Assembly: GCF_019083965.1 (NCBI RefSeq)
Contig: NZ_JAHRCY010000006.1
Location: 310,001-374,000 of the forward strand
DNA from: Catellatospora tritici
GTDB taxonomy: Bacteria > Actinomycetota > Actinomycetes > Mycobacteriales > Micromonosporaceae
Direction: 5' to 3'
DNA length: 64,000 bases
The number at the start of each line of letters is the position of its first letter. Positions within the stretch are counted from its first letter, which is position 1. The notes beneath the pieces are model-generated. The model was not told the origin of the DNA, did no database searches, and was given only the letters and a program-made list of their open reading frames with translations. This document shows positions 1 to 64,000 of the stretch, piece after piece. The position numbers and the translations under genes were made by a program.

Positions 1-702
1 TTCACCAGCGGGCAGCGCTACCTCGGGCGACCCGAGTGGCGGCCGGTGGTGCTGCTGGAGGAGTACGCCGACGGTGAGGAGATCAGCGTCGATGCGGTGT
101 CGTACCGGGGCGAGCTGACGCCGCTGTGCGTGGGGCGCAAGGAGACCGGGCATCCGCCGTACTGCATCGAGGTGGGGCATTTCGTGCACGGGGACGACCC
201 GCTCATGCACGATCCGGAGATCCTGGACCTGCTGCGTGGGGCGCACACGGCGCTGGGCTTCACCGACGGGGTGACCCATACCGAGGTCAAGCTGTCGTCG
301 CGCGGGGCGCGGATCATCGAGGTCAACGGGCGGTTGGGCGGCGGGATGATCCCGTACCTGGGGCTGCGCGCCACCGGGGTCGACGTCGGGTTGGCCGCGG
401 CGGCGGCCGCGACGGGCCGGGCGCCCGACGTGGTGCCCGACCGCAAGCTGGTCGCGGCGGTGCGTTTCTTCTACCCCGAGCACAACGACACCCGCATCGA
501 GTCGATCCGGTTCGACACCGCCGGGCTGCCCGCCGCGATCGACCTGACCGCGCTGCTGGCCGAGCCCGGCGACGTGCGTTCGGCGCCGCCGGCGGGCACG
601 GTCAACGGCCGGATCGCCTACGCCACCGCGGTCGCGCAGACGGCGCGTGAGTGCCGCGACGCTCTCGACGCCGCGGCGGCCGCGCTCAGGGTCAACCGCT
701 GA
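1..702 (+). CDS. ATP-grasp domain protein, C-terminal part (cut by window start)
   Basis: The frame is open from base 1, so the start lies outside the window and only about 233 C-terminal residues are visible. They match the second half of an ATP-grasp fold: an EYADGEEISVD strand, then EVKLSSRG, then the metal/ATP-binding segment IIEVNGRLGGG. ATP-grasp enzymes of this sort join a carboxylate to an amine or thiol through an acyl-phosphate. The substrate cannot be told from the sequence; L-amino-acid ligases and carboxylase-like enzymes share these motifs. A valine codon GTG at 46 could be misread as a start, but it lies inside the domain. The gene ends facing the sulfotransferase gene, with an inverted-repeat element between the two stops. 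Confidence 0.8.
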   Translation, partial: FTSGQRYLGRPEWRPVVLLEEYADGEEISVDAVSYRGELTPLCVGRKETGHPPYCIEVGHFVHGDDPLMHDPEILDLLRGAHTALGFTDGVTHTEVKLSSRGARIIEVNGRLGGGMIPYLGLRATGVDVGLAAAAAATGRAPDVVPDRKLVAAVRFFYPEHNDTRIESIRFDTAGLPAAIDLTALLAEPGDVRSAPPAGTVNGRIAYATAVAQTARECRDALDAAAAALRVNR

Positions 703-708
703 CGGTGT

Positions 709-795
709 GTTGAGAAGGGCCCCTTCCACCACGTGAAGCGAACAGCATTCCCGCTCGTCTCGCTGACGCGAGCCGACGAAGGTGCCCTTCCTTAC
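709..795. repeat. Dispersed inverted repeat, family E copy 1 (expanded)
   Basis: The left part TTGAGAAGGGCCCCTTC and the right part GAAGGTGCCCTTCCTTAC match the two ends of the element at 36471-36522. Here about 40 extra bases separate the halves. It lies between two converging stop codons and could act as a bidirectional terminator. Other copies are at 35516-35566, 36471-36522 and 53290-53335. Confidence 0.7.
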
Positions 796-799
796 CGGG

Positions 800-1663
800 T
801 CACCACTCGTAGCCGAGGCGTTCGACCAGGTCGCCGTAGCGGTCGCGGAACGCGGCCAGGTGGCCTTCGTCGAGGTGGTTGCGCCAGTCGCCGGACACCC
901 CGCGGCGGTAGTGGCTGTGCACGTCCTCCTGGCCCCGTTCCCGGCCCTTGGCCAGTTTGGCGAAGGAGAAGCGCTCGTTGGTGTTGGCCACGTACGCCCC
1001 GGGCAGCCGCTGGATCGGGATGCGGGGCAGGACCATGCGGGGGTATCGCATCAACTTCGGCGTACGGCGCCGGGCGGCGAGATTCCACTTCACGGCCGTC
1101 ATCCGCGCCTTCTCCTCGCCGGAGCCGTCCGGCGTGAGCAGCTCGAGGTGGCTGAGGATGGTGGTCCACACCTTCACCGGGTCGCTGGTGAGATCCTCCA
1201 TCTTCGTCTCCAGGACCCCGGGGCGGTCGTAGGTCCAGCCCGCCATGGGCTCCAGGAACATCCGGCTGAACTCGATCTCGGCGTGCATGCCGCCGTTCTG
1301 GTCCAGCTTGCGCAGGTTGCGCCGGTGCTCGACCAGTTCGGGCCAGGGGATGCCGCCGACCACCTCCGGATGGCTGTTGAGGTGGCTGAAGTAGCCGGAC
1401 ACGACGATGTCGCGCGGGTCGCGGATCATGTGGAACGCCCGCATCTCGGGCAGACTGTCGATCCACTCCGGCATGGAGTTGGTCAGGATCAGGATGCCGG
1501 GCTTGGTGGCGCGCACGTAGTCGCCGAGGCTGGGGTACGGCGCCCACTGCTCCGGCACGTGGATCGTGACGATGTCGAGGTCCAGCGCGAACGCCACCTC
1601 GTGCAGGATGGTCCGCGCCCACGTGGACGCGGACTTGTGGCGGGCGAAGTACGCTCGCAGCAA
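800..1663 (-). CDS. Sulfotransferase family protein
   Basis: This 287-residue protein has the PAPS-dependent sulfotransferase layout. An N-terminal 5'-phosphosulfate loop (RHKSASTWAR, about residues 8-17) corresponds to the KSGTTW-type motif, and a central 3'-phosphate motif reads FHMIRDPRDIVVSGYF. It should move a sulfuryl group from PAPS to a hydroxyl or amine of an unknown acceptor in the cytoplasm. The start chosen is TTG at 1663 because GGAG lies 8 nt upstream; no ATG gives the P-loop a complete N-terminus. A promoter and a leader hairpin lie upstream. The neighbouring ATP-grasp gene may belong to the same small-molecule pathway, but that is inference. Confidence 0.85.
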   Translation of the reverse strand: MLRAYFARHKSASTWARTILHEVAFALDLDIVTIHVPEQWAPYPSLGDYVRATKPGILILTNSMPEWIDSLPEMRAFHMIRDPRDIVVSGYFSHLNSHPEVVGGIPWPELVEHRRNLRKLDQNGGMHAEIEFSRMFLEPMAGWTYDRPGVLETKMEDLTSDPVKVWTTILSHLELLTPDGSGEEKARMTAVKWNLAARRRTPKLMRYPRMVLPRIPIQRLPGAYVANTNERFSFAKLAKGRERGQEDVHSHYRRGVSGDWRNHLDEGHLAAFRDRYGDLVERLGYEW

Positions 1664-1701
1664 GGCAGGCTCCGCTCAGTTCTGAAGAGATGAATCGTCC
1701 G

Positions 1702-1723
1702 ACGCGGGTCCCTGAACCCGCGT
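1702..1723 (-). promoter_or_regulatory. Hairpin in the sulfotransferase leader
   Basis: ACGCGGGT and ACCCGCGT form a perfect 8-bp stem with a 6-nt loop. It lies about 38 nt upstream of the TTG start, downstream of the proposed promoter. It could also terminate transcripts of the deformylase gene, which reads the same way. Confidence 0.5.
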
Positions 1724-1736
1724 TAACAATAAATAC

Positions 1737-1773
1737 ATCTATTCAGGTTGGCGGAAAACTGTCAAGAATTGAC
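1737..1773 (-). promoter_or_regulatory. Predicted promoter of the sulfotransferase gene
   Basis: On the minus strand a perfect -35 TTGACA (1765-1760) is followed 17-18 nt later by ATAGAT/TAGATG (about 1742-1736). The region is strikingly AT-rich for this genome. The -35 overlaps a small palindrome GTCAA-gaa-TTGAC (1761-1773), a possible operator. Confidence 0.5.
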
Positions 1774-1784
1774 GATCTTCTGGT

Positions 1785-2303
1785 TCAGGGCCGGGGCAGG
1801 CCTGCCTCGGCCAGCATCTTCTTGCGCTCCTTCGCGGTCAAACGATCCACATAGACCGTTCCGTCGAGATGGTCGCATTCGTGCTGCAGGCATCGCGCGA
1901 TCAAACCGACCCCCTCGATGCGGACCGGCTCACCGTGCATGTCGACGCCGGTCACCACCGCCCTGGCGGGGCGCGGCAGCTCCGCCCGCTGGCCGGGCAC
2001 GGACAGGCACCCCTCGGCCCGGACCAGCAGGTCGCGCGGCGGTTGCGGCAGCTCCAGCACCGGATTGACCACGTGCGCGACCACGTTCGGCCCGCCCTCG
2101 GTGTCGGGGCAGTCCATGACGAAGACGCGGGCGTCGACGCCGATCTGGTTGGCGGCCAGGCCCACGCCGTTGGCGGCGTACATGCTGGCGAACATGTCGG
2201 CGACCAGCGAGTGCAGCTCGGGGCCGAACTCGGTCACCGGCGTGGTGGGCCGGTGCAGGACGGGAATGCCGTACAGGGTGATGTCGCGGGCGGTGCCGGT
2301 CAC
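1785..2303 (-). CDS. def: Peptide deformylase
   Basis: Removes the N-formyl group from nascent proteins. All three family motifs are intact in the 172 residues: GVGLAANQ (46-53), EGCLS (97-101, metal-ligand Cys99) and HECDH (141-145, two His ligands and the catalytic Glu). The start is GTG at 2303, which overlaps the TGA of the upstream DUF3105 gene, so the two are probably translationally coupled. Actinomycetes often carry several def copies; this one is not beside fmt, so it may not be the main housekeeping copy. Confidence 0.95.
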   Translation of the reverse strand: MTGTARDITLYGIPVLHRPTTPVTEFGPELHSLVADMFASMYAANGVGLAANQIGVDARVFVMDCPDTEGGPNVVAHVVNPVLELPQPPRDLLVRAEGCLSVPGQRAELPRPARAVVTGVDMHGEPVRIEGVGLIARCLQHECDHLDGTVYVDRLTAKERKKMLAEAGLPRP

Positions 2304-2962
2304 TGGATCGGCCCGGTCTCGGTCGTGCCTCCCGCGCACGGGGCACCCGGCTCGGGCGCGGCGTTGATGCGCGCCGCGGTGATGAAGGCGTCGAGGCGCG
2401 GGTCGTCGGCGGAGTCGACCTTGAGCTGGTAGCCCCACGCCTGGACGGACACCGCCGCGTCGAGGTCCTGGTAGGGGCTCAGCAGCAGGTAGTCGCGTCC
2501 GGCGACCTTGTCGGTCAGCGTCTTGACCTGGGCCGCGTCGAGGTCGGGCCGGTAGGTGATCCACACCGCGCCGTGCTCCAGGCTGTGCACGGCCCGCGCG
2601 TTCGGGACCGGCACCGGGTAGACGGCGCCCTGGCAGTTCTGCCACACCTGGGCGTGGTCGCCGCCGACCGGCGGCGACTGCGGATAGACGGCCTCGTCCT
2701 CGGCCACGTGGTTTCGCCCCAGCGAGTCCGGGGTGTAGACCCTGACGCCGCTGATCTTGGTGAGCTGCTGCTGCCACGGTAGCGTCGGGTCGATGCTCTG
2801 GTCGGCGCCCGGTTCGGTGGCGGCGGCGTCCTGGACCTTGTCCCTCAGCACGAAGAAGCCGACGGTCCCGGCCACCCCGCACAGGCACAGCAGCAGCACC
2901 AGTGCGCCGACCACGTAGGCCCACACCGGCACCGACGACTTGCGCGGCGCGTTCTCCACCAT
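2300..2962 (-). CDS. DUF3105 membrane-anchored protein
   Basis: A 220-residue protein with one N-terminal membrane segment (VWAYVVGALVLLLCLCG, roughly residues 12-35) and an outside domain. The domain carries the DUF3105 signature HSLEHGAVWITYRPDL, with conserved histidine and glutamate. The function of DUF3105 is not known. The start is ATG 2962, which has GGGTGGG 5 nt upstream; an alternative in-frame start at 2989 adds nine residues. It is followed by def with a 4-bp overlap, so the two form an operon. Confidence 0.85.
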   Translation of the reverse strand: MVENAPRKSSVPVWAYVVGALVLLLCLCGVAGTVGFFVLRDKVQDAAATEPGADQSIDPTLPWQQQLTKISGVRVYTPDSLGRNHVAEDEAVYPQSPPVGGDHAQVWQNCQGAVYPVPVPNARAVHSLEHGAVWITYRPDLDAAQVKTLTDKVAGRDYLLLSPYQDLDAAVSVQAWGYQLKVDSADDPRLDAFITAARINAAPEPGAPCAGGTTETGPIQ

Positions 2963-3151
2963 GATCGGCCCACCCTGAACTCGGCTCACATCGACGCGGC
3001 CGATCCTATCCAGGGCGCGCCCGACGGCAACCTCGGCCTGTTCCGCCCGCTACCGGCGATCTTCCGACGGGGACGGCCGACCTGGGTCTTTCACCGGTAT
3101 GGGGAGCGGATCCCGCCCTGTGAACGACGATCATGACGCGGAGGACGCCGA

Positions 3152-4882
3152 TCAACCGAGCCTGCGGCGTTTGTCCGCGACGAACTTGCGCAGCCGGGTC
3201 AGCGGCCAGGTGTTGATCACGTCGGCCGGGGTGAGCCAGCCGCGCTGGGCGATGCCGATGCCGAACCGCAGGTTGGCCAGGTGCACCGTGGAGTGGGCGT
3301 CGGAGTCGATCGCGAACTTCACGCCCCGGCCACGGGCCCGCCAGATCAGCTCGTCGTCCAGGTCGAGCCGGTCCGGGAAAGAGTTGACCTCCATCGCGGT
3401 GCCGGTGGCGGCCGCGGCGTCGAAGACGGCATCCCAGTCGGGCTCGATCGCGGGGCGGCGCCCGATCTGGCGCGTGGTCGGGTGGCCGATGATGTTGACG
3501 TACGGGTTCTCGCACGCCGCCACGAAGCGCGCCGTCAGCTCCGCCGGGGACTGGGTGAAGTGCGAGTGCACCGAGGCGACGCAGATGTCGAACCCGGCCA
3601 GGAAGTCCGCGTCCCAGTCCACCGCCCCGGTCGGGTCGATGTTGAGTTCGGTGCCGTGCAGCAGCGCCAGCTTCCCCTGCTCGCCGAGTTCGCGCAGCTT
3701 GCGGCGCTGGGCGAGCATCTTGGCGTCGGTCATCCGCTGCATGGGCATGTTCTTGGCGTGGTCGGTCACCGCGTAGTAGCGGTAGCCGCGCTCGCGCGCC
3801 GCGGCCAGCATCTCGGCCAGCGTCGACACCCCGTCGGTGAGGTCGGTGTGGGTGTGCAGGTCGCCCTTGATGTCGGCCTCGGTGACGAGCTCCGGCAGGG
3901 CGCCGTCGCGGGCGGCGGCCACCTCGCCGCGGTCCTCGCGCAGCGTCGGCGGGATCCAGGGCAGACCCAGGCGCTGGTAGACCTCCTCCTCGGTACGCGA
4001 CACGATCAGCTCGTCGTCCTCGGCGCGGAACAGGCCGTACTCGGAGAGCTTGAGGCCCTTGCGGACGGCCAGCTCGCGTACCCGGATGTTGTGCGCCTTC
4101 GACCCGGTGAAGTACTGCAGCGCCGCGCCCCACGAGTCGGCCGGGACCACCCGCAGGTCCACCTGCAGGCCGCTGGTGGTGCGGATCGAGGTCTTCGTCG
4201 GCCCACTCGCGATCACCTCGCCGACCAGCGGCAACTTGCCGAAGGCCGCCATCAGTGGAGCGCTGTCGGCCGCCGCAGCCAGGATGTCGACATCGCCGAT
4301 GCTGTCCCGGTGCCGCCGCAGCGACCCCGCGTACGTGCAGTCCACGCAGCCGGGGACCTGCTTCAGGGCCGAGACCACCGCCTCGGCGGTCTCCAGCGCG
4401 GTCGAGATCAGCACCCGGCCCGCACCCCGGCGCAGCACATCGATGCCGTGGCGGATGTTCTCGGCGGTCTTGGCGCCGAAACCGCGCAGGCCGGACAGGC
4501 GCCCGGCGTCGATGGCGTGCAGCAGCTCGTCGACGGAGGCCACGCCCAGCTCGCGGTGCAGCGCCATGGCCTTGGCAGGGCCGAGACCGGGGATGTCCAT
4601 CAGCTCGCGTACGCCGGTCGGGACCTTCGCGCGCAGCTCCTCCAGCGCGGCGATGCGGCCGTCGGCGCGGTATTCGATGATTTTGTCGGCGATGGACTTG
4701 CCGACGCCGGGGATCTGGGCCAGGCCCTTGGCGTCGAGGGTGGACAGGTCGGTGCCGTGCCCGGCCACGCCGCGCGCGGCCTTCTCGTACGTACGTGCCC
4801 GGAAGGCGTCCCCGCCGGTGATCGAGATCAGGTCCGCGTACTCCTGCAGCAGCGACGCGACCACCTCGTTGGACCGGGCCAT
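3152..4882 (-). CDS. polX: DNA polymerase/3'-5' exonuclease PolX
   Basis: A 576-residue family-X polymerase for gap-filling repair. Helix-hairpin-helix repeats fill residues 1-150 (QIPGVGKSIA, DIPGLGPAKA, GLRGFGAKTA). The nucleotidyltransferase core has GS at 186-187 and the metal dyad DVD at 197-199. A PHP exonuclease domain from about 338 keeps its metal ligands (DLHTHTD, DHAKN, HGTELN, ASVHSHF, GHPTTR, SDAHS). Length and domain order are typical, so both activities are expected. The start is ATG 4882 with no Shine-Dalgarno. TAGACT lies 7 nt upstream, so the mRNA is probably leaderless. It is divergent from acyP. Confidence 0.95.
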   Translation of the reverse strand: MARSNEVVASLLQEYADLISITGGDAFRARTYEKAARGVAGHGTDLSTLDAKGLAQIPGVGKSIADKIIEYRADGRIAALEELRAKVPTGVRELMDIPGLGPAKAMALHRELGVASVDELLHAIDAGRLSGLRGFGAKTAENIRHGIDVLRRGAGRVLISTALETAEAVVSALKQVPGCVDCTYAGSLRRHRDSIGDVDILAAAADSAPLMAAFGKLPLVGEVIASGPTKTSIRTTSGLQVDLRVVPADSWGAALQYFTGSKAHNIRVRELAVRKGLKLSEYGLFRAEDDELIVSRTEEEVYQRLGLPWIPPTLREDRGEVAAARDGALPELVTEADIKGDLHTHTDLTDGVSTLAEMLAAARERGYRYYAVTDHAKNMPMQRMTDAKMLAQRRKLRELGEQGKLALLHGTELNIDPTGAVDWDADFLAGFDICVASVHSHFTQSPAELTARFVAACENPYVNIIGHPTTRQIGRRPAIEPDWDAVFDAAAATGTAMEVNSFPDRLDLDDELIWRARGRGVKFAIDSDAHSTVHLANLRFGIGIAQRGWLTPADVINTWPLTRLRKFVADKRRRLG

Positions 4883-4889
4883 GCCGCCC

Positions 4890-4899
4890 AGTCTACGGT
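4890..4899. promoter_or_regulatory. Overlapping divergent -10 boxes of polX and acyP
   Basis: The ten bases AGTCTACGGT hold two opposed -10 hexamers. TAGACT (minus strand, 4895-4890) lies 7 nt before the polX ATG, and TACGGT (plus strand, 4894-4899) lies 6 nt before the acyP ATG. They share 2 bp. Both genes would be leaderless, and polymerase could open only one promoter at a time. Confidence 0.65.
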
Positions 4900-4905
4900 C
4901 TGTAC

Positions 4906-5181
4906 ATGATCCGCAAACGGGTTGTGATCTCGGGCGAGGTCCAGGGCGTCTACTACCGCGACACCTGCCGCCGCACCGCCCAGGCGTCCGGGCTCGCGGG
5001 CTGGGTGCGCAACCGTCCCGACCGTACCGTCGAGGCGGTGTTCGAGGGCGAGCCCGCCGCCGTCGCCGACCTGGTCGGCTGGGCCCGCGTCGGCCCCGAA
5101 CTCGCCATCGTCGACCGCGTCGACGTCTATGACGAACCCGTCGAGGGGTTGACCGGCTTCGAGATCCGCCCCACCGGCTGA
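4906..5181 (+). CDS. acyP: Acylphosphatase
   Basis: A 91-residue acylphosphatase that hydrolyses carboxyl-phosphate bonds. The phosphate-binding loop GEVQGVYYRDTCRR holds the catalytic Arg18, and GWVRN supplies Asn36, so both catalytic residues are present. The length is standard. There is no Shine-Dalgarno; the ATG lies 6 nt after TACGGT, which suggests a leaderless transcript sharing its promoter DNA with polX. It converges on the hydrolase gene, with the two stops one base apart. Confidence 0.95.
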   Translation: MIRKRVVISGEVQGVYYRDTCRRTAQASGLAGWVRNRPDRTVEAVFEGEPAAVADLVGWARVGPELAIVDRVDVYDEPVEGLTGFEIRPTG

Positions 5182-5182
5182 C

Positions 5183-6112
5183 TCACCCCAGGTGCGCACC
5201 GAACCAGCCGGTGAGCTGCGTGTACGCCTGCGCCGCGGCCGCCGGGTCGTAACGCGGGCCGGTGTCGTTGAAGAACGCGTGGTCGGCGCCGGGATAGGTG
5301 ACCACCCGGTGGGTCAGCCCCGCCGCGCGCAGCGCCTGCTCGGCCTGGTCGCGGGTGGCGTTGACGCGCGCGTCGCGCTCGCCGTAGACCGCCAGCACCG
5401 CCGCGTGCGGTGACCCGGCCAGGTCCGCCCCCTCCGGGAACGGGCCATAGAACGGCGCGGCCGCGTACAGCCGAGGTTCACCGGAGGCCAGTAGCGACCA
5501 GGTCATACCGCCGCCGAAGCAGAACCCGACCGCGCCCGGCTTGCGCTGCGGCTCGCGGCGCAGCAGCTCGTCCACGCCCGCCTTCAGGTCGCCGAGCTTG
5601 CGCTCCATCGGGGCCGCGTTCAGGGCGGCGGTCGCCTGTGCCGGGTCGGTGAACGACGCGGTGCCGCCCTCCTCCGACAGCAGGTCGATGGCGAGCGCGG
5701 AGAAACCACTGGCCGCCAGCCGTCCGGCGACCGAGGCGAGGTGCGGGGTCAGCCCCTTGTTCTCGTGGATCACCAGCACCGTGCCGTGCGGCTGCCCGGC
5801 GGCCGCCCAGGCGCCCTTGAGCTGCCGCCCGTCCGGCCCGGCGAAGGTGATCTCCTGCGTGGGCAGCGGGGTGGGTCCGGCGGGCTGGTTGCTCGGCGCG
5901 GCCACCGGGGTCGCGCCCGCGTCGGCCGTGGGGGTGAGGGTGGGGTCGCCCGCCGCGCCGCGCTGGGCGTCGCAGGCCGCCAGCATCGGCGCGGCCACTG
6001 CCGCGCCGATGCCGAGCAGGCCCAGCCGTCGCAGCGCCTCGCGCCGATCGATCAGCCCATCGGCGTAGTCCGTCACGACCTCGTCGCGCAGGTATCCCTC
6101 GAACCCCGTCAT
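5183..6112 (-). CDS. Exported dienelactone hydrolase family lipoprotein
   Basis: A 309-residue alpha/beta hydrolase. The N-terminus has a twin arginine (residues 23-24), a hydrophobic stretch and the lipobox LAAC (44-47), so it is probably Tat-exported and lipid-anchored. The mature part is a dienelactone hydrolase domain with the triad Cys198 (GFCFGGG), Asp247 (YGERD) and His278 (GADHAFF). A Ser/Thr/Pro-rich linker follows the lipid anchor. The substrate is unknown; the family cleaves lactones and small esters. The start is ATG 6112, with GGAGG 6 nt upstream. Confidence 0.85.
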   Translation of the reverse strand: MTGFEGYLRDEVVTDYADGLIDRREALRRLGLLGIGAAVAAPMLAACDAQRGAAGDPTLTPTADAGATPVAAPSNQPAGPTPLPTQEITFAGPDGRQLKGAWAAAGQPHGTVLVIHENKGLTPHLASVAGRLAASGFSALAIDLLSEEGGTASFTDPAQATAALNAAPMERKLGDLKAGVDELLRREPQRKPGAVGFCFGGGMTWSLLASGEPRLYAAAPFYGPFPEGADLAGSPHAAVLAVYGERDARVNATRDQAEQALRAAGLTHRVVTYPGADHAFFNDTGPRYDPAAAAQAYTQLTGWFGAHLG

Positions 6113-6192
6113 CTCGCACCTCCGCCTTCGAGTCTCCCCCGAGAACCAGCTCTCGGCGGAGTGCCACCTCGACGGCGGAGGTGCGGGGTGGG

Positions 6193-7278
6193 TCAGCTTT
6201 CGTCGGTGGAGGAGACGATGGTCTGGGTCCAGGTGGCGTGGTAGGCGACCAGCGGGTCGAAGACCGGGCTGGAGCCGGTGGAGGTCAGGTGCAGGTTGCC
6301 GGTGGCGTCGACGGAGCGGCGGCCGACGGCCCACGCGGTGACCGGGTCGAACAGGATCTCCACGGCGTAACCCTGGTCGGTGTGCCGGATGGCGATCAAC
6401 CGGGTGTCGTCGATCATGACCTCGCCGACGGTCAGCCCGTCCATCCCCGTGTACGCCCGCAGCAGCGCCGCCCGTACCTGCGGGCTGAGCAGGATGTCGC
6501 AGTCCGCGTAGACCTGTGCCATCTGGTCCCACACCTGGTGGTCGACGGCCCACTTGTCATTGCCGGTCATCTCGCCGCGCAACTCGGCGAGCAGCTGGGC
6601 GGGGTCGGTCGGCAGTGAGGCCAGCCACTGCGGGGTCGGCATGAGCAGGCTCGGGCCGTGCTCGGCCAGGAACTGCCGGGCGTGGGCCTGCTCGCCCTCC
6701 GGGTCGCTGCGCGGCCCGGCGAACATGTCCCGGTCGCCCGCCAGCAGTTTGAGCGCGACCATGCCCTCGGGGTCGAGCCAGATGCTGCGCGGCTGGTACT
6801 CGACCTGACCCGTGCCGGGTCCGGCCGCGTTGAGGTGTGCGGCCCAACCCGTGGTCTGGACGTGGATGAGCTGGCCCGGGGCGAGCGTGACGGTGGCGGT
6901 GCCCTGCTCGGCGGTGTGGGCCAGCGCCTCCAGGGCCGCGACCGCCTCCGGGGTGGTCCGGGTCAGGCTCGGGTCGTGGTCGGCGTGCTCGGTGGGCAGT
7001 GGCTGGTGGGAGGCGTGGATGGTGCTGATCTGGGGCGCGGCGAAGTCCATCCCGCCGCCGCTGGTGAGGTTGATCGCGGTGAGGGTCACCACGCCGACGA
7101 GCGCGGCCGCGGCTACCGGGATGAACAGCCGCAGCAGCGGGTGGCGGCTGCCGCGCTGGGCCGCGGTCTGCCGGGCCGACAGCAGGTACCAGGTGCGCGA
7201 GACCGAGGCGTCGGTGGGCTCGGCCAGGCCCGGCGGTAGGTCGCGGACGGCGTGCAGGTCGGGGTCGGTGCGGGTCAT
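6193..7278 (-). CDS. CU044_5270 family protein, probable sigma-factor partner
   Basis: A 361-residue single-pass membrane protein (transmembrane segment about 50-70) of the CU044_5270 family. That family almost always follows an ECF sigma gene, as here, where the start ATG overlaps the sigma stop by 4 bp. The N-terminal 45 residues would face the cytoplasm and the large C-terminal part the outside. By context it may control the sigma factor or sense an external signal. I see no zinc-binding HxxxCxxC anti-sigma motif, so calling it an anti-sigma factor is inference. Confidence 0.85.
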   Translation of the reverse strand: MTRTDPDLHAVRDLPPGLAEPTDASVSRTWYLLSARQTAAQRGSRHPLLRLFIPVAAAALVGVVTLTAINLTSGGGMDFAAPQISTIHASHQPLPTEHADHDPSLTRTTPEAVAALEALAHTAEQGTATVTLAPGQLIHVQTTGWAAHLNAAGPGTGQVEYQPRSIWLDPEGMVALKLLAGDRDMFAGPRSDPEGEQAHARQFLAEHGPSLLMPTPQWLASLPTDPAQLLAELRGEMTGNDKWAVDHQVWDQMAQVYADCDILLSPQVRAALLRAYTGMDGLTVGEVMIDDTRLIAIRHTDQGYAVEILFDPVTAWAVGRRSVDATGNLHLTSTGSSPVFDPLVAYHATWTQTIVSSTDES

Positions 7279-7838
7279 CGGGGGCCTCCGTCGGTGAGCG
7301 CAGATTTGATCTTCGTACGGGCGCGGTGCAGCGCGGACTGCACCGAGCCGAGCGGGATGCCGAGCGCGGTGGCGATCTCGGCGTACTCCAGTTCGGCGAC
7401 GGCGAACAGCAGCAGCACGTCGCGCTGGCGCCGGGGCAGCCCGGCCAGCGCCCGCGCCACCCGGGCCACCGACCGCTGCGCGTCGACCCGCTCGGAGCCG
7501 CGGGTGTCGGGTGCCTCCACGTGCTCGGCGCGCGAGCTCGCGGCGGCCAGCAGGCGCAGGTTGCGCACCTCGGTGCGGCGCTGGCGACGCAGCAGGTTGG
7601 TGCAGATGCCGTACAGCCAGGGCAGCAGGTCGCCCCGGGCGGGGTCGAAGCGCTGCCGCTGCTCGTACGCCACCAGGAACGTCTGCGCGACCACATCCTC
7701 GGCCGCCTGCTCACCCACTCGCTGGGTGGCGTAGCGCAGCAGCTCGCGGGCGTACCGGTCGAAGACCGCCCCGACGTCGGCTGGGTCGGGCGGGGGCTCG
7801 GCCACCTCGGGTGGCCCGGACTCGGTCAGCACACTCAT
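7275..7838 (-). CDS. ECF RNA polymerase sigma factor
   Basis: A 187-residue sigma-70 family protein. Region 2 (about residues 25-95) contains DVVAQTFLVAYEQRQRF and LPWLYGICTNLLRRQRR. Region 4 (about 120-180) has the helix-turn-helix LEYAEIATALGIPLGSVQSALHRAR. It should direct transcription of an unknown regulon, probably including its own operon with the CU044_5270 gene. RBS AAGGAG lies just upstream of ATG 7838. Confidence 0.93.
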   Translation of the reverse strand: MSVLTESGPPEVAEPPPDPADVGAVFDRYARELLRYATQRVGEQAAEDVVAQTFLVAYEQRQRFDPARGDLLPWLYGICTNLLRRQRRTEVRNLRLLAAASSRAEHVEAPDTRGSERVDAQRSVARVARALAGLPRRQRDVLLLFAVAELEYAEIATALGIPLGSVQSALHRARTKIKSALTDGGPR

Positions 7839-7953
7839 GCTCCTTCTTGCCCGCAGCCGTTCCCCGTGTTCCCCGGGCGGCGGGCCAGCAGGTTAGCGTG
7901 GAGAGCACGGTTTCGGGTGGCCCGGCGGCCCCGCGTGCGTCAGGCTGGAAGGC

Positions 7954-9219
7954 ATGAGTGCGGACGAGCGGGTATTCATCATCGTCGGCGCCTCGCTGGC
8001 CGGGGCGAAGGCGGCGGAGGCGCTGCGGGCCGAGGGTTTCACCGGTCGCGTGCTGCTGATCGGACAGGAGCATGAGGTGCCGTACGAACGGCCGCCGCTG
8101 TCCAAGGGTTACCTGCTCGGCAACGACCCGCGTGAGCAGGCGTACGTCCACGAGCCGGCGTGGTACGAGCAGCAGCGCGTCGAGTTGATGACCGGCCGTC
8201 GCGTGGCGGCCCTGCACCCGCAGGCGCACACGGTCACCCTCGACGGCGGTGACCAGTACCGCTACGACCGCCTCCTGCTGGCCACCGGCTCGGCCGTGCG
8301 CATCCTGGACACCCCCGGCGCGGACGAGGAGGGCGTGCTCTACCTGCGCAGCTTCGGCGATTCCGACACCCTGCGGGCTGCCCTGACGGCCGACCCGTCC
8401 CCGCAGGTGCTGGTCGTCGGCGCGGGCTGGATCGGGTTGGAGGTCGCCGCCGCCGCGCGCAGCCACGGCTGCCCGGTGACCGTGGTCGAGACCGGCAAGG
8501 CGCCCCTGCACCGGGTGCTCGGCGACGAGCTGGCCGCCCTCTTCCGCGATCTGCACGCCGCCAACGGCGTCGAGTTCCACTTCGGCACCGGCGTACGCGA
8601 GTTCGGCACCCTTGACGGCCGGGTCCGCAGCGCCGTCCTGGACGACGGCACCGAACTCGGCGTCGACCTGGTCGCGGTGGGAGTGGGCATCCGTCCGCGC
8701 ACCGAACTGGCCGAGCACGGGGGGCTCGAGGTCGACGACGGTGTGCTCGTCGACGCCTCGCTGCGCACCAGCGACCCGGACGTGTTCGCCTGCGGCGACG
8801 TGGCCAACTCGTTTCATCCGATGCTGGACCGGCGGTTGCGGGTGGAGCACTGGTCCAACGCCATCGACGGCGGCCAGGCCGCGGCCAAGGCGATGCTGGG
8901 GCAGGAGGTCAGCTACGACCCGGTGCCCTACTTCTTCACCGACCAGTACGACCTGGGCATGGAGTACTGCGGCTGGGCCGGGCCGGGCGACTACGACCGG
9001 GTCGTGTTCCGCGGTGACCCGGCCGTGGTGGACGGCAAGGCGCCCGAGGTGATCGCGTTCTGGCTGCGCGGCGAGTGTGTGGTGGCCGCGATGAACATCA
9101 ACGTGTGGGACGTGCAGGACGACCTGAAAGCCCTGGTCCGTGCGGGCTGGGCGGGCAGGTCCGTCGACCCGGACCGGCTGACCGACCCGGAGGTGCCGCT
9201 GGCGGACCTGCTCGGCTGA
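7954..9219 (+). CDS. FAD-dependent NAD(P)H ferredoxin/rubredoxin reductase
   Basis: A 421-residue flavoprotein. An FAD-binding Rossmann motif IVGASLAGAKAAEAL (residues 7-22) is followed by YERPPLSK, a second NAD-binding motif VVGAGWIGLEVAAAA, and the FAD motif FACGDVA. The C-terminal reductase domain is full length. It should pass electrons from NAD(P)H to a ferredoxin, for example for a P450 or dioxygenase. No ferredoxin is adjacent, but two P450 genes lie elsewhere in this window (19289 and 57067), so partnership is possible and unproven. The ATG has GGAAGG 1 nt upstream and CAGGCT 7 nt upstream. Confidence 0.9.
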   Translation: MSADERVFIIVGASLAGAKAAEALRAEGFTGRVLLIGQEHEVPYERPPLSKGYLLGNDPREQAYVHEPAWYEQQRVELMTGRRVAALHPQAHTVTLDGGDQYRYDRLLLATGSAVRILDTPGADEEGVLYLRSFGDSDTLRAALTADPSPQVLVVGAGWIGLEVAAAARSHGCPVTVVETGKAPLHRVLGDELAALFRDLHAANGVEFHFGTGVREFGTLDGRVRSAVLDDGTELGVDLVAVGVGIRPRTELAEHGGLEVDDGVLVDASLRTSDPDVFACGDVANSFHPMLDRRLRVEHWSNAIDGGQAAAKAMLGQEVSYDPVPYFFTDQYDLGMEYCGWAGPGDYDRVVFRGDPAVVDGKAPEVIAFWLRGECVVAAMNINVWDVQDDLKALVRAGWAGRSVDPDRLTDPEVPLADLLG

Positions 9220-9225
9220 GGCCGG

Positions 9226-10032
9226 TCAGTCCCACCAGAACGACCACGACGTGCTGCCGAGTAGCTCCTCGGCGTACGCCTCGATCGTGCCCGCGCCCTG
9301 GTGGACCAGGTCGGCGCAGCACGCGAAGTGCTCGGCGGCCACGGCCAGCGCCTCCGGTCCGGTCATGGGCGGGGCGGCGACGCTCAGGCCGAGGGTGGAG
9401 AACCCGACGGTGACCACCCGGGCGCCGAACCGCTGCTCCCAGTCGCGTACCACTGCGGCGATCTCCGCCGTGCCGTAGTAGTTGCACGGGCCGAGCCACC
9501 CGGCCGTCACCAGGGCCTGCGCGCCGCTGGGCGCGGCGACCAGGCCCAGGCGGAGCCGGTCGGCCGGCAGGCTGTCGGCCATCGTGTCGGCCAGCTCGTC
9601 GGGGTCGGCCCGTGGCGCCGGGGACGGGGCGAGGCCGGGCCAGTCCTCGCCGAACGGATGCATCCAGTCCAGACCGGCGGGGTCGCCGGTCTCGCCGCGC
9701 CACCAGCCCCGCAGCAGTTCGGCCGGGTCGTGGTCGGTGGCCTGGCGAGGGAGTACCTGTATCTCGCCGGTGGTCCAGGGGCGTTCCGGATGGTGCCGCA
9801 TGCCTTCCAACAGCAGCGGCCAGAGCCCGGAGCGTGGGTGCTCGGCCCGCCGCCGGGCCCAGAGGCCGGGCGTGGGCGGCTCGTCGCTCAGCCAGTAGGC
9901 CGGGTCGCCGCCCTGCTGCGAGGTCACCAGGCGGCCGGGCGGCAGCGGCACGGACAGGGTGCGGCGGTCCCGCTCCGGATCGTCGCGCAGCAGCTGGTGG
10001 AGGTCTTCGGGCAGGGGCGATCCGGTTGGCAT
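9226..10032 (-). CDS. DUF4253 domain-containing protein
   Basis: A 268-residue protein ending in a DUF4253 domain, recognised from WEQRFGARVVTVGFSTL, APPMTGPEALAVAAEHFACC and the Trp-rich terminus SWSFWWD. This domain is common in actinobacteria and is suspected to act in contact-dependent or polymorphic-toxin immunity, but its function is not established. The ATG at 10032 follows TACGCT by 7 nt with no Shine-Dalgarno, suggesting a leaderless mRNA. It converges on the flavoprotein gene, with 6 bp between the stops. Confidence 0.85.
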   Translation of the reverse strand: MPTGSPLPEDLHQLLRDDPERDRRTLSVPLPPGRLVTSQQGGDPAYWLSDEPPTPGLWARRRAEHPRSGLWPLLLEGMRHHPERPWTTGEIQVLPRQATDHDPAELLRGWWRGETGDPAGLDWMHPFGEDWPGLAPSPAPRADPDELADTMADSLPADRLRLGLVAAPSGAQALVTAGWLGPCNYYGTAEIAAVVRDWEQRFGARVVTVGFSTLGLSVAAPPMTGPEALAVAAEHFACCADLVHQGAGTIEAYAEELLGSTSWSFWWD

Positions 10033-10352
10033 GCGCGGCAGCGTAGGCGTGGGGGCTGACAGCTCGCGCGCTGGAAGGCCGGTCGGGCTGATGCGTGCCC
10101 CTTGCCCGCACCGCGCCGACCGGCCGCGCGACGGGAGCCGTATCCCGACGCAACCCCGCGTCGCCTGCGGCTGCGCCGCCAGCAGTCGCCGCAGGGGTTC
10201 GTCCTGGCCGCCCCGAACCGCGGAACGGCTGGAACATCCACATTGTTGATTGGCGTCGTGCGGTTTGGCAATATTCCAATTCGAAGTTGGCCGATCGATT
10301 GACTTGGGTTTGGACGGTCGCGGTACGAGACTGGAGTGCGGGAGGAGTACCT
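10033..10352. other. Divergent intergenic region with an AT-rich patch
   Basis: This 320-bp region separates the DUF4253 and Scr1-type genes. It holds the DUF4253 -10 box at 10040-10045. A lower-GC patch at about 10236-10305 contains TTGACT and probably carries the promoter of the Scr1-type gene. I see no gene or repeat in it. Confidence 0.5.
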
Positions 10353-11207
10353 GTGGTCAGCGCCAAGAGTCCCACCGTTCGTCGTCGGCGACTGTGCGGC
10401 GAGCTGCGCCGCCTGCGTGAGGCGGCGCGGATGACCTGCGACGAGGTGGGCCGGGCACTGGGCTGCACCGGCAGCCGGATCAGCCGGATCGAGAGCGGTC
10501 GGCTCGGCATCCGCCCCGGCGACGTGCGCGAGCTGCTCGAGGTGTACCGGGTGACCGGCCCGGAGGCCGACCGGCTGGTGCAGTTGGCCCGCGAAGCCCG
10601 ACAGCGCGGCTGGTGGTACGCCTACAACGACGTGGTCTCGGAGACGATGAAGATCTTCGTCGGGCTGGAGGCCGAGGCGAGCTCGATCCAGAACTACGAG
10701 GCGCACTTCGTGCCCGGACTGCTGCAGGCCGAGGCGTACGCCCGGGAACTGTTCGCGGGCGTACGACCGACCCTGGACGCCGAGACGGTGCAGCGCAGGC
10801 TCGAGCTGAGGATGGCGCGCCAGCAGGTGCTGCGGCGGGCCGACCCGCCCGACGCGTGGTTCATCCTCGACGAGGCGGTGCTGCGGCACCGGGTCGGCGG
10901 TCCGGGCGTCATGCGGGCGCAGCTGGAGCACCTGCTGGAGATCGGCCAGCTGCCCAACGTCACGGTCCAGGTGGTTCCGTTCGCGGCCGGGGTGCACTTC
11001 GGCATGGGCTCCGGGTTCGTGGTGTTCGCGTTCCCCGATCCGCTGGACGCGCCGGTCGCGCATACGGAGAACCTCGTCGGCGCGGTCTTCTGGGAGGAGC
11101 AGTCCGAGGTCGACCGCTGCCGCACCGCCTTCAACCATCTGCGCTCGGCCGCGTTGAGCGACGTCGGTTCCCGGGTATTCATCGCCGACATGGTCAAGGA
11201 AATGTGA
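10353..11207 (+). CDS. Scr1-type helix-turn-helix regulator (DUF5753)
   Basis: A 284-residue protein. An N-terminal XRE helix-turn-helix (residues about 12-65, MTCDEVGRALGCTGSRISRIESG) is followed by the DUF5753 domain, with FVPGLLQAEAYARELF, PNVTVQVVPFAAGVHFGM and AHTENLVGAVFWEE. Such proteins are paired with DUF397 proteins throughout actinomycetes and are described as Scr1-family toxin-antitoxin-like or developmental regulators. The start is GTG 10353, with GGAGGAG 5 nt upstream. The partner follows 19 bp downstream. Confidence 0.93.
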   Translation: MVSAKSPTVRRRRLCGELRRLREAARMTCDEVGRALGCTGSRISRIESGRLGIRPGDVRELLEVYRVTGPEADRLVQLAREARQRGWWYAYNDVVSETMKIFVGLEAEASSIQNYEAHFVPGLLQAEAYARELFAGVRPTLDAETVQRRLELRMARQQVLRRADPPDAWFILDEAVLRHRVGGPGVMRAQLEHLLEIGQLPNVTVQVVPFAAGVHFGMGSGFVVFAFPDPLDAPVAHTENLVGAVFWEEQSEVDRCRTAFNHLRSAALSDVGSRVFIADMVKEM

Positions 11208-11226
11208 ATGGGTTGGAGGTCGGGAC

Positions 11227-11427
11227 ATGCTGGATCCGTCCCATGCTCGGTGGCGTAAGAGCAGCCGCAGCGATCATCAGAACAACTGCGTGGAGGTCGC
11301 GCTGACCCCGGCGGCGGTGGGCGTGCGCGATTCCAAGGACGCGACCGGGCCGGTGCTGGTGTTCGGGGCCGAAGCCTGGGCCGCCTTCGTGGCGCAGGTG
11401 AAGGCGGGCCGATTCGACCTGCCGTAG
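11227..11427 (+). CDS. DUF397 protein, partner of the Scr1-type regulator
   Basis: A 66-residue protein with the DUF397 pattern: WRKSSRS near the start, NNCVEVA, VGVRDSKD and a final AWAAFVAQVKAGRF. Members interact with or are controlled by the adjacent DUF5753 regulator; BldB-like roles are known for distant relatives. It lies 19 bp after the regulator in the same operon. Confidence 0.93.
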   Translation: MLDPSHARWRKSSRSDHQNNCVEVALTPAAVGVRDSKDATGPVLVFGAEAWAAFVAQVKAGRFDLP

Positions 11428-11439
11428 CACCGGTGTGGG

Positions 11440-12273
11440 TCACCCCGCGGCGCGGGTGGCCAGCCAGTCCAGGGCGGCCGGGGCGTCGGACAGGATCGAG
11501 ATGTGCCCGGCGCCCGGGTTCAGGCGCAGCTCGGCGTGCGGGCAGTGGTCGGCGAGCCAGCGGCTGTGCGCGCTGGGCACGACCCGGTCCTGGCCGCCGT
11601 GCAGCAGCAGCACCGGGGCGGTGATCCGGGCGGGGTCGGCGCCCCACGGATGCGTGTACGCCAGATCGTCGCTGATCAGGCCGCCCGGACCGGCTGCCAC
11701 GGCCGGGTTGACGACGTCGAGCAGCCAGCGCCACTCGCCCTCCAACATGGCCAGGTCGGCCTCGGTGAACTCGGGGTCGTACTCGGCGCCGGAGGCTTCG
11801 TGGGCCTCCTTGGCGGCGCGGCCCCGGGCGGCGGCGGTCAGCGAGGCGACGCCGGCGGCGGCCATGTCGGCGTACCAGTCGAGGCCGGGTGCGGCGTAGG
11901 GGGCCAGGCCCGCCGCGCCCACGACGGCGAGCACCCGGTCGGGCAGCACGGCGGCGCAGGCCAGGGCGTGCGGGGCGCCGCCGGAGTGGCCCATCACCGC
12001 GAACCGGTCGAGGCCGAGCGCGTCGGCGACGGCGGCCGAGTATGTCGCGGCCGAGGCGATGTCACGGTCGGGGACCGGGGTGGAGCCGCCATAGCCGGGG
12101 CGGTCGTAGCCGATCCAGCGGATGCCGAGGTCTCGGGCCCGCGGGTACAGCGGGGCGGGCGGGGTGCCGATGTTCGGGGTGCCGTGGTGCCAGATGACGG
12201 GCAGGCCGCCGGTGCCGGTGTCGTAGATGTGCAGCGTGCCGCCGGGCAGGTTCAGGTCCGCTTCGATCACCAT
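11440..12273 (-). CDS. Alpha/beta fold hydrolase
   Basis: A 277-residue hydrolase. The oxyanion region WHHGTPN is near residue 30, the nucleophile elbow is GHSGGA, a charged acid residue lies in LLLHGGQDRVV, and the catalytic His is in GAGHISI near the C-terminus. The substrate is unknown. The ATG at 12273 lies 6 nt after TAGGGT (12285-12280) with no Shine-Dalgarno, which suggests leaderless translation. Its stop lies 12 bp from the DUF397 stop, with the genes converging. Confidence 0.88.
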   Translation of the reverse strand: MVIEADLNLPGGTLHIYDTGTGGLPVIWHHGTPNIGTPPAPLYPRARDLGIRWIGYDRPGYGGSTPVPDRDIASAATYSAAVADALGLDRFAVMGHSGGAPHALACAAVLPDRVLAVVGAAGLAPYAAPGLDWYADMAAAGVASLTAAARGRAAKEAHEASGAEYDPEFTEADLAMLEGEWRWLLDVVNPAVAAGPGGLISDDLAYTHPWGADPARITAPVLLLHGGQDRVVPSAHSRWLADHCPHAELRLNPGAGHISILSDAPAALDWLATRAAG

Positions 12274-12420
12274 GCCCCGACCCTAGGCGCCGGGTCCGAC
12301 GCTGCCCGGCTCGGAAGGTTGCACGCCCCGTCGGCTGGCAGAAGACGGCCGTGGGGGCTGGTGGGAAGGGCGTTGGTGTCGACGCGTCGCGTCGGGGCGG
12401 GCGCCGTCCCGCGTGCCAGG

Positions 12421-13652
<1,232 letters not shown>

Positions 13653-13656
<4 letters not shown>

Positions 13657-14015
13657 ATCTCCAGCCCGGAGGAGGCCATGATCGGGCGTACCTCGATCGC
13701 GAAGTACTTCGCGTCGGGGATCTTCCCGGCGATCTCGTACGCCCGCTCCGGGGTGTCGGTCTCGATCGCGTAGTAACCCGCCAGCCACTCCTTGGCCTCC
13801 AGGTAGGGCCCGTCGGTGACGGTCAGCTCGCCGTCGCGCACCCGGGCCACCCGCGTCTGCGACGGGTCGGCCAGCGCCGCGAACCCGAGCAGCTCGCCGG
13901 TGCCGTTCAGCTCCTGCTGGAACTCGTCGTGACCCGCCATGACGGCCTCACGCACGTCGGCGGGCAGCGCCTCCCAGTTGGCCGGGTTCATGTGGATGAT
14001 CAGCAGGTACTTCAT
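13653..14015 (-). CDS. YCII/DGPF domain protein
   Basis: A 120-residue protein with the YCII-related fold and the family motif in the variant VTDGPYLEAKEWLAGYY (DGPF is DGPY here). Members accompany ECF42 sigma factors and may sense or modify the signal; their chemistry is not known. The start is ATG 14015, with AAGGAG upstream. It is first in the operon with the sigma gene. Confidence 0.92.
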
Positions 14016-14057
14016 CTCCGCACTCCTTCGTGGTCGCGGCCGGGCGGCCGCTGTCAT

Positions 14058-14164
14058 GGGTGGGTCGGAGCGGGGCACGGCGTCTCGACATACCCCCGAC
14101 AAGATTTTCTCCGGAATCTACCCGCGCCGGATGTCGAGACCCGGGACGCGGCGCCGACCCACCC
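14058..14164. repeat. Long two-part inverted repeat in a divergent promoter region
   Basis: Outer arms GGGTGGGTCGG (14058-14068) and CCGACCCACCC (14154-14164) and inner arms GTCTCGACAT (14082-14091) and ATGTCGAGAC (14131-14140) are perfect inverted repeats on one axis. Between outer and inner arms lie 13 unpaired bases on each side. The centre holds an AT-rich island (AAGATTTTCT). It lies between the DGPF/ECF42 operon and the MFS gene, so it may be a regulatory site for both or a cruciform element. Confidence 0.75.
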
Positions 14165-14215
14165 GCGTAACCGCCCGGAACCGCTCCGGGTGCGCGACGA
14201 GGTGGAGGAAGTGCG

Positions 14216-15745
14216 ATGGAGACGGTGCTGGAAGCGCCACGGGCCGGGCGGCGGGAGTGGATCGGGCTGGCCGTGCTGGCCCTGCCCAACCTGCTGGTCT
14301 CGATCGACGTGTTCGTGATGTTGCTGGCCCTGCCGCACCTGAGCCGGGCGCTGGGGGCGAGCAGCAGCCAGCAGTTGTGGATCATGGATGGGTACGGTTT
14401 CCTGCTCAGCGGCTTCCTGATCACCATGGGCACGCTCGGGGACCGGATCGGGCGGCGCCGGTTGCTGCTGCTGGGCGCGGCCGGGTTCGGCGTCGCCAGT
14501 GTGCTCGCGGCGTACGCGCCGAACACGATCAGCCTCATCGCCGCCCGGATGCTGCTCGGCATCGCCGGAGCCACCCTCGCCCCGTCGATGCTCGCCCTGA
14601 TCAGCAACATGTTCCGCGACGCCCGCCAGCGCGGCCTGGCCATCGGGATCTGGTTCGCCTGCTTCATGGGCGGCACCGCGATCGGCCCCGTCGTCGGCGG
14701 CCTCATGCTGGAGCACTTCTGGTGGGGCTCGGTGTTCCTGCTCGGCGTGCCGATCATGCTGGTGCTGTTGGCCGTCGGCCCGTTCCTGCTGCCGGAGTAC
14801 CGCGACCCGGGGGCGGGCCGACTCGACCCGGCCAGTGTCGCCCTGTCCCTGGCCGCGATCCTGCCCATCGTGTACGGCCTGAAGGAACTCGCCCGGGGCG
14901 GCGCCCGCCCCGGCCCCGCCCTCGCCGTCGCGGCCGGGCTCGCGTTCGGGGTCCTGTTCGTCCGCCGCCAGCAGCGTCTGGAGCACCCGCTGCTCCACCT
15001 GGCCCTGTTCCGGGGCCGCGCCTTCAGCACCGCGCTGAGCAGCATGTTCTTCGGCACCATGCTGATGGGCGCACTGATGATGTTCATCACGACCCACCTG
15101 CAGCTCGTGCAGGGGCTGCCCGCCGGGCGGGCCGGTCTTTGGCTGCTGCCCGCCGTGCTCGGCGGCCTGGTCAGCGTGCTGGTCGCGCCGCTGCTGGCCC
15201 GGCGGCTGCGCCCGGCGTACCTGATCGGCGGCGGCATCGCGGTCTCGGTCTGCGGGCTGCTACTGCTCACCCGGGTCGGCACCGGCTCGGCGCCGTGGCT
15301 GATCGCGACCGGGTTCGCGCTGACCAACCTCGGCGCCGGACCGTTCATCACGCTCGGGACCGGGCTGGTGATCGGGGCGGCACCGCCGGAGCGGGCCGGA
15401 GCGGCGGCGGCGCTGAACGAGACCAGCGGCGAGTTCGGGTTCGCGCTCGGCGTCGCCCTGCTCGGCAGCCTCGGTACGGCGATCTACCGGGGTCTGCTCG
15501 GCGCCGACCTGCCCACGGGACTGCCCGCCGAGGCGGCGGCCGGGGTGCGCGACAGCCTCGCCGGTGCGGTCGCCCAAGCGGCGCGGCTGCCCGAACCGGT
15601 GGCGGACCAGGTGCTCGGCGCGGCCCGGACCGCCTTCACCACCGGCATGCACGCCGCGGCCCTGGTCAGCGCGACCGTGCTGGCCATCGTGGCCGTGGTC
15701 ATCGTCCGCGCCCTACGCCACGTCCCACCCACCCCCGCCCCCTGA
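14216..15745 (+). CDS. MFS drug/proton exporter, 14-TM DHA2 type
   Basis: A 509-residue multidrug-type exporter of the major facilitator superfamily. It has the motif GDRIGRRR after the second membrane helix, LGIAGATLAPSMLALI, and GGTAIGPVVGGLML in helix 5 (antiporter motif C type). About 14 hydrophobic helices place it near the SmvA/QacA branch. It probably pumps a cationic or hydrophobic compound out in exchange for protons. It is divergent from the ECF42 operon, with a long inverted repeat between. RBS GGTGGAGGAAG is upstream of ATG 14216. Confidence 0.92.
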   Translation: METVLEAPRAGRREWIGLAVLALPNLLVSIDVFVMLLALPHLSRALGASSSQQLWIMDGYGFLLSGFLITMGTLGDRIGRRRLLLLGAAGFGVASVLAAYAPNTISLIAARMLLGIAGATLAPSMLALISNMFRDARQRGLAIGIWFACFMGGTAIGPVVGGLMLEHFWWGSVFLLGVPIMLVLLAVGPFLLPEYRDPGAGRLDPASVALSLAAILPIVYGLKELARGGARPGPALAVAAGLAFGVLFVRRQQRLEHPLLHLALFRGRAFSTALSSMFFGTMLMGALMMFITTHLQLVQGLPAGRAGLWLLPAVLGGLVSVLVAPLLARRLRPAYLIGGGIAVSVCGLLLLTRVGTGSAPWLIATGFALTNLGAGPFITLGTGLVIGAAPPERAGAAAALNETSGEFGFALGVALLGSLGTAIYRGLLGADLPTGLPAEAAAGVRDSLAGAVAQAARLPEPVADQVLGAARTAFTTGMHAAALVSATVLAIVAVVIVRALRHVPPTPAP

Positions 15746-15803
15746 CGGGCCGCACCCGCCCGGGGCAGGCCGGACCCGCGCGGGGTCGGACGCGCCCGCG
15801 CGC

Positions 15804-15863
15804 GGCAGGGCCGGGCAGGGCAGGGCAGGGCCGGGCCGGGCAGGGTGGGGCCGGGCAGGGTGC
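15804..15863 (+). repeat. G-run tandem repeat (GGGCA/GGGCC units)
   Basis: About 60 bases made of short GGGCA and GGGCC units with many G-triplets in register. The tract could fold as a G-quadruplex. It directly precedes the palindromic element at 15861-15930, downstream of the MFS gene. Confidence 0.6.
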
Positions 15864-15930
15864 AGTTTCGGGGAAAGTGTTGGAATCCGAGCCCGGATAG
15901 CTGCAGTTTCCCCGAAACTGCAGCTATCCG
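15861..15930. repeat. Dispersed palindrome, family C copy 1
   Basis: Two nested symmetries are visible. TGCAGTTTCGGGGAAA (15861-15876) is the exact inverse of 15907-15922. The right half is also a near-perfect palindrome by itself: CGGATAGCTGCAGTTTC (15894-15910), CCC, GAAACTGCAGCTATCCG (15914-15930). The second copy is at 28523-28592. The element lies between the converging MFS and VOC genes. Confidence 0.85.
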
Positions 15931-15983
15931 ACGCCCGCCCGCCCGCCCGCGCGGGCCGGGGGGTGGGCGGGTGAGGGAGTCGC

Positions 15984-16412
15984 TCAGGCGAAATCGTCGG
16001 GCTTGAAGTCGCGGGGTTCGACCAGGACGAGCCAGTTGCCGGAGTTGTCGCGCATGACCGCCTCGACGCCGTACGGCCGGTCGGCGGGCTCCTGCAGGAA
16101 TGTCACACCCTTGGCGACCAGCTCGGTGTACGTGCGGCGGCAGTCGTCGACGCGCAGCCCCAGCCCGCCCATCTTGCCCTGCTCCAACTGGCGGCGGACG
16201 AAGTCGGCGGCGTCGGCGTCCAGCGGCGGCCCCGGCGTCATCAGCGTGACCTCCAGCTCCGGCTGGCTCGGGTGGCAGATGGTCACCCAGCGGAACCCCT
16301 CGCCCATGGTGATGTCGGTGCGCGGGGCGAACCCGAGCACGTCCACGTAGAAGTCACGGGCCTGGTCCTGGTCGAGGCAGTACACCGTGACCAGCGAAAT
16401 GTTTGTGATCAT
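15984..16412 (-). CDS. VOC family (glyoxalase-like) protein
   Basis: A 142-residue two-module beta-alpha-beta protein of the vicinal oxygen chelate superfamily. The paired strand motifs are visible in YCLDQDQARDFYVDVLGF and VEAVMRDNSGNWLVLVEP. Members include dioxygenases, lyases and drug-binding resistance proteins; the role here is not known. The ATG lies 7 nt after TAGGGT (16425-16420), so it is likely leaderless. It is followed in the opposite sense by the repeat at 15861-15930. Confidence 0.88.
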   Translation of the reverse strand: MITNISLVTVYCLDQDQARDFYVDVLGFAPRTDITMGEGFRWVTICHPSQPELEVTLMTPGPPLDADAADFVRRQLEQGKMGGLGLRVDDCRRTYTELVAKGVTFLQEPADRPYGVEAVMRDNSGNWLVLVEPRDFKPDDFA

Positions 16413-16434
16413 GTGTACGACCCTAAACCGCAGC

Positions 16435-16929
16435 TCAGGGCCCTTGCTTCTCCGAGATTGCGCCGGGCGCGCCCGGGTGACCGGTGGTGCCCGCCAGATC
16501 CACCACGCCCCGCATGAACAGGTAGCAGCCGGGCACGTGCGGCCCGCCCCGCACCGCCCAGCGGTCTCGGTACGCCGTCGGTGTCTCGCCGGTGAGCTGC
16601 GCGAACCGGGACGAGAACGAGCCGAGGCTGGCGAAGCCGACCGCCATGCAGATCTCGGTCACGGTCAGGTTCGCGCCGCGCAGCAGGTCCTGGGCGCGCT
16701 CGATCCGACGGCGGGTCAGGTAGCGGATCGGCGTCTCGCCGTACACGGCCTCGAAGCTGCGCACGAAGTGGAACTTCGACACCCGAGCCACGCGGGCCAG
16801 CGCGTCCAGCACCAGCGGCTCGGCGTAGTGCCGGTCGATGTGGTCACGCGAGCGCCGCAGGTGCGCCAGCAGCTCGACCGGCACCTTCCGGCTGTTGCGC
16901 GCCCCGCCCCGTGTCCCGCCGCGCGACAT
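16435..16929 (-). CDS. AraC family transcriptional regulator, DNA-binding domain only
   Basis: A 164-residue protein that is essentially one AraC/XylS double helix-turn-helix (LVLDALARVARVSKFHFVRSFE and LTVTEICMAVGFASLGSFSSRFAQLTG), with a short C-terminal tail. No ligand-binding domain is present. It lies 22 bp upstream of the VOC gene in the same direction and may regulate it. The ATG lies 6 nt after TACGCT, so the transcript is probably leaderless. The VOC gene has its own -10 hexamer inside the gap. Confidence 0.9.
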   Translation of the reverse strand: MSRGGTRGGARNSRKVPVELLAHLRRSRDHIDRHYAEPLVLDALARVARVSKFHFVRSFEAVYGETPIRYLTRRRIERAQDLLRGANLTVTEICMAVGFASLGSFSSRFAQLTGETPTAYRDRWAVRGGPHVPGCYLFMRGVVDLAGTTGHPGAPGAISEKQGP

Positions 16930-17060
16930 GCCGCCAGCGTAGGGGCGGATACCGACGTTTTCGGCGGATCAGCCGAGCTCGGCCGCGAGCAGGTCGTAGG
17001 TCGCGCGGTCGAAGGCGACCAGGCGGACGTGCGCCAGGTCCCCGCCCGCTCACTCGCGGG

Positions 17061-17279
17061 TCAGTCCACGTATGGGCAGTGGCGGCAGCCGCGGTCGCAG
17101 CAGAAGCCGCGCTTGGCCAGGAACGCGGCGCTCAGCACGAACAGGCCGTTGCTCGGGTCGAGGTAGCCGGGCTGCCCGCCGGTCAGCGCCTCGTCGTGCC
17201 GCCGCAGGATCTCCTCGCGCTGCGGGTGGTCGGCGTGCAACCTGGTCGGATGCGGCTCGTCGAGCCCACGCGGGGCCAA
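17061..17279 (-). CDS. DUF5522 domain protein
   Basis: A 72-residue protein with the DUF5522 pattern: HPQREEILRRHDEAL, QPGYLDPSNGLFVLSAAFLA and the C-terminal cysteine cluster CCDRGCRHCPY. The four cysteines suggest metal or iron-sulfur binding; the function is unknown. The start is uncertain. TTG 17279 gives the family length, GTG 17306 adds nine residues, and neither has a clear Shine-Dalgarno. Confidence 0.75.
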   Translation of the reverse strand: MAPRGLDEPHPTRLHADHPQREEILRRHDEALTGGQPGYLDPSNGLFVLSAAFLAKRGFCCDRGCRHCPYVD

Positions 17280-17394
17280 TGTACGTCGATGCCGGGGTGC
17301 GCGCACGCGGTGACGATACCGCGCGGTGCCACGCCGCCCCGCACCCGGATTCCGAGGGGCGGTGACGGCCGGGTGACTCGGGTAGCGTCGGCGC

Positions 17395-17874
17395 GTGATC
17401 GAGGTGAGGCGAGCGGTGGCCGCCGATGCGGCCGAGATCGTGCGGCTGCGTACGGTGATGCTCAGCGCGATGGCGGGCGAGCGGGTGCCGGACGGCGAAT
17501 GGCAGGAGCAGGTGGGCACCGATGTTCGTCGACTGCTGGCCGACCCGGACGGAGACTTCGCCGCGTACGTGGTGCCGGGACCGGACGGCGTGGGCCTGGT
17601 CGCGTGCGCGGTCGGTGCGATCGATGTGCGGCTGGGCGGCCCCCTGAACCCGAGCGGCCGCACGGGGTACGTCTTCAACGTGGTCACCGACCCTGACCAC
17701 CGACGCCGGGGGCTGGCTCGGGCCTGCCTGCGAGCCTTGCTGGCGTGGTTCGTCGAGCGCGGGGTGGCCAGCATCAAACTGCAGGCGAGCGAGGACGGCG
17801 CGCCGTTGTATCAGGAGTTCGGCTTCGAGGTCAGCGGCCACCCGACGATGCGGTTGCACACCGGTCGCCGGTGA
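17395..17874 (+). CDS. GNAT family N-acetyltransferase
   Basis: A 159-residue acetyltransferase. The acetyl-CoA loop region reads VFNVVTDPDHRRRGLARACLRALL, followed by LQASEDGAPLYQEFGF, the usual end of the fold. The acceptor is unknown. The GTG start at 17395 lies exactly 6 nt after TAGCGT (17383-17388) and has no Shine-Dalgarno, so the mRNA is probably leaderless. It converges on the gene at 18098-18928 across a hairpin terminator. Confidence 0.9.
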   Translation: MIEVRRAVAADAAEIVRLRTVMLSAMAGERVPDGEWQEQVGTDVRRLLADPDGDFAAYVVPGPDGVGLVACAVGAIDVRLGGPLNPSGRTGYVFNVVTDPDHRRRGLARACLRALLAWFVERGVASIKLQASEDGAPLYQEFGFEVSGHPTMRLHTGRR

Positions 17875-18055
17875 AGGCGCGACTGCCGCACAGTCAGGCT
17901 TGCACGGTCGGGTGAGGCGCGGTGGCCGACCGGCTGTGATGATGTCGCCATCGGACGTCACTGGCGTTGTCCGAGAGGCTGTTTCCGCGCCGGAGGCTCA
18001 CGAAGTCCTGGCGGCGACGCACCCGTTCGGGGCACGACCTTGTGGGTGACAGGTG

Positions 18056-18085
18056 GGACCTGCTTCTGCATGGTGAGGCAGGTCC
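18056..18085. terminator. Hairpin between convergent genes
   Basis: GGACCTGC (18056-18063) and GCAGGTCC (18078-18085) form a perfect 8-bp stem with a 14-nt loop. It lies between the GNAT stop and the stop of the 18098-18928 gene, 13 bp from the latter. It is a probable bidirectional terminator without a U-tract. Confidence 0.6.
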
Positions 18086-18097
18086 TTCGCTGTGGGT

Positions 18098-18928
18098 TCA
18101 GCCGGTGGGGCGTCGCGGCAGCCGCAGCGTGATCCGGTGGCGCATCCGCCGGATCAGGGTCCGGGCTGGTCCGGGCTGCCGGGGCAGGTCGCCCGGGTGC
18201 AGGTTGAGGCGGCCGGTGAGCAGGCCACGGCCGGTGACGACACTGCCGGGTGCGGGTGGTTCGGCGAGCTGGGCGGTGCCCGCGGCGAGGTCGAGGTCGA
18301 GCGCGGGTCGGGCGCTGAGGCGCAGCCAGTGGAATTCGGTGCCGGTCAGCGAGTTGACGCGGGCCTCGGCGCGCTGGACGGTGGCGGTGAAGTCGACCTC
18401 GGCAGTGGGCGCCCAGTCGCCGGGGGCGGCGGGTGGGGGTCGTAGTTCCTGGCTGAGCAGGTGGCCGTGGTCACCCTCCGCGCCGGTTTTCTCCTGATAC
18501 GACCCGAGATCGGGGTAGACGGTGATCCGGTCGGCCAGTACGGACAGCACCAGTTGTCCGCGCGCCAGCCGTCCGCCCGCCAACCGCAGCAGCGAGTGGT
18601 CCTCCAGCTCGACGGCGACGGAGCAGAGCAGGTTGCCCTCGGTCTCGTCGAGCAGGTTCAGGGTGGCCACCCGGTCGTCCATCAGCCGTACGTCGGTGCA
18701 GGCCACGGCGGGTGCGCTGCCGGCGAGTCCGGTGCGTACGCCCTCGATGAGTCCGCCCCTGGCCTGCACCACGACCCGGGCGGCGGAGGGGTCGGTCCAC
18801 ACGTGATCGCAGCGTTCCCGGTCGACCTGCACGGGCTCGGCGGCGGCGAGGATCGTCGCTATGAGATCGCGCAGCTGGTCCGGGCTCCGCACGTCGACGC
18901 CGATCGACGGGAATCGAGTCGTCACCAT
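18098..18928 (-). CDS. Hypothetical protein
   Basis: A 276-residue protein I do not recognise. There is no signal peptide or membrane segment. The N-terminal half is acidic, with SPDQLRDLIATILAAAEPVQVDRERCDHVWTDP, and it looks like a soluble beta-rich protein (many short alternating hydrophobic segments). The C-terminal end is arginine-rich (LIRRMRHRITLRLPRRP). Codon use is typical of the genome. The start is ATG 18928 because GGGGAGGG lies 1-2 nt upstream. It is divergent from a 77-codon gene at 19043. Confidence 0.7.
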   Translation of the reverse strand: MVTTRFPSIGVDVRSPDQLRDLIATILAAAEPVQVDRERCDHVWTDPSAARVVVQARGGLIEGVRTGLAGSAPAVACTDVRLMDDRVATLNLLDETEGNLLCSVAVELEDHSLLRLAGGRLARGQLVLSVLADRITVYPDLGSYQEKTGAEGDHGHLLSQELRPPPAAPGDWAPTAEVDFTATVQRAEARVNSLTGTEFHWLRLSARPALDLDLAAGTAQLAEPPAPGSVVTGRGLLTGRLNLHPGDLPRQPGPARTLIRRMRHRITLRLPRRPTG

Positions 18929-19042
18929 GCCCTCCCCGGTGAGGCCGGCCGGCCTCAACCGTACCCCCGGCGACCGAGGGCTGCCGGTGTAACGGCGCCA
19001 AGGTACGGTGGGCAACTGGCGAACGCGGGAGACGGAGGAGAC

Positions 19043-19276
19043 ATGTTCTGGAGGAGGCGAAAGCCGGCAGGCCAGTGGGTTGTGGTCGTCAGCCGGATTC
19101 GTCCGTTGGATCCCAATGGCGGCGGTCGGGACGAGCTGCGTTGGCCGGAGCAGCGAGACGCCGTGCACAACCTGGACTCCCGTTCGGCCGCAGACGACGT
19201 GGCGGGTCAGCTGCGGAGCGACGCGTCAGTCCAAAACGGGCGCAAGCGGGTCAAAGTCCTCTTCACTGGGCACTGA
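19043..19276 (+). CDS. Small hypothetical protein
   Basis: A 77-residue basic protein with no recognised domain. It begins MFWRRRKPAGQW, continues with a beta-like VVVVSRIR, and ends KRVKVLFTGH. An excellent Shine-Dalgarno (GGAGGAG, 2 nt before ATG) supports a real gene. It lies 114 bp from the divergent start at 18928 and 12 bp before the stop of the converging P450 gene. Confidence 0.65.
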   Translation: MFWRRRKPAGQWVVVVSRIRPLDPNGGGRDELRWPEQRDAVHNLDSRSAADDVAGQLRSDASVQNGRKRVKVLFTGH

Positions 19277-19288
19277 GTCCCGGTCGGT

Positions 19289-20587
19289 TCACTGCGCGAG
19301 CGACCCCGCCGGCTGCGCGGCGGGGAAGCCTGCGCTCAGCCGTACCCACAGCTCCTCGTGGCCGCGCAGCATGAGCTGGTGCGGCACCGGCGGCTCGACG
19401 GCCAGGCCGATGCCGGGGAACCGGTCGAGCAGCGCGCTCAAGCCGCGCTCACCCTCCATCTTGGCCAGCGCGGCGCCCAGGCAGTAGTGCGCGCCACTGC
19501 TGAAGGCCAGGTGCGGCCGCTGCGGCCGGTGCGGGTCGAACCGGTCCGGGTCGGCGTACCGGGACGGGTCGCGGTTGGCCGCGGCCAGCAGCACCAGCAC
19601 CTCGCTGCCCGCCGGGATCGGCGTGCCGCAGACCTCGACGTCGGTGACGGCCTTGCGCACCACGAAGTGGGTCGGGCCCTGGCAGCGCAGGATCTCGTCC
19701 ACGTACCCGGGCAGCACGGACCGGTCGGTCAGCGCCCGCTCCCACAGCTCGGGCTGCTCCAGCAGCAGGGTGAGCCCGTTGCCCAGCAGGTGCACGGTGG
19801 TGACGAACCCCGCGTTGAAGACCACGACCAGGTTCGACAGCAGCTCCCGGTCGGTGAGCTGGTCCTCCTCCGCCGCCTGCGCCTGGACCAGCGCCGTGAT
19901 CAGATCGTCGGCCGGGCGGGCGCGTCGCTGCGCCACCACCTCGGCGAAGTAGTCGGTCAGCTCCTCCGACGCCCGGTCGGCCCGGCGCATGTTCTCCTCG
20001 GTGCTGCCGCCGAGCTCGATCACCTTGGCCAACTCCGCCGCGCGCGGCCGGTACCAGGGCAGATCCGAGTCGGGCACGCCCAGCAGCCTGCCCAGCACCG
20101 CGGCGGGCATCGGGAACGCGAAGTCGCGCATGAAGTCCACCGGCTCGCCCGCGGCGGCGCGGCGGGCCATCGCGTCGAGCAGGTCCGCGCAGATCTCGTC
20201 GATCTGCGGTTCGAGATCCATGATCCGGCGCGGGGTGAAGGTGTGCGCGAACAGGCGGCGCATCAGGGTCTGCCGCGGCGGGTTGGTGAACATCATCGAA
20301 TGGCAGAAGACCGCGTGCGTGCGGCGTTCCTCCCAGGACGGCGGCAGCGCCATCATGGTGCCGTCGAGCACCTGGAACGCCGGGTCGCGCAGCGCCTGGC
20401 TGGCCGCCTCGAAGCCGCAGAGGATGAACCGGTATCGCGCGGGCTGTTCGATGGCCAGCACCGGTGCGCCGAGTTCGTGCAGGGACCGGTAGTACGCGAA
20501 CGGGTCGCTGCGCACGCGCGCGGAGAAGAGCGGGCCGAGCGGCACGGTCGGCGTTCCATCGAAGGTTATGGATGTTGGCGCGCCCAT
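19289..20587 (-). CDS. Cytochrome P450 (first of two)
   Basis: A 432-residue soluble bacterial P450 monooxygenase. The I-helix oxygen-activation segment is FNAGFVTTVHLL, the K-helix ExxR is EILR, and the heme loop FSSGAHYCLG carries the axial ligand at about Cys369. It needs a ferredoxin and reductase; none is adjacent, but a reductase lies at 7954-9219. The substrate is unknown. The start is ATG 20587 because GGAG lies 9 nt upstream; an in-frame GTG at 20602 is less likely. Confidence 0.93.
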   Translation of the reverse strand: MGAPTSITFDGTPTVPLGPLFSARVRSDPFAYYRSLHELGAPVLAIEQPARYRFILCGFEAASQALRDPAFQVLDGTMMALPPSWEERRTHAVFCHSMMFTNPPRQTLMRRLFAHTFTPRRIMDLEPQIDEICADLLDAMARRAAAGEPVDFMRDFAFPMPAAVLGRLLGVPDSDLPWYRPRAAELAKVIELGGSTEENMRRADRASEELTDYFAEVVAQRRARPADDLITALVQAQAAEEDQLTDRELLSNLVVVFNAGFVTTVHLLGNGLTLLLEQPELWERALTDRSVLPGYVDEILRCQGPTHFVVRKAVTDVEVCGTPIPAGSEVLVLLAAANRDPSRYADPDRFDPHRPQRPHLAFSSGAHYCLGAALAKMEGERGLSALLDRFPGIGLAVEPPVPHQLMLRGHEELWVRLSAGFPAAQPAGSLAQ

Positions 20588-21250
20588 GGCTCTTATCTCC
20601 ACGAAGTATCACAAATCGGCATCGAAAAATCCGCATAAAACGATGACGGTATGGCCCTGACCTGGGCCGCCCGAATCGTCGCGGGGTCAGACGAGCAAAG
20701 GCTAGGACCGTGCGCCGCGCCTCTGGAAGTGGCGGAACGGAAGTTGACGCCAAAACGCCAACACAGCTGGGTGATCCGCCCATCGCCGCGCTGGTGCGGA
20801 CGGGCGGCCTACCGATTGGTCACAACACTGTCAAGGTCGCATCGACGAGGTTCACCTGACCGGGGCTGGACCACTATCCTTGCCCACATGGTTGGTCCGA
20901 GTTGGCCGGATGGCCCAGCCAGGGTGCCTGAACCGATGATTGGCAAGCAGCGGACGTCGGGCGCCTCGGCTGACGCCGCCCGCCGTCGAAAGCGCGCGAG
21001 AGGGTCGAGAATCGATCCGCCGCAGCCTGTCGTGAGGCCGTCAGAAGCCGACTCGCGCCCATCGCCGTCGACCGCTTCCAGTCACATCCGCGCAGGTCGG
21101 CCTGGAGGCGGTCAACCTGGCAATCGGCTGGGAAATACCGGTCCGACGACGGCCCCACTTGACGTCGGAAGTAGACGGTCGGAAGATTCAAGCCGACTCG
21201 TGTCGCCTGGCGGGACGGCGACGACCCTGGTGTGGACGGGGAGGGGTGTG
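20588..21250. other. Long intergenic region with no convincing gene
   Basis: About 660 bp between the divergent P450 and small LuxR-type genes. The first 100 bp are AT-rich and include AAAATCCGCATAA (20627-20639), which resembles a site upstream of the second P450. An open frame runs through the rest toward the LuxR-type gene, but its amino-acid composition (Arg/Ser/Pro-rich, no domain) and lower GC look non-coding. A long leader or a lost gene is possible. Confidence 0.45.
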
Positions 21251-21484
21251 GTGGACGCAGCGGCAATCTCGGCGGAGGAGCGGCTGATGGTCGAGATGAT
21301 CATCACCGATCACGGGGACGAACAGATCGCCTCCCAGCTCAACGTCGCCGTACGCACCATGCAGCGCCACCTGCGGGCCCTGATGGACCGGGTGGGCGCC
21401 CCCAACCGCGGCGCGCTGTGCGCGATCGCCACCTTCTACGGCTGGATCGACATGGCCTCGATCCTCATGAACGAGCTGAAATAG
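21251..21484 (+). CDS. Stand-alone LuxR-type helix-turn-helix protein
   Basis: A 77-residue protein that is almost only a LuxR/NarL C-terminal helix-turn-helix: EERLMVEMIITDHGDEQIASQLNV followed by the recognition helix VAVRTMQRHLRALMDRVGAPNR. No receiver or ligand domain is present, so it resembles GerE-like small regulators. The start is GTG 21251, with GGGGAGGGG 4 nt upstream; a frame open further upstream could give a longer product. Its end overlaps the converging DUF6158 gene by 20 bp. Confidence 0.75.
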   Translation: MDAAAISAEERLMVEMIITDHGDEQIASQLNVAVRTMQRHLRALMDRVGAPNRGALCAIATFYGWIDMASILMNELK

Positions 21485-21716
21485 CGCCTCCCGGACGGAG
21501 CCGCCGCGGGTCGGGGTCGCGACCCGGGAAGCGGCGCAGGTATTCGAGCTCCAGCTCCCGGCTGCGCTCGTCATGGTTGGCCAGGGCGCTGTCCGATCCG
21601 TGCACGAAGGTCTCATGTCGGGTGCGGTGCAGCGAGGCCAGTTCACGGGCGAGTTCGTGGTCGCTCAACTCGCCCGCGGGGATGCCGTTGTGGTCGGCCG
21701 TACGCATCGTCGTCAT
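21465..21716 (-). CDS. DUF6158 family protein
   Basis: An 83-residue protein matching the DUF6158 pattern seen in Micromonosporaceae: GIPAGELSDHELARELASLHRTRHETFVHGS in two steps, then ERSRELELEYLRRFPGR. Its function is unknown. Charged helices and no membrane segment suggest a small cytoplasmic protein. Its last six codons overlap the last 20 bp of the LuxR-type gene on the other strand. Confidence 0.82.
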   Translation of the reverse strand: MTTMRTADHNGIPAGELSDHELARELASLHRTRHETFVHGSDSALANHDERSRELELEYLRRFPGRDPDPRRLRPGGAISARS

Positions 21717-21855
21717 GTCATACCCCGGGTATTTTGATCCGTCATAGCTGGTTATGCCGGACTCGGTACGATCACAAGTGTCATGTACCCACCGGCGCGG
21801 CCGAACATGCCTGCCGGTGTGTGACGGGGGCCCCGACGGGGAGGGGGTGCGCCGG

Positions 21856-22590
21856 ATGGCGACGCGCACCGTGGCGGACGTGATGACGGCGCCCGTGGTC
21901 AGCGTGACGCCGCAGACGTCGTACCGGGAGATCGTCGATCTGTTGGCCGAGCACGGCATCAGCGCGATGCCGGTGGTCGGCCCGGACGGGGCCGTGCTCG
22001 GCGTGGTCTCCGAGGCCGATCTGCTGCACAAGCTCGCGCTGACCGGCGAGGAGCCGCAGCGGCGGCTGTTCGAGCGGCGCCGTCGCGCGGTGGCGCGGGC
22101 CAAGGCCGCCGGGGACACCGCCGAGGATCTGATGACGAGCCCCGCGGTCGTGGTCCGACCGGGCGCCTCGGTGGTCGAGGCCGCCCGGATCATGGAGAAC
22201 GAGCAGCTCAAACGGTTGCCGGTGGTCTCGGGGAACCGGCTCGTCGGGATGGTGTCGCGGCGCGACCTGCTGCGCACGTACCGGCGCTCCGACGAGGCGA
22301 TCCGGCACGACGTGGTGCATGACGTGATCGAGGGAATGCTGTTCGTCCAGCCGCCGCAGATCGACGCGGAGGTGGTCGACGGCGTGGTCCGGCTGACCGG
22401 CGCCACCGGCCGTCGCAGCACCGCGCAGATCGCCGAGCACCTGGTGCGTACGGTGCCCGGCGTGGTCGACGTCGTCAACGAGCTGACCTCGGAGTGGGAC
22501 GACACCGCCCGGCGCGAGCGGCGGCACGACTTCGACGCCGAGGTCGACGGCCCGCAGCGTCCGCGCGACGGCACCCTCGACATGATGTGA
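21856..22590 (+). CDS. CBS-pair and BON domain protein
   Basis: A 244-residue protein with two CBS motifs (about residues 5-60 VADVMTAPVVSVTPQTSY and 95-150 AEDLMTSPAVVVRPGASV) that usually bind adenine nucleotides. A C-terminal BON domain follows (PPQIDAEVVDGVVRLTGATGRRS). Such proteins are stress- or dormancy-linked energy sensors in actinobacteria. The start chosen is ATG 21856, with GGAGGGG about 9 nt upstream; GTG 21847 is a possible alternative. A small Rho_N-like gene follows at +32 bp. Confidence 0.9.
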   Translation: MATRTVADVMTAPVVSVTPQTSYREIVDLLAEHGISAMPVVGPDGAVLGVVSEADLLHKLALTGEEPQRRLFERRRRAVARAKAAGDTAEDLMTSPAVVVRPGASVVEAARIMENEQLKRLPVVSGNRLVGMVSRRDLLRTYRRSDEAIRHDVVHDVIEGMLFVQPPQIDAEVVDGVVRLTGATGRRSTAQIAEHLVRTVPGVVDVVNELTSEWDDTARRERRHDFDAEVDGPQRPRDGTLDMM

Positions 22591-22622
22591 CCTTGACCAG
22601 CCTTGAGCAGGGAGCGGGAGCC

Positions 22623-22808
22623 ATGCCCATCCAGCGGGAGATGCGCAGCAAACTGCGGTACACCTCGATGGAGACCAAGGACCAGCTGCTGGGCGTCGCC
22701 AAGCGCCTCAACATCAGCGGGCGCTGGCAGATGACCAAGGCGGAGCTGGTCCGCGCGATCGAGAACGCCGGCGCCTCGTCGCGGCGCAACCGGCGCGAGC
22801 CCCGGTGA
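22623..22808 (+). CDS. Rho-N/SAP-like small protein
   Basis: A 61-residue basic protein. TKDQLLGVAKRLNISGRWQMTKAELVRAIE is the Rho termination factor N-terminal/SAP-type helix-extended loop-helix, a nucleic-acid binding fold of about 35 residues. It ends in a short Arg-rich tail. RBS GGAGCGGGAG lies just before ATG 22623. It lies 32 bp downstream of the CBS gene and probably shares its transcript. Confidence 0.8.
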   Translation: MPIQREMRSKLRYTSMETKDQLLGVAKRLNISGRWQMTKAELVRAIENAGASSRRNRREPR

Positions 22809-22882
22809 GCCGCGGCGGTTCCTGGCCGCTGCGGCAGGGAGCCCAGCCAGTCCCGCCGCGCCGACCGCGTATCTTCCCCATC

Positions 22883-23380
22883 GTGCTGACCGCCCTGAAC
22901 CCGACCGACCTCGTGCCCGGCACGCCGCTGGCCGCCGACCTGCACGCGCTGTACGCGGGCAACGCCGCGTACCACCGCCTCAGCGGCGAGTTCGGCCCCG
23001 ACCTCACCGAGGCGCAGGTGCTGGCCTCGGTCACCGAGGACCTGGCCGTCGCCGGTGCCCAGGTGTTCGCGGTCCGCGACGACCGGGGCGCGTTCGTCGG
23101 CATCGTGAACGTGCTGGCCGCGCACCCGAAGGACGGCCTGCCCTGGATCGGGCTGGTCATGGTCGACGCCGGTCGGCAGGGCACCGGGCTGGGCACCGCG
23201 GCCGCGCGCGAGGTGCACGAGCTGCTGCGCGGCCGCGGCTGCGCCGCGGTGCGGCTGGCGGTGCTGGAGAACAACCCGGCGGCCTTCGGGTTCTGGACCT
23301 CGCTCGGCTACACCGAGGTCGACCGGCGCCCCGACCTGCAGTTCGGTCGCCCCTGCATCGTGATGCACCGGCCGCTGTAA
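22883..23380 (+). CDS. GNAT family N-acetyltransferase
   Basis: A 165-residue acetyltransferase. Acetyl-CoA loop VDAGRQGTGLGTAAAREVHELL and C-terminal VLENNPAAFGFWTSLGYTEV are diagnostic. The acceptor is not known. I chose GTG 22883 as start because it sits 7 nt after TATCTT (22870-22875) with no Shine-Dalgarno, the leaderless pattern. A longer frame from GTG 22805 would add 26 residues rich in Arg/Pro that are not part of the fold. Confidence 0.88.
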   Translation: MLTALNPTDLVPGTPLAADLHALYAGNAAYHRLSGEFGPDLTEAQVLASVTEDLAVAGAQVFAVRDDRGAFVGIVNVLAAHPKDGLPWIGLVMVDAGRQGTGLGTAAAREVHELLRGRGCAAVRLAVLENNPAAFGFWTSLGYTEVDRRPDLQFGRPCIVMHRPL

Positions 23381-23441
23381 CTTCCACCGACGCCGCCCGC
23401 TCCGCTGCCGGGGCAGCGGAGGCCGGGACTAGGCTGCCGAT

Positions 23442-24443
23442 GTGGAGCAGCGGATTCTCGGCCGTACCGGCCGCAGCGTGGGTGTGATCGGACTCGGTGC
23501 GTGGCAGCTCGGCGCCGACTGGGGTGACGTCGCCGAGGACGACGCCCTGGCGGTGCTCGGCGCCGCCGTGGACGCGGGCGTCACCTTCATCGACACCGCC
23601 GACGTGTACGGCGACGGCCGCAGCGAGCGGCTGATCGGGACGTTCCTGAAGCAGTTCGGCCCGGGTGCGGGCGGCGCGGGGCGCGAGCTGACCGTGGCGA
23701 CCAAGATGGGGCGCCGGGTGCCGCAGACGCCGCAGGCGTACCACCTGGACGCGTTCCGGGCCTGGAACGACCGGTCCCGGGAGAACCTGGGCGTGGACAC
23801 GCTCGACCTGGTGCAGCTGCACTGCCCGCCGACCGCCGTCTACGGCGTCGACGCGGTGTTCGACGCGTTGGACACGATGGTCGAGGAGAAGCGGATCGCC
23901 GCGTACGGCGTCAGCGTCGAGACCTGCGACGAGGCGTTGGCCGCCATCGCCCGGCCGCACATGGCCTCGGTGCAGATCATCCTCAACGCGCTGCGGCTCA
24001 AGCCGCTGGAGCGGGTGCTGCCCGCCGCCGCGGCCGCCGGGGTCGGCATCATCGCCCGGGTGCCGCTGGCCAGCGGTCTGCTGTCGGGGCGCTACGACGA
24101 GAACACCGTGTTCGGGGCCGACGACCACCGCAACTACAACCGGCACGGGGAGGCGTTCGACGTCGGCGAGACGTTCTCGGGCGTCGACTTCGCCACCGGC
24201 CTGGCCGCAGTGCGCCGACTGGCCCCGCTGGTGCCCGACGGCGCGACGATGGCGCAGTTCGCACTGCGCTGGATCGTGGACCAGCCGGGCGTGAGCGTGG
24301 TGATCCCGGGGGCGCGCAACGCCGCCCAGGCCGAAGCGAACGCGGCCGCCGCCGCGCTGGCGCCGCTGCCGGAGTCGGCGCTGCGTACGGTGACCGAGGT
24401 CTACGACGAGCTGATCCGGCCGCAGGTGCACCAACGCTGGTGA
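23442..24443 (+). CDS. Aldo/keto reductase
   Basis: A 333-residue NADPH-dependent reductase with a (beta/alpha)8 barrel. It has GLGAWQLG, the catalytic Asp/Tyr segment FIDTADVYGDGRSE, the Lys strand TVATKMGRR, LVQLHCPP in place of the usual His strand, and the C-terminal nucleotide site VVIPGARNAAQAEAN. The substrate is unknown. The GTG start lies 6 nt after TAGGCT (23430-23435), so the transcript is probably leaderless. It is followed by an inverted repeat at 24514-24567. Confidence 0.92.
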   Translation: MEQRILGRTGRSVGVIGLGAWQLGADWGDVAEDDALAVLGAAVDAGVTFIDTADVYGDGRSERLIGTFLKQFGPGAGGAGRELTVATKMGRRVPQTPQAYHLDAFRAWNDRSRENLGVDTLDLVQLHCPPTAVYGVDAVFDALDTMVEEKRIAAYGVSVETCDEALAAIARPHMASVQIILNALRLKPLERVLPAAAAAGVGIIARVPLASGLLSGRYDENTVFGADDHRNYNRHGEAFDVGETFSGVDFATGLAAVRRLAPLVPDGATMAQFALRWIVDQPGVSVVIPGARNAAQAEANAAAAALAPLPESALRTVTEVYDELIRPQVHQRW

Positions 24444-24513
24444 CCAGACCCGACCGCCCACGCACTCCCACGCACGCCCACGCAGGCGGGTCGCCGGTCG
24501 GTTGATCGTTCAT

Positions 24514-24567
24514 GTTGCCGGGCAATCGGGGGTATGTGAGCGCCGAGAACCCCGATTGCCCGGCAAC
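24514..24567. repeat. Dispersed inverted repeat, family D copy 1
   Basis: Perfect 18-bp arms GTTGCCGGGCAATCGGGG (24514-24531) and its inverse (24550-24567) are separated by 18 nt. The element lies between two converging gene ends, so it can act as a bidirectional terminator. Copies 2 and 3 are at 33538-33592 and 56980-57038. Confidence 0.9.
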
Positions 24568-24598
24568 TTCGATGGTCTTGACGCCTGCCTGCCGGCGG

Positions 24599-25147
24599 CT
24601 AGGCGCGGCGGCGGCGCTTGGCGGGACCAGCGGTGAGCGGGCGCTCGTTGCGGCGGGAGAGCAGAGCGGCCAGCCAGAGCGCGCCCGCACCGCCGAGCAC
24701 GATCGTCGAGCCGATCGCGGTCAGCGTCCCGGTCGACGGGCCTGACCCGCCGGTGCGCGGGAGTTCGTCGTCACCGTCGTCGTGGCGCTGACCGTCCTCG
24801 TCGTGGTGGTCGTCGTCGTGATCCCGGGGCGTCTCCGACGGCCAGGGCGACTCGCTGTGCGTGGACAGCGAGGACGACGGGGACGGCGAGTGCCGATGCG
24901 ACCGCGACGGGCTCGGCGAGCCGTGGTCTGGCGAGGGCGATGAGGAATGCGGTCGGGGCGAGGGCGACGGGGAGTGCGGTCGGGGCGAGGGCGAGTGGGT
25001 GCCGTAGCCGTGGTGCTTGCCGCGCTCGGCGGCGTGGCCGTCACCGGGGGCGAGCAGTCCGAGCACGCCCGTCGCGAGCAGCACGGCGGCCGGGGTGGCC
25101 ACTGCGGCGAGAGTGGCGCGGCGGACCGGCGTTCCCGTGATACCCAT
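24599..25147 (-). CDS. LPXTG-type cell-wall anchored protein
   Basis: A 182-residue secreted protein. A signal peptide spans about residues 1-40 and ends GDGHAA. A Ser/Pro/His-rich repetitive spacer (about 50-110, SPSP and PSP repeats) and an Asp/His cluster follow. The C-terminal sorting signal has LPRTG (129-133), a hydrophobic segment and an Arg-rich tail. Sortase would cleave T-G and attach the protein to peptidoglycan. No sortase gene is in this window. The His/Asp run could bind divalent metal. The start is ATG 25147, with AAGGA 7 nt upstream. Confidence 0.9.
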   Translation of the reverse strand: MGITGTPVRRATLAAVATPAAVLLATGVLGLLAPGDGHAAERGKHHGYGTHSPSPRPHSPSPSPRPHSSSPSPDHGSPSPSRSHRHSPSPSSSLSTHSESPWPSETPRDHDDDHHDEDGQRHDDGDDELPRTGGSGPSTGTLTAIGSTIVLGGAGALWLAALLSRRNERPLTAGPAKRRRRA

Positions 25148-25397
25148 CAAGTGGTCCTTCGTCTCGAGTCGTGGCCAGGTGGTGACACCACTTTCGTCAA
25201 CGCGACGGCGCTGGCCGGGATACGGGACCATGGCGGGTATAACGGTATGAACAGGACATAACTCCCCGACTCACCTGGCCAACGCGCCGATGCACGTTGA
25301 GTGACGGTTATTTGACAATTGTCCCGGTTCTTGCGCGTCGCGTGTCCCGGCCGACGTACCCGCGTTGACATCGCGGAGTACGAGGTCGGGGGGCGCG

Positions 25398-26171
25398 ATG
25401 GGTACGCAGGGACACGACCACGGCGCACTGCTCGACCGGCTCACCACGGCGTTCACCGCGATGGTCGGCGCGCACCGGCTCACCCCGGGGTTCGCGCTGC
25501 TCGCGCTGCTGGTGGCGGTCGTGCTGGGTGCGGCGCACGCGCTGGCGCCGGGTCACGGCAAGGTCATGATGGCGACGTACCTGGTGGCCGGGCGGGGGGC
25601 GGTGCGGCAGGCGGCGACGCTGGCCGCGACGGTGGCGTTGACGCACACCGCGGGCACGCTGCTGCTCGGGATCGTGCTCGCGGGCGGCCTGCACTTCGCC
25701 TCACACGGGGTGTACGCACTGCTCACCGCCGTGAGTGGACTGCTGGTCGCCGGAGTCGGCGTGTCGCTGCTGCGGCGGGCGTACCGAACCCTGCGGCACG
25801 GCCCGCGCGCGGACCACGAGCACGAGCACGAGCACGGGCTGATGCGCGGGCGCGGCGTGGTCGCGATGGGACTGGCCGGTGGTCTGGCCCCGAGTCCGTC
25901 GGCGGTGGTGGTGCTGCTCGGCGCGGTGGGACTGGGGCGGGCCTGGTTCGGCGTGCTGCTGGTGGCGGGGTACGGAGTGGGCATGGCGGTGACGCTGGTC
26001 GGGTTGGGGCTGCTGCTGACCCGGATGCGGGCCTGGTTGGAGCGGGTTTCCGCGTACGGCCGGGGGCGAAGCTGGCTGCGCCACCGGGCCTGGCGGCTGG
26101 TGCCCCTGTTCACCTCCGCGACGGTCGTCGTGATCGGACTCGGTGTCGCGACCCGGGCACTGGCCCTCTGA
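25398..26171 (+). CDS. NicO/RcnA-type nickel/cobalt transporter
   Basis: A 257-residue integral membrane protein with about six helices. The family signature HxxxPGHGK occurs as HALAPGHGK (residues 47-55), together with a cytoplasmic His/Glu run (EHEHEHEH, about residue 136-143) typical of nickel/cobalt efflux or uptake proteins. A second conserved stretch GLAGGLAPSPSA matches the usual second half of the family. It is shorter than actinobacterial versions that carry an extra N-terminal domain, so the start at ATG 25398 may mark a compact or 5'-trimmed form. It lies 124 bp upstream of the chitinase gene. Confidence 0.85.
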   Translation: MGTQGHDHGALLDRLTTAFTAMVGAHRLTPGFALLALLVAVVLGAAHALAPGHGKVMMATYLVAGRGAVRQAATLAATVALTHTAGTLLLGIVLAGGLHFASHGVYALLTAVSGLLVAGVGVSLLRRAYRTLRHGPRADHEHEHEHGLMRGRGVVAMGLAGGLAPSPSAVVVLLGAVGLGRAWFGVLLVAGYGVGMAVTLVGLGLLLTRMRAWLERVSAYGRGRSWLRHRAWRLVPLFTSATVVVIGLGVATRALAL

Positions 26172-26295
26172 GCTGCGCGAATCCTCTCTGCACGGTCGGC
26201 ATGAAACTGGTATGGACATTAACAGTTAAGTCTATTAATAATTAGGCCCACCATCGACGCCCGTGACCGCGGTCACCGGGCCGGGAGGAGGGTCC

Positions 26296-28332
26296 GTGCA
26301 CATCAAATCCCGTCTGCTCGCCGTCGCGGCCGCGCTGCTCGTCGCGACCGGCGTGCTCGCGGTCGCCAGCCCGGCGTCCGCGGCCAATCTGCTCGGCAAC
26401 CCCGGACTCGAGTCCGGCAGCCTGTCCCCGTGGTCGTGCAGCCTCGGCAGCGTCGTTTCCACGCCCGTCCACAGCGGCACCAAGGCACTGCAGGGCGCGG
26501 CGTCCAGCTCGGACAACGCGCAGTGCACCCAGACCGTCGCGGTGCAGCCGAACACCGCCTACGTGCTGAGCGCCTGGGTGCGCGGGGCGTACGTCTACCT
26601 CGGCGTCACCGGCGGCGCGTCCACCTGGACCCCGTCGGCCACGGCGTACACGCAGCTCACCGTCAACTTCACCACCGGCGCCTCGCAGACCAGCGTGCAG
26701 GTCTTCCTGCACGGCTGGTACGGCCAGGGCACCTACTACGCCGACGACGTCAGCCTCGACGGTCCCGGCGGCACCGGCCCGCCAAGCGTCCCCGGCAACC
26801 CGACCGTCGGCACCGTCACCAACAGCTCGATCGCGCTGAGCTGGGCCGCCGCCACCGGCACCGTCACCGGCTACCGCGTGTACGAGGGCAGCACCGTGGT
26901 GGCCACGGTCACCGGCACCTCGGCGACCATCTCCAGCCTGGCGACCTGCTCGGCGCACACGTACAGCGTCGCGGCGTACAACAGCAGCGGCGAGTCGGCC
27001 AAGAGCGGCACCGCGAGCGCCACCACGACGGGCTGCACCACCGTCCCGCCGACCCCGTCCGGCCTGACCGTCACCGGCACCACCAACACCTCGGCGTCAC
27101 TGTCCTGGAACGCCGCCTCGGGCGCCACCGGCTACCGGGTCTACCAGGGCACCACGGTCAAGGCGACGGTCACCGGCACCACCGCCACGATCAGCGGGCT
27201 GACCGCGTGCACGTCGTACCCGTACACGGTGGCGGCGTACAACGCCAACGGCGAGTCGGCAAAGAGCGGCGCGGTCACCGCGACCACCACCGGCTGCACC
27301 AACCCCGGCCTGCCCAAGCACGCGCTCGTCGGCTACCTGCACGCCAGCTTCGCCAACGGCTCGGGCTACCTGCGCATGGCCGACGTCCCCGCCGCCTGGG
27401 ACATCATCAACCTGGCCTTCGCCGAGCCGACCTCGGTCACCTCCGGTGACGTGCGGTTCAAGCAGTGCCCGGTGGCCGAGTGCCCCGGCGTGGAGTCCGA
27501 AGCGGACTTCATCGCCGCGATCCGGGCCAAGCAGGCCCAGGGCAAGAAGGTGCTGATCTCGATCGGCGGCGCCAACGGCCAGGTGCAGCTCACCACCACC
27601 GGCGCGCGGGACGCGTTCGTCAACTCGGTCAGCGCCATCATCGACAAGTACGGCCTGAACGGTCTCGACATCGACTTCGAGGGCCACTCGCTGTACTTCA
27701 ACGCCGGTGACAGCGACTTCAAGAACCCGACCACGCCCGTCATCGTCAACCTGATCTCGGCGCTGAAGAGCCTCAAGGCGCGGTACGGGTCCGGGTTCGT
27801 GCTGACCATGGCGCCGGAGACGTTCTTCGTGCAGCTGGGCTACCAGTTCTACGGCGGCACCTGCGCGGGTTGTGACACCCGGGCCGGGTCCTATCTGCCG
27901 GTGATCTACGCGATGCGCAACGACATCACCGTGCTGCACGTACAGGACTACAACTCGGGTCCGATCATGGGCCTGGACAACCAGTACCACAACATGGGCG
28001 CGGCGGACTTCCACATCGCGATGACCGACATGCTGTCAGCCGGATTCCCGGTGGCGGGCAACACCGCCAACATGTTCCCGGCGCTGCGTGACGACCAGAT
28101 CGCCTTCGGCACCCCGGCCGCCGTCAGCGCGGGCAACGGGTACGTCGGCCCCGCCGTCGTCCAGCAGGCCGTCAACTGCCTGGTGAAGAACCAGAACTGC
28201 GGCGGCTACACCCTGCGCGGCGGCACCATGCCGGACTTCCGCGGCCTGATGACCTGGTCCATCAACTGGGACAAGTACTACGGCTGGGAGTTCCAGAACA
28301 ACCACGAGCCCTTCCTCAACGCCCTCCCCTGA
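26296..28332 (+). CDS. Secreted GH18 chitinase with CBM and two FN3 domains
   Basis: A 678-residue secreted enzyme. A signal peptide (about 1-31, ending SPASA) is followed by a carbohydrate-binding module (32-155), two fibronectin type III repeats (about 165-255 and 260-340), and a GH18 barrel. The acid motif reads LDIDFE within NGLDIDFEGHS, so the catalytic Glu is intact. It degrades chitin outside the cell. The AT-rich promoter region (26205-26245) contains TTAAG and AATAATTA-type stretches but not the Streptomyces chitinase direct repeats. The start is GTG 26296, with GGGAGGAGGG 3-9 nt upstream. A 13-bp hairpin follows the stop. Confidence 0.93.
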   Translation: MHIKSRLLAVAAALLVATGVLAVASPASAANLLGNPGLESGSLSPWSCSLGSVVSTPVHSGTKALQGAASSSDNAQCTQTVAVQPNTAYVLSAWVRGAYVYLGVTGGASTWTPSATAYTQLTVNFTTGASQTSVQVFLHGWYGQGTYYADDVSLDGPGGTGPPSVPGNPTVGTVTNSSIALSWAAATGTVTGYRVYEGSTVVATVTGTSATISSLATCSAHTYSVAAYNSSGESAKSGTASATTTGCTTVPPTPSGLTVTGTTNTSASLSWNAASGATGYRVYQGTTVKATVTGTTATISGLTACTSYPYTVAAYNANGESAKSGAVTATTTGCTNPGLPKHALVGYLHASFANGSGYLRMADVPAAWDIINLAFAEPTSVTSGDVRFKQCPVAECPGVESEADFIAAIRAKQAQGKKVLISIGGANGQVQLTTTGARDAFVNSVSAIIDKYGLNGLDIDFEGHSLYFNAGDSDFKNPTTPVIVNLISALKSLKARYGSGFVLTMAPETFFVQLGYQFYGGTCAGCDTRAGSYLPVIYAMRNDITVLHVQDYNSGPIMGLDNQYHNMGAADFHIAMTDMLSAGFPVAGNTANMFPALRDDQIAFGTPAAVSAGNGYVGPAVVQQAVNCLVKNQNCGGYTLRGGTMPDFRGLMTWSINWDKYYGWEFQNNHEPFLNALP

Positions 28333-28349
28333 TCCCGTCCCACCCCACC

Positions 28350-28381
28350 GGCCGCGCCGCCCACCCCCGGGCGGCGCGGCC
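28350..28381 (+). terminator. Strong hairpin after the chitinase gene
   Basis: GGCCGCGCCGCCC (28350-28362) and GGGCGGCGCGGCC (28369-28381) form a perfect 13-bp GC stem with a 6-nt loop. It lies 18 bp after the chitinase stop codon. There is no U-tract, as is usual for actinomycete terminators. Confidence 0.85.
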
Positions 28382-28398
28382 ACCCCGTCTCCTCCCGT

Positions 28399-28456
28399 TG
28401 ATCATGAACTTATGGCACGGCTCGACGGTGTGTCGACGGCACAGCTTCCTGATCAC
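28399..28456. repeat. Dispersed palindromic element, family A copy 1
   Basis: A 58-bp element starting TGATCATGAACTTATGGCAC and ending CTTCCTGATCAC, with a central TCGAC-ggtgt-GTCGA hairpin. It is an imperfect palindrome. Its inverse, with about 8 mismatches in 58, is at 29018-29074. Confidence 0.75.
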
Positions 28457-28522
28457 CACGCCCGCACCCGTCCGCCTGTGCCCCGCGCGCTCGTCCGCAT
28501 CCCGGCCGTGTGGGCCGGGATT

Positions 28523-28592
28523 TGGCTGCATTTTCGGGGAAAGTGCGGGAATCTTGGCTTGCTTTCGTGCAGTTTCCCCGAAACTGCAGCCA
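28523..28592. repeat. Dispersed palindrome, family C copy 2
   Basis: TGGCTGCATTTTCGGGGAAA (28523-28542) is the inverse of 28573-28592 at 19 of 20 positions. The right side itself has 9-bp arms around CCC (28568-28588). The internal bases GTG-nn-GGAATC are shared with copy 1 at 15861-15930. Confidence 0.85.
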
Positions 28593-28703
28593 CCTCCTGC
28601 GCGCCGCGCGGCGGTGCACGGCGGCACGGCGGCGCGGTGCGCGGTGCGCGGTGCGCGGGTCGGTGGTGTGGCGGCGCGGGAGGCGCCAGCCGAGTCGGTC
28701 GAG

Positions 28704-28889
28704 TCAGTCGAGTAGGCGGGTGCGTTTGAGGTCCATGCCGCCCAGGCCGAGTGGGATGTCGGGATCGGAGTGGGCGTCGGCGCCCGCGCAGACCACGTCC
28801 GAGGTGCTGGTCCGCTCGTGTTCACTGGCGAAGTCGGGCTCGTCGTCGGTCCCCGCCCCGAAGGCCTCTGGTCGTGGTTGCGGCTGCAT
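28704..28889 (-). CDS. Small hypothetical protein
   Basis: A possible 61-residue acidic protein beginning MQPQPRPEAFGAGTDD, with two cysteine-poor acidic stretches and the end GLGGMDLKRTRLLD. Third-position GC is very high along the whole frame, which supports coding. The Shine-Dalgarno is weak (GGA 11 nt upstream), and I recognise no family. It lies between two inverted copies of the family-A element. Confidence 0.45.
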   Translation of the reverse strand: MQPQPRPEAFGAGTDDEPDFASEHERTSTSDVVCAGADAHSDPDIPLGLGGMDLKRTRLLD

Positions 28890-29017
28890 ACGGCCATTGT
28901 CCGTGCGTCCGCGCCGCCGCCGGGCGCTTCGGCGCGGCGTCACCTGATCGCCCCCATTCGCCATTTCACCTCACGTGACTCATCCGTCCTGTTCTGCCCG
29001 CCTCTGCGGCGGGTCCG

Positions 29018-29074
29018 GTGATCATGAGGTTGTGCCGCCGACACGCCGTCGAACCGTGCCACAAGTTCATGATC
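29018..29074. repeat. Dispersed palindromic element, family A copy 2 (inverted)
   Basis: The reverse complement of the 28399-28456 element at about 50 of 58 positions, including the end motif AAGTTCATGATC. The two copies bracket about 560 bp containing the family-C copy and the small frame at 28704-28889. Confidence 0.75.
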
Positions 29075-29078
29075 GGCG

Positions 29079-29165
29079 TGCGGGAGGGTACGGGGGTGGG
29101 GTGAGTGAGGGAGGAGAAGGGGTGAAAACGGGGTGTGGGGGTATGGGGAGGGGTAGTTTTGCGGG
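29079..29165 (+). promoter_or_regulatory. G-rich leader tract upstream of egtA
   Basis: Nearly ninety bases with repeated runs of 3-5 Gs (for example GGGGGTGGGG and GGGGTATGGGGAGGGG) end about 35 nt before the egtA ATG. The tract is purine-rich on the coding strand and could form a G-quadruplex in DNA or mRNA. Confidence 0.45.
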
Positions 29166-29199
29166 TCCACGGGGAACCTCGATGTGTTGAGGGGGGTGG

Positions 29200-30471
29200 A
29201 TGCAAGTGCGGCAGGAGATGCTGGCGACGGGGGCTGGGGCGCCCGTGGTCACCGATCGGGCGCAGGCCGAAGGGTATGTCGCCAAGGTGTGCTTCAAAAC
29301 CGGTCCGCCACGGGGGACCGGAGTCGAACTCGAATGGACGGTGCACCACCGCGAGGAACCGGCGCGGGCGGTGGACGCACAGACCCTGGCGCTGGCGCTG
29401 GGGGAGCACGCGCCGAGGACGCTGGTGGCCGACAGCCCGCAGACGCCGCTGGGGCGCGGCGGGGCGGTGACGCTGGAGCCGGGCGGCCAGGTGGAGATCT
29501 CGTCGCCGCCGTCGGACTCGCTGGCCGCGGTACTGGACGACACGGCGACCGACCAGCGGCAACTGGCGGCCCTGCTGGGCCGGGCCGGACTGGTGCTGGC
29601 CGGGCGCGGATGCGACGAGCACCGGGCCGGGCAGCGGATTCTTGACACGCCCAGGTATGCGGCGATGGAAGCGGTCTTCGACCGTTTCGGCCCGTACGGG
29701 CGGATGTGGATGTGCGGCACCGCGAGTGTGCAGGTGTGTCTGGACGCCGGGCTTCCCGGCCGAGTGGGTCCGCGCTGGCACGCGCTGCACGCGATCGGAC
29801 CGGCGCTGGTGGCGTCGTTCGCGAACTCGTCCCGGCAGGCGGGCGTGGACACCGGCTGGGCCTCCGCCCGGCTGCGGGCGTGTCTGGCCGCCGATCCGGT
29901 GCGCAACGGACCCCCATCCGATCTGGACGGACACGTCGGCGACGAGCCCGATCTGATCGCCGCCTGGGCCAGGCGGGTGCTGGACACGCCCGTGCTGTGT
30001 GTACGGCGTCGCGGCGGTTCGTGGGCCGTCCCGCCGGGGCTCACCTTCGCCGACTGGATCGCGGGCGGGCTGACGCCGGCCCCGACCCTCGACGACCTGG
30101 ACTATCACCTCAGCACCCTGTTCCCGCCGGTGCGGGCGCGGGGCTACTACGAGGTGCGTTACCTGGACATGCAGTCCGACGGCGACGGCAGCGGGGCCGA
30201 CACCGCGTGGACGGTGCCGGTGGCGGTGGTGGCGGCGCTGTTCGCCCGGGAGGAGACCGTCGACACCGCGGCCGCGCTGGCCGCGCCGGCGGCGGGCCGC
30301 TGGGTGCAGGCGGCCCGGCACGGGCTGACCGACCCGACGATCGCGGCGGTGGCGCCGAGGTTGCTGGACCTGGCCTGCGCCGCTCTCGACGACACCGATC
30401 TGCCGCCGGACACCGTACGGGCGGTGCGCGCCGCGGTGCACCGCCGGCTCCAGCAGGGAGGCATCCGATGA
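29200..30471 (+). CDS. egtA: Ergothioneine biosynthesis glutamate-cysteine ligase EgtA
   Basis: A 423-residue GCS2-type ligase making gamma-glutamylcysteine, the sulfur donor for ergothioneine. Family features are GTGVELEWTVHH near residue 39, LEPGGQVEISSPP, MWMCGTASVQVCLD and SFANSSR. The start is ATG 29200, with GAGGGGGG about 3 nt upstream; ATG 29218 is an alternative. It is the first gene of a four-gene operon, with each stop overlapping the next start. Confidence 0.93.
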   Translation: MQVRQEMLATGAGAPVVTDRAQAEGYVAKVCFKTGPPRGTGVELEWTVHHREEPARAVDAQTLALALGEHAPRTLVADSPQTPLGRGGAVTLEPGGQVEISSPPSDSLAAVLDDTATDQRQLAALLGRAGLVLAGRGCDEHRAGQRILDTPRYAAMEAVFDRFGPYGRMWMCGTASVQVCLDAGLPGRVGPRWHALHAIGPALVASFANSSRQAGVDTGWASARLRACLAADPVRNGPPSDLDGHVGDEPDLIAAWARRVLDTPVLCVRRRGGSWAVPPGLTFADWIAGGLTPAPTLDDLDYHLSTLFPPVRARGYYEVRYLDMQSDGDGSGADTAWTVPVAVVAALFAREETVDTAAALAAPAAGRWVQAARHGLTDPTIAAVAPRLLDLACAALDDTDLPPDTVRAVRAAVHRRLQQGGIR

Positions 30472-31787
30472 CGCAGGCAGGGGTACGCCCCGACCGACTG
30501 CGCGAGCACGCCGCGGCCGGACTGGACCGGGCGCGGGACCGCAGCATCGCGCTCACCGACGCCGTCGACGACGACGACCTGGTGCGCCAGCACTCGCCAC
30601 TGATGTCACCGCTGGTCTGGGACCTGGCCCACGTGGGCAACCAGGAGGAGCTGTGGCTGGTGCGCGACGTTGGCGGCCGCGAGCCGATCCGCGCCGACAT
30701 CGACAACCTGTACGACGCGTTCAAGCACCCCCGCGGCGACCGCCCCGCGCTGCCGCTGCTCGGCCCGGCCGAGGCCCGCGCCTACGTGCGCTCGGTCCGC
30801 GGCCAGGTGCTGGACCTGCTGGACACGGTCGACCTGGAAGGGCGTCCGCTGGTGGAGCAGGGCTTCGCCTTCGGCATGATCATCCAGCACGAGCAGCAGC
30901 ACGACGAGACCATGCTCGCCACGCACCAGCTGCGTGAGGGCGATCCGGTGCTGGTGGCGGCGCCGCCGCCGGCGGCGGCGCGGCCGGTCGCGGGCGAGGT
31001 GGCGGTCCCGGGCGGTCCGTTCACCATGGGCACCTCGCTGGAGGCGTGGGCGCTGGACAACGAGCGCCCCGCGCACACCGTCGACGTGCCCGCGTTCTGG
31101 ATCGACCGGGCGCCGGTTACCAACGGGCAGTACCAGGCGTTCATCGACGCGGGTGGGTATGACAACCCGCGCTGGTGGAGCCCGGCGGGCTGGGAGCACC
31201 GGCGCGCGGCGGGGCTGGCCCGGCCGATGCACTGGCACGTGGACGGCACGTACACGCGGTTCGGGCGCCGGGAGCCGATCGTGGCCGACGAGCCGGTGGT
31301 GCACGTGTGCTGGTACGAGGCGCAGGCCTACGCGGCCTGGGTCGGGCGGCGGCTGCCGACCGAGGCGGAGTGGGAGAAGGCGGCCCGGTTCGACCCGGCC
31401 ACCGGGCGCTCGCGCCGCTTCCCGTGGGGCGACGACGACCCCGATGAACAGCACGCCAACCTGGGGCAGCGGCACCTGGCCCCGGCGCCGGTGGGGGCGT
31501 ACCCGGCGGGGGCCTCGCCGTTGGGGGTGCACCAGCTCATCGGCGACGTGTGGGAGTGGACGTCGTCCACGTTCCGGGGCTACCCGGGCTTCACCGCGTT
31601 CCCGTACCGGGAGTACTCGGAGGTCTTCTTCGGAGACAACTACCGGGTGCTGCGCGGTGGGTCGTTCGGCACGGACCCGGCCGCGTGCCGGGGCACGTTC
31701 CGCAACTGGGACTACCCGATCCGGCGGCAGATCTTCAGCGGCTTCCGGACCGCCCGGGACGCCCGACCCGAGGAGGAGCTCGCCTGA
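30468..31787 (+). CDS. egtB: Ergothioneine biosynthesis sulfoxide synthase EgtB
   Basis: A 439-residue non-heme iron enzyme that joins gamma-glutamylcysteine to hercynine with oxygen. The DinB-like N-terminal half supplies the three-histidine iron site: His55 in WDLAHVGNQ, and His141 and His145 in HEQQHDE. The C-terminal half is the formylglycine-generating-enzyme fold (FTMGTSLE, RLPTEAEWEKAARF, VLRGGSF). The ATG overlaps the egtA stop by 4 bp. Confidence 0.95.
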   Translation: MTQAGVRPDRLREHAAAGLDRARDRSIALTDAVDDDDLVRQHSPLMSPLVWDLAHVGNQEELWLVRDVGGREPIRADIDNLYDAFKHPRGDRPALPLLGPAEARAYVRSVRGQVLDLLDTVDLEGRPLVEQGFAFGMIIQHEQQHDETMLATHQLREGDPVLVAAPPPAAARPVAGEVAVPGGPFTMGTSLEAWALDNERPAHTVDVPAFWIDRAPVTNGQYQAFIDAGGYDNPRWWSPAGWEHRRAAGLARPMHWHVDGTYTRFGRREPIVADEPVVHVCWYEAQAYAAWVGRRLPTEAEWEKAARFDPATGRSRRFPWGDDDPDEQHANLGQRHLAPAPVGAYPAGASPLGVHQLIGDVWEWTSSTFRGYPGFTAFPYREYSEVFFGDNYRVLRGGSFGTDPAACRGTFRNWDYPIRRQIFSGFRTARDARPEEELA

Positions 31788-32521
31788 TGTGCCGCCACCT
31801 GGTCTATCTCGGCCCGCCGACGCCGCTCGCGGCGCTGCTGGTCGAACCTCCGTACGGCCTGGTGCACCAGTCCTGGGCGCCACGCGACATGCGCGGCGGC
31901 GGGACGATCAACGTGGACGGCTTCGGGGTGGGCTGGTTCACCCCGTCCGGCCCGGTCCGCTACCGGCGCGGGGTGCCGATCTGGGGCGACCAGAACTTCG
32001 GCGCGATCGCGCGGCAGACCATGGTCAGCGCGGCGCTGGCGGCGGTGCGCTCGGCCACCCCCGGCATGGTCGTCAACGACCAGGCGTGCGCGCCGTTCGG
32101 TGGCGAAGGCTGGTGGTTCAGCCTCAACGGCTTCGTCGCGGGCTGGCCCGACAGCGTGGCCAAGCTGGCCGAGCGCCTGCCCGTGACCGACCTGATGACG
32201 ATGGACGCCCCGACCGACGCCGCGTTCCTGTGGGTGCTGCTGCGGCAGCGGCTGCGCGCGGGCTACACCCCGGCGGAGGCGGTGACGGCGACCGTGGCGG
32301 AGGTCGGTGCCAGCGCCGCCGGGTCACGACTGAACCTACTGCTGACCGACGGCGAGTGGGCGTACGCGACGACGTACGGGCACGCGCTGTCGGTGCGTCA
32401 CGACCCCGGACGGGTGATCGTGGCCTCGGAACCGTTCGACGACGACTCCGGCTGGGTAGGGGTACCCGACCGCCGACTGGTGGTCGCGCACCCGGCCTCG
32501 TACACGGTGGAGGAGCTATGA
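31787..32521 (+). CDS. egtC: Ergothioneine biosynthesis amidase EgtC
   Basis: A 244-residue Ntn-type glutamine amidotransferase that removes glutamate from gamma-glutamyl-hercynylcysteine sulfoxide. Cys2 (MCRHLVYLG) becomes the N-terminal nucleophile. Later motifs are NVDGFGVGWF, RSATPG and NDQACAPF. The start overlaps the egtB stop by 1 bp (TGATG). Confidence 0.94.
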   Translation: MCRHLVYLGPPTPLAALLVEPPYGLVHQSWAPRDMRGGGTINVDGFGVGWFTPSGPVRYRRGVPIWGDQNFGAIARQTMVSAALAAVRSATPGMVVNDQACAPFGGEGWWFSLNGFVAGWPDSVAKLAERLPVTDLMTMDAPTDAAFLWVLLRQRLRAGYTPAEAVTATVAEVGASAAGSRLNLLLTDGEWAYATTYGHALSVRHDPGRVIVASEPFDDDSGWVGVPDRRLVVAHPASYTVEEL

Positions 32522-33498
32522 GGATCGACGTACACCTGACCCCGGAAGACCTGACCGAGCAGCTGCGCGCCGACGCCCGAGCCGGGCTCACCGCGACACC
32601 GAAGTGGCTGCCGCCCAAGTACTTCTACGACGCGTACGGCAGCGACCTGTTCGAACGCATCACCGCCCTGCCCGAGTACTACCCGACCCGGGCCGAGCGG
32701 GAGATCCTGACCGCGCACGCGGCCGACATCGCCCGCGAGACCGGCGTGAAGACGCTGGTGGAGCTCGGTTCGGGCTCCTCGGACAAGACCCGGCTGCTGC
32801 TGGACGCGCTGCACGCCCACGGCACCCTGGGCCGGTTCGTCCCGCTGGACGTGTCGCAGCCCGCGCTGGCCGCCGCGACCGAGGCGATAGCCGCCGACTA
32901 CTCCGACATCGAGGTGCACGCGATCGTCGGCGACTTCACCCGGGACCTGGACCGCATCCCTGGTGGGGGCAGCCGGATGGTCGTGTTCCTGGGCAGCACC
33001 ATCGGCAACCTGAATCCGGGCGAGCGGGCGGCGTTCCTGCGGGAGCTGCGCGGGGCGCTGGAGCCGGGGGAGTGGCTGCTGCTCGGCACGGACCTGGTCA
33101 AGGACGAGCAGACCCTGGTCGCGGCGTACGACGACGAGCAGGGCATCACCGCCGAGTTCAACACCAACGTGCTGCGGGTGCTCAACCGGTCGCTGGGCGC
33201 CGACTTCGACCTGACCGCGTTCGACCACGTGGCGCTGTGGGATGCCCAGCACCGCTGGATCGAGATGCGGCTGCGGGCGCAGCGCGAGATGCGGGTGCAC
33301 CTGCCCGCGCTGGACCTGGAGATCGAGTTCCGGCCGGGCGAGGAGCTGCGCACCGAGATCTCGGCGAAGTTCGACCGGCAGAGCGTGGCCACCGAACTGG
33401 CCGGGGCCGGGTTCACCATGCGCCAGTGGTGGACCGACCCGCAGGGCCGCTTCGGCCTCAGCCTCTCCCGCACCTCCGAACGCCCCACCCGCCACTGA
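32518..33498 (+). CDS. egtD: L-histidine N-alpha-methyltransferase EgtD
   Basis: A 326-residue SAM-dependent enzyme that trimethylates histidine to hercynine. The N-terminal helix LPPKYFYDAYGSDLFERI and the SAM-binding motif LVELGSGSSDKTRLLL are typical, as are FLGSTIGNLNPGER and GTDLVKD. Its start ATG overlaps the egtC stop by 4 bp. No egtE (lyase for the last step) follows; a repeat and a sensor kinase come next. Confidence 0.95.
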   Translation: MRIDVHLTPEDLTEQLRADARAGLTATPKWLPPKYFYDAYGSDLFERITALPEYYPTRAEREILTAHAADIARETGVKTLVELGSGSSDKTRLLLDALHAHGTLGRFVPLDVSQPALAAATEAIAADYSDIEVHAIVGDFTRDLDRIPGGGSRMVVFLGSTIGNLNPGERAAFLRELRGALEPGEWLLLGTDLVKDEQTLVAAYDDEQGITAEFNTNVLRVLNRSLGADFDLTAFDHVALWDAQHRWIEMRLRAQREMRVHLPALDLEIEFRPGEELRTEISAKFDRQSVATELAGAGFTMRQWWTDPQGRFGLSLSRTSERPTRH

Positions 33499-33505
33499 CG
33501 CCGAC

Positions 33506-33529
33506 GGCGTCGGCGTCGGCGTCGGCGTC
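33506..33529 (+). repeat. Hexamer tandem repeat (GGCGTC)x4
   Basis: Four exact GGCGTC units lie directly after the egtD stop and just before the family-D inverted repeat. Strand slippage would make the copy number variable between strains. Confidence 0.8.
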
Positions 33530-33537
33530 ACCGCCGA

Positions 33538-33592
33538 GTTGCCGGGCAATCGGGCGTATGAGCGCGTCGATACCCCCCGATTGCCCGGCAAC
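33538..33592. repeat. Dispersed inverted repeat, family D copy 2
   Basis: Perfect 17-bp arms GTTGCCGGGCAATCGGG (33538-33554) and its inverse (33576-33592) are separated by 21 nt. The spacer shares GTATG and AGCGC with copy 1. The element lies between egtD and the sensor kinase, where it can end egt transcription. Confidence 0.9.
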
Positions 33593-33647
33593 ATCGCCGG
33601 GGTTGATCCGTCCGTTCCGGGCGGCTCGGCGGGCGGCGGGTGGTGGA

Positions 33648-34844
33648 ATGTCGGGTATGGGGGACCCGCGACCAGGGCCGCCCCGCGCAGGCGCGGCTGA
33701 CTTCCAGCTGACCGGTGCCGACTTCGCGGTCTGCGCGGGGGCGCTGGTCATCGGGCTGATCGACGAGCAGCTGAGCATCAGCCGCAACGGGCTGCTCGGC
33801 GACCGCTGGGCCGCCTCCGAACTGGTCACCGCGCTGGCCGGGGTGGTGCTGCTGTTCCGGCGGCGCTGGCCGCTGGCGATCACCGTGTTCGTGCTCGCCG
33901 CGCACCTGCTCGCGTTCACCCCGATCCCGTTCGCGGTGATGATGTACACCATGGGCACCGTGGCCCGCCGCTGGTGGCAGCTGGTGCTCCTGGCGTGCGT
34001 CGGGGTGGCGGTGCAGGCGCTGTCGGCGATCGAGGGGCTGATCGTCGACGTGCGCGCGTGGGCGTACACGCTGACCTTCGCGCTGGGCCCGCTCGTGCTC
34101 GGTTACGCCGCGGGCGTACGGCAGGATCTGGTGGTGAGCCTGCGCGAGCGCGCCGGTGACCTGGAACGCGAGCGCGACCTGATGGCACGGACGGCCCGGC
34201 GCGACGAACGGGCCCGGATCGCCCGCGAGATGCACGACGTGGTGGCGCACCGGGTCAGCAACATCGTGGTCACCGCCTCGGCGCTGCGACTGGGCCCGGC
34301 CGTGGCCGATCCCGAGGTGTCGGCCGAGGTGGAGCGCATCCGGGACGAGGGCCGCGCGGCGCTGACCGAGCTGCGCGGCATCCTCGGCCTGCTCAAGGGC
34401 GCTGGGGGCGAGGACGCGCCGCGTGCGCCGCAGCCCACCGCCGCCGACCTGCCCGAGCTGGTGGAGCGGGCACGACAGACCGGCCGGATGCCGGTCGCCT
34501 ACGACGTCACCGGCTACCCGGAGCTGCTGGCCGATCCGGTGCAGCGGGCGGTGTACCGGTTGGTGCAGGAGGCGCTGACCAACGCGGTCAAGCACGCGCC
34601 GGGCGCGGCGGTGCGGGTGTCGGTGCGCTGTGCGGCGGACGGGGTGCACGCGGCGGTGGAGAACGACGCGCCGCGCGACCCGGGCCGCGAGCAGCTGCCC
34701 AGCGGCGGGCACGGGTTGATCGGACTGAGCGAGCGGGTGGCGTTGCTGGGTGGCCGGTTCGACGCGCAACCGCTGCCGGGCGGCGGGTTCCGGGTCAGCG
34801 CGATGATCCCACCGGTCGGGAGCGTGGCGGGGAGCCGTACATGA
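33648..34844 (+). CDS. NarL-type sensor histidine kinase
   Basis: A 398-residue histidine kinase of the DesK/NarX class. About five membrane helices occupy residues 25-160. A short coiled coil leads into the dimerisation box REMHDVVAHRVS, whose His is the phosphate site. The ATP-binding half follows (QEALTNAVKHAPG and GHGLIGLSERVALLGG). The input signal is not known. The start chosen is ATG 33648; ATG 33657 is also in frame. It overlaps the response regulator by 4 bp. Confidence 0.92.
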   Translation: MSGMGDPRPGPPRAGAADFQLTGADFAVCAGALVIGLIDEQLSISRNGLLGDRWAASELVTALAGVVLLFRRRWPLAITVFVLAAHLLAFTPIPFAVMMYTMGTVARRWWQLVLLACVGVAVQALSAIEGLIVDVRAWAYTLTFALGPLVLGYAAGVRQDLVVSLRERAGDLERERDLMARTARRDERARIAREMHDVVAHRVSNIVVTASALRLGPAVADPEVSAEVERIRDEGRAALTELRGILGLLKGAGGEDAPRAPQPTAADLPELVERARQTGRMPVAYDVTGYPELLADPVQRAVYRLVQEALTNAVKHAPGAAVRVSVRCAADGVHAAVENDAPRDPGREQLPSGGHGLIGLSERVALLGGRFDAQPLPGGGFRVSAMIPPVGSVAGSRT

Positions 34845-35491
34845 TCAAAGTAATGATCGTCGATGACAATGACATCATCCGGCGCGGTCTGGCCACCATC
34901 ATCGACGCCGACGAGGGCCTGCGGGTCGTCGCCGACGCCGGAGACGGGCGCAGCGCGGTTGAGGCAGCCCGCCGGATGCGGCCCGACATCGCCCTGGTCG
35001 ACATCCGCATGCCGATCATGGACGGCCTGGCCGCCACTCGCGAGCTGCTGAAGCTGCCCGACCCGCCCAAGGTCATCATCCTGACCACGTTCCACACCGA
35101 CGAGTACGTCGACGAGGCGATCCGCTCCGGCGCGGCCGGGTTCCTGCTCAAGGACTCTCCGCCGGAGGAGCTGGTGCGCGCGCTGTACGCGGTCGGGCAG
35201 GGCCACGCCATGCTCGACCCGGCCGTGACCCGCCAGGTCATCGACTCGCTGGCCGGGCGCTCGCCGCTGCTGTCGAGTGAGGAGAAGTCCCGCCTGGACG
35301 CGCTGACCCCGCGCGAGGTCGACGTACTGCGCCTGGTCGGCCGCGGCCTGTCCAACGCCGACATCGGCGCCGAGCTGTTCATGACCGAGGGCACCGTCAA
35401 GGGCTACGTCAGCGCCATCCTGACCAAGCTGGAAGCCGACAACCGCGTGCAGGCCGCCCGGCTCGCCTACCGCGCAGGCCTCGACGCGTAA
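34841..35491 (+). CDS. NarL/FixJ response regulator
   Basis: A 216-residue regulator with an N-terminal receiver domain (phosphoacceptor Asp54 in ALVDIRMP, conserved Lys in FLLKDSPPE) and a C-terminal LuxR helix-turn-helix (LTPREVDVLRLVGRGLSNADI). It is coupled to the preceding kinase by a 4-bp overlap. No target is visible; the neighbouring lysozyme-like gene and egt operon are possibilities only. Confidence 0.94.
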   Translation: MIKVMIVDDNDIIRRGLATIIDADEGLRVVADAGDGRSAVEAARRMRPDIALVDIRMPIMDGLAATRELLKLPDPPKVIILTTFHTDEYVDEAIRSGAAGFLLKDSPPEELVRALYAVGQGHAMLDPAVTRQVIDSLAGRSPLLSSEEKSRLDALTPREVDVLRLVGRGLSNADIGAELFMTEGTVKGYVSAILTKLEADNRVQAARLAYRAGLDA

Positions 35492-35515
35492 CCCCACTCC
35501 GCTCCGCCCCGGGGC

Positions 35516-35566
35516 AAGGAAGGGCACCTTCTTATCGCTTTCCGTAGCGGAAGGCCCCTTGTCAAC
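35516..35566. repeat. Dispersed inverted repeat, family E copy 2
   Basis: AAGGAAGGGCACCTTCTTATC leads into a small hairpin TTCCG-tag-CGGAA and ends GGCCCCTTGTCAAC. It is the inverse orientation of the 36471-36522 copy. It lies between the converging regulator and lysozyme-like genes. Confidence 0.8.
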
Positions 35567-35660
35567 GCCGAGATGGCAACGCCGAGACGGGATGAGGCGC
35601 GGCGGGCGGTGCCCCGGCTGAGGAGCCGGGGCACCGTGGGATGGGCGTGCGGAGGATGGT

Positions 35661-36278
35661 TCAGGCGGGGTCGGCGGCGGGCCAGATGGCGTCCACGATG
35701 CGCTGGCCGTCGGCGGCCTGGTCGCCGTACCGGTCGGGGAAGGCCGAGACCTGCACCTGCTGGCAGACGGCGCCGATCGGCGCGCGGTGCCAGCTGCCGT
35801 GCGGGTACAGCTCCTGCATGCGCCCCAGGAACGCGTCGGTGGCGTGCGCCGGGTCCATGATCTGGTTCGGCGTACCCCAGCCCGCCGACGGCCGCTGCTG
35901 GTACAGCCCGAGGCTGTCGTAGTCGACCGCCTCGGCGAAGTTGTTGATGTTGCCCTCGACGATCGCGGTGGTGACCGCGATGACCGCCGCCCGCCGGTCC
36001 AGGCCCAGCTTCTGCACCTCCCGTACGATCGCGCGGGCGCAGGAGGCCTGGTGGCCGCTGACGTGACCCTTCATGCCCTGGACGAGCTGTGCGTTGAGCG
36101 CGCGGGCCAGCGCGTGGTCGGTCCTGGTCACCCCCTTGTCCGAGCACGGCCGGGTCGGGATCTCGGCGGCGTGGGCGGTGCCGACCCGGAGCGACAGCAC
36201 CAGCAGGACGGCGGCGAACAGGACGATCGCGGCGCCACGGGTGGCGCGCACGGCGGTATGACACACAGCGGTGTTCAA
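35661..36278 (-). CDS. Secreted lysozyme-like (transglycosylase-type) protein
   Basis: A 205-residue secreted protein. A signal peptide (about 1-35, ending AHAAE) precedes a lysozyme-like fold known from many actinobacterial exported proteins, with AVIAVTTAIVEGNINN, DYDSLGLYQQRPSAGWGTPNQI and DPAHATDAFL. In relatives the catalytic-type segment reads ESGLRN-like; here it is EGNINN, so hydrolase activity is uncertain. The start is TTG 36278 because GGGAG lies 5 nt upstream. It is divergent from the MarR gene. Confidence 0.8.
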   Translation of the reverse strand: MNTAVCHTAVRATRGAAIVLFAAVLLVLSLRVGTAHAAEIPTRPCSDKGVTRTDHALARALNAQLVQGMKGHVSGHQASCARAIVREVQKLGLDRRAAVIAVTTAIVEGNINNFAEAVDYDSLGLYQQRPSAGWGTPNQIMDPAHATDAFLGRMQELYPHGSWHRAPIGAVCQQVQVSAFPDRYGDQAADGQRIVDAIWPAADPA

Positions 36279-36470
36279 CGGATCTCCCTCGACGGTTCGG
36301 CGCCACGACGGTGCGGATCGAACCCGACCCAGGCGATTCGCGCGGCGGGCTGCGGACGTAACCGCAGCGGTCTGCCATCCATCCTGCGGCCGGCTGCCGT
36401 TCGCCGAACCCGACGCCGGTCCGGACCTGTCCCCGACGAAAGTCAGGATCGCCGCCCGAGCCGGCCGCAG

Positions 36471-36522
36471 TTGAGAAGGGGCCCTTCTATCACGCAAAGC
36501 GATAAGAAGGTGCCCTTCCTTA
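36471..36522. repeat. Dispersed inverted repeat, family E copy 3
   Basis: TTGAGAAGGGGCCCTTCTATC, then CACGCAAAGCG, then GATAAGAAGGTGCCCTTCC. It is inverted relative to 35516-35566, so the two copies bracket the lysozyme-like gene. Arm AAGGTGCCCTT is shared with the other copies. Confidence 0.85.
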
Positions 36523-36549
36523 CACGGCGGCGGCGGATTTCATCGAGCG

Positions 36550-36624
36550 TTGACTTGTGGGGGTGGGTGGGCGTTAGAGTGGTGTCGTTAACGTTGTGTT
36601 CCCGCATTAGTTGCGAAAGCGCAA
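36550..36624 (+). promoter_or_regulatory. Promoter and palindromes upstream of the MarR gene
   Basis: TTGACT (36550-36555) is followed 19 nt later by TAGAGT (36575-36580), a plausible sigma-70-type promoter. Downstream lie the palindrome CGTTAACG (36586-36593) and TTGCG-aaag-CGCAA (36611-36624). Both are candidate MarR binding sites, since MarR proteins usually repress their own operon. Confidence 0.5.
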
Positions 36625-36629
36625 ACACC

Positions 36630-37103
36630 ATGGACGAACTGCCGCACGACCAGCTGGCCGAGGACATCGGCCTGTTCCGGCGCGCGATGATCCCGCAGTT
36701 CCTGCTGGGCATGCTGCGCCGGATGGGCGACGCCGAACCCAACCTCCTCCAGGTGGCGTCGCTGTACGTGCTCGACGGTGGCGCCCGCCCCACCGTCGGC
36801 GACCTCGCCGGGCAGCTCGGCCGGTCGACCTCGGTCACCAGCCGCCTGGTCGACCAGTTGGTGCGGCGCGGCTGGATCGAGCGCGCGGAGGACCTCGCGG
36901 ACCGGCGGGCCAAGCGGCTGCGGATCACCCCCGCCGGGCGCGACTTCCTGCGCGGCTTCGAGCGGGTTCGCGCCCAGGCGCAGCGGGAGCTGATGACGTA
37001 CCTGACCGATGCGGAACAGCGCCGCGTCGCCGAGGCGATGGCGCTGCTGGGCAAGGCTTCAAGGAGACACCTCGATGAGCGCGACGCTGACCCCCGCCAC
37101 TGA
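36630..37103 (+). CDS. MarR family transcriptional regulator
   Basis: A 157-residue winged-helix regulator. The DNA-binding part reads PTVGDLAGQLGRSTSVTSRLVDQLVRRGWIERAEDLADRRAKRLRITPAG in order, with the wing Arg pair. Its 3' end overlaps the next gene by 29 bp, so the two are translationally coupled. It probably controls the phosphotransferase gene. I see no Shine-Dalgarno before ATG 36630, and the frame has no other convincing start. Confidence 0.9.
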   Translation: MDELPHDQLAEDIGLFRRAMIPQFLLGMLRRMGDAEPNLLQVASLYVLDGGARPTVGDLAGQLGRSTSVTSRLVDQLVRRGWIERAEDLADRRAKRLRITPAGRDFLRGFERVRAQAQRELMTYLTDAEQRRVAEAMALLGKASRRHLDERDADPRH

Positions 37104-39771
37104 CCTGGTCCTCGACTTCGCCGAGATCGACGGCGGCATGCTCGCCGCGGTCGGCGGCAAGGCGGGCAACCTGGGCGAGCTGACCCGGGCCGGGCTGCCG
37201 GTGCCGCCCGGCTTCTGCCTCACCACGGAGGCGTACCGGCAGGCCACCGAGGCCGCCGACCTCAACGAGTTGTTCGACGCGCTGGAACACGCGGCGGCGA
37301 CAGATGTCGCGGCGTTGACCGCGCTGGCCGCACGGGCCCGCGCGGCGGTGCTGGCCGCGCCGGTTCCGGCGGGGATCGCCGCCGCGGTGGCGGAGGGGTA
37401 CGCCCGGCTGGGCGCGGACGCGCCCGTCGCGGTGCGCTCCTCGGCGACCGCCGAGGACCTGCCCTTCGCCAGCTTCGCCGGGCAGCAGGACACCTACCTG
37501 AACGTGGTGGGCGAGGCGGCGGTGCTGGACGCGGTGCGGCGCTGCTGGGCGTCGCTGTGGACCGACCGGGCCGTGGTCTACCGGGCCACCAACGGCATCG
37601 ACGACCGGACGGTACGGCTGGCCGTGGTCGTGCAGCGCATGGTCGACTCGGCGGTGGCCGGGGTGCTGTTCACGGCCAACCCCGTCACCGGCCGCCGCCG
37701 TCAGGCGGTGATCGACGCCGCCCCCGGCCTGGGCGAGGCCGTCGTGTCCGGGGCGGTCAACCCCGACCACTTCGTCGTCGACACCGCGCGCGAGACGATC
37801 CTGCACCGGCGCCTGGGCGACAAGCGGCTGGCCGTACGCTCGCTGCCCGGTGGCGGCACCGAGCACGTCGCGCGGGCCGACGGCGCCGACGCCGCATGCC
37901 TCACCGACGCGCAGGTGCTGGCGCTGGCCCGGCTCGGCGACCGGGTCGAGACGCACTACGGCGCACCGCAGGACACCGAGTGGGCGGTCGACGGCGACGG
38001 GACGCTGTGGCTGACCCAGGCCCGTCCGATCACGACGCTGTACCCGCTGCCCGAGCATGCCCCCGCCCCCGAGGACGACCTGCGGGTCTACTTCTGCTTC
38101 AGCGTCGCGCAGGGTGTGTTCCGACCGATCACCCCGGCGGGCATGGCCGGGTTCCGGCTGATCGGCTCGGGGGCCGCGCGCCTGTTCGGCTTCCCGGTCG
38201 CCGATCCGCTGACCGGGCCGCCGCCGTTCACCGAGGCGGGGCGGCGCGTCTTCTTCGACGTCACCACCGCCGCGCGCAGCCGGGTGGGGCAGGCGCTGAT
38301 CCCGAAGGTGCTGGGCGTGATGGAGGCCCGCTCGGCGGCGGTGTTCCGCGAGCTGTTCACCGACCCGCGCCTGTCGGTGACCCGGCCGTCGCGGCTGCCG
38401 TTCCTGCGCCGGGTGGGGCGGGTCGCGCTCCGGTACAAAGTGCCGCCGTACCTGGTGCATGCCCTGGTCAAGCCAGAGGTGGCCCGCGCGCGGGTGGAGC
38501 GGATCGACGCCGAACTCGACGTCCGGTTGGCCGCGCCCGCCGACCTCGCGGCCGAGCAGCGGCTGGACTGGATCGAGCGGCTGCTGGCGGACGAGGTGGC
38601 GCCGATGCTGCCGCGGATCCTGCCGGTGGCCGCGGCCGGGTTCGTCGCGCTCGGGCTGGCCGACCGGCTGCTCGGCACCGACGCGGGGACCGGCGAGCTG
38701 CAGGCGGTGCTGCGGGGCATCCCGCACAACGTCACCACGGAGATGGACCTGGAACTGTGGCACGTGGCGGTGCGGCTGCGGGCCGACGAGACGTCGGCGC
38801 GGGTGCTGCGTACCGAGAAGGTCGACGAGCTCGCCCACCGCTATGCCGCGGGAACCCTGCCGGACCTGGCCCAGGGCGAGCTCAAGAGCTTTCTGCGCCG
38901 GTACGGCCACCGCGCCGTCGCCGAGATCGACCTCGGCATGCCCCGCTGGGCCGACGATCCGCGCTACCTGCTCGGCGTGCTCGCCAACTACCTGCGGATG
39001 AGCCCCGAGGACAGCGCGCAGTCGTCCCCGGACCGGCTGTTCGCGCAGGGTGCCGCCGAGGCCGAGGCGCAGATCGAGACGTTGGCGGGGCGGGCGCGCC
39101 GTCGCGGACGGCTGCGGGCCCGGCTGGTGCGCGGGCTGCTGGCGCGGGCGCGGGCGTTGGCGGGCGTACGCGAGCTGCCGAAGTACTACCTGGTCCGGAT
39201 CATCGCCGCCGCCCGCGCACAGTTGGGGCTGGTCGGCGAGCAGCTGTACCGGCAAGGGCGCCTCGACGAGCCCGGTGACGTGTACTTCCTGGACCTGGCC
39301 CAGGCGCGGGCCGGGCTGCACGGCACCGACCTGCGCGAGGCGGCCGCGCGGGCGCGCCAGGGCTACGACGAGGAGCTGCGCCGCCGCCACATCCCGCGCG
39401 TACTGCTGTCCGACGGCACCGAGCCGGAGGCGGGCATGCACGCGGCCGCGCCCGACGGCTCACTCGCGGGCACTCCCGCCTCGGCGGGGACCGTCACCGG
39501 CACCGCCCGGGTGATCCTCGACCCGGTTGGGGCGCACCTGGAACCCGGCGAGATCCTGGTCTGCCCGTCCACCGACCCCGGCTGGACCCCGCTGTTCCTC
39601 ACCGCGGGCGGCCTGGTCATGGAGATGGGCGGCGCCAACTCCCACGGCGCCGTGGTCGCCCGCGAGTACGGCATCCCCGCCGTCGTCGGCGTCCCGAACG
39701 CCGTCGCCACCATCGCCACCGGCCAGCAGATAACCCTCAACGGCACCACCGGCACCGTCACCCCCGCCTAG
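37075..39771 (+). CDS. Rifampicin phosphotransferase-like PEP-utilizing enzyme
   Basis: An 898-residue enzyme. An N-terminal ATP-grasp domain (GGKAGNLGELTRAGLPVPPGF in two blocks, AVRSSATAEDLPFASFAGQQ, VLFTANPVTG, LTQARPITTL) is followed by a middle domain of about 430 residues and a C-terminal swivelling domain. That last domain carries the phospho-histidine in GGANSHGAVVARE. No C-terminal PEP-synthase barrel is present, so the order fits rifampicin phosphotransferase rather than PEP synthase. It would transfer a phosphate from ATP to a substrate that may not be rifampicin. RBS AAGGAG lies 8 nt before ATG 37075. Confidence 0.82.
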   Translation: MSATLTPATDLVLDFAEIDGGMLAAVGGKAGNLGELTRAGLPVPPGFCLTTEAYRQATEAADLNELFDALEHAAATDVAALTALAARARAAVLAAPVPAGIAAAVAEGYARLGADAPVAVRSSATAEDLPFASFAGQQDTYLNVVGEAAVLDAVRRCWASLWTDRAVVYRATNGIDDRTVRLAVVVQRMVDSAVAGVLFTANPVTGRRRQAVIDAAPGLGEAVVSGAVNPDHFVVDTARETILHRRLGDKRLAVRSLPGGGTEHVARADGADAACLTDAQVLALARLGDRVETHYGAPQDTEWAVDGDGTLWLTQARPITTLYPLPEHAPAPEDDLRVYFCFSVAQGVFRPITPAGMAGFRLIGSGAARLFGFPVADPLTGPPPFTEAGRRVFFDVTTAARSRVGQALIPKVLGVMEARSAAVFRELFTDPRLSVTRPSRLPFLRRVGRVALRYKVPPYLVHALVKPEVARARVERIDAELDVRLAAPADLAAEQRLDWIERLLADEVAPMLPRILPVAAAGFVALGLADRLLGTDAGTGELQAVLRGIPHNVTTEMDLELWHVAVRLRADETSARVLRTEKVDELAHRYAAGTLPDLAQGELKSFLRRYGHRAVAEIDLGMPRWADDPRYLLGVLANYLRMSPEDSAQSSPDRLFAQGAAEAEAQIETLAGRARRRGRLRARLVRGLLARARALAGVRELPKYYLVRIIAAARAQLGLVGEQLYRQGRLDEPGDVYFLDLAQARAGLHGTDLREAAARARQGYDEELRRRHIPRVLLSDGTEPEAGMHAAAPDGSLAGTPASAGTVTGTARVILDPVGAHLEPGEILVCPSTDPGWTPLFLTAGGLVMEMGGANSHGAVVAREYGIPAVVGVPNAVATIATGQQITLNGTTGTVTPA

Positions 39772-39776
39772 CCGCA

Positions 39777-40274
39777 CTACCGGTCGAGGGCGCGTTCGAG
39801 GGCGCGGTAGATCTTGCCGAACCGGGTTGCGTCGTCCAGGCGGAGCAGGAGGATCTGGGCGTGGGCGGTCTGGGCCCAGATCTCGTGGATGGCGTCGCCG
39901 CGGTCGTAGCTGTCGTCGATGCGGTGCAGCATCCACTCCCAGATCGCCGGGGCCGCGCCGAGCAGCAGGAGCACTGCGGCGAGCAGGAGCAGCGTGTTGC
40001 GGGGGACGTGCAGGCGGCCGACGGCCGAGGCGAGCTGGGACTCGCCGTACGCGGCGGCGGCGAAGGCACACAGCAGGATGAACCCGGCGAACACCGACAG
40101 GATCATGAGCAGGTTGAGGATGCCGCGCCCGGCGGTGCGTCCGCGCACCCGCCAGTCGGGCCGGACCTGCTTGTGCCACACGTAGTGCAGGTCGTCCAGG
40201 CGGAAGCGGCGGTCGCCGATGTGGACGTACGACGAGGTCACGAGCACCGTGTCGTCGCGATAGTAGGTGATCAC
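39777..40274 (-). CDS. DUF6232 family membrane protein
   Basis: A 165-residue protein with an N-terminal beta-type domain (YYRDDTVLVTSSYVHIGDRRFRLDDLHYVW), then two membrane helices (about 63-85 and 100-120), and a C-terminal cytoplasmic part. This matches the DUF6232 family of unknown role. The start is GTG 40274, with GGAGG 7 nt upstream; a longer frame reaches 40313. It converges on the phosphotransferase gene, with five bases between the stops. Confidence 0.8.
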   Translation of the reverse strand: MITYYRDDTVLVTSSYVHIGDRRFRLDDLHYVWHKQVRPDWRVRGRTAGRGILNLLMILSVFAGFILLCAFAAAAYGESQLASAVGRLHVPRNTLLLLAAVLLLLGAAPAIWEWMLHRIDDSYDRGDAIHEIWAQTAHAQILLLRLDDATRFGKIYRALERALDR

Positions 40275-40338
40275 AAACGCCTCCGCGCCGGGTACCCCTA
40301 CAGCCTGGCGCATGGCCGCCGCGACGATCGTGAATGAA

Positions 40339-42633
40339 TCAGGCGGGCGGCCGGGTGGCGCCGGTGTACGCCGCCGGGGCGGGCAGCCGTGGCTGGAGCA
40401 GCCGGGTCGCGGCGTCGGGCGGCAGCGGCCGCGACAGCAGATAGCCCTGGCCCAGGCGGCAGCCCAGCCGCCGCAGCGCCGCGCCCTGCTCCTCGGTCTC
40501 GATGCCCTCGGCGATGGCGACCAGGCCGAGCGAGTCGGCGATGGCCAGGATCGCCCGGACGATGCTCAGGTCCAGCTCGCCGCCGACCACGCCGCTGACG
40601 AACGACTTGTCGATCTTCAGGATCTCGATCGGCAGCCGCTTGAGGTAGGCCAGGTTCGAGTACGCGGTGCCGAAGTCGTCCAGCACCAGGTGCACCCCGG
40701 CCACCCCGAGCGCGGTGACGTAGTCGGTGACGTCGTGGCGCAGGTAGCTGTGCTCGGTGATCTCCAGCCAGATGTCGGTGGGGTCGAGCCCGGAGGCGCG
40801 GATGATGTCGATCGTCCGCTCGGCGGCCTGCGGCTGGTGCAGCTGCACCGGCGACAGGTTCACGCTCATGCCGATGCCGCGCCCCTGTGGCAGCTGGTGC
40901 CAGTCGCGCAGCTGGGCGCAGGCGTGTGCCAGCACCCACTCGCCGATCGCGGTGATCTGCCCGGAGTCCTCCGCCATCGGGATGAACACCTCCGGCGACA
41001 CGGTGCCGTGGTACGGGTGCGTCCAGCGCAGCAGCGCCTCGAACGCCACGATCCGGTGCGTGTCGAGGGTGAAGATCGGCTGGTAGACGAGGTGGAGCTG
41101 GTCGCGGTCGAGGGCGTGCAGCAGTTCGGAGCGCAGGTCCAGCCGGTCGCGGGAGCGGTGCGAGGCGTCCTCGTCGAAGACCTCGACCTGGCCTCGGCCG
41201 CGGCCCTTGGCGACGTACATGGCGGCGTCGGCGTCGCGCAGCATGGCGGTGGGCGTGGTCTGGCCGCGGATGCCGAGCACCCCGCCGACGCTGGCCGACA
41301 CGCGCACCTGCTCGCCCGCCACGACGTACAGGTCGTCGAGGTCCGCGCAGACCCGGGCGCCCACCTCGGCCACCTCGGCGAGCTGGCGGATGCCGTCGAG
41401 CACGATGACGAACTCGTCGCCGCCGAAGCGGGCCAGCAGGTCGTCGGGGCGGATGCTGCCGCGCAGCCGCTCGGCGACCTGCTGCAGCAGCTCGTCCCCG
41501 GCCTCGTGGCCGAGCAGGTCGTTGACGGCCTTGAACCCGTCCAAATCGCAGAAGAGCAGGCCGACCAGGGTCAGCTCGGGCCGCTGCAGCACCGCCTCCA
41601 GGTGGGTCACCAGGGCGCTGCGGTTGGCCAGGTTGGTCAGCGGATCGAGGGTGGCCCGCTGCTTGAGCGCGTGGTAGAGCTCGGCGTTGGTCATCGCCAC
41701 GCCGAGGTGGTTGGCGAAGATCGTCATGATCTCGGTGGTACCGGGAGTGAAGCGCTCGCCCCGGTCGCGGGCGGCGTACAGCAGCGCCAGCGGGCCCTCC
41801 TCGCGCGGCACGGCCACGCTGAGCACGCCCGACTCCGATTCCGAGCCGGGCGGCCCGTCCACCCCGAACGGGTGCGGCCAGCCCGCGATCTCGTCGGCGC
41901 GCAGCCCCCGGTGCGCCCGCAGGTGTGCCTGCCCGTCCTCGACCATCTCGACCCAGGTCCGGTCGGCCGCGGTGAGCAGCAGCAGCTGGGCGGCGGCCTC
42001 GTCGAGCAGCGGTTCGAGCCGCAGGTGCCGGGTGAGCAGGTGGCCGTGGTGGGCCAGCCGCTCGATGACGGCGTTGCGTTCGCGTTCACGCAGCGTCAGG
42101 CACAACCGGGACGCCACCGAGTTGAGGATCGGCACGTCGGAGGTGGCGAACGGGATCGGGCTGGACCGGAACAGGATGATCAGGCTGTCGGCGTACCCGA
42201 AGACCGGCACCCAGGCGGCCGAGCGGATCCGCAGCGGCGTCACCGTGCCGGGCACGTCGGCGGCGCACAGGGCCACGTCGGTCTCGCCGTCGCCCCGGGT
42301 CACGGTGCGGCCCTCGGCCAGCGCATGCCGGGCCGCAGGCCCAGCGGGCCAGCTGTTCGTGTACGCCGGGTCGTCCTCCGGCAGCCCGCACGAGGCGGTC
42401 ACGGCGAGCCGGTCGCCCTCGCGGCGCACCATGCACACCACGTCGGCGAAGAACACGTCCGACAGCACCGTGAGCAGGCGCTCGGTCATCTCCTCGGCGC
42501 TGGCGGGCTGGCCCAGCACCGACAGCAGCCGGATCAGCCGGGTGGTGTCGCGGTAGGCGTCGCGGGCGGCGTCGGAGGCCTGCGCGAGTCTGCGCCGCAG
42601 CTGCTCCGTCTCGGTCTCGGGGCGCCAGTCCAT
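40339..42633 (-). CDS. GAF-GGDEF-EAL cyclic di-GMP enzyme
   Basis: A 764-residue signalling protein. Two GAF-type sensory regions lie in residues 1-310. A diguanylate cyclase domain follows with an intact GGDEF (RFGGDEFVIVL), and then an EAL phosphodiesterase domain with AFEALLRW, LEITEH, LDDFGTAYSNL and EGIETEEQ, all catalytic motifs complete. It could both make and degrade cyclic di-GMP. It starts 8 bp after the FIST gene stop, so the FIST sensor and this enzyme form an operon. Confidence 0.95.
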   Translation of the reverse strand: MDWRPETETEQLRRRLAQASDAARDAYRDTTRLIRLLSVLGQPASAEEMTERLLTVLSDVFFADVVCMVRREGDRLAVTASCGLPEDDPAYTNSWPAGPAARHALAEGRTVTRGDGETDVALCAADVPGTVTPLRIRSAAWVPVFGYADSLIILFRSSPIPFATSDVPILNSVASRLCLTLRERERNAVIERLAHHGHLLTRHLRLEPLLDEAAAQLLLLTAADRTWVEMVEDGQAHLRAHRGLRADEIAGWPHPFGVDGPPGSESESGVLSVAVPREEGPLALLYAARDRGERFTPGTTEIMTIFANHLGVAMTNAELYHALKQRATLDPLTNLANRSALVTHLEAVLQRPELTLVGLLFCDLDGFKAVNDLLGHEAGDELLQQVAERLRGSIRPDDLLARFGGDEFVIVLDGIRQLAEVAEVGARVCADLDDLYVVAGEQVRVSASVGGVLGIRGQTTPTAMLRDADAAMYVAKGRGRGQVEVFDEDASHRSRDRLDLRSELLHALDRDQLHLVYQPIFTLDTHRIVAFEALLRWTHPYHGTVSPEVFIPMAEDSGQITAIGEWVLAHACAQLRDWHQLPQGRGIGMSVNLSPVQLHQPQAAERTIDIIRASGLDPTDIWLEITEHSYLRHDVTDYVTALGVAGVHLVLDDFGTAYSNLAYLKRLPIEILKIDKSFVSGVVGGELDLSIVRAILAIADSLGLVAIAEGIETEEQGAALRRLGCRLGQGYLLSRPLPPDAATRLLQPRLPAPAAYTGATRPPA

Positions 42634-42640
42634 CCCCGCC

Positions 42641-43843
42641 TCACAGCGCGATCGCGGTCAGGGTGGCGTTGTGGTAGCCGGCGACCCGGGTGGTCCGGGC
42701 GAACTCGCCGTACGTGTAGAAGCCGAACGTGGTCATCTCCCCGGCCGCCTCCTGGATCATCGAGGCCTCGACCGGACCCTGCTCGGCCAGCACGTCCAGG
42801 CGCGCCACGCAGCTGAACGCGAGCAGCACCGACGGGTCACGCCCCACCACCGCCTCGTGCACCACGTCGTCGATGACGCCGAGCAGGTCGGCCGAGGTAC
42901 AGGTGACGATCTGCACCGCCGCGTACGGCGGCAGCGGCGTGAACGTGCGCAGTCGCCCGTCGCCGTCGAGGTAGGCGCCGCGGATGAGCCGGGTACCGTC
43001 CGGCTCGATCAGCCCGAAGGCGTACGCCGACAGGTAGCCGGGCGCGGGGCGCACCAGCCCCGGCTTGCGCTGGGGCGCGTCGGGGTCGAAGTGCTCGCGG
43101 AACACGTCGGCCGCGGGACGCCCGCCGATCTCGCACACGACCTGCCCGTCGGTCTTGGTCACCAGCAGCGGCAGGCTGACCGCCTCCCAGCCGTGGTCGG
43201 CGACCACATTCAGCGGCCAGGGCGAGTCGACCCAGATCGCGACCGCGCCGCCGTCGGTGAGCAGCCGGTCGCCGTCGAAGACGCAGGTGCGCTCCAGCAG
43301 CCGGTCGTCGCCCGCGCTGCCGCCGACCACCGGCACCTTGGCCCCGACCACCTTGTGCACGCCGTTGAGCAGTTCCTGCTGGTGGCCGGAGAGGCCGGTG
43401 GCGAGCAGGATCATGGCCGCGTCGCGGTCGTGGCGGGGACCGGCGGCGGCGCGGGCCGCGCGGGCGAGCTGCTGGCCGGCCTGGGTCGCGTGTTCGCGGA
43501 CGCCGGTGACCGAGGCGGTGCCGAAGCGGTAGCCGCCCGCCGTCAGGGCGAGCACCGACACGCCGGCGCCGGGGACGGTGAGGATGCCGTCCTGGAAGTG
43601 GCCGCTGGAGGTGGCGCCGACCAGCGGCGTGGGCGCGGTCAGCCGGCGCACCGTGTGCAGGAGCGCGGCCAGGTCGTAGCGGATCGAGGCGTACATGATG
43701 ATCAGGGCGGGCTGGTCGTCGCCCAGCCCGGCCAGGGCAGCGGTGGCCGCCTCGGTGCCCGCCTGGACGCTGTCTGCCGCCGTGCTGGTGCCGACCGCCG
43801 CGCGCACCCGCAGCTCGCGCCGCTCGGACGACGTCACCGGCAT
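42641..43843 (-). CDS. FIST N/C domain sensor protein
   Basis: A 400-residue FIST (F-box and intracellular signal transduction) protein. It has the N-terminal domain (PALIIMYASIRYDLAALLH, PLVGATSSGHFQDGIL, GGSAGDDRLL) and the C-terminal domain (DPSVLLAFSCVARLDVLAEQG, TTFGFYTYGEFA). These proteins sense small ligands, perhaps amino acids, and are often linked to cyclic di-GMP enzymes, exactly as here. No membrane segment is present. The start is ATG 43843, with GGAAGG 7 nt upstream. Confidence 0.93.
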   Translation of the reverse strand: MPVTSSERRELRVRAAVGTSTAADSVQAGTEAATAALAGLGDDQPALIIMYASIRYDLAALLHTVRRLTAPTPLVGATSSGHFQDGILTVPGAGVSVLALTAGGYRFGTASVTGVREHATQAGQQLARAARAAAGPRHDRDAAMILLATGLSGHQQELLNGVHKVVGAKVPVVGGSAGDDRLLERTCVFDGDRLLTDGGAVAIWVDSPWPLNVVADHGWEAVSLPLLVTKTDGQVVCEIGGRPAADVFREHFDPDAPQRKPGLVRPAPGYLSAYAFGLIEPDGTRLIRGAYLDGDGRLRTFTPLPPYAAVQIVTCTSADLLGVIDDVVHEAVVGRDPSVLLAFSCVARLDVLAEQGPVEASMIQEAAGEMTTFGFYTYGEFARTTRVAGYHNATLTAIAL

Positions 43844-43946
43844 GCGCGTGCCTTCCACCGCACCACCGGCCGGGGCGGCGAACTGCGGAACATCACATAG
43901 CGACCATAACGCGCGTACCGCCGTGTCAGCCAAGGATCGGCCCTGG

Positions 43947-45635
43947 TCAGCGCAGTAGCCCGGCCAGGGCCACGATCAACGGCCCGAGCAGCGGCAGCGC
44001 CACCGCCGAGAAGGCATAGACGATGGTGTACGACAGCAGCGGCGTCCCGTTGCCGCAGATCCGCTGCACTGTGGCCAGCGTCGGGGTGCTGCACTGCTGC
44101 CCCGCGACGCACCCGCAGGCCAGCGGCGCGGGCAGCTTCATCAGCCGGACCGCCAGCCACATTCCGGCCAGCGCGGGCAGCAGCGTGAGCAGCACCGCCG
44201 CCAGGGGCAGCGCCGGGCCGTACCGCCGGATGAGGTCGATCGCGGCCGGGCCCGCGCCCAGGCCCACCGCGGCCACGAAGGTGGCCAGGCCGTAGTCCTT
44301 GATCACCGCGGCCGCGGCGGGGTGGTACTGCCCGAACGTGGGTCGCCGGGCCCGCAGCCAGCCGAACAGCAGCCCGCTGAGCAGGCAGCCGCCGCCGATG
44401 CCCAGCGACAGCGGCACCGGGCCCAGCGGCGCCGTCACCCGCCCGAGCAGCATCCCGGCCACCACGCCCAGCGCGATGAAGCTCAGGTCGGCCTTGACCG
44501 TCGGGTCGATCCGCACCCCGAGCCTGGGCACGTGCGTCTCCAGGTCGTGCGGGGTGCCGGTCAGGTGCAGCGTGTCGCCGACGTGCAGGCCGGTCGCGGG
44601 CCGCACCGGCAGCGCGTGCTCCATCCGGGACAGGCCGGTGACGAAGACGCCGTGGCGGTCCCGGGCCGGAATCTCCTCGTGCAGGCGCGCCAGCGTCCAG
44701 CCCCGGTAGCGCGGGTCGGTGATGACCACGGAGGCGCTGTCCAGGCTCAGCGGATGGGCGCCGGCACCGGTCGTCTCCGGGCCGAGCACCCGCTCGCCGA
44801 GCAGCAGATCCGCGCGGCTGCCGACCACCAGCACGCGGTCGGCGGGGCGCAGCACCGTCTCGGCGTCGTACGGCACGAGGTCGCCGTCGCGGCGCAGCCG
44901 CTCGATCGCGCACTCGCCACCCAGTTCCGTCTCGACCTGCTCCACCGTCCGGCCACTGCCCGCCTGGATCTCGAAGATCCGCCCGACCAGGCCGGGCACG
45001 GCCGGGGTGCCCGGATCGTCGCGGTCGCCGAGCGTGCCCAGCAGCGCCTCGGCCTCGCGGCGCAGGTCCAGCCCGAACAGCTTCGGGCCGAGCTGCCCGG
45101 TGAACACGATCAGCGTGATCAGGCTGCAGATGTACGCCACCGAGTAGGTCGTGGCCAGCTCGACCTGCAGCTCCTGCCGCCGGGCGAGGGGCAGCGGGAG
45201 TGATCCGATCGCCTCGCCCGCGGTGCCCAGCGCGGCCGACGCGGTGGTGCTGCCCGCCGCCAGCCCGGCCGCGGTGCCCTGGTCCAGTCGCAGCACGACG
45301 GTGGCCACACAGACCAGCACGATCAGCAGGCCCAACTGCACCGCGGTGAAGGACGCGTACCGCAGGCTGTGCGCGTTGAGGCTGGAGAAGAACGACGGCC
45401 CGGCCATGTAGCCGAGCGTGAAGATGAACAGCGCGAACGCGATGTCGCGCACTTCGCGGTTGAGGGTGACGCCGCCGATCATGCCGATCAGCAGCGCGAC
45501 GATCAGGGTGCCGGCGGTTCCGCCGATGTCGACGCCCCAGAACCGGATCCGACCCAGCGCGAAGCCGAGTCCCAGGGACAGGAACAGCGCCAGCTCGGGC
45601 ATCGAGCGCAGGAGCTGGGCCGACCAGTCGAACAC
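43947..45635 (-). CDS. AspT/YidE-type transporter with two TrkA-C domains
   Basis: A 562-residue membrane protein of the aspartate:alanine exchanger family. Two blocks of hydrophobic helices flank two central TrkA-C type domains (about residues 230-290 and 305-375; TVEQVETELGGECAI, LRPADRVLVVGSRADLLL and a second copy ending THVPRL). The substrate is not known. The GTG start lies 6 nt after TAATAT (45647-45642), so the transcript is likely leaderless. Confidence 0.9.
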   Translation of the reverse strand: MFDWSAQLLRSMPELALFLSLGLGFALGRIRFWGVDIGGTAGTLIVALLIGMIGGVTLNREVRDIAFALFIFTLGYMAGPSFFSSLNAHSLRYASFTAVQLGLLIVLVCVATVVLRLDQGTAAGLAAGSTTASAALGTAGEAIGSLPLPLARRQELQVELATTYSVAYICSLITLIVFTGQLGPKLFGLDLRREAEALLGTLGDRDDPGTPAVPGLVGRIFEIQAGSGRTVEQVETELGGECAIERLRRDGDLVPYDAETVLRPADRVLVVGSRADLLLGERVLGPETTGAGAHPLSLDSASVVITDPRYRGWTLARLHEEIPARDRHGVFVTGLSRMEHALPVRPATGLHVGDTLHLTGTPHDLETHVPRLGVRIDPTVKADLSFIALGVVAGMLLGRVTAPLGPVPLSLGIGGGCLLSGLLFGWLRARRPTFGQYHPAAAAVIKDYGLATFVAAVGLGAGPAAIDLIRRYGPALPLAAVLLTLLPALAGMWLAVRLMKLPAPLACGCVAGQQCSTPTLATVQRICGNGTPLLSYTIVYAFSAVALPLLGPLIVALAGLLR

Positions 45636-45666
45636 CGCCTCATATTAGGACAAATGCCCAACCCGG

Positions 45667-46155
45667 TTACGGCATCTCCTCGGTCTCGCTCCGGGCCACC
45701 TCGGCGAAGGCCGCCGTCAGGTACGGCTCCAGCGGCTCGCCCGCCCCGGCCAGCAGGTGTGCCAGCAGCAGGATCGCGTGCCGGTCCAGCAGCTTCGGGT
45801 CGGGCTTGCGCGGGACCTCGGCCGTATCGTGCACGCCCAGCGCCCCGGTAAGCACCGTGACCAGGGTGTCCACGTCCAGGTCGGTCCAGGCCATCGCGTC
45901 GCGGGCGCACTGCTCGAACAGCGCCTGCACGTCCTCGCCGGACAGGCCGTCGGGGTGCAGCCGCTCGATCAGCAGCCGCACCGCCTCGCCCAGCACCACG
46001 CCGACCTGCGCCTGGTCGCACCCGGCGAGCCGGGCCGCGGCCGCGTCCAGCTCGGCGTCGTCGCGGGCGCGGGCGGCGGCCACCGCGTCGGCGGTGGCCG
46101 CGGCGATCGCGCGGGCCGGTGCGGGCAGGCGGCGCCAGGGCGTGCTCACGGTCAT
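45667..46155 (-). CDS. Hypothetical protein
   Basis: A 162-residue alpha-helical acidic protein with no recognised domain, signal or membrane helix. The N-terminal part is alanine-rich (AIAAATADAVAAARARDDAELDA), which suggests a helical bundle. It lies 31 bp before the transporter gene in the same direction and 37 bp after the VWA protein stop, so it may be cotranscribed with either. The start chosen is ATG 46155; the ribosome-binding site is weak. Confidence 0.65.
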   Translation of the reverse strand: MTVSTPWRRLPAPARAIAAATADAVAAARARDDAELDAAAARLAGCDQAQVGVVLGEAVRLLIERLHPDGLSGEDVQALFEQCARDAMAWTDLDVDTLVTVLTGALGVHDTAEVPRKPDPKLLDRHAILLLAHLLAGAGEPLEPYLTAAFAEVARSETEEMP

Positions 46156-46192
46156 ACCCGGGATGCTTTCACGCCCTGGCGGCCGCCGCCGG

Positions 46193-47932
46193 TCAGGAGG
46201 GGTTGGCCGAGCGCAGCGAGATCGCCTTGAGGAAGATCTCGCCGATCTTGGCCGGGTCCTTGGCCTGGAACACGCCGCCACCGGTGAGCTTGGTGATCTG
46301 CTGCAGCGGCGCCGGGTTGATCTTGTCGCCGATGGCGAGGATGACCACCTGGATCGGCCGGTTGGGGTCGGCCTTGTCCTTCAGCGCGGCCAGCAGCTGC
46401 TCCAGCGAGACGCCGTTGTCGTCGTCGTTGTCGCCGTCGGTCATCATCACCACGGAGTTGACCCGGCCCGGATCCCAGTCCCGCTGCACCGTCTCGTACG
46501 CGGCGAGGATCGTGTCGTAGAGGCCGGTGTCGCCGTCGGGCTTCGGCGTGATCGAGCCCAGCGTGGCCAGCATCTGGTTGCGCTGCTGCGACAGCTGTCC
46601 GATCGGCAGCAGCTGCTTGTAGTCGCGATCGCCCTGCAGCTTCGTCGAGAACGTCCACAGGCCGACCGCCCACGAGTCGTCGAACAGGCCCAGGCCGCGA
46701 CGTGCCGCCTCCAGCGTCACCTGCGCCCGGGTCGCGCCGCCCGCGGTGGCGACCCGCTCCAGCATCGAGCCGGACACGTCGATCACCGCCAGCATCCGGG
46801 CCGGCAGCGTCACGGCCACCCAGGTGGACAGGGCCCGGTCGACCGCGGCCACGGTCGCGGCGGGGCTCGGCGTGGCGGCGGGGTTCGGCGACGCGGCGGC
46901 CGGGGCGCCCTTCGGGGTCGCCAGCGCCGTGCCGTACGTGCCGTCGGCGGCGCGCAGGCCCAGCCCGGCCAGCCGGTCCCGGAAGGCGGGCTGGCGCAGC
47001 TCGTCGAGCAGCCGCTGGGCCACCCCGGCCTTGGTGGCGGGCAGGCCGGGCATCACCGCGTACGGGAAGGTCAGGGCCGTCGGGGCGGGCTCCAGGTACA
47101 GCGCGGCCAGCGGCACCGGCGGCTTGGTCGCGTTGTAGTGGATCACGGCTTGCTCCGACAGCGAGGCCGCGCTCAGCGCCGACTTCAGCGCCGCCGGGTC
47201 CTTGCTGCGCGGGAAGCGCGCCAACAGATCGTCACGCAGCACCGACCGGCCGGAGGCCAGCGCCCGCAGCGCTCCGGTCGCGGCGGCCTGGGAGTTCGCG
47301 CCGGTGCTGGCAGCGGCGCCCAGCGCCAGCAGCCCCGACAGGCCCGCGGCGTCCCGGGTCGGCTCGACGATGCCCACCCGCAGGCCAGTGCCCGAGGTCA
47401 TCGCCTGCAGCAGCGTGGTCCAGGTCGGCGTCTTGGCGGGCCAGCCCAGGGTGGCCGCGATCGGCTCGGGCATGGCGACCACGACCGGACTGCGCGCGAT
47501 CGAGGGCGCCTGCGCGACCTGGAAGTTGGGGGCGGCGGTGGTCAGGCGGGCCAGCCAGGTGGCGGAGTCGGGCACCCACACGTCCGGGATCTGGGTGTTG
47601 CCGCTGGGCTGGCCGATGCCGGTCAGCGACACGCTGTTGAGGTCGGCCAGCGCCGCCGCCATGTCGGCGGGCTCGACCATGGTCACCTCGATCGCGACGC
47701 ACTTGCCGTCCACCGCGATCTTCTGCTGGTTCACCGAGTCGGCGGTCGCGCGCAGCGCGTCGACGATGTCGGCGGAGGCGGCCACGCTCAGTGGCGCCTC
47801 GCCCTCGCACGAGGGGGCGTTCAGCTCCCGGTAGACCAGGAAGGAACCGACCAGTACCAGACCCGCCGCGGCGATCGCGGCGGTGACTCGCAGGGCGGTG
47901 TTACGTCGGGGATCACGATGACGACCAGGCAC
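46193..47932 (-). CDS. Substrate-binding plus VWA domain protein
   Basis: A 579-residue exported protein. An N-terminal membrane anchor (about 14-35) leads to a periplasmic-type solute-binding domain (about 45-330, SBP_bac_11-like, including VWVPDSATWLARL). A C-terminal von Willebrand A domain has the metal-dependent adhesion motif DVSGSM, a later Thr/Asp pair, and VNSVVMMTDGDND. The fusion suggests ligand capture coupled to protein binding at the cell surface. The GTG start at 47932 has AGGA 5 nt upstream. Confidence 0.9.
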   Translation of the reverse strand: MPGRHRDPRRNTALRVTAAIAAAGLVLVGSFLVYRELNAPSCEGEAPLSVAASADIVDALRATADSVNQQKIAVDGKCVAIEVTMVEPADMAAALADLNSVSLTGIGQPSGNTQIPDVWVPDSATWLARLTTAAPNFQVAQAPSIARSPVVVAMPEPIAATLGWPAKTPTWTTLLQAMTSGTGLRVGIVEPTRDAAGLSGLLALGAAASTGANSQAAATGALRALASGRSVLRDDLLARFPRSKDPAALKSALSAASLSEQAVIHYNATKPPVPLAALYLEPAPTALTFPYAVMPGLPATKAGVAQRLLDELRQPAFRDRLAGLGLRAADGTYGTALATPKGAPAAASPNPAATPSPAATVAAVDRALSTWVAVTLPARMLAVIDVSGSMLERVATAGGATRAQVTLEAARRGLGLFDDSWAVGLWTFSTKLQGDRDYKQLLPIGQLSQQRNQMLATLGSITPKPDGDTGLYDTILAAYETVQRDWDPGRVNSVVMMTDGDNDDDNGVSLEQLLAALKDKADPNRPIQVVILAIGDKINPAPLQQITKLTGGGVFQAKDPAKIGEIFLKAISLRSANPS

Positions 47933-48146
47933 AAGGTCCTATGTTTCGTGACTGTGACGTGCTCTCGCCACATACGTTCGGCCATATGTTACTCGTCAGG
48001 AAACAAAGAGTTTCCATATTTGCGCGCGGCCGGCTGTGCCGGAACTCGCCGAACGGCCTAACCCGCAGGGGTGTTCGCGCGTTGGGCTCGGTGACGGACC
48101 GGTCGACCGGCCCCGATCCCCCCGAAACCCGGCAGGAGGTGCGCCG

Positions 48147-48743
48147 ATGTGGGCGACACTGCGGCCCCCGACCCGCCGCCGTCGCGGTGTGGACGCGACG
48201 GCGCGCCCGCTCTCCACCGAATGGCCCGAACTGCCTGCTTTCGAGACGGTCGACCGGCTCGAGGCAGACCAGGACGGCCATGATCTCGGCCACGATGTGG
48301 CCGCGGACCAGTGGGACGACGGGACCGCGCCGGTGGCGGACGCCGGGCCGCGCACCGTCGCGCGGTTGCTCAGTTTCAGCCCGCACCCGCCCAAGCGAGA
48401 CCGACTGTGCGTCGACACCGCCGCGCTGCTGCGGCCGTTGCTGCGCGCCGGGGTGATCGACTCGTGGGCCACCGACCACACGTACCCGACCCACCGGGCA
48501 TGGCGGCTCATCCCTTCCCGGCTCGCCGTCACCGGCCAACTCCCGCTCGACGGGTACGTCGAACCCGACGGCGGCATCACCCTGTTCACTCTCGACGACG
48601 CTTTCCGTCAGCCGCCGCTGAGCATGCTCGACTGGATCCTCGACTGGACCAACGGCGGCCGCCTGGCCAGCCACTGGTGGACCACCGCCGTCCACGTCAC
48701 CGCCACCGCGGGCCTCCCCACCGCCGGCACCGTCCGCGCCTGA
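48147..48743 (+). CDS. Hypothetical protein
   Basis: A 198-residue protein without a recognised domain, signal peptide or membrane helix. It is Asp/Trp-rich in the middle (ADQWDDGTAPVAD, WATDHTYPTHRAWRLIPSRLAV) and ends in a conserved-looking HWWTTAVHVTATAG segment. GGAGG lies 6 nt before ATG 48147. It is divergent from the VWA gene across a 210-bp AT-rich region that probably holds both promoters. Confidence 0.65.
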   Translation: MWATLRPPTRRRRGVDATARPLSTEWPELPAFETVDRLEADQDGHDLGHDVAADQWDDGTAPVADAGPRTVARLLSFSPHPPKRDRLCVDTAALLRPLLRAGVIDSWATDHTYPTHRAWRLIPSRLAVTGQLPLDGYVEPDGGITLFTLDDAFRQPPLSMLDWILDWTNGGRLASHWWTTAVHVTATAGLPTAGTVRA

Positions 48744-48753
48744 CCTCAACCTG

Positions 48754-48773
48754 GCGCCCGCCTCCGCGGGCGC
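48754..48773 (+). terminator. Perfect 8-bp hairpin after the 48147 gene
   Basis: GCGCCCGC (48754-48761), loop ctcc, GCGGGCGC (48766-48773). It begins 11 nt after the stop codon and is a good rho-independent-type stem without a U-tract. Confidence 0.7.
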
Positions 48774-48790
48774 GGCACGCTCGTCTTTCA

Positions 48791-48856
48791 GGCGGCGTCT
48801 TCCCTCGTCGCTGCCGGGCCTTCGGCCCGGTCACGCTCCTCAGTCCAGACGCCGCC
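48791..48856. repeat. Nested inverted repeats
   Basis: Outer arms GGCGGCGTCT (48791-48800) and AGACGCCGCC (48847-48856) enclose an inner 7-bp hairpin CCGGGCC-ttc-GGCCCGG (48814-48830). It lies just past a separate terminator hairpin. It may be a structured RNA or a second terminator. Confidence 0.65.
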
Positions 48857-49010
48857 GGCGAGCGTGTGGGCGGGTGCCACTTTTCTGAGGCTGCAGTCGA
48901 TCATGGGCGCGAGGCGACGCGACGCGTTCCATCGCCCGTGCCACGCCCGCCACCCGGCCACGCGATCATGCGGGCGGTGCGACGGGCGTGGCGGCGGGCT
49001 GTGTGCGGGG

Positions 49011-49904
49011 TCAGTGGGGGTCGCCCGTCCAGGCGGGGAGGGGTTCGCGGGCAGCCAGCCAGGACGGGGGAATGGCGTCCAGGCCGGTGCGGGCGGCGAT
49101 GATGCCGCCGACGATGGCGCAGGTGGTGTCGATGTCGCCGCCCGCCGACGCGGTCGCCCACAGGGCCTCGGGCAGGTCGTCCAGGTGTCGGGCGGCGCAC
49201 CAGAGGGCGTACGGCACCGTGTCCTGCGCGGAGATCAGTCGCCCGCAGCCGACCTCGCCCGCCACCCAGGTCGGCGCGAGGCTGAACCGCAGCCGGGCCA
49301 CCCGACGCAGCCGTGCGGCCACCTCGCCGTCGGGCGTACGCGCCGCGACCGCGTCGAGCAGCTCGTCGGCCGCGACCCCGCGCACCGCCAGCGCCGCCGC
49401 GACGGCGACCGCCACCGCCCCGGCCACCGCCTCCGGGTGTGCGTGCGTGACCCGCGCCGAGAGCATCGCCTGGGCGGCGACTCGGTCCAGGTCGGCGGCG
49501 AACCACACGCCCAGCGGCGCCACGCGCATCGCCGCGCCGTTGCCCCACGAGCCCTGCCCGCCGAACTGGCGCGCAGTCACCGACGACCAGTGCTCGCCCT
49601 CCTGGACCGCCCGCAGCACGCCGTGCATGGACGGCCCGTAGTTGCGGTACGGGTCGGCGTCGTACGCGTCGGCGAAGGCGGCGGCAAGCGTGTCCTGGTC
49701 GACCTCGCCCTGCTCGACCAGCATCCGGGTCAGCGTGAGTGCCATCGCGGTGTCGTCGGTCCACGGCCAGCGGCCGTCACTGAGGGCGCGGTCGGCGATG
49801 AGCTGCTCCACCCGGTCGGCGGGCTTGAAGAACCAGGTTTCGCCGAAGGCGTCACCGAGGGCGAGTCCGTGCAGGGAGGTCAGAGTCGGTACGAGCTGGG
49901 TCAC
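49011..49904 (-). CDS. ADP-ribosylglycohydrolase family protein
   Basis: A 297-residue hydrolase that removes ADP-ribose from proteins or nucleic acids. The N-terminal metal motif is in WPWTDDTAMALT, and the C-terminal metal site is GGDIDTTCAIVG, so the di-metal centre is complete. The substrate is unknown. The start is GTG 49904, with GACGAT 6 nt upstream, a noncanonical leaderless pattern, and no Shine-Dalgarno. Confidence 0.92.
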   Translation of the reverse strand: MTQLVPTLTSLHGLALGDAFGETWFFKPADRVEQLIADRALSDGRWPWTDDTAMALTLTRMLVEQGEVDQDTLAAAFADAYDADPYRNYGPSMHGVLRAVQEGEHWSSVTARQFGGQGSWGNGAAMRVAPLGVWFAADLDRVAAQAMLSARVTHAHPEAVAGAVAVAVAAALAVRGVAADELLDAVAARTPDGEVAARLRRVARLRFSLAPTWVAGEVGCGRLISAQDTVPYALWCAARHLDDLPEALWATASAGGDIDTTCAIVGGIIAARTGLDAIPPSWLAAREPLPAWTGDPH

Positions 49905-49940
49905 CGGTTCATCGTCACCGCTCGGGCAACCGGTTTTGGC

Positions 49941-50336
49941 TCAGGCGGGGGTCTTCGCCGCGTCGTAGCGGGCGCGGGCCTGGGCGACGTCGTCCATGCG
50001 TGCCTGGGTCCACCGGCCGAGGGCGCGGACCTGCGTGGCGGCCTCGTGTCCCAGCTCGGTGAGGGAGTAGTCGACGCGCGGCGGGATGACGGGCTTGGCG
50101 TCGCGGTGCACCATTCCGTCGCGCTCCAGGGTCTGCAGCGTCTGGGTGAGCATCTTCTCGCTGACGCGGCCGACCGCGCGGCGCAGCTCGCCGAAGCGGC
50201 GCGGGCCCTCCAGCAGCTCGATCAGCACCAGCACGCCCCAGCGGCTGGTGAGGTGCTCGAGCACCAGCCGGTACGGACACAGGCTCTCCGCCGAGTTGTT
50301 GGACACCGAACCGCTGCTCACCACACTTACCGCCAT
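49941..50336 (-). CDS. HxlR family transcriptional regulator
   Basis: A 131-residue winged-helix regulator of the HxlR family, with the signature CPYRLVLEHLTSRWGVLVL, FGELRRAVGRVSEKMLTQTLQ and the wing region VDYSLTELG. The single cysteine (Cys20) is where HxlR/QorR members sense quinones or electrophiles. It is divergent from the NmrA-type reductase and separated by a clear operator. Confidence 0.93.
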   Translation of the reverse strand: MAVSVVSSGSVSNNSAESLCPYRLVLEHLTSRWGVLVLIELLEGPRRFGELRRAVGRVSEKMLTQTLQTLERDGMVHRDAKPVIPPRVDYSLTELGHEAATQVRALGRWTQARMDDVAQARARYDAAKTPA

Positions 50337-50338
50337 AC

Positions 50339-50365
50339 CAGTACCTTACTTCAAAGTGGGTACTG
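50339..50365. promoter_or_regulatory. Palindromic operator between hxlR-type and NmrA-type genes
   Basis: CAGTACC (50339-50345) and GGTACTG (50359-50365) are perfect 7-bp inverted arms around a 13-nt spacer that is itself symmetric (ACTT-c-AAAGT). It lies 3 bp before the regulator start codon. The likely -35 region of the reductase promoter (-10 TAGGGT at 50388) starts just at its far edge. Confidence 0.75.
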
Positions 50366-50428
50366 ATCAAACGGTTAGTGACCGCCTAGGGTGGAAGGAC
50401 AGGACCGTTTGACAGGGAGATTTCCGTT

Positions 50429-51283
50429 ATGAGCATTGTCGTCACCGGGGCCACCGGACAGCTCGGCCGCCACGTCGTGGACGGGTTACTGGCGCGCGTT
50501 CCGGCCGACCAGGTCACCGCCGTGGTCCGGGATCGGGAGCGGGCCGCCGCGCTCGCCGACCGCGGGGTGCGGCTGCACGTGGCCGACTACGACGCGCCCG
50601 AGACGTTCGCGGGGCTGTTCGCGGCGGGGGACCGGGTGCTGCTCATCTCGGGCAGCGAGGTCGGCAAGGACCGGGTGGGCCAGCACCGGACGGTGGTCGA
50701 GGCGGCCGCGGCGGCGGGGGTCGGGCTGCTGGCGTACACCAGCGCGCCGGGGCGGCTGACGGCGGCGCTGGCCGACGACCACCGAGCCACCGAGCAGGTC
50801 GTGCTCGGATCCGGGCTGCCGTACACGCTGCTGCGCAACAACTGGTACCACGAGGTCTACACGGGCAACCTGGCTCCGGTGCTGGCGCACGGCGCCGTGG
50901 TCCAGGCGGCCGGGGACGGTCGGGTCGCCTCGGCCGCGCGGGCCGACTACGCGGCGGCCGCCGTCGCGGTGCTCACCGGCGACGGCCACGAGAACCGCAC
51001 GTACGAGCTCAGCGGCGACACCGCGTGGAGTTTCGCCGAGTACGCCGCCGAACTGGGCCGCCAGACCGGCCGGGAGATCGGCTACTCCAACGTGGCACCC
51101 GACGTCTACCGGGGCATCCTGGTCGGCGCGGGCCTGCCGGAGATGTTCGCGACGATTCTGGCCGAGGTCGATGTCGCGGTGGAGCAGGGGGAACTGGCCG
51201 AGACCAGCGGCGACCTGTCCCGTCTGATCGGCCGTCCGACCACGCCACTGGCCGAGGCCGTCACCGCGGCGCTGCGCGGCTGA
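50429..51283 (+). CDS. NmrA-type NAD(P)H-binding reductase (QorB-like)
   Basis: A 284-residue atypical short-chain dehydrogenase. It has the Rossmann loop GATGQLGRHVV at residues 7-17, a downstream GVGLLAYTSAPG, and YTLLRNNWYHEVYTGNL. Close relatives reduce quinones (QOR2 type) and lack the Tyr-Lys catalytic pair of classical SDRs, as here. Codon 20 is TTA (50486-50488), a codon that is very rare in such genomes. It is likely induced when its divergent HxlR regulator releases the operator. RBS AGGGAG lies 9 nt upstream. Confidence 0.9.
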   Translation: MSIVVTGATGQLGRHVVDGLLARVPADQVTAVVRDRERAAALADRGVRLHVADYDAPETFAGLFAAGDRVLLISGSEVGKDRVGQHRTVVEAAAAAGVGLLAYTSAPGRLTAALADDHRATEQVVLGSGLPYTLLRNNWYHEVYTGNLAPVLAHGAVVQAAGDGRVASAARADYAAAAVAVLTGDGHENRTYELSGDTAWSFAEYAAELGRQTGREIGYSNVAPDVYRGILVGAGLPEMFATILAEVDVAVEQGELAETSGDLSRLIGRPTTPLAEAVTAALRG

Positions 51284-51294
51284 CCCCGGTTACG

Positions 51295-51337
51295 CCAGTG
51301 GCGGCACCACCCGTGACCGGGTCGGTGCCGCCACTGG
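51295..51337. terminator. Strong bidirectional terminator
   Basis: CCAGTGGCGGCACC (51295-51308) and its exact inverse (51324-51337) form a perfect 14-bp stem with a 15-nt loop. It lies between the converging NmrA-type and membrane-protein genes. Confidence 0.85.
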
Positions 51338-51355
51338 TCTCGATCGGTGGACGGC

Positions 51356-52786
51356 TCAGCCCACCGACGGCGCGGCGGGTTCGGCCGCCGTGGCGCGTGC
51401 CTGTTCGAGCAGGTCGGCACGCAGCCGGGTCATCATGTGGCCCACGCCGAACAGGGCCAGTAGCACCACGGCGGTGACGCCGGTCAGGACCGGGAGAGCG
51501 AGCGGGATCTCGCCGTACCCGACGGATTGTTGGGCGTGCCAGACCACCGGGCCGAGCGCCCGGGCACACAGCAGCAGCGTGACGAAGCCCAGCCCGACCG
51601 AGCCGGTGGTCCGCACCGGTCCACCCTCGGCGGTGCGCAGCACGCGGACCACGCCCGCGCCGAGCGCCAGACCCAGGCCGCCGGCCAGCAGCAGACCGGA
51701 CCAGGTCCACCAGGCCGGAGTCTGGCGGTACGCGACGAGCCCGGCCAGCACGCCCAGCGCCGACAGCCCCAGGCCGAGGATCTCCCAGGCGAACCACCGG
51801 TCGGCCCGGCGCGCCAGCAGCGTCCCGAGGACCGCCCCGGCCACGGCCGCCAGCGTCGGCAGCAACTGGTCGACCAGCTCGGTCCGGCCACGGACGCCGA
51901 CCAGCGCGTAGGCCAGCGGACCGGCGGCGCCGAACGCCAGCACGGTCCAGCGGGCCAGGTCGGCGCGGCCGCGACGGGCGGCGTACCAGGTGAGCAGGCC
52001 CGCGATGAGGACGGCGAGCACGATCGGGCCGAAGTAGGTGAGGTTCTGCACGAACTCCGTGCGCCGCGGTGAGGCCAGGCCGTCGACGCTCACGCGCAGT
52101 GCTTCGTACAGCACGCGCAGCGTCAGCGAACCCGCCGCCAGCAGGAAGATCGCCGCGCCCACGACGGCGAACAGGCCGCCGGTGCCCGCGGTCGGCTCCG
52201 GCACCGGTCGCGCCCGGGGTGGGTCGACCAGTGCGGCGACGACGACCAGCAGCAGGGCGACGCCGGGCACCAGCAGCTCGGCCGCGGTGCGTGGCAGGTC
52301 GAGCTGGGCGTAGGCCAGGTTCATCAGGTACCACAGCACCGGGCTCGCGGCCAGGCCCACGGCCAGTCCGGCGCCGATCACGAGCCTGCGGCCGGCGTCC
52401 GAACCGACCGCGGCGCCCAGCGCGCCGAGCAGCGCCAGGCCGCCGGAGGCGCTCAGCGCGGCCCAGTACAGCATGACCGGCTCCTGGCCGGACATCGAGC
52501 CGGACAGCGCCCCGACGGCCATGAATGCCGCCAGGCCCGCGCCGGCCAGCGGCCAGCCGCCGAACCGGTGCCGCTGCGGCACCACGAGCACCACCGCGGC
52601 GACGGCGGCGATCAGGGTGCCGAGCAGGATGAGCCGGATGTGGTCGGCCTCCGCCGGGTTGTAGCGGGTGCCGACGGTGACCGTGTACAGGTTCAGGACA
52701 GCGAAGAAGGCGCCGACGACGGCACCGGCGACCGCGCCGCTGATGGTGGCCAGGGGCGAAGATCGCGGTAGGGGTTCCCCGTTCAT
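51356..52786 (-). CDS. Multi-spanning membrane protein of unknown function
   Basis: A 476-residue protein with about 12 hydrophobic helices and no recognised family. Small residues dominate and no transporter motif is visible. The first helix region is GAVVGAFFAVLNLYTVTVG, and the last predicted helix ends LLALFGVGHMM. The start is ATG 52786. CAGCAT lies 6 nt upstream, which resembles a leaderless -10 box except for its first base. It shares a terminator with the converging reductase gene. Confidence 0.75.
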   Translation of the reverse strand: MNGEPLPRSSPLATISGAVAGAVVGAFFAVLNLYTVTVGTRYNPAEADHIRLILLGTLIAAVAAVVLVVPQRHRFGGWPLAGAGLAAFMAVGALSGSMSGQEPVMLYWAALSASGGLALLGALGAAVGSDAGRRLVIGAGLAVGLAASPVLWYLMNLAYAQLDLPRTAAELLVPGVALLLVVVAALVDPPRARPVPEPTAGTGGLFAVVGAAIFLLAAGSLTLRVLYEALRVSVDGLASPRRTEFVQNLTYFGPIVLAVLIAGLLTWYAARRGRADLARWTVLAFGAAGPLAYALVGVRGRTELVDQLLPTLAAVAGAVLGTLLARRADRWFAWEILGLGLSALGVLAGLVAYRQTPAWWTWSGLLLAGGLGLALGAGVVRVLRTAEGGPVRTTGSVGLGFVTLLLCARALGPVVWHAQQSVGYGEIPLALPVLTGVTAVVLLALFGVGHMMTRLRADLLEQARATAAEPAAPSVG

Positions 52787-52933
52787 GGGGGCATGCTGTC
52801 AGCTACGCGGCCGCCGCGCCATCCCGCGTCGACCGATCGCAGGCGGCGCCGCCTGCCGGGGCGTAGCCTTGAGTTGATGATCATCGCCTGGTAGGACCGG
52901 CCGGTCCGTCACCCCACGCTAGGGCGGTGGACC

Positions 52934-53263
52934 ATGGGACCCACATTCAGACGCACGGCGGTCGTGGGAGCCGCGTTGGCGGTCGCCTGCGGCATGTTCC
53001 CGGCCTCGTCGGCGCAGGCCGCGGCGCGGGATCAGACGGCGACGGTGCGGGAGGCGACCAACCTGCGCGCGTACCCGAGCACCGGCTCCGCGGTGCTCGC
53101 GGAGCTGGCCGCGGGCACCACCGTGGAGGTGCTCTGCTGGACCTCCGGTGAGCCGGTGGGCGGCAACGGGCCGTACGCGGCGATGTGGCTCTACACCTCG
53201 CTGGGCGGATACCTGCACTCGCACCAGGTGACGCCGGTCGACGTGAAAGCTTGCGGCTACTGA
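52934..53263 (+). CDS. Secreted SH3-like domain protein
   Basis: A 109-residue secreted protein. A signal peptide (about 1-30, ending SSAQAAA) precedes one bacterial SH3-type domain (ATNLRAYPSTGSAVLAELAAGTTVEVLCWTSGEPV, then MWLYTSLGGYLHSHQV). Such domains bind cell-wall or other surface ligands. No enzymatic domain is attached. The start is ATG 52934. RBS GGCGGTGGA lies 3 nt upstream. Confidence 0.82.
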   Translation: MGPTFRRTAVVGAALAVACGMFPASSAQAAARDQTATVREATNLRAYPSTGSAVLAELAAGTTVEVLCWTSGEPVGGNGPYAAMWLYTSLGGYLHSHQVTPVDVKACGY

Positions 53264-53289
53264 TCCGCTCGTCCCGCCTCCGGCGGTTT

Positions 53290-53335
53290 GGAAGGGCACC
53301 TTGTTCTGCGTAAAACGATAAGAAGGTGCCCTTCC
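53290..53335. repeat. Dispersed inverted repeat, family E copy 4
   Basis: Perfect 13-bp arms GGAAGGGCACCTT (53290-53302) and AAGGTGCCCTTCC (53323-53335) are separated by 20 nt that include CGATAAG, also present in copy 3. It lies between the SH3 protein gene and the Cys-rich gene, which read the same way. Confidence 0.85.
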
Positions 53336-53383
53336 TTCGCTGAGACTGGTGACGGCTGCTCGGATACACCTAGAGGAGGCGTC

Positions 53384-53644
53384 ATGGGTACGTGCGAGGT
53401 CTGCAAGAACGAGTACTGGCTGTCGTTCGAGGTGCACACCGCGGGCGGCAGCGTGCACGTGTTCGACAGCTTCGAGTGCGCGGTGCAGCGGTTGGCGCCG
53501 GTGTGCGAGCACTGCGCCTGCAAGATCATCGGTCACGGGGTGGAGGTGTCGGGACACTTCTACTGCTGCGCGCACTGCGCCAGATCCGCCGACGCCCGGG
53601 AAGGGTTCAAGATCCGCGACGCGGTGGGGGTGCATCCCGGCTGA
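53384..53644 (+). CDS. Prokaryotic metallothionein-like Cys-rich protein
   Basis: An 86-residue protein with nine cysteines: 4, 7, 32, 41, 44, 46, 61, 62, 65. They are arranged as CEVC, CEHCAC and CCAHC, with histidines (His43, His51, His58) between. It resembles the small metallothionein family of actinobacteria and probably binds zinc or copper. RBS GGAGG lies 4 nt before ATG 53384. A 10-bp hairpin terminator follows. Confidence 0.85.
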   Translation: MGTCEVCKNEYWLSFEVHTAGGSVHVFDSFECAVQRLAPVCEHCACKIIGHGVEVSGHFYCCAHCARSADAREGFKIRDAVGVHPG

Positions 53645-53682
53645 GGCCACGGGACGAACGACGCGAACAGGACTCGAAGCTG

Positions 53683-53708
53683 CCGGCGGGGGAGTAAACC
53701 CCCGCCGG
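53683..53708 (+). terminator. Hairpin terminator
   Basis: CCGGCGGGGG (53683-53692), loop agtaaa, CCCCCGCCGG (53699-53708), a perfect 10-bp stem 38 nt after the Cys-rich gene stop. Confidence 0.8.
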
Positions 53709-53794
53709 TTACCGCGAGGTGGCGGATGTTTCCCGCGTCCCGATGCCGGATCGTGGATGTCGTAGGGCGCCCCGCACGGAACGGAGACCACTGG

Positions 53795-53998
53795 ATGTAC
53801 CTCGCCGCAGACCACACGCTGAACCTGATTGACCAGGCGTTGCCCCACGGGCACGACAGCGGGTCCATGCGGGCCGCCATCCGCGAGGCCTTCGCCAACA
53901 ACGCGCCGGTGGAGCACATCGCCACCCGCGCCCGCACCACCATCGCGGGCGTGCTCGCCGTCATCGACGAGATGTACGCCGAGCCCGTCGCCTGCTAG
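53795..53998 (+). CDS. Small hypothetical protein
   Basis: A 67-residue acidic protein, largely alpha-helical (AAIREAFANNAPVEHIATRARTTIAGVLAVIDEMYAE). No known domain is recognised; the helical C-terminus could be a dimer interface. The start chosen is ATG 53795, because GGAG lies 9 nt upstream. An in-frame ATG at 53726 gives 90 residues, but its N-terminal part is Arg-rich and less likely coding. Confidence 0.6.
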   Translation: MYLAADHTLNLIDQALPHGHDSGSMRAAIREAFANNAPVEHIATRARTTIAGVLAVIDEMYAEPVAC

Positions 53999-54138
53999 AA
54001 GAACCCCACGGTCCGCCCTGGCGCCGCCCTGGCGCCTCCCCCGGCCGCGGACCGGTTTCACCCATCCCAACGCCGCCAGGCTCGAGGCTGGTCCGGGTAA
54101 CGCCCTGTTGGAGCGATACCCGCGACTAGGCTTGGGCC

Positions 54139-56946
54139 ATGGCGGCGCCCGTCTTCGTGGGCCGCGCGAGCGAGGTCGAGCGGCTGGACACGCTGGCCCG
54201 GGACGCGGCCGCCGGCCACGGCGCGGCCGTGGTGCTCGCGGGCGAGCCGGGCATCGGCAAGACCACTCTGCTCGACCACGCGGCCGCGACCTGCGCGCGG
54301 CTGGGGATGCGGGTGCTGCGCGGCGTCGCCGAGGACCTCGAACAGCTGATGCCGTTCGCCACCATGGCCGCCTGTCTGAACCTGCGCGCCGAGGCCGACG
54401 ACCCGGCTGTCGGTCGGGTGCTGCGGCTGCTGCGCGGCGAGGGCGCGCTGGCCGAGAGCGCCGCGGCCGCCAACCACCAGCTTGCGGTCACCGAGGCGAT
54501 GCTCGACCTGGTCGACACGTGGTGCGCGCGGGGACCGGTGGCGGTGATCGTCGACGACGCGCAGTGGGCCGACGCGGAGAGCATGGTGGTGCTGCACCGA
54601 CTCGGCCGTGGCATCGAGGAGTATCCGCTGCTGCTGGTGCTCGCCGCCCGCGCGCCCGCCCGGGGCGAGCTGGCCTGCCTCATCCGCAGTCTGCACGCGC
54701 GCGGCGCCGCCGAGCTGCGCCTGGCCCCGCTGGCGCCACAGGACGCCGCCGACTTGGCCGCCGGGACGCTCGGCGCCGACCCCGGCCCCCGGCTGGCCGC
54801 GCTGATCGCCGGGGCGGGCGGTCACCCCTTCTACCTCACCGAGCTGGTCGCGGCGCTGCGGCGGGACGGCGGCATCCGGGTGTCGGGTGGCCAGGCCGAG
54901 CTGACCGCCTCCGCCGACGGGCGGATGCCGCCGTCGCTGCTGACCTCGATCCTGGGTCGCCTGGACTACCTGCCCGCGCGGCAGCGGGAGATCCTGCAGC
55001 AGGCGGCGGTGCTGGGCCGGGCGATCGACGTGGGCGAGCTGGCCACGGTGCTGGACGAGCCGGTGCTGGGCCTGTCGGAGCTGCTGTCCGCCGCGATCGA
55101 GGCGGGCATCCTGGTCGACGCGGGGGCGTACCTGGAGTTCCGGCACGCGCTGATCCGGCAGGCACTGGTGGAGGGGGTGCCCGAGCAGCTGCGCGCGGCG
55201 CTGCACCTGCGCGCCGGACAGGTGCTGATCACCGCCGGCGGCGGGGTCGACCGGGTGGCCGAGCACCTGGTGAACGGGTCGATGCTGGACTCGGCCACAT
55301 TGGACTGGCTGGCCCGCTCGGCCGAGGAGCTGACCACGCGGGCGCCGGGCACGGCGGTGCGGCTGCTGCGGCGGGCGCTGGCGTCGGTCACCGGCGGGCG
55401 GGCGTACGAGCTGCGCTTCCAGCTGGTCCGGGCGTTGATCTGGGCGGGTGAGGTGGACGAGGCGGAGCGGGCCGCCCGGGGCGCCCTGGCCAAGGACACC
55501 GACCCGCGCCGCCGCGCCGACCTGTACTGGCTGCTGATGGATGCCTGCTTCCGGCAGGGCCGCCAGGCCGAGGCGGTGCGGGTGGCGGGGCTCGCGCTGG
55601 CGCGGCCCGACCTGCCGCCCGAGACGACCGGCCGCTTCCACGGCTTCTGCGCCAAGTGCCTGTTCTTCCTGCGCGAGCACGAGGCCAGCGCTGCCGCCGC
55701 GCGGCGGGCCATCGCCGACGGCACCGCCGTCGGCGACCACTACGCCATCGGACTGGGGCGGCTGGTCCAGGGGGTGCTGCGCTTCATCGAGGGCGACGTC
55801 CCGCACGGGCTGGCCCTGGCCGAGCAGGCCATCGTGGACCTGGGCGCGGGCGTGCTGCCCGACATGCCCGCCGGCCAGTACGTACTGCGCGGCTACTGCC
55901 TGCTGCTGCTGGACCGGCTGGACGAGGCCGAGGCGGCGTTGGCGTACGCGCTGGACGGCAACGAACGCTTTGGCGGGCCGTATCTGACGCTGGTCCACGC
56001 GCTGCGGGCGCAACTGGGCTTCCTCACCGGACGCTGGGACGATGCCCTGGCCGAGATCGAGTCCGGCCGGGAGTATCCCGACCCGCTCGGCGACCTGCCC
56101 TGGCTGCACGGGCTCGACACGCTGATCGCGCTGCACCGCGACAATCCGGTGCGCGAGGCCGGGGTGGTGGCGCAGACCCAGCACGGCGAGACCGAGGCGC
56201 AGTACGCGTACCTGTCGGGCTGGGCTCGGGCGCTGCGGGAGCAGGGGCGGCCGCGGCACGCGGTCGAGCTGCTGTACCCGTACTGGGAGCACGCCTCGGT
56301 CGCCGACCACCTGCCCCGCCGCCTGATCTACCACTGCTGCCCCGACCTGGCCCGACTGGTCGCGGCGGCCGGGGACGGCGCGCGGGGGCGCGCCCTGGCC
56401 GACAGTGTGGCCGAGCTGTCCCGCGCCGAACCGGCCGTGGCCAGCCTCGCCGCGACCGCCGCCCTGTGCACGGGGTTGGCCGACGGCGACCCGGAGCAGG
56501 TGCTGGTCGCCGCGCGGGGGTTCGCGGGCTGCGGCTGGCATTTTCACCAGGCGCAGGCGGACGAGGACGCCGCCGCGCTGCTGGCCGGGCGCGGCGACGG
56601 CGAGCGTGCGCGCGAGGCGCTGGCGCGGGCACTGGAGGGCTACGCCGCGTGCGAGGCCGCGTGGGACGTGGCCCGTGCGCAGGCGCGGCTGCGCCAGGCC
56701 GGGGTGCGCCGGGGCCGGGTGGGCCCGCGCAGGCGACCCAAGACCGGCTGGGAGGCGCTCACCGAGACCGAGCACCGGATCGCGTTGCTGGTCGCCAGCG
56801 GCATGTCCAATCCGGAGATCGCCGAACGCCTGTTCCTGTCCCGCCGCACGGTCCAGTCCCACGTCTCCAGCATCCTGGCCAAGGTCGGTGTCCACTCCCG
56901 CGTCGAACTGGCCGTCTCCGCCCACCAACGCCCCGCCGTCCCTTGA
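54139..56946 (+). CDS. Large LuxR-type regulator with AAA ATPase domain (LAL family)
   Basis: A 935-residue regulator. The N-terminal ATPase has Walker A GEPGIGKTT (residues 35-43) and Walker B VAVIVDDAQWAD. A long helical repeat middle (about 350-830, TPR-like) follows. The C-terminal helix-turn-helix reads ETEHRIALLVASGMSNPEIAERLFLSRRTVQSHVSSI in sequence. LAL regulators often control secondary-metabolite clusters or maltose-like operons; the second P450 gene next door may be a target. The ATG lies 6 nt after TAGGCT (54127-54132) with no Shine-Dalgarno. Confidence 0.93.
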   Translation: MAAPVFVGRASEVERLDTLARDAAAGHGAAVVLAGEPGIGKTTLLDHAAATCARLGMRVLRGVAEDLEQLMPFATMAACLNLRAEADDPAVGRVLRLLRGEGALAESAAAANHQLAVTEAMLDLVDTWCARGPVAVIVDDAQWADAESMVVLHRLGRGIEEYPLLLVLAARAPARGELACLIRSLHARGAAELRLAPLAPQDAADLAAGTLGADPGPRLAALIAGAGGHPFYLTELVAALRRDGGIRVSGGQAELTASADGRMPPSLLTSILGRLDYLPARQREILQQAAVLGRAIDVGELATVLDEPVLGLSELLSAAIEAGILVDAGAYLEFRHALIRQALVEGVPEQLRAALHLRAGQVLITAGGGVDRVAEHLVNGSMLDSATLDWLARSAEELTTRAPGTAVRLLRRALASVTGGRAYELRFQLVRALIWAGEVDEAERAARGALAKDTDPRRRADLYWLLMDACFRQGRQAEAVRVAGLALARPDLPPETTGRFHGFCAKCLFFLREHEASAAAARRAIADGTAVGDHYAIGLGRLVQGVLRFIEGDVPHGLALAEQAIVDLGAGVLPDMPAGQYVLRGYCLLLLDRLDEAEAALAYALDGNERFGGPYLTLVHALRAQLGFLTGRWDDALAEIESGREYPDPLGDLPWLHGLDTLIALHRDNPVREAGVVAQTQHGETEAQYAYLSGWARALREQGRPRHAVELLYPYWEHASVADHLPRRLIYHCCPDLARLVAAAGDGARGRALADSVAELSRAEPAVASLAATAALCTGLADGDPEQVLVAARGFAGCGWHFHQAQADEDAAALLAGRGDGERAREALARALEGYAACEAAWDVARAQARLRQAGVRRGRVGPRRRPKTGWEALTETEHRIALLVASGMSNPEIAERLFLSRRTVQSHVSSILAKVGVHSRVELAVSAHQRPAVP

Positions 56947-56979
56947 CCCTCCCGCCCCGTCGCCCCGTGATGATCGCGC

Positions 56980-57038
56980 AAGTTGCCGGGCAATCGGGCG
57001 TATCTTGGACCGCCATACACCCGATTGCCCGGCAACTT
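56980..57038. repeat. Dispersed inverted repeat, family D copy 3
   Basis: Perfect 19-bp arms AAGTTGCCGGGCAATCGGG (56980-56998) and its inverse (57020-57038), spacer 21 nt. It lies between the converging LuxR and P450 genes, the same position type as copy 1. Confidence 0.92.
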
Positions 57039-57066
57039 GGGTGACCTTGACCGGGTGGGTGGGCGG

Positions 57067-58272
57067 TTAGATCCAGGTGACCTGCAAGGGGAGGGTGTGG
57101 GCGCCGGTCATCATGCGGGCGTCGTAGAACTCGGCGCCGTCGGCGATCTCGATGTCACGGCAGCGTTCCAGCAGGATGGTCATGGCCAGCCGGGCCTCCA
57201 GCCGGGCCAGCGGCGCGCCGATGCAGAAGTGGATGCCGTGGCCGAAGGCCAGGTGCTGGTTGGGGTTGCGGTCGGGGTCGAACCGGTCTGGGTGCGGGAA
57301 CCGCTTCTCGTCGCGGTTGGCCGAGGCGACCCAGGGCATGAGGATCTTCCCGGCGGCGATGCGCTGTCCGCCGACGGTCGCCTCGGTGGTGGTGAGCCGG
57401 GCCAGTCTGGGGAACGGCGACCGGAACCGCAGCACCTCCTCCAGCATCGGTGCGATCTTCGCCGGGTCGCGGCGTACCGCCGTCGCGGCGTCGCGGTTGT
57501 CGTCCAGGCACCACACCGTATTGGTGAGCAGCGTGGTCGTGGTGATGTGCCCGGCGATGAGCAGCACGCCGAGGAAGCCCACGATCTCCTCGTCGGTCAG
57601 GTGCTCGCCGTCGACCTCGGCCGCGATCAGCGTGGTGGTGAGGTCGTCGGCGGGGGACCGGCGGCGCTGTCGGATGTGCGCCAGCAGATAGTCGATCATC
57701 GCGCGCAGTCGCTCGCCGGCCTGGTCCAGCCGGGCCTGGTCCGGGATGACCCGCTCCGGCAGCTGCGCGTTGAGCAGTGAGTCGGCCCAGCGCCGGAACT
57801 CGTCGCGGTCGGACGCGGGCACTCCGATCAGCTCGGCGATCACGGTGACCGGCAGCGGGTAGGCCAGCGCCTGCACCAGGTCGAAGCTCGGGCTGCCCGC
57901 GACGGCGTCGAGCAGCTCGTCGGTGATGGTGGTGATGCGCGGGGCCAGCTCGGCCACCACCCGTGGGGTGAACGCCTTGCTCACCAGGCGGCGCAGCTTG
58001 TCGTGGCGGGGCGGGTCCATCCGGACGAAGTTGCCCCGGCTGAACAGCTCCAGTTCCGCCTGCGGCGGCATGAGGCCGGTCAGGTCGGAGGAGAACGTGA
58101 TCGGGTCGGACAGGACCGCCTCGATGTCGTCGTAGCCGAAGAGGTGGTAGGCGCCGTACTGCTCGTCCCAGCTGACCGGCTCGTGGGCACGCATGCGCGC
58201 GTACCAGTCGACGACGCCCTCGAACGTCCCGGGCTGAGCGGTCAACCCAGTTCCGGTGCTGACTGTCGCCAT
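57067..58272 (-). CDS. Cytochrome P450 (second)
   Basis: A 401-residue P450 resembling the CYP107 macrolide-type group. I-helix AGHITTTTLL carries the paired threonines, EEVLRFRSPF is the ExxR segment, and the heme loop FGHGIHFCIGAPLARLE has the ligand at about Cys350. It has no ferredoxin beside it. The substrate is unknown. The start is ATG 58272, with GGGGGTGG about 5 nt upstream; earlier GTG/ATG codons in frame add only three residues. It converges on the LAL regulator. Confidence 0.93.
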   Translation of the reverse strand: MATVSTGTGLTAQPGTFEGVVDWYARMRAHEPVSWDEQYGAYHLFGYDDIEAVLSDPITFSSDLTGLMPPQAELELFSRGNFVRMDPPRHDKLRRLVSKAFTPRVVAELAPRITTITDELLDAVAGSPSFDLVQALAYPLPVTVIAELIGVPASDRDEFRRWADSLLNAQLPERVIPDQARLDQAGERLRAMIDYLLAHIRQRRRSPADDLTTTLIAAEVDGEHLTDEEIVGFLGVLLIAGHITTTTLLTNTVWCLDDNRDAATAVRRDPAKIAPMLEEVLRFRSPFPRLARLTTTEATVGGQRIAAGKILMPWVASANRDEKRFPHPDRFDPDRNPNQHLAFGHGIHFCIGAPLARLEARLAMTILLERCRDIEIADGAEFYDARMMTGAHTLPLQVTWI

Positions 58273-58643
58273 CACGACCACCCCCGTCGATTGATCTTCA
58301 CCATCCTACCCAGGCAAACGCCCATTTCCTCGCAAATCACGGTCGCCGACCCTTACCGATCATGAATTTCGGAACCGGACATCTATGCCAAGATTCGCAT
58401 AACTTAATGATCAACATGAATGGAGGGTGACTCGACGGCACGAAGTGGACAGTCTGATCGTCCTGGTTGGAGGGGGGAAGATTTGGTATCGAATACTGTA
58501 CGTATGGACATTCTCCACCCCTTGTTATATCGGTCGACCTCGTCGTACGATCGGCCGTCTGGATCGGGGGAAGCGCTACCAGACAGCGGTTTCACCGACA
58601 GGTGTAAGGAGTCAGCGAAGCTCGTCGGGGACGAGGGGGGCGC
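58273..58643. other. AT-richer divergent promoter region
   Basis: About 370 bp between the P450 and the Tad-locus lipoprotein gene. It has several AT stretches (around 58315-58420 and 58480-58545) and no convincing gene. AAGATTCGCATAA (58390-58402) resembles the site upstream of the first P450. GTATGGACATT at about 58503 also occurs upstream of the chitinase gene. Confidence 0.5.
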
Positions 58644-59240
58644 GTGAATCCATACAGCCACAGTGGACGTTTCGTGGTCCTCGCGACGGTTGTCGCGGCC
58701 ACGTTGACCATGTCCGCCGGATGTGGCGGCCCGCGCGCCGTCGACCCCGACATCAAGCCCAACCGCGCCTCGGTCCAGTCGGCCGCACCCAGGCCCTCGC
58801 TGGAGCCCGAGGACCAGCAGAACGTCGACGCGGCCTGGGCCAACTTCCTGAAGCTGAACCGGATCTACGTCAAGGCCGCCCAGACCGGCAAGTACGACTG
58901 GGCCCCGGACATCACCGCCCGCCCGATGTACGCCTTCTCCGGCGGCCGCTACATGTCCGCGCTCGAACGTGATCTGGGTGTGCTGGCCGAGCAGGGCTAC
59001 GTGCGTACCGGCGAGCCGAGTGTCGCCCTGCGCCGGGTGGTGTCGGTGAGCGAGACCTCGATCACGGTCGAGGCCTGCGTCGACGACGCGGGCACCGACA
59101 CCGTCGACAAGAAGACCGGCAAGTCCGTCGTGGCACCGAAGCAGAACCAGCGCTACCCGGTCACCATGCGCGCGGGGCTCTACCCCGACGGCGCCTGGCG
59201 CTGGGTCGAGTCGCAGGCAGACAGGGGTGCGTCATGCTGA
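58644..59240 (+). CDS. Lipoprotein at the head of the Tad locus
   Basis: A 198-residue lipoprotein. The signal peptide has the lipobox MSAGC ending about residue 27, then a Ser/Pro spacer and a globular domain of unknown family (SALERDLGVLAEQGYVRTGEPSVALRRVVS, VEACVDDAGTDTV). It is probably anchored on the outer face of the membrane. It overlaps the next gene by 7 bp, so it belongs to the same operon. The start is GTG 58644, with GGGGGG upstream. Confidence 0.8.
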   Translation: MNPYSHSGRFVVLATVVAATLTMSAGCGGPRAVDPDIKPNRASVQSAAPRPSLEPEDQQNVDAAWANFLKLNRIYVKAAQTGKYDWAPDITARPMYAFSGGRYMSALERDLGVLAEQGYVRTGEPSVALRRVVSVSETSITVEACVDDAGTDTVDKKTGKSVVAPKQNQRYPVTMRAGLYPDGAWRWVESQADRGASC

Positions 59241-60181
59241 ACCGTCCGACCCTCTCCCCGCGCCGGGCCCTGTCCGGCCTGGCCGTCACGCTGCTCGCGG
59301 TGGTGGCCGGCCTGGTGGTGACGCCCCCGGCGGCGTGGGCCGACTACATCTACTGCCCGCCCAACAGCGGCGACTGCATCCTCATCGTCACCGGTGGGGG
59401 CGGCGGCGGGGGAGGCGGTGGCGGTGGTGGCGGCGGTGGTGGCGGTGCCGCCCTCTGCGAGCACGAGCAGCTGGGCGAGATCTCCTGCTACAAGCCGGGC
59501 CTCGGCTGGTTCAACCACACCGACAGCTGCTACTACGACCGGCTCGAGCTGTCCATCAACGACCCGGTGTGGGCCGGCCACGACCCGACCAAGGGCTTCA
59601 TGTACGCCGTCTGGTGCTGGGGCGGCCTGTCCGCCGGCTGGCAGCAGGCGACCACGGAGTACCTGACCAGCCCGCCGCCGGGATACGGCGGCCTGCCCTC
59701 CCCGATCAGTCTGGCCCTGCGCGCGATCAACCAGATGCCGCTGCGCGGCCCGGACATCGGGCTGGCGCCCGACCCGGCCAACGGGCCGGGCCTGGTCGGC
59801 CTGCCGGTGTGGATGTGGAACGAGGTCAGCGACCGCACCTGGGGGCCGATCTCGGCCACCGCCTCAGTGCCGGGGCTGTCGGTCACCGCCACCGCCAACG
59901 TGCGCCGCATCGTCTGGAACATGGGCGACGGCCACACCGTGACCTGCTGGAACGCGGGCACCGCGTACACCGCCTCGCGGGGCAACACCTCGTCGCCGAA
60001 CTGCGGTTACAAGTACTCGCAGTCCTCGCGCGACAAGGCGAACGGGAAGTACACCGTCACCGCCCGCAGTTACTGGCGCGTGACGTGGTCCGGCGGCGGC
60101 CGCTCGGGCACGGTCAACCTCACCCGGGTGTCCTCGATCACCGTCCGGATCGACGAGATGCAGGTGGTGAACAACTCATGA
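59234..60181 (+). CDS. Secreted protein with poly-glycine tract
   Basis: A 315-residue secreted protein. A signal peptide (about 1-37, ending AAWAD) is followed by about ten Cys-containing residues and a run of 18 glycines (about residues 54-71). The remainder is Trp/Cys-rich with six or more cysteines (CYKPGLGWF, YAVWCWGGLS, VTCWNAGTAY, NCGYKYSQSS) that likely form disulfides outside the cell. The family is not recognised. Position in the Tad operon suggests a pilus-associated or secreted substrate. Confidence 0.8.
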   Translation: MLNRPTLSPRRALSGLAVTLLAVVAGLVVTPPAAWADYIYCPPNSGDCILIVTGGGGGGGGGGGGGGGGGGAALCEHEQLGEISCYKPGLGWFNHTDSCYYDRLELSINDPVWAGHDPTKGFMYAVWCWGGLSAGWQQATTEYLTSPPPGYGGLPSPISLALRAINQMPLRGPDIGLAPDPANGPGLVGLPVWMWNEVSDRTWGPISATASVPGLSVTATANVRRIVWNMGDGHTVTCWNAGTAYTASRGNTSSPNCGYKYSQSSRDKANGKYTVTARSYWRVTWSGGGRSGTVNLTRVSSITVRIDEMQVVNNS

Positions 60182-60224
60182 GCGAGCACCCGCAGGTGAG
60201 GCACAGCAGTCAGGAGACCAGCGC

Positions 60225-60899
60225 ATGAGCATCGCCACTACGAACACGCCCGCGCGGGCGCCGCTGCCGCCGATCGGGGTGGCCCGTTCGGCGCCGCGCC
60301 GCCGATCCTGGGCCCAGGGCTCGCTCGCGGTGCTGCTCATCGTGCTCGGCGCGCTGACCGCCGGATACGTGGTCATGCGCATGGGCAGCACGCACGACTT
60401 CCTCGCCGTCGGCGTCCCGGTCGGGGCAGGCGCCGAGATCCGCGCGGCGGACCTGGTGATCGTCCGGGTCAACGACGCGGCGGGCCTCAAGCCGATCCCG
60501 GCCGAGCAGGCCGCGAACGTGGTCGGCAAGCGCGCGCTGATGGCGCTGGTGCCCGGTTCGCTGATCACCATGGACCAGATCACCGACACACCGGTGCCGG
60601 GACCGGGCATGGAGCTGGTCGGCATCGCGCTGGACGAGGACCGGATGCCCACCCTGTCCCGCATCCCGGTCGGCGCCTCGGTGCTGATCGTGCTCAAGCC
60701 GGCGGACCGCCCGGCCGGCGAGGCCGGCACCCCCGAGCTGGTGCCGCCGCGCACCATCACAGCGAAGATCATCGATCGGATCGCCGGCACCAAGGTCGGC
60801 CAGACCATCCTCAACGTCGAGGTCGCCACCGCCGACGCGCCCACCGTCGCGCTGGCCGCGGCCGACAAGCGCCTCGTGCTGACGCTCGACGGTCCGTAG
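60225..60899 (+). CDS. SAF domain protein, CpaB/RcpC-like
   Basis: A 224-residue protein with one N-terminal membrane helix (about 29-50) and an SAF domain (DFLAVGVPVGAGAEIRAADLVIVRV) as in Flp pilus assembly protein CpaB. CpaB is thought to act at the cell wall or secretin level; Gram-positive versions lack the outer-membrane secretin. RBS AGGAG lies 8 nt before ATG 60225. The adjacent CpaE/CpaF genes support the assignment. Confidence 0.85.
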   Translation: MSIATTNTPARAPLPPIGVARSAPRRRSWAQGSLAVLLIVLGALTAGYVVMRMGSTHDFLAVGVPVGAGAEIRAADLVIVRVNDAAGLKPIPAEQAANVVGKRALMALVPGSLITMDQITDTPVPGPGMELVGIALDEDRMPTLSRIPVGASVLIVLKPADRPAGEAGTPELVPPRTITAKIIDRIAGTKVGQTILNVEVATADAPTVALAAADKRLVLTLDGP

Positions 60900-60908
60900 G
60901 CGGCCACG

Positions 60909-61697
60909 ATGACGCTGATCGCCCTGGTCTCGGCGAAGGGCTCGCCGGGCTGCTCGACCGCCGCGCTCGCCTTCACGCTGACGTGGCCCGCCCCGACCCT
61001 GCTGGCCGAGTGCGACCCGGCGGGCGGCGACCTGCTCGCCGGCTACCTGTCGCGCTACGAACTGCCCACCACCCGGGGCGTGCTGCCGCTGGCCTCCTCG
61101 GCCCTGCGCGGCACCGCCGAGCAGGACCTGACCGGAAACCTGATCGACCTGGACTCCCCGCGCCAGCAGCGGATGGCCCTGCCCGGCCTGACCGAGCCCT
61201 CGCAGAGCTCGTCGCTGAACCTGGCCTGGACCAGCCTCGCCGACCTCTTCGCCCGGATGACCGGCAGCACGGTGCTGGCCGACTGCGGCCGCCTGGCCGC
61301 GGCGAACCCGCCCTGGGCGCTGCTCGGCCGGGCCGACCTGGTGCTGCTCACGGTACGGGCGCGCTCGCTGCGCACGGTCTCCCCGGCCGCCTCCGCGATC
61401 GGGGCGATGCGCCGCGAACTGCCGCCGGGCTTCGTGGAGAGCAGCGTCGGGCTGCTGCTGGTCGGCAGCGGCATCTCCGGCCGCGACATCGCCCGCAACC
61501 TGGGCGTGCCGGTGGTCGCCGCGCTGCCGTGGGATCCGGGCAGCGGCGCCGCGCTGTCCGGCGAGGGCCGGGGGCGGCGCCGGGCGCCGCTGATGAAGGC
61601 CGCCGCCGCGGCGTACGACAACGTCTGCGCGGCGATGGCGGTGGCCCGGCCGGAGGCCTCGCGCCGCGACACCGAGCGACTGCCGGTGGTCCGATGA
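60909..61697 (+). CDS. CpaE/MinD-like ATPase of the Tad locus
   Basis: A 262-residue P-loop protein with a deviant Walker A loop (SAKGSPGCSTAAL, residues 8-20) of the ParA/MinD group, and LLAECDPAGGDLLAGYL for the Walker A' Asp. It probably helps localise the secretion machine. There is no receiver domain, so it is a shortened CpaE. Its stop overlaps the cpaF start by 4 bp. Confidence 0.88.
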   Translation: MTLIALVSAKGSPGCSTAALAFTLTWPAPTLLAECDPAGGDLLAGYLSRYELPTTRGVLPLASSALRGTAEQDLTGNLIDLDSPRQQRMALPGLTEPSQSSSLNLAWTSLADLFARMTGSTVLADCGRLAAANPPWALLGRADLVLLTVRARSLRTVSPAASAIGAMRRELPPGFVESSVGLLLVGSGISGRDIARNLGVPVVAALPWDPGSGAALSGEGRGRRRAPLMKAAAAAYDNVCAAMAVARPEASRRDTERLPVVR

Positions 61698-63235
61698 CCG
61701 CCCGTCCGTACATCCCGCTGCCGCCACCGGAGCCCAATCCGCCGGTGCGCGTCAACGGTCACGCCCGGGTGCCGTCGCCGCACGGCACCGCCGTGGCGTA
61801 TGCCGGGCCGCCGTCACCGGGCGGCTCGGGGGCGGCGCCGAACCTGCCGGTGCCGATCGACTACGGCGTGGTCCGCCAGTTGCAGAGCCGCGTCACCGAG
61901 ACGCTGACCCGGCTGCTCACCGACGCCGCCAACGTCACCCCGGGCTACCGGCGCGAGGTCGCCGCCCGGATCGGCCGCGAGATCATCGCCGACTACGCGG
62001 TGGCGATGGCGCACGCGGGCCAGCCGATCAGCCCCGCGCAGGAGCAGGCACTGCTCGACGCGGTGGTGGCGGGCATGTTCGGCGCCGGGCGGTTGCAGCG
62101 GCTGCTGGACGACCCGTACGTCACCAACGTGCACATCATCGGCTGCGACCAGGTGCTGCTGCACCACGCCGACGGCAGCCGCAGCCGCGGCGAGCCCGTC
62201 GCCGACAGCGACGACGAACTCGTCAGCATGCTCCAGGTGCTGGCGATGCGGGTGGCCGCCACCGAGCGCCAGCTGTCGGAGTCCAACCCGGAGCTGGACA
62301 TGCAGCTGCCCGACGGCTCCCGGATGACGGTGCTGTACAAGGTGTCGCCCCGGCCGATCGTCTACATCCGCAAGCACACGCTGTTCGCGGCGTCGCTGGA
62401 GGAGCTGCGCGACCGCTACGGGATGATCGACCTGCTGATGTACCGGTTCCTGGTGAAGGCGCTGGAGGCGGGCGCCAACATCATGGTCGCGGGCCTGGCC
62501 GCCTCGGGCAAGACCACGCTGCTGCGGGCGCTGGCGCGCACCATCCCGGCGGGGGAGCCGTACATCACCCTCGAGGAGTCGCGCGAGCTGGGCCTGCACG
62601 AGGCCGCGATGCCGCAGGACGAGAACTGGGTGATCAGCCTGGAGGCCCTGCAGGGCCACGGGGAGTACGACAACAACGGCAAGCGCCGCGGCGAGAAGAC
62701 CCTGCACGACATGATGCCGATCACGCAGCGGCTCGGCGTGCGGCGGGTGATCGTGGGCGAGACCCGCGGCCGCGAGATCGTGCCGATGCTGCGGGCGATG
62801 ACGGTCAGCCGGGGCGCGATGTGCACCATCCACGCCCGGCAGGCGCGCGAGGTGATGGACTCGATCGTCCAGCTGGCCTGCTCGTACGGCAACGATATCG
62901 GCGCCGAGCAGGCGCTGCGGATGGCGGCGCAGGGCATCGACCTGATCGTCTACACGACCGTGGTCGACGAGCGGGCCATCGGCGGCGGTGAGCACCGGTT
63001 CGTCTCGCATGTGATCGAGGTCGGCGGCATGCGCGACGGCCGGGTCATCACCACGACCGTGTTCGGTCCCGGCCCGGACGGCCGGGGCGTGCCTCGCCAC
63101 CTGCCCGAACGCATCCGCGACGACCTGATGGACGTGGGCTACGACCCGCGTGAGCTGATCCCGTACATCGAGGCGGGGGCGCACAACCGGGGCTCGTGGA
63201 CGCGTGAACTGCTCACCAAGCGGGTGCGCTCATGA
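61694..63235 (+). CDS. cpaF: Type II/IV secretion ATPase CpaF (TadA)
   Basis: A 513-residue hexameric ATPase that powers pilus or secretion assembly. A Pro-rich N-terminus of about 55 residues comes first, then the core. Walker A is GLAASGKTTLL, the Asp box ITLEESRELGL, Walker B VRRVIVGETRG, and the His box MCTIHARQARE. The motifs are complete. It overlaps cpaE by 4 bp and the TadB gene by 4 bp. Confidence 0.94.
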   Translation: MTARPYIPLPPPEPNPPVRVNGHARVPSPHGTAVAYAGPPSPGGSGAAPNLPVPIDYGVVRQLQSRVTETLTRLLTDAANVTPGYRREVAARIGREIIADYAVAMAHAGQPISPAQEQALLDAVVAGMFGAGRLQRLLDDPYVTNVHIIGCDQVLLHHADGSRSRGEPVADSDDELVSMLQVLAMRVAATERQLSESNPELDMQLPDGSRMTVLYKVSPRPIVYIRKHTLFAASLEELRDRYGMIDLLMYRFLVKALEAGANIMVAGLAASGKTTLLRALARTIPAGEPYITLEESRELGLHEAAMPQDENWVISLEALQGHGEYDNNGKRRGEKTLHDMMPITQRLGVRRVIVGETRGREIVPMLRAMTVSRGAMCTIHARQAREVMDSIVQLACSYGNDIGAEQALRMAAQGIDLIVYTTVVDERAIGGGEHRFVSHVIEVGGMRDGRVITTTVFGPGPDGRGVPRHLPERIRDDLMDVGYDPRELIPYIEAGAHNRGSWTRELLTKRVRS

Positions 63236-64000
63236 TCCAGATTCTGGCGATCCTGTCGGTGCTGCTGATCGGCGTCGGCCTGACCATGGCCGTCGTGTTC
63301 CTGATCGGCACCACCAAGCCGATCGGCCCGGCCTCGCCGACGAAGCTGTGGCTGCGCCGGTTCTGGGCCGGCCCGGGCCGCACCGCCGCGCAGCGCCGGG
63401 CCCACCGGTCGCTGCTGGTCTTCGCGGTGGTGGCCGGGGCGGCCGCGTGGCTGTTCACCGGCTGGCCGGTCGGCGGCGTGGTCGTGATGCTGGCCATCCC
63501 GGGCGTGCCGTGGCTGTTCGCGGCGGCCGGCGCGGAGAAGAAGGCGATCGCCCGGCTCGGTGCGCTGGAGACGTGGACCCGGCGGGTCAGTGACTACGTG
63601 CGCAACGGCATCGGGTTGCAGGCCGCCATCATCGCCACCGCGCGCACCGCACCGCCGCTGCTGAACATCGAGGTCAAGACGCTGGCCGCCCGGTTGCAGG
63701 CGGGCACCGACGCGCCCACGGCGCTGCGGATGTTCGCCGAGGACCTCGACGACCACAGCTCCGACGAGGTTATCGCGCCGCTGATCCTGCAGGCCGCCGA
63801 CGCGGGTGACGGTCTTTACGCCGCGCTGACCGACATCGCCCAGTCGCTGTCGGACGAGGTCGTGGCCCGGTCCACGGTGGACAGCGAGCGGGCCAGCGCC
63901 CGCTTCACGGTGCGCTTCCTCACCGGGGTGACCGTGGCCGTGCTCGTGTTCGGCGCGTTCAGCGCGGGATATGCCGCGCCCTACCGCACCAGCATGGGGC
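63232..64000 (+). CDS. TadB-type inner-membrane secretion protein (partial)
   Basis: Only the first 256 residues are present; the gene runs off the window. A type II secretion system F domain begins at about residue 110 (LETWTRRVSDYVRNGIGLQAAI, EDLDDHSSDEVIAPLILQAAD). Membrane helices occupy residues 4-25 and 60-95, and a further one begins at about 235. It forms the platform for CpaF. TadC and pilin genes are expected downstream. Confidence 0.9.
   Translation, partial: MIQILAILSVLLIGVGLTMAVVFLIGTTKPIGPASPTKLWLRRFWAGPGRTAAQRRAHRSLLVFAVVAGAAAWLFTGWPVGGVVVMLAIPGVPWLFAAAGAEKKAIARLGALETWTRRVSDYVRNGIGLQAAIIATARTAPPLLNIEVKTLAARLQAGTDAPTALRMFAEDLDDHSSDEVIAPLILQAADAGDGLYAALTDIAQSLSDEVVARSTVDSERASARFTVRFLTGVTVAVLVFGAFSAGYAAPYRTSMG

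Follow-up and report, generated by a model that had tools for sequence, protein, structure and literature searches.

A lipoprotein and a glycine-rich secreted protein paired with a Flp-less Tad operon in Micromonosporaceae probably form part of a pilus that touches other surfaces or cells

The window, meaning the whole 64-kb stretch of DNA from the soil bacterium Catellatospora tritici that we analyzed (window position x corresponds to C44:310000+x of the assembly), ends in six open reading frames on the forward strand, which the ORF list places exactly where the preliminary description had put them. We refer to the products of the first two genes as L and G, and list the genes together with two features that lie within G:

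58644-59240, forward strand: lipoprotein gene (L), 198 aa from a GTG start, with Cys27 in the lipobox and a predicted NTF2-like fold beginning near residue 52
59234-60181, forward strand: poly-Gly protein gene (G), 315 aa, signal peptide, Trp/Cys/Gly-rich
59393-59446, forward strand: tract of 18 Gly codons, residues 54-71 of G, a flexible linker from the N-terminal CPPxxxxC segment to the folded part
59732-60166, forward strand: predicted PKD-like (Ig-type) domain of G (AF2 model, VIA Z 11.3)
60225-60899, forward strand: SAF-domain protein, CpaB/RcpC-like (Pfam SAF, E 1.1e-5)
60909-61697, forward strand: ParA/TadZ/CpaE-like ATPase, named from its N-terminal motif and position
61694-63235, forward strand: CpaF/TadA-type ATPase, divergent from classical TadA (Pfam T2SSE, E 7.6e-12)
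63232-64000, forward strand: TadB platform protein, gene cut by the window end (Pfam T2SSF, E 3.6e-11)

The order first proposed for these genes (lipoprotein, poly-Gly protein, SAF, ParA/CpaE-like, CpaF, TadB) was borne out, with Pfam supporting the SAF, T2SSE and T2SSF assignments. Neighboring genes overlap by 7 nt (L/G), 4 nt (ParA-like/CpaF) and 4 nt (CpaF/TadB), with short gaps of 43 nt and 9 nt at the two other junctions. The CpaF protein scores 115 bits against TIGR03819 in the NCBIfam search, under that model's cut-off of 373. What had been called a short CpaE carries a Walker-A-like stretch at its N terminus and gave zero Pfam or NCBIfam matches at E ≤ 1, so its name is based on N-terminal sequence and position; its profile matches 85 of 86 loci.

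Past position 64000, where the preliminary description had advised looking for further pilus genes, lie the remaining 131 bases of TadB (to C44:374131), TadC (T2SSF, E 3.1e-8), a 67-aa membrane protein, two TadE proteins (PF07811, E 9.2e-7 and 2.1e-8), a Tad-type protein and a LysM protein, the series ending at C44:378646; a PF13400 match in this downstream stretch has E 0.0097, under its cut-off. Both TadE proteins contain pilin-type G/XXXXE sites (G-DGTVE and G-SATIE), and no G/XXXX[E/D] site was found in the 67-aa membrane protein. Across related loci, 60 of 73 encode at least one G/XXXX[E/D] pilin-like ORF as called by a crude gene caller.

L and G each have one match in the genome, whose two other Tad loci are without either protein. 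The genome's single Flp pilin (PF04964) and single A24 prepilin peptidase lie at C45:357262 and C45:358117, respectively, and none of either was found at the window's locus. The supposed absence of a secretin was also upheld, with 0 matches to PF00263 in the genome (the control rings in 6/14), as expected in a monoderm.

Neither leading protein matches a pilin or prepilin peptidase in Pfam or NCBIfam, as the preliminary description had maintained, and both gave zero matches of any kind in these collections at E ≤ 1. For L, we aligned 61 sequences (60 of the 76 locus sequences plus the window's own), which have zero Pfam matches at E ≤ 0.01; Cys27, following a hydrophobic stretch, is nearly invariant among them, and C145 and C198 are invariant. 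The AF2 model of L (pLDDT 86) gave a Foldseek E of 9.2e-7 to 5d9r and a VIA Z of 13.2 to 6jzn_C, and L is accordingly predicted to be a lipid-anchored protein with an NTF2-like fold. The modeled fold resembles the PARC6/ARC6 domain (Z 13.2) as well as the conjugation proteins pIP501 TraH (5aiw, Z 9.6) and a TraM fragment (3wz3, Z 9.1), all NTF2-like, a fold common to many unrelated proteins and one that receives no Pfam support in L relatives. Against PHROGs, L has weak matches only (best E 0.072).

G carries a signal peptide, in keeping with its description as a secreted-type protein, and does encode exactly 18 consecutive glycines (residues 54-71). All four codons are mixed in the tract (GGC 8, GGT 7, GGG 2, GGA 1), which is thus not a simple DNA repeat. 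In a set of 63 G sequences (62 of the 80 locus sequences plus the window's), the linker has a median length of 28 aa and a median Gly content of 45%, with runs of at least 10 Gly in 10. Foldseek alone found nothing for G at E ≤ 0.001 (best E 0.016), and the PKD assignment comes from a second look at the Foldseek candidates with VIA and from Pfam matches in relatives. VIA aligned 85 residues of the AF2 model to the PKD domain 2y72_A at an rmsd of 1.6 Å (Z 11.3), the top row being the first 93 residues of the carbohydrate-binding protein 2c26 (Z 11.7); these rows mostly cover model residues 131-275, with the Cys-rich first half barely compared, so the fold call applies to the C-terminal half. 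Among the 63 sequences, PF00801 matches 2 (best 5.6e-6) and PF18911 matches 6 (best 0.0019), the window's own G matching neither profile. We therefore describe G as a signal-peptide protein with a Gly-rich linker and a folded part predicted to end in a PKD-like domain. Its C-terminal half resembles, in the model, the PKD domains of the collagenases ColG/ColH (Z 9.6-11.3) and that of the archaeal surface protein 1l0q (Z 10.0); no enzyme domain was recognised in G. G has no match in PHROGs, and a phage origin was rejected after a search of 50,697 phage records gave no match to it (E ≤ 0.001).

The preliminary description had placed both proteins in the locus and advised checking whether they co-occur with cpaF across Micromonosporaceae; in 150 genomes of the family this association is near-complete. 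By single-sequence searches, G occurs in at least 101 and a CpaF-type match in at least 144 of these genomes, and G lies upstream at 131 of the 150 CpaF places among the matches listed, at start-to-start distances of 1.8-3.1 kb. This count, made among the matches listed (150 G, 55 L, 150 CpaF), is an undercount that we corrected with profiles. Of the 19 CpaF places lacking a listed upstream G, 18 were fetched (the other, G131:C71, is cut at the contig start) and 16 proved to hold the L-G pair: 10 at the usual 5' place, where the single-sequence search missed G or G was among the matches not listed, 5 divergently oriented on the 5' side, and 1 at the 3' end. We also fetched 17 of the 19 G places lacking a listed CpaF, leaving out G094:C118 (a 4-kb contig that has L) and G131:C245, and L stands beside G in 13 of the 13 further family G places retrieved for want of a listed downstream CpaF.

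The same pairing emerged from named GTDB loci fetched by G (the best 80 of 149 relatives). L is present in 76 of them and CpaF in 74; in the 4 loci without L the G match starts at most 162 bases from a contig end, and the 6 without CpaF end within about 2.2 kb of G. Wherever genes were recognised, their order is L-G-SAF-ParA-CpaF-TadB-TadC-pilins-LysM. L also stays with G where the pair sits after LysM, as in C. acnes and on R. fascians plasmids, and where it sits between the pilins and LysM, as in M. luteus, Arthrobacter pAL1 and Curtobacterium plasmids. In a CpaF tree, classical Tad loci fall far from the window's CpaF, and since some pair-associated plasmid CpaFs are equally distant, we claim no clade. 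Collectively, these findings show L-G to be a genuine module of the Tad subtype within the family.

The tie to cpaF held only in part, however. Near-complete as the pairing with CpaF is in the family, in 6 of 13 family regions the fetched stretch contains the L-G pair and no Tad operon; one of these lies on a 9-kb contig, and in another the operon is found about 15 kb off. In the 16 G regions sampled outside the family, the operon was recognised in 5 and the G domain stands with no Tad operon recognised in 11 (one cut by a contig end), with G lacking a recognised L in 5 of 16; the profiles were built from G-selected loci, and their low sensitivity may explain part of this absence of L and CpaF at phylum level. 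The link of G with the Tad operon is looser outside the family, and the occurrence of G without L or operon there implies that G can have a role apart from this pilus. All 12 of the 12 checked genomes with an orphan or sampled G have a CpaF-type match, which says little given that at least 144 of 150 family genomes have one. At one locus scored as G alone (L228), the gene just upstream looks lipoprotein-like by eye.

Published work on Cutibacterium acnes offers a view of G at the protein level. On plasmid p11-79, the G homologue is the second gene after LysM (293 aa, 30.5 kDa). Table 2 of Kasimatis 2013 (PMC3666418) ends at PAGK_2370, named RcpB there from a CpaD E-value of 0.53, with G not listed; by its position, PAGK_2370 is the homologue of L. 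Table 4 of Davidsson 2017 (PMC5696575) lists APS60_12625, a "hypothetical protein, signal peptide" of 30.7 kDa, in the secreted and sheared fractions of both strains, with scores of 1009 and 895 (sheared) against 520 and 455 (secreted); the same fractions contain TadE2 at 12.9 kDa, agreeing with our computed mass of 12.9 kDa, and the same study reports appendages by electron microscopy in plasmid-positive C. acnes. Judging from locus-tag spacing, size and signal peptide, APS60_12625 is probably the C. acnes G homologue. Its detection in the supernatant also fits a freely secreted protein.

Our best explanation, which we hold as a whole with moderate confidence, is that the window holds the beginning of a type IVc (Tad) pilus operon, of an actinobacterial subtype with TadE pilins and no Flp, and that L-G is an anchor and adhesin display module of this pilus, the pair probably forming the part that touches other surfaces or cells. 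G would be exported by Sec and fold outside the membrane with disulfides, its C-terminal part PKD-like and its Gly-rich tether near the N terminus, while L, lipid-anchored and NTF2-like, may hold G or hand it over at the membrane's outer face. CpaF, TadB and TadC would build the filament from TadE-type pilins, which the genome's one A24 peptidase, encoded at another Tad locus, may process in trans. G could then be carried on the filament or at its tip as an adhesive non-pilin component, with the LysM protein perhaps fixing the pilus base to the wall. This explanation draws on observed gene content, L-G pairing, the pair's association with CpaF of this type across the family, and predicted folds; the surface and supernatant location of G is taken from the published experiment on the probable C. 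acnes homologue.

The preliminary description had instead suggested that L and G serve as a conduit across the thick wall, standing in for an outer-membrane secretin, an idea that the signal peptide and membrane anchor, the near-constant company of this Tad type in the family and the secretin-less genome would suit. We dropped it as the main reading and regard it as very improbable: the two other Tad loci of the genome lack the pair, the predicted NTF2-like and PKD-like folds with their flexible tether are not pore-like, the probable C. acnes homologue was detected in the supernatant too, and a review (PMC6916266) explains by the simpler envelope why monoderm pili have no secretin or outer-membrane components. 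That supernatant signal, together with the signal peptide of G, a locus with short TadE-like proteins only and no Flp pilin, and orphan L-G pairs that could use one shared engine, might suggest a T2SS-like piston whose pseudopilus pushes out G as a free effector or enzyme, L being the receptor for G at the membrane. This seems unlikely, however, as a Sec substrate in a monoderm needs no second step, plasmid-positive C. acnes bears appendages, and in each of the two strains the probable homologue has higher scores in sheared than in secreted material (Davidsson 2017, PMC5696575). The orphan pairs and the loose coupling outside the family could also mean that L-G works in the envelope as a module of its own, binding wall or polysaccharide for example, and shares only regulation with the Tad operon; we find this doubtful, less probable than the piston, as the pair nearly always accompanies CpaF of this type in the family and is kept whatever its position in the operon.

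A further reading, possible but less probable than our best explanation, is that the operon was originally a mating pilus of mostly linear actinobacterial plasmids, with L-G serving recipient recognition and chromosomal copies domesticated; it is compatible with the best explanation and adds a purpose to it. G occurs in 215 plasmid records, and of 16 plasmid regions fetched (13 from linear records) 14 carry the operon, from Streptomyces, Micromonospora, Micrococcus, Arthrobacter pAL1 (described as conjugative in PMC3534580), Curtobacterium, Rhodococcus and Cutibacterium. A phmmer search with 10 queries (9 conjugation-type, 1 A24 peptidase) found conjugation-type genes (VirB4, TcpC-like, NlpC/P60-lytic transglycosylase, Replic_Relax or FtsK) in 7 of these regions, a count that covers the G-bearing stretches of the plasmids only, but three of the 7 supplied queries, leaving 4 matches in 12 non-query regions, and the FtsK encoded on the Micromonospora plasmid resembles a chromosomal FtsK in its alpha and gamma domains. 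VirB4 lies closer to G than random (median 23 kb in the 18 records shared by 103 of 215 G records and 60 of 277 VirB4 records; combined p = 0.0014, assuming independent plasmids and uniform positions). For Streptomyces, 16 of the 28 VirB4 records listed also appear in the G listing, close to the share one would see were G present on most VirB4 plasmids; the sampling makes this a rough estimate. The operon is thus sometimes near conjugation genes on actinobacterial plasmids, which makes a mating-pilus role possible. On the other side, only 7 of 80 GTDB loci with flanks up to 10 kb have conjugation-type genes, two of them by wall-hydrolase queries alone, and the search found none near the operon in L004, L005 or the window; in the window's genus, 11 of 11 drawn genomes have L and G, in some cases on contigs of chromosome size, as would suit a function maintained by vertical descent; and Davidsson et al. 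(PMC5696575) call the link unclear. More speculatively still, L-G may be an exchangeable recognition cassette that makes the TadE-type Tad pilus a mating pilus, by which conjugative actinobacterial linear plasmids would grip recipients before T4SS-like or TraB-like DNA transfer; genomes with several orphan pairs would then keep a choice of tips for a single engine. Such a cassette would play a role comparable to that of the type IV pilus with a tip adhesin on IncI plasmids.

The Flp-less Tad subtype is widespread in actinobacteria and their plasmids, and its two most constant extra proteins are annotated "hypothetical" or "ATP/GTP-binding" in the records examined. Their predicted folds and pairing make L and G testable parts, as regards the pilus surface component, its target and a role in DNA transfer, the last a question posed by the C. 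acnes plasmids in Davidsson et al. (PMC5696575). They also give a likely identity to a strongly detected, previously nameless surface protein in that published proteomics (Davidsson 2017, PMC5696575).

Compared with known systems, the window's locus shares TadA, TadB, TadC and TadE-like proteins with the classical actinobacterial Tad/Flp locus, represented in its own genome at C45:345-362 kb, which unlike it has a Flp pilin and an A24 peptidase and is without L and G. Another tad locus of this classical type, likewise sharing these four kinds of protein, is that of Micrococcus luteus, the subject of PMC4322843. For some Gram-positive tad operons that have no Flp pilin, Imam 2011 (PMC3244431) proposes TadE-like proteins as the structural subunits; the sections on these operons do not mention the L-G pair or either protein's fold. 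The linear-plasmid tad locus of C. acnes (Kasimatis 2013, PMC3666418; Davidsson 2017, PMC5696575; Brueggemann 2012, PMC3316620) has in common with the window's locus the SAF, TadZ-like, TadA and two T2SSF proteins, a small unknown protein, TadE-like proteins (three there), a LysM protein and, after it, the L and G homologues; its pair is plasmid-borne and at the 3' end, whereas the window's pair leads the operon on a 476-kb contig.

The preliminary description had placed six ORFs in a Tad/Flp-type locus, whose positions were confirmed by an ORF check, and Pfam bore out SAF, T2SSE and T2SSF domains; the two leading proteins, lipoprotein L (58644..59240, + strand) and poly-Gly secreted protein G (59234..60181, + strand), and the short CpaE-like ATPase had no match in Pfam or NCBIfam. 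The 18-Gly tract described in G is real, with mixed codons. Sequence past position 64000 had been proposed as a place to look for further genes, and beyond the window (C44:310001-374000 of a 9.59 Mb genome) the operon indeed continues on contig C44 with TadC and TadE proteins:

Genes at and beyond the window's end
to C44:374131, end of TadB
about C44:374128-375006, TadC (T2SSF 3.1e-8)
C44:375025-375228, 67-aa membrane protein
C44:375232-375672, first TadE (9.2e-7)
C44:375669-376097, second TadE (2.1e-8)
C44:376094-376507, Tad-type protein (PF13400 0.0097, below cut-off)
C44:376538-378646, LysM protein, 702 aa (10538-12646 of fetched region L004)

In each of the two TadE proteins a G/XXXXE site precedes a hydrophobic stretch; no site of this type was found in the 67-aa membrane protein. 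From profile start to stop, the LysM protein spans about 650-740 residues in Catellatospora, Hamadaea, Rhizocola and Catelliglobosispora and 826-1089 residues in the other uncut loci examined, and a C-terminal part seems to be missing in the former group. A divergent cytochrome P450 gene (window 57067-58281, - strand; Pfam p450) lies directly upstream of the operon, and a hairpin-like inverted repeat seen by eye 3' of the LysM gene (L004:12650-12705) is a possible terminator or dispersed repeat.

Across 150 genomes drawn from the Micromonosporaceae, we found matches to G in 101, to L in 50 and to CpaF in 144, the CpaF search also picking up other TadA proteins. Among the matches listed, CpaF lies 1.8-3.1 kb downstream of G on the same strand at 131 of 150 G places, and G lies upstream of CpaF at 131/150 CpaF places; 53 of the 55 listed L matches are immediately followed by G. 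Profile scans of 18 of the 19 exceptional CpaF places revealed the pair in 16: in 10 it takes its standard 5' position, in 5 it is divergent at the 5' flank and in one it stands at the 3' end. The remaining two are L209, cut by a contig end, and L206, with a pair (L223) about 15 kb away. These counts uphold the suggested co-occurrence of the leading proteins with cpaF in this family, and the L-G pair belongs to this Tad type. Within the window's own genome, neither L nor G is present in the two further Tad-type loci (C45:345000-362000, L006; C45:88000-104000, L007), and extra L-profile matches are weak (E 4.4e-5 or more), covering at most the N-terminal half of the model. G of Catellatospora sp. 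KI3, a close relative of the same genus, is 87% identical to the window's G.

The two genes also travel together. L is present in 76 of the 80 named GTDB loci fetched with G (the best 80 of 149 relatives), and in the other four the G match starts at most 162 bases from a contig end. Another 13 G places had no CpaF among the matches listed downstream, and L stands beside G in every one. The preliminary description had counted conservation without cpaF against its reading: 6 of these 13 fetched family stretches show no Tad operon, and 7 show one or the start of one. The fetched stretches L213, L214 and L215 (genome G023), L221 and L223 each have a pair and no recognised Tad operon; in G023, which has seven G matches vs. 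three CpaF matches among those listed, three orphan pairs sit amid genes that appear unrelated by eye. G was matched in 43/296 genomes of a phylum draw, and of 16 regions sampled beyond the family, 3 of them within its class and 13 more distant, L is present in 11 and G stands alone in 5. The L-G/Tad coupling is thus tight within the family and among the plasmids examined and not universal, since only 5 of these 16 regions have the operon.

Plasmids add further arrangements, with 215 records containing G and the operon visible in 14 of 16 regions fetched; only the pair is seen in those of S. clavifer and Pimelobacter, the latter cut by the record start and also with a LysM-profile match. The pair follows LysM in C. 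acnes and R. fascians plasmids and lies between pilins and LysM in M. luteus, Arthrobacter pAL1 and Curtobacterium plasmids, always as L then G. Plasmid G homologues are frequently annotated 'ATP/GTP-binding protein' or 'ATP-binding protein', to which the predicted fold lends no support. Conjugation-type genes occur in 7/16 plasmid regions (three of the seven being query sources; 4/12 among non-source regions) and in 7/80 GTDB loci (two via wall-hydrolase queries only), and none were found near the window's operon. VirB4-G distances were below random in 18 shared records (103 of 215 G records, 60 of 277 VirB4 records), in a test that took plasmids as independent and positions as uniform and used no other plasmid stretch as control. 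On S. mirabilis pI, which can be transferred to S. lividans, a plasmid CpaF occurs together with TcpC and an AAA protein of PF12846 (PMC9195940).

In C. acnes p11-79, four pilin-like genes are followed by LysM, L and G (L and G by profile match), and the G homologue has a computed mass of 30.5 kDa. Davidsson et al. (2017, PMC5696575) list four pilin candidates, APS60_12595-12610, and, for two strains with the plasmid, report both TadE2 (12.9 kDa) and the 30.7-kDa APS60_12625 ('hypothetical protein, signal peptide') from the secreted as well as the sheared fraction; the four main-text mentions of APS60_12625 all fall in Table 4. With locus tags spaced by five, APS60_12625 would be the G homologue. 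By position, the L homologue would be the last gene that Kasimatis 2013 (PMC3666418) lists for its Tad locus, called RcpB there from a CpaD match with an E-value of 0.53.

Predicted structures give the pair distinct folds. The AF2 model of L (pLDDT 86) is NTF2-like (Foldseek E 9.2e-7), with structural-comparison (VIA) Z scores of 13.2 to chain 6jzn_C (127 aligned at 2.7 Å) and 9.6 to pIP501 TraH, and its invariant residues are G123, C145, D147 and C198. In the G model (pLDDT 84), mature residues 131-275 resemble PKD domains (VIA Z 11.3 to 2y72_A), in line with Pfam PKD matches in some relatives; Cys 92 and 221 occur in 63/63 sequences and Cys 202 in 62. The G linker has a median of 28 residues and 45% Gly, with runs of at least 10 Gly in only 10 of 63 sequences. 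Since linker length and Gly content are kept and long runs are rare, the poly-Gly is read as a tether, and so pure a Gly tract is peculiar to Catellatospora and a handful of further genera.

The genome has a single Flp_Fap match and a single A24 match, both at C45:357-358 kb beside L006, and secretin gave zero matches in this genome (control search positive in 6/14 genomes). Unlike the window's operon, three plasmid operons have their own A24 family peptidase alongside:

A24 family peptidases beside plasmid operons
L102:17794-18429, Micrococcus
L190:21459-22049, Arthrobacter pAL1
L191:22174-22773, Curtobacterium

No description of the pair or its folds was found in searches of an open-access library, weak evidence of absence given that subscription papers were mostly outside this scope. 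We propose that L-G is the display module of the pilus, in which L would act as the holder on the membrane side and G as an adhesive non-pilin component. PilC/PilY1 are non-pilin tip proteins, and the putative role of L-G resembles theirs, a likeness in function for which homology is not claimed.
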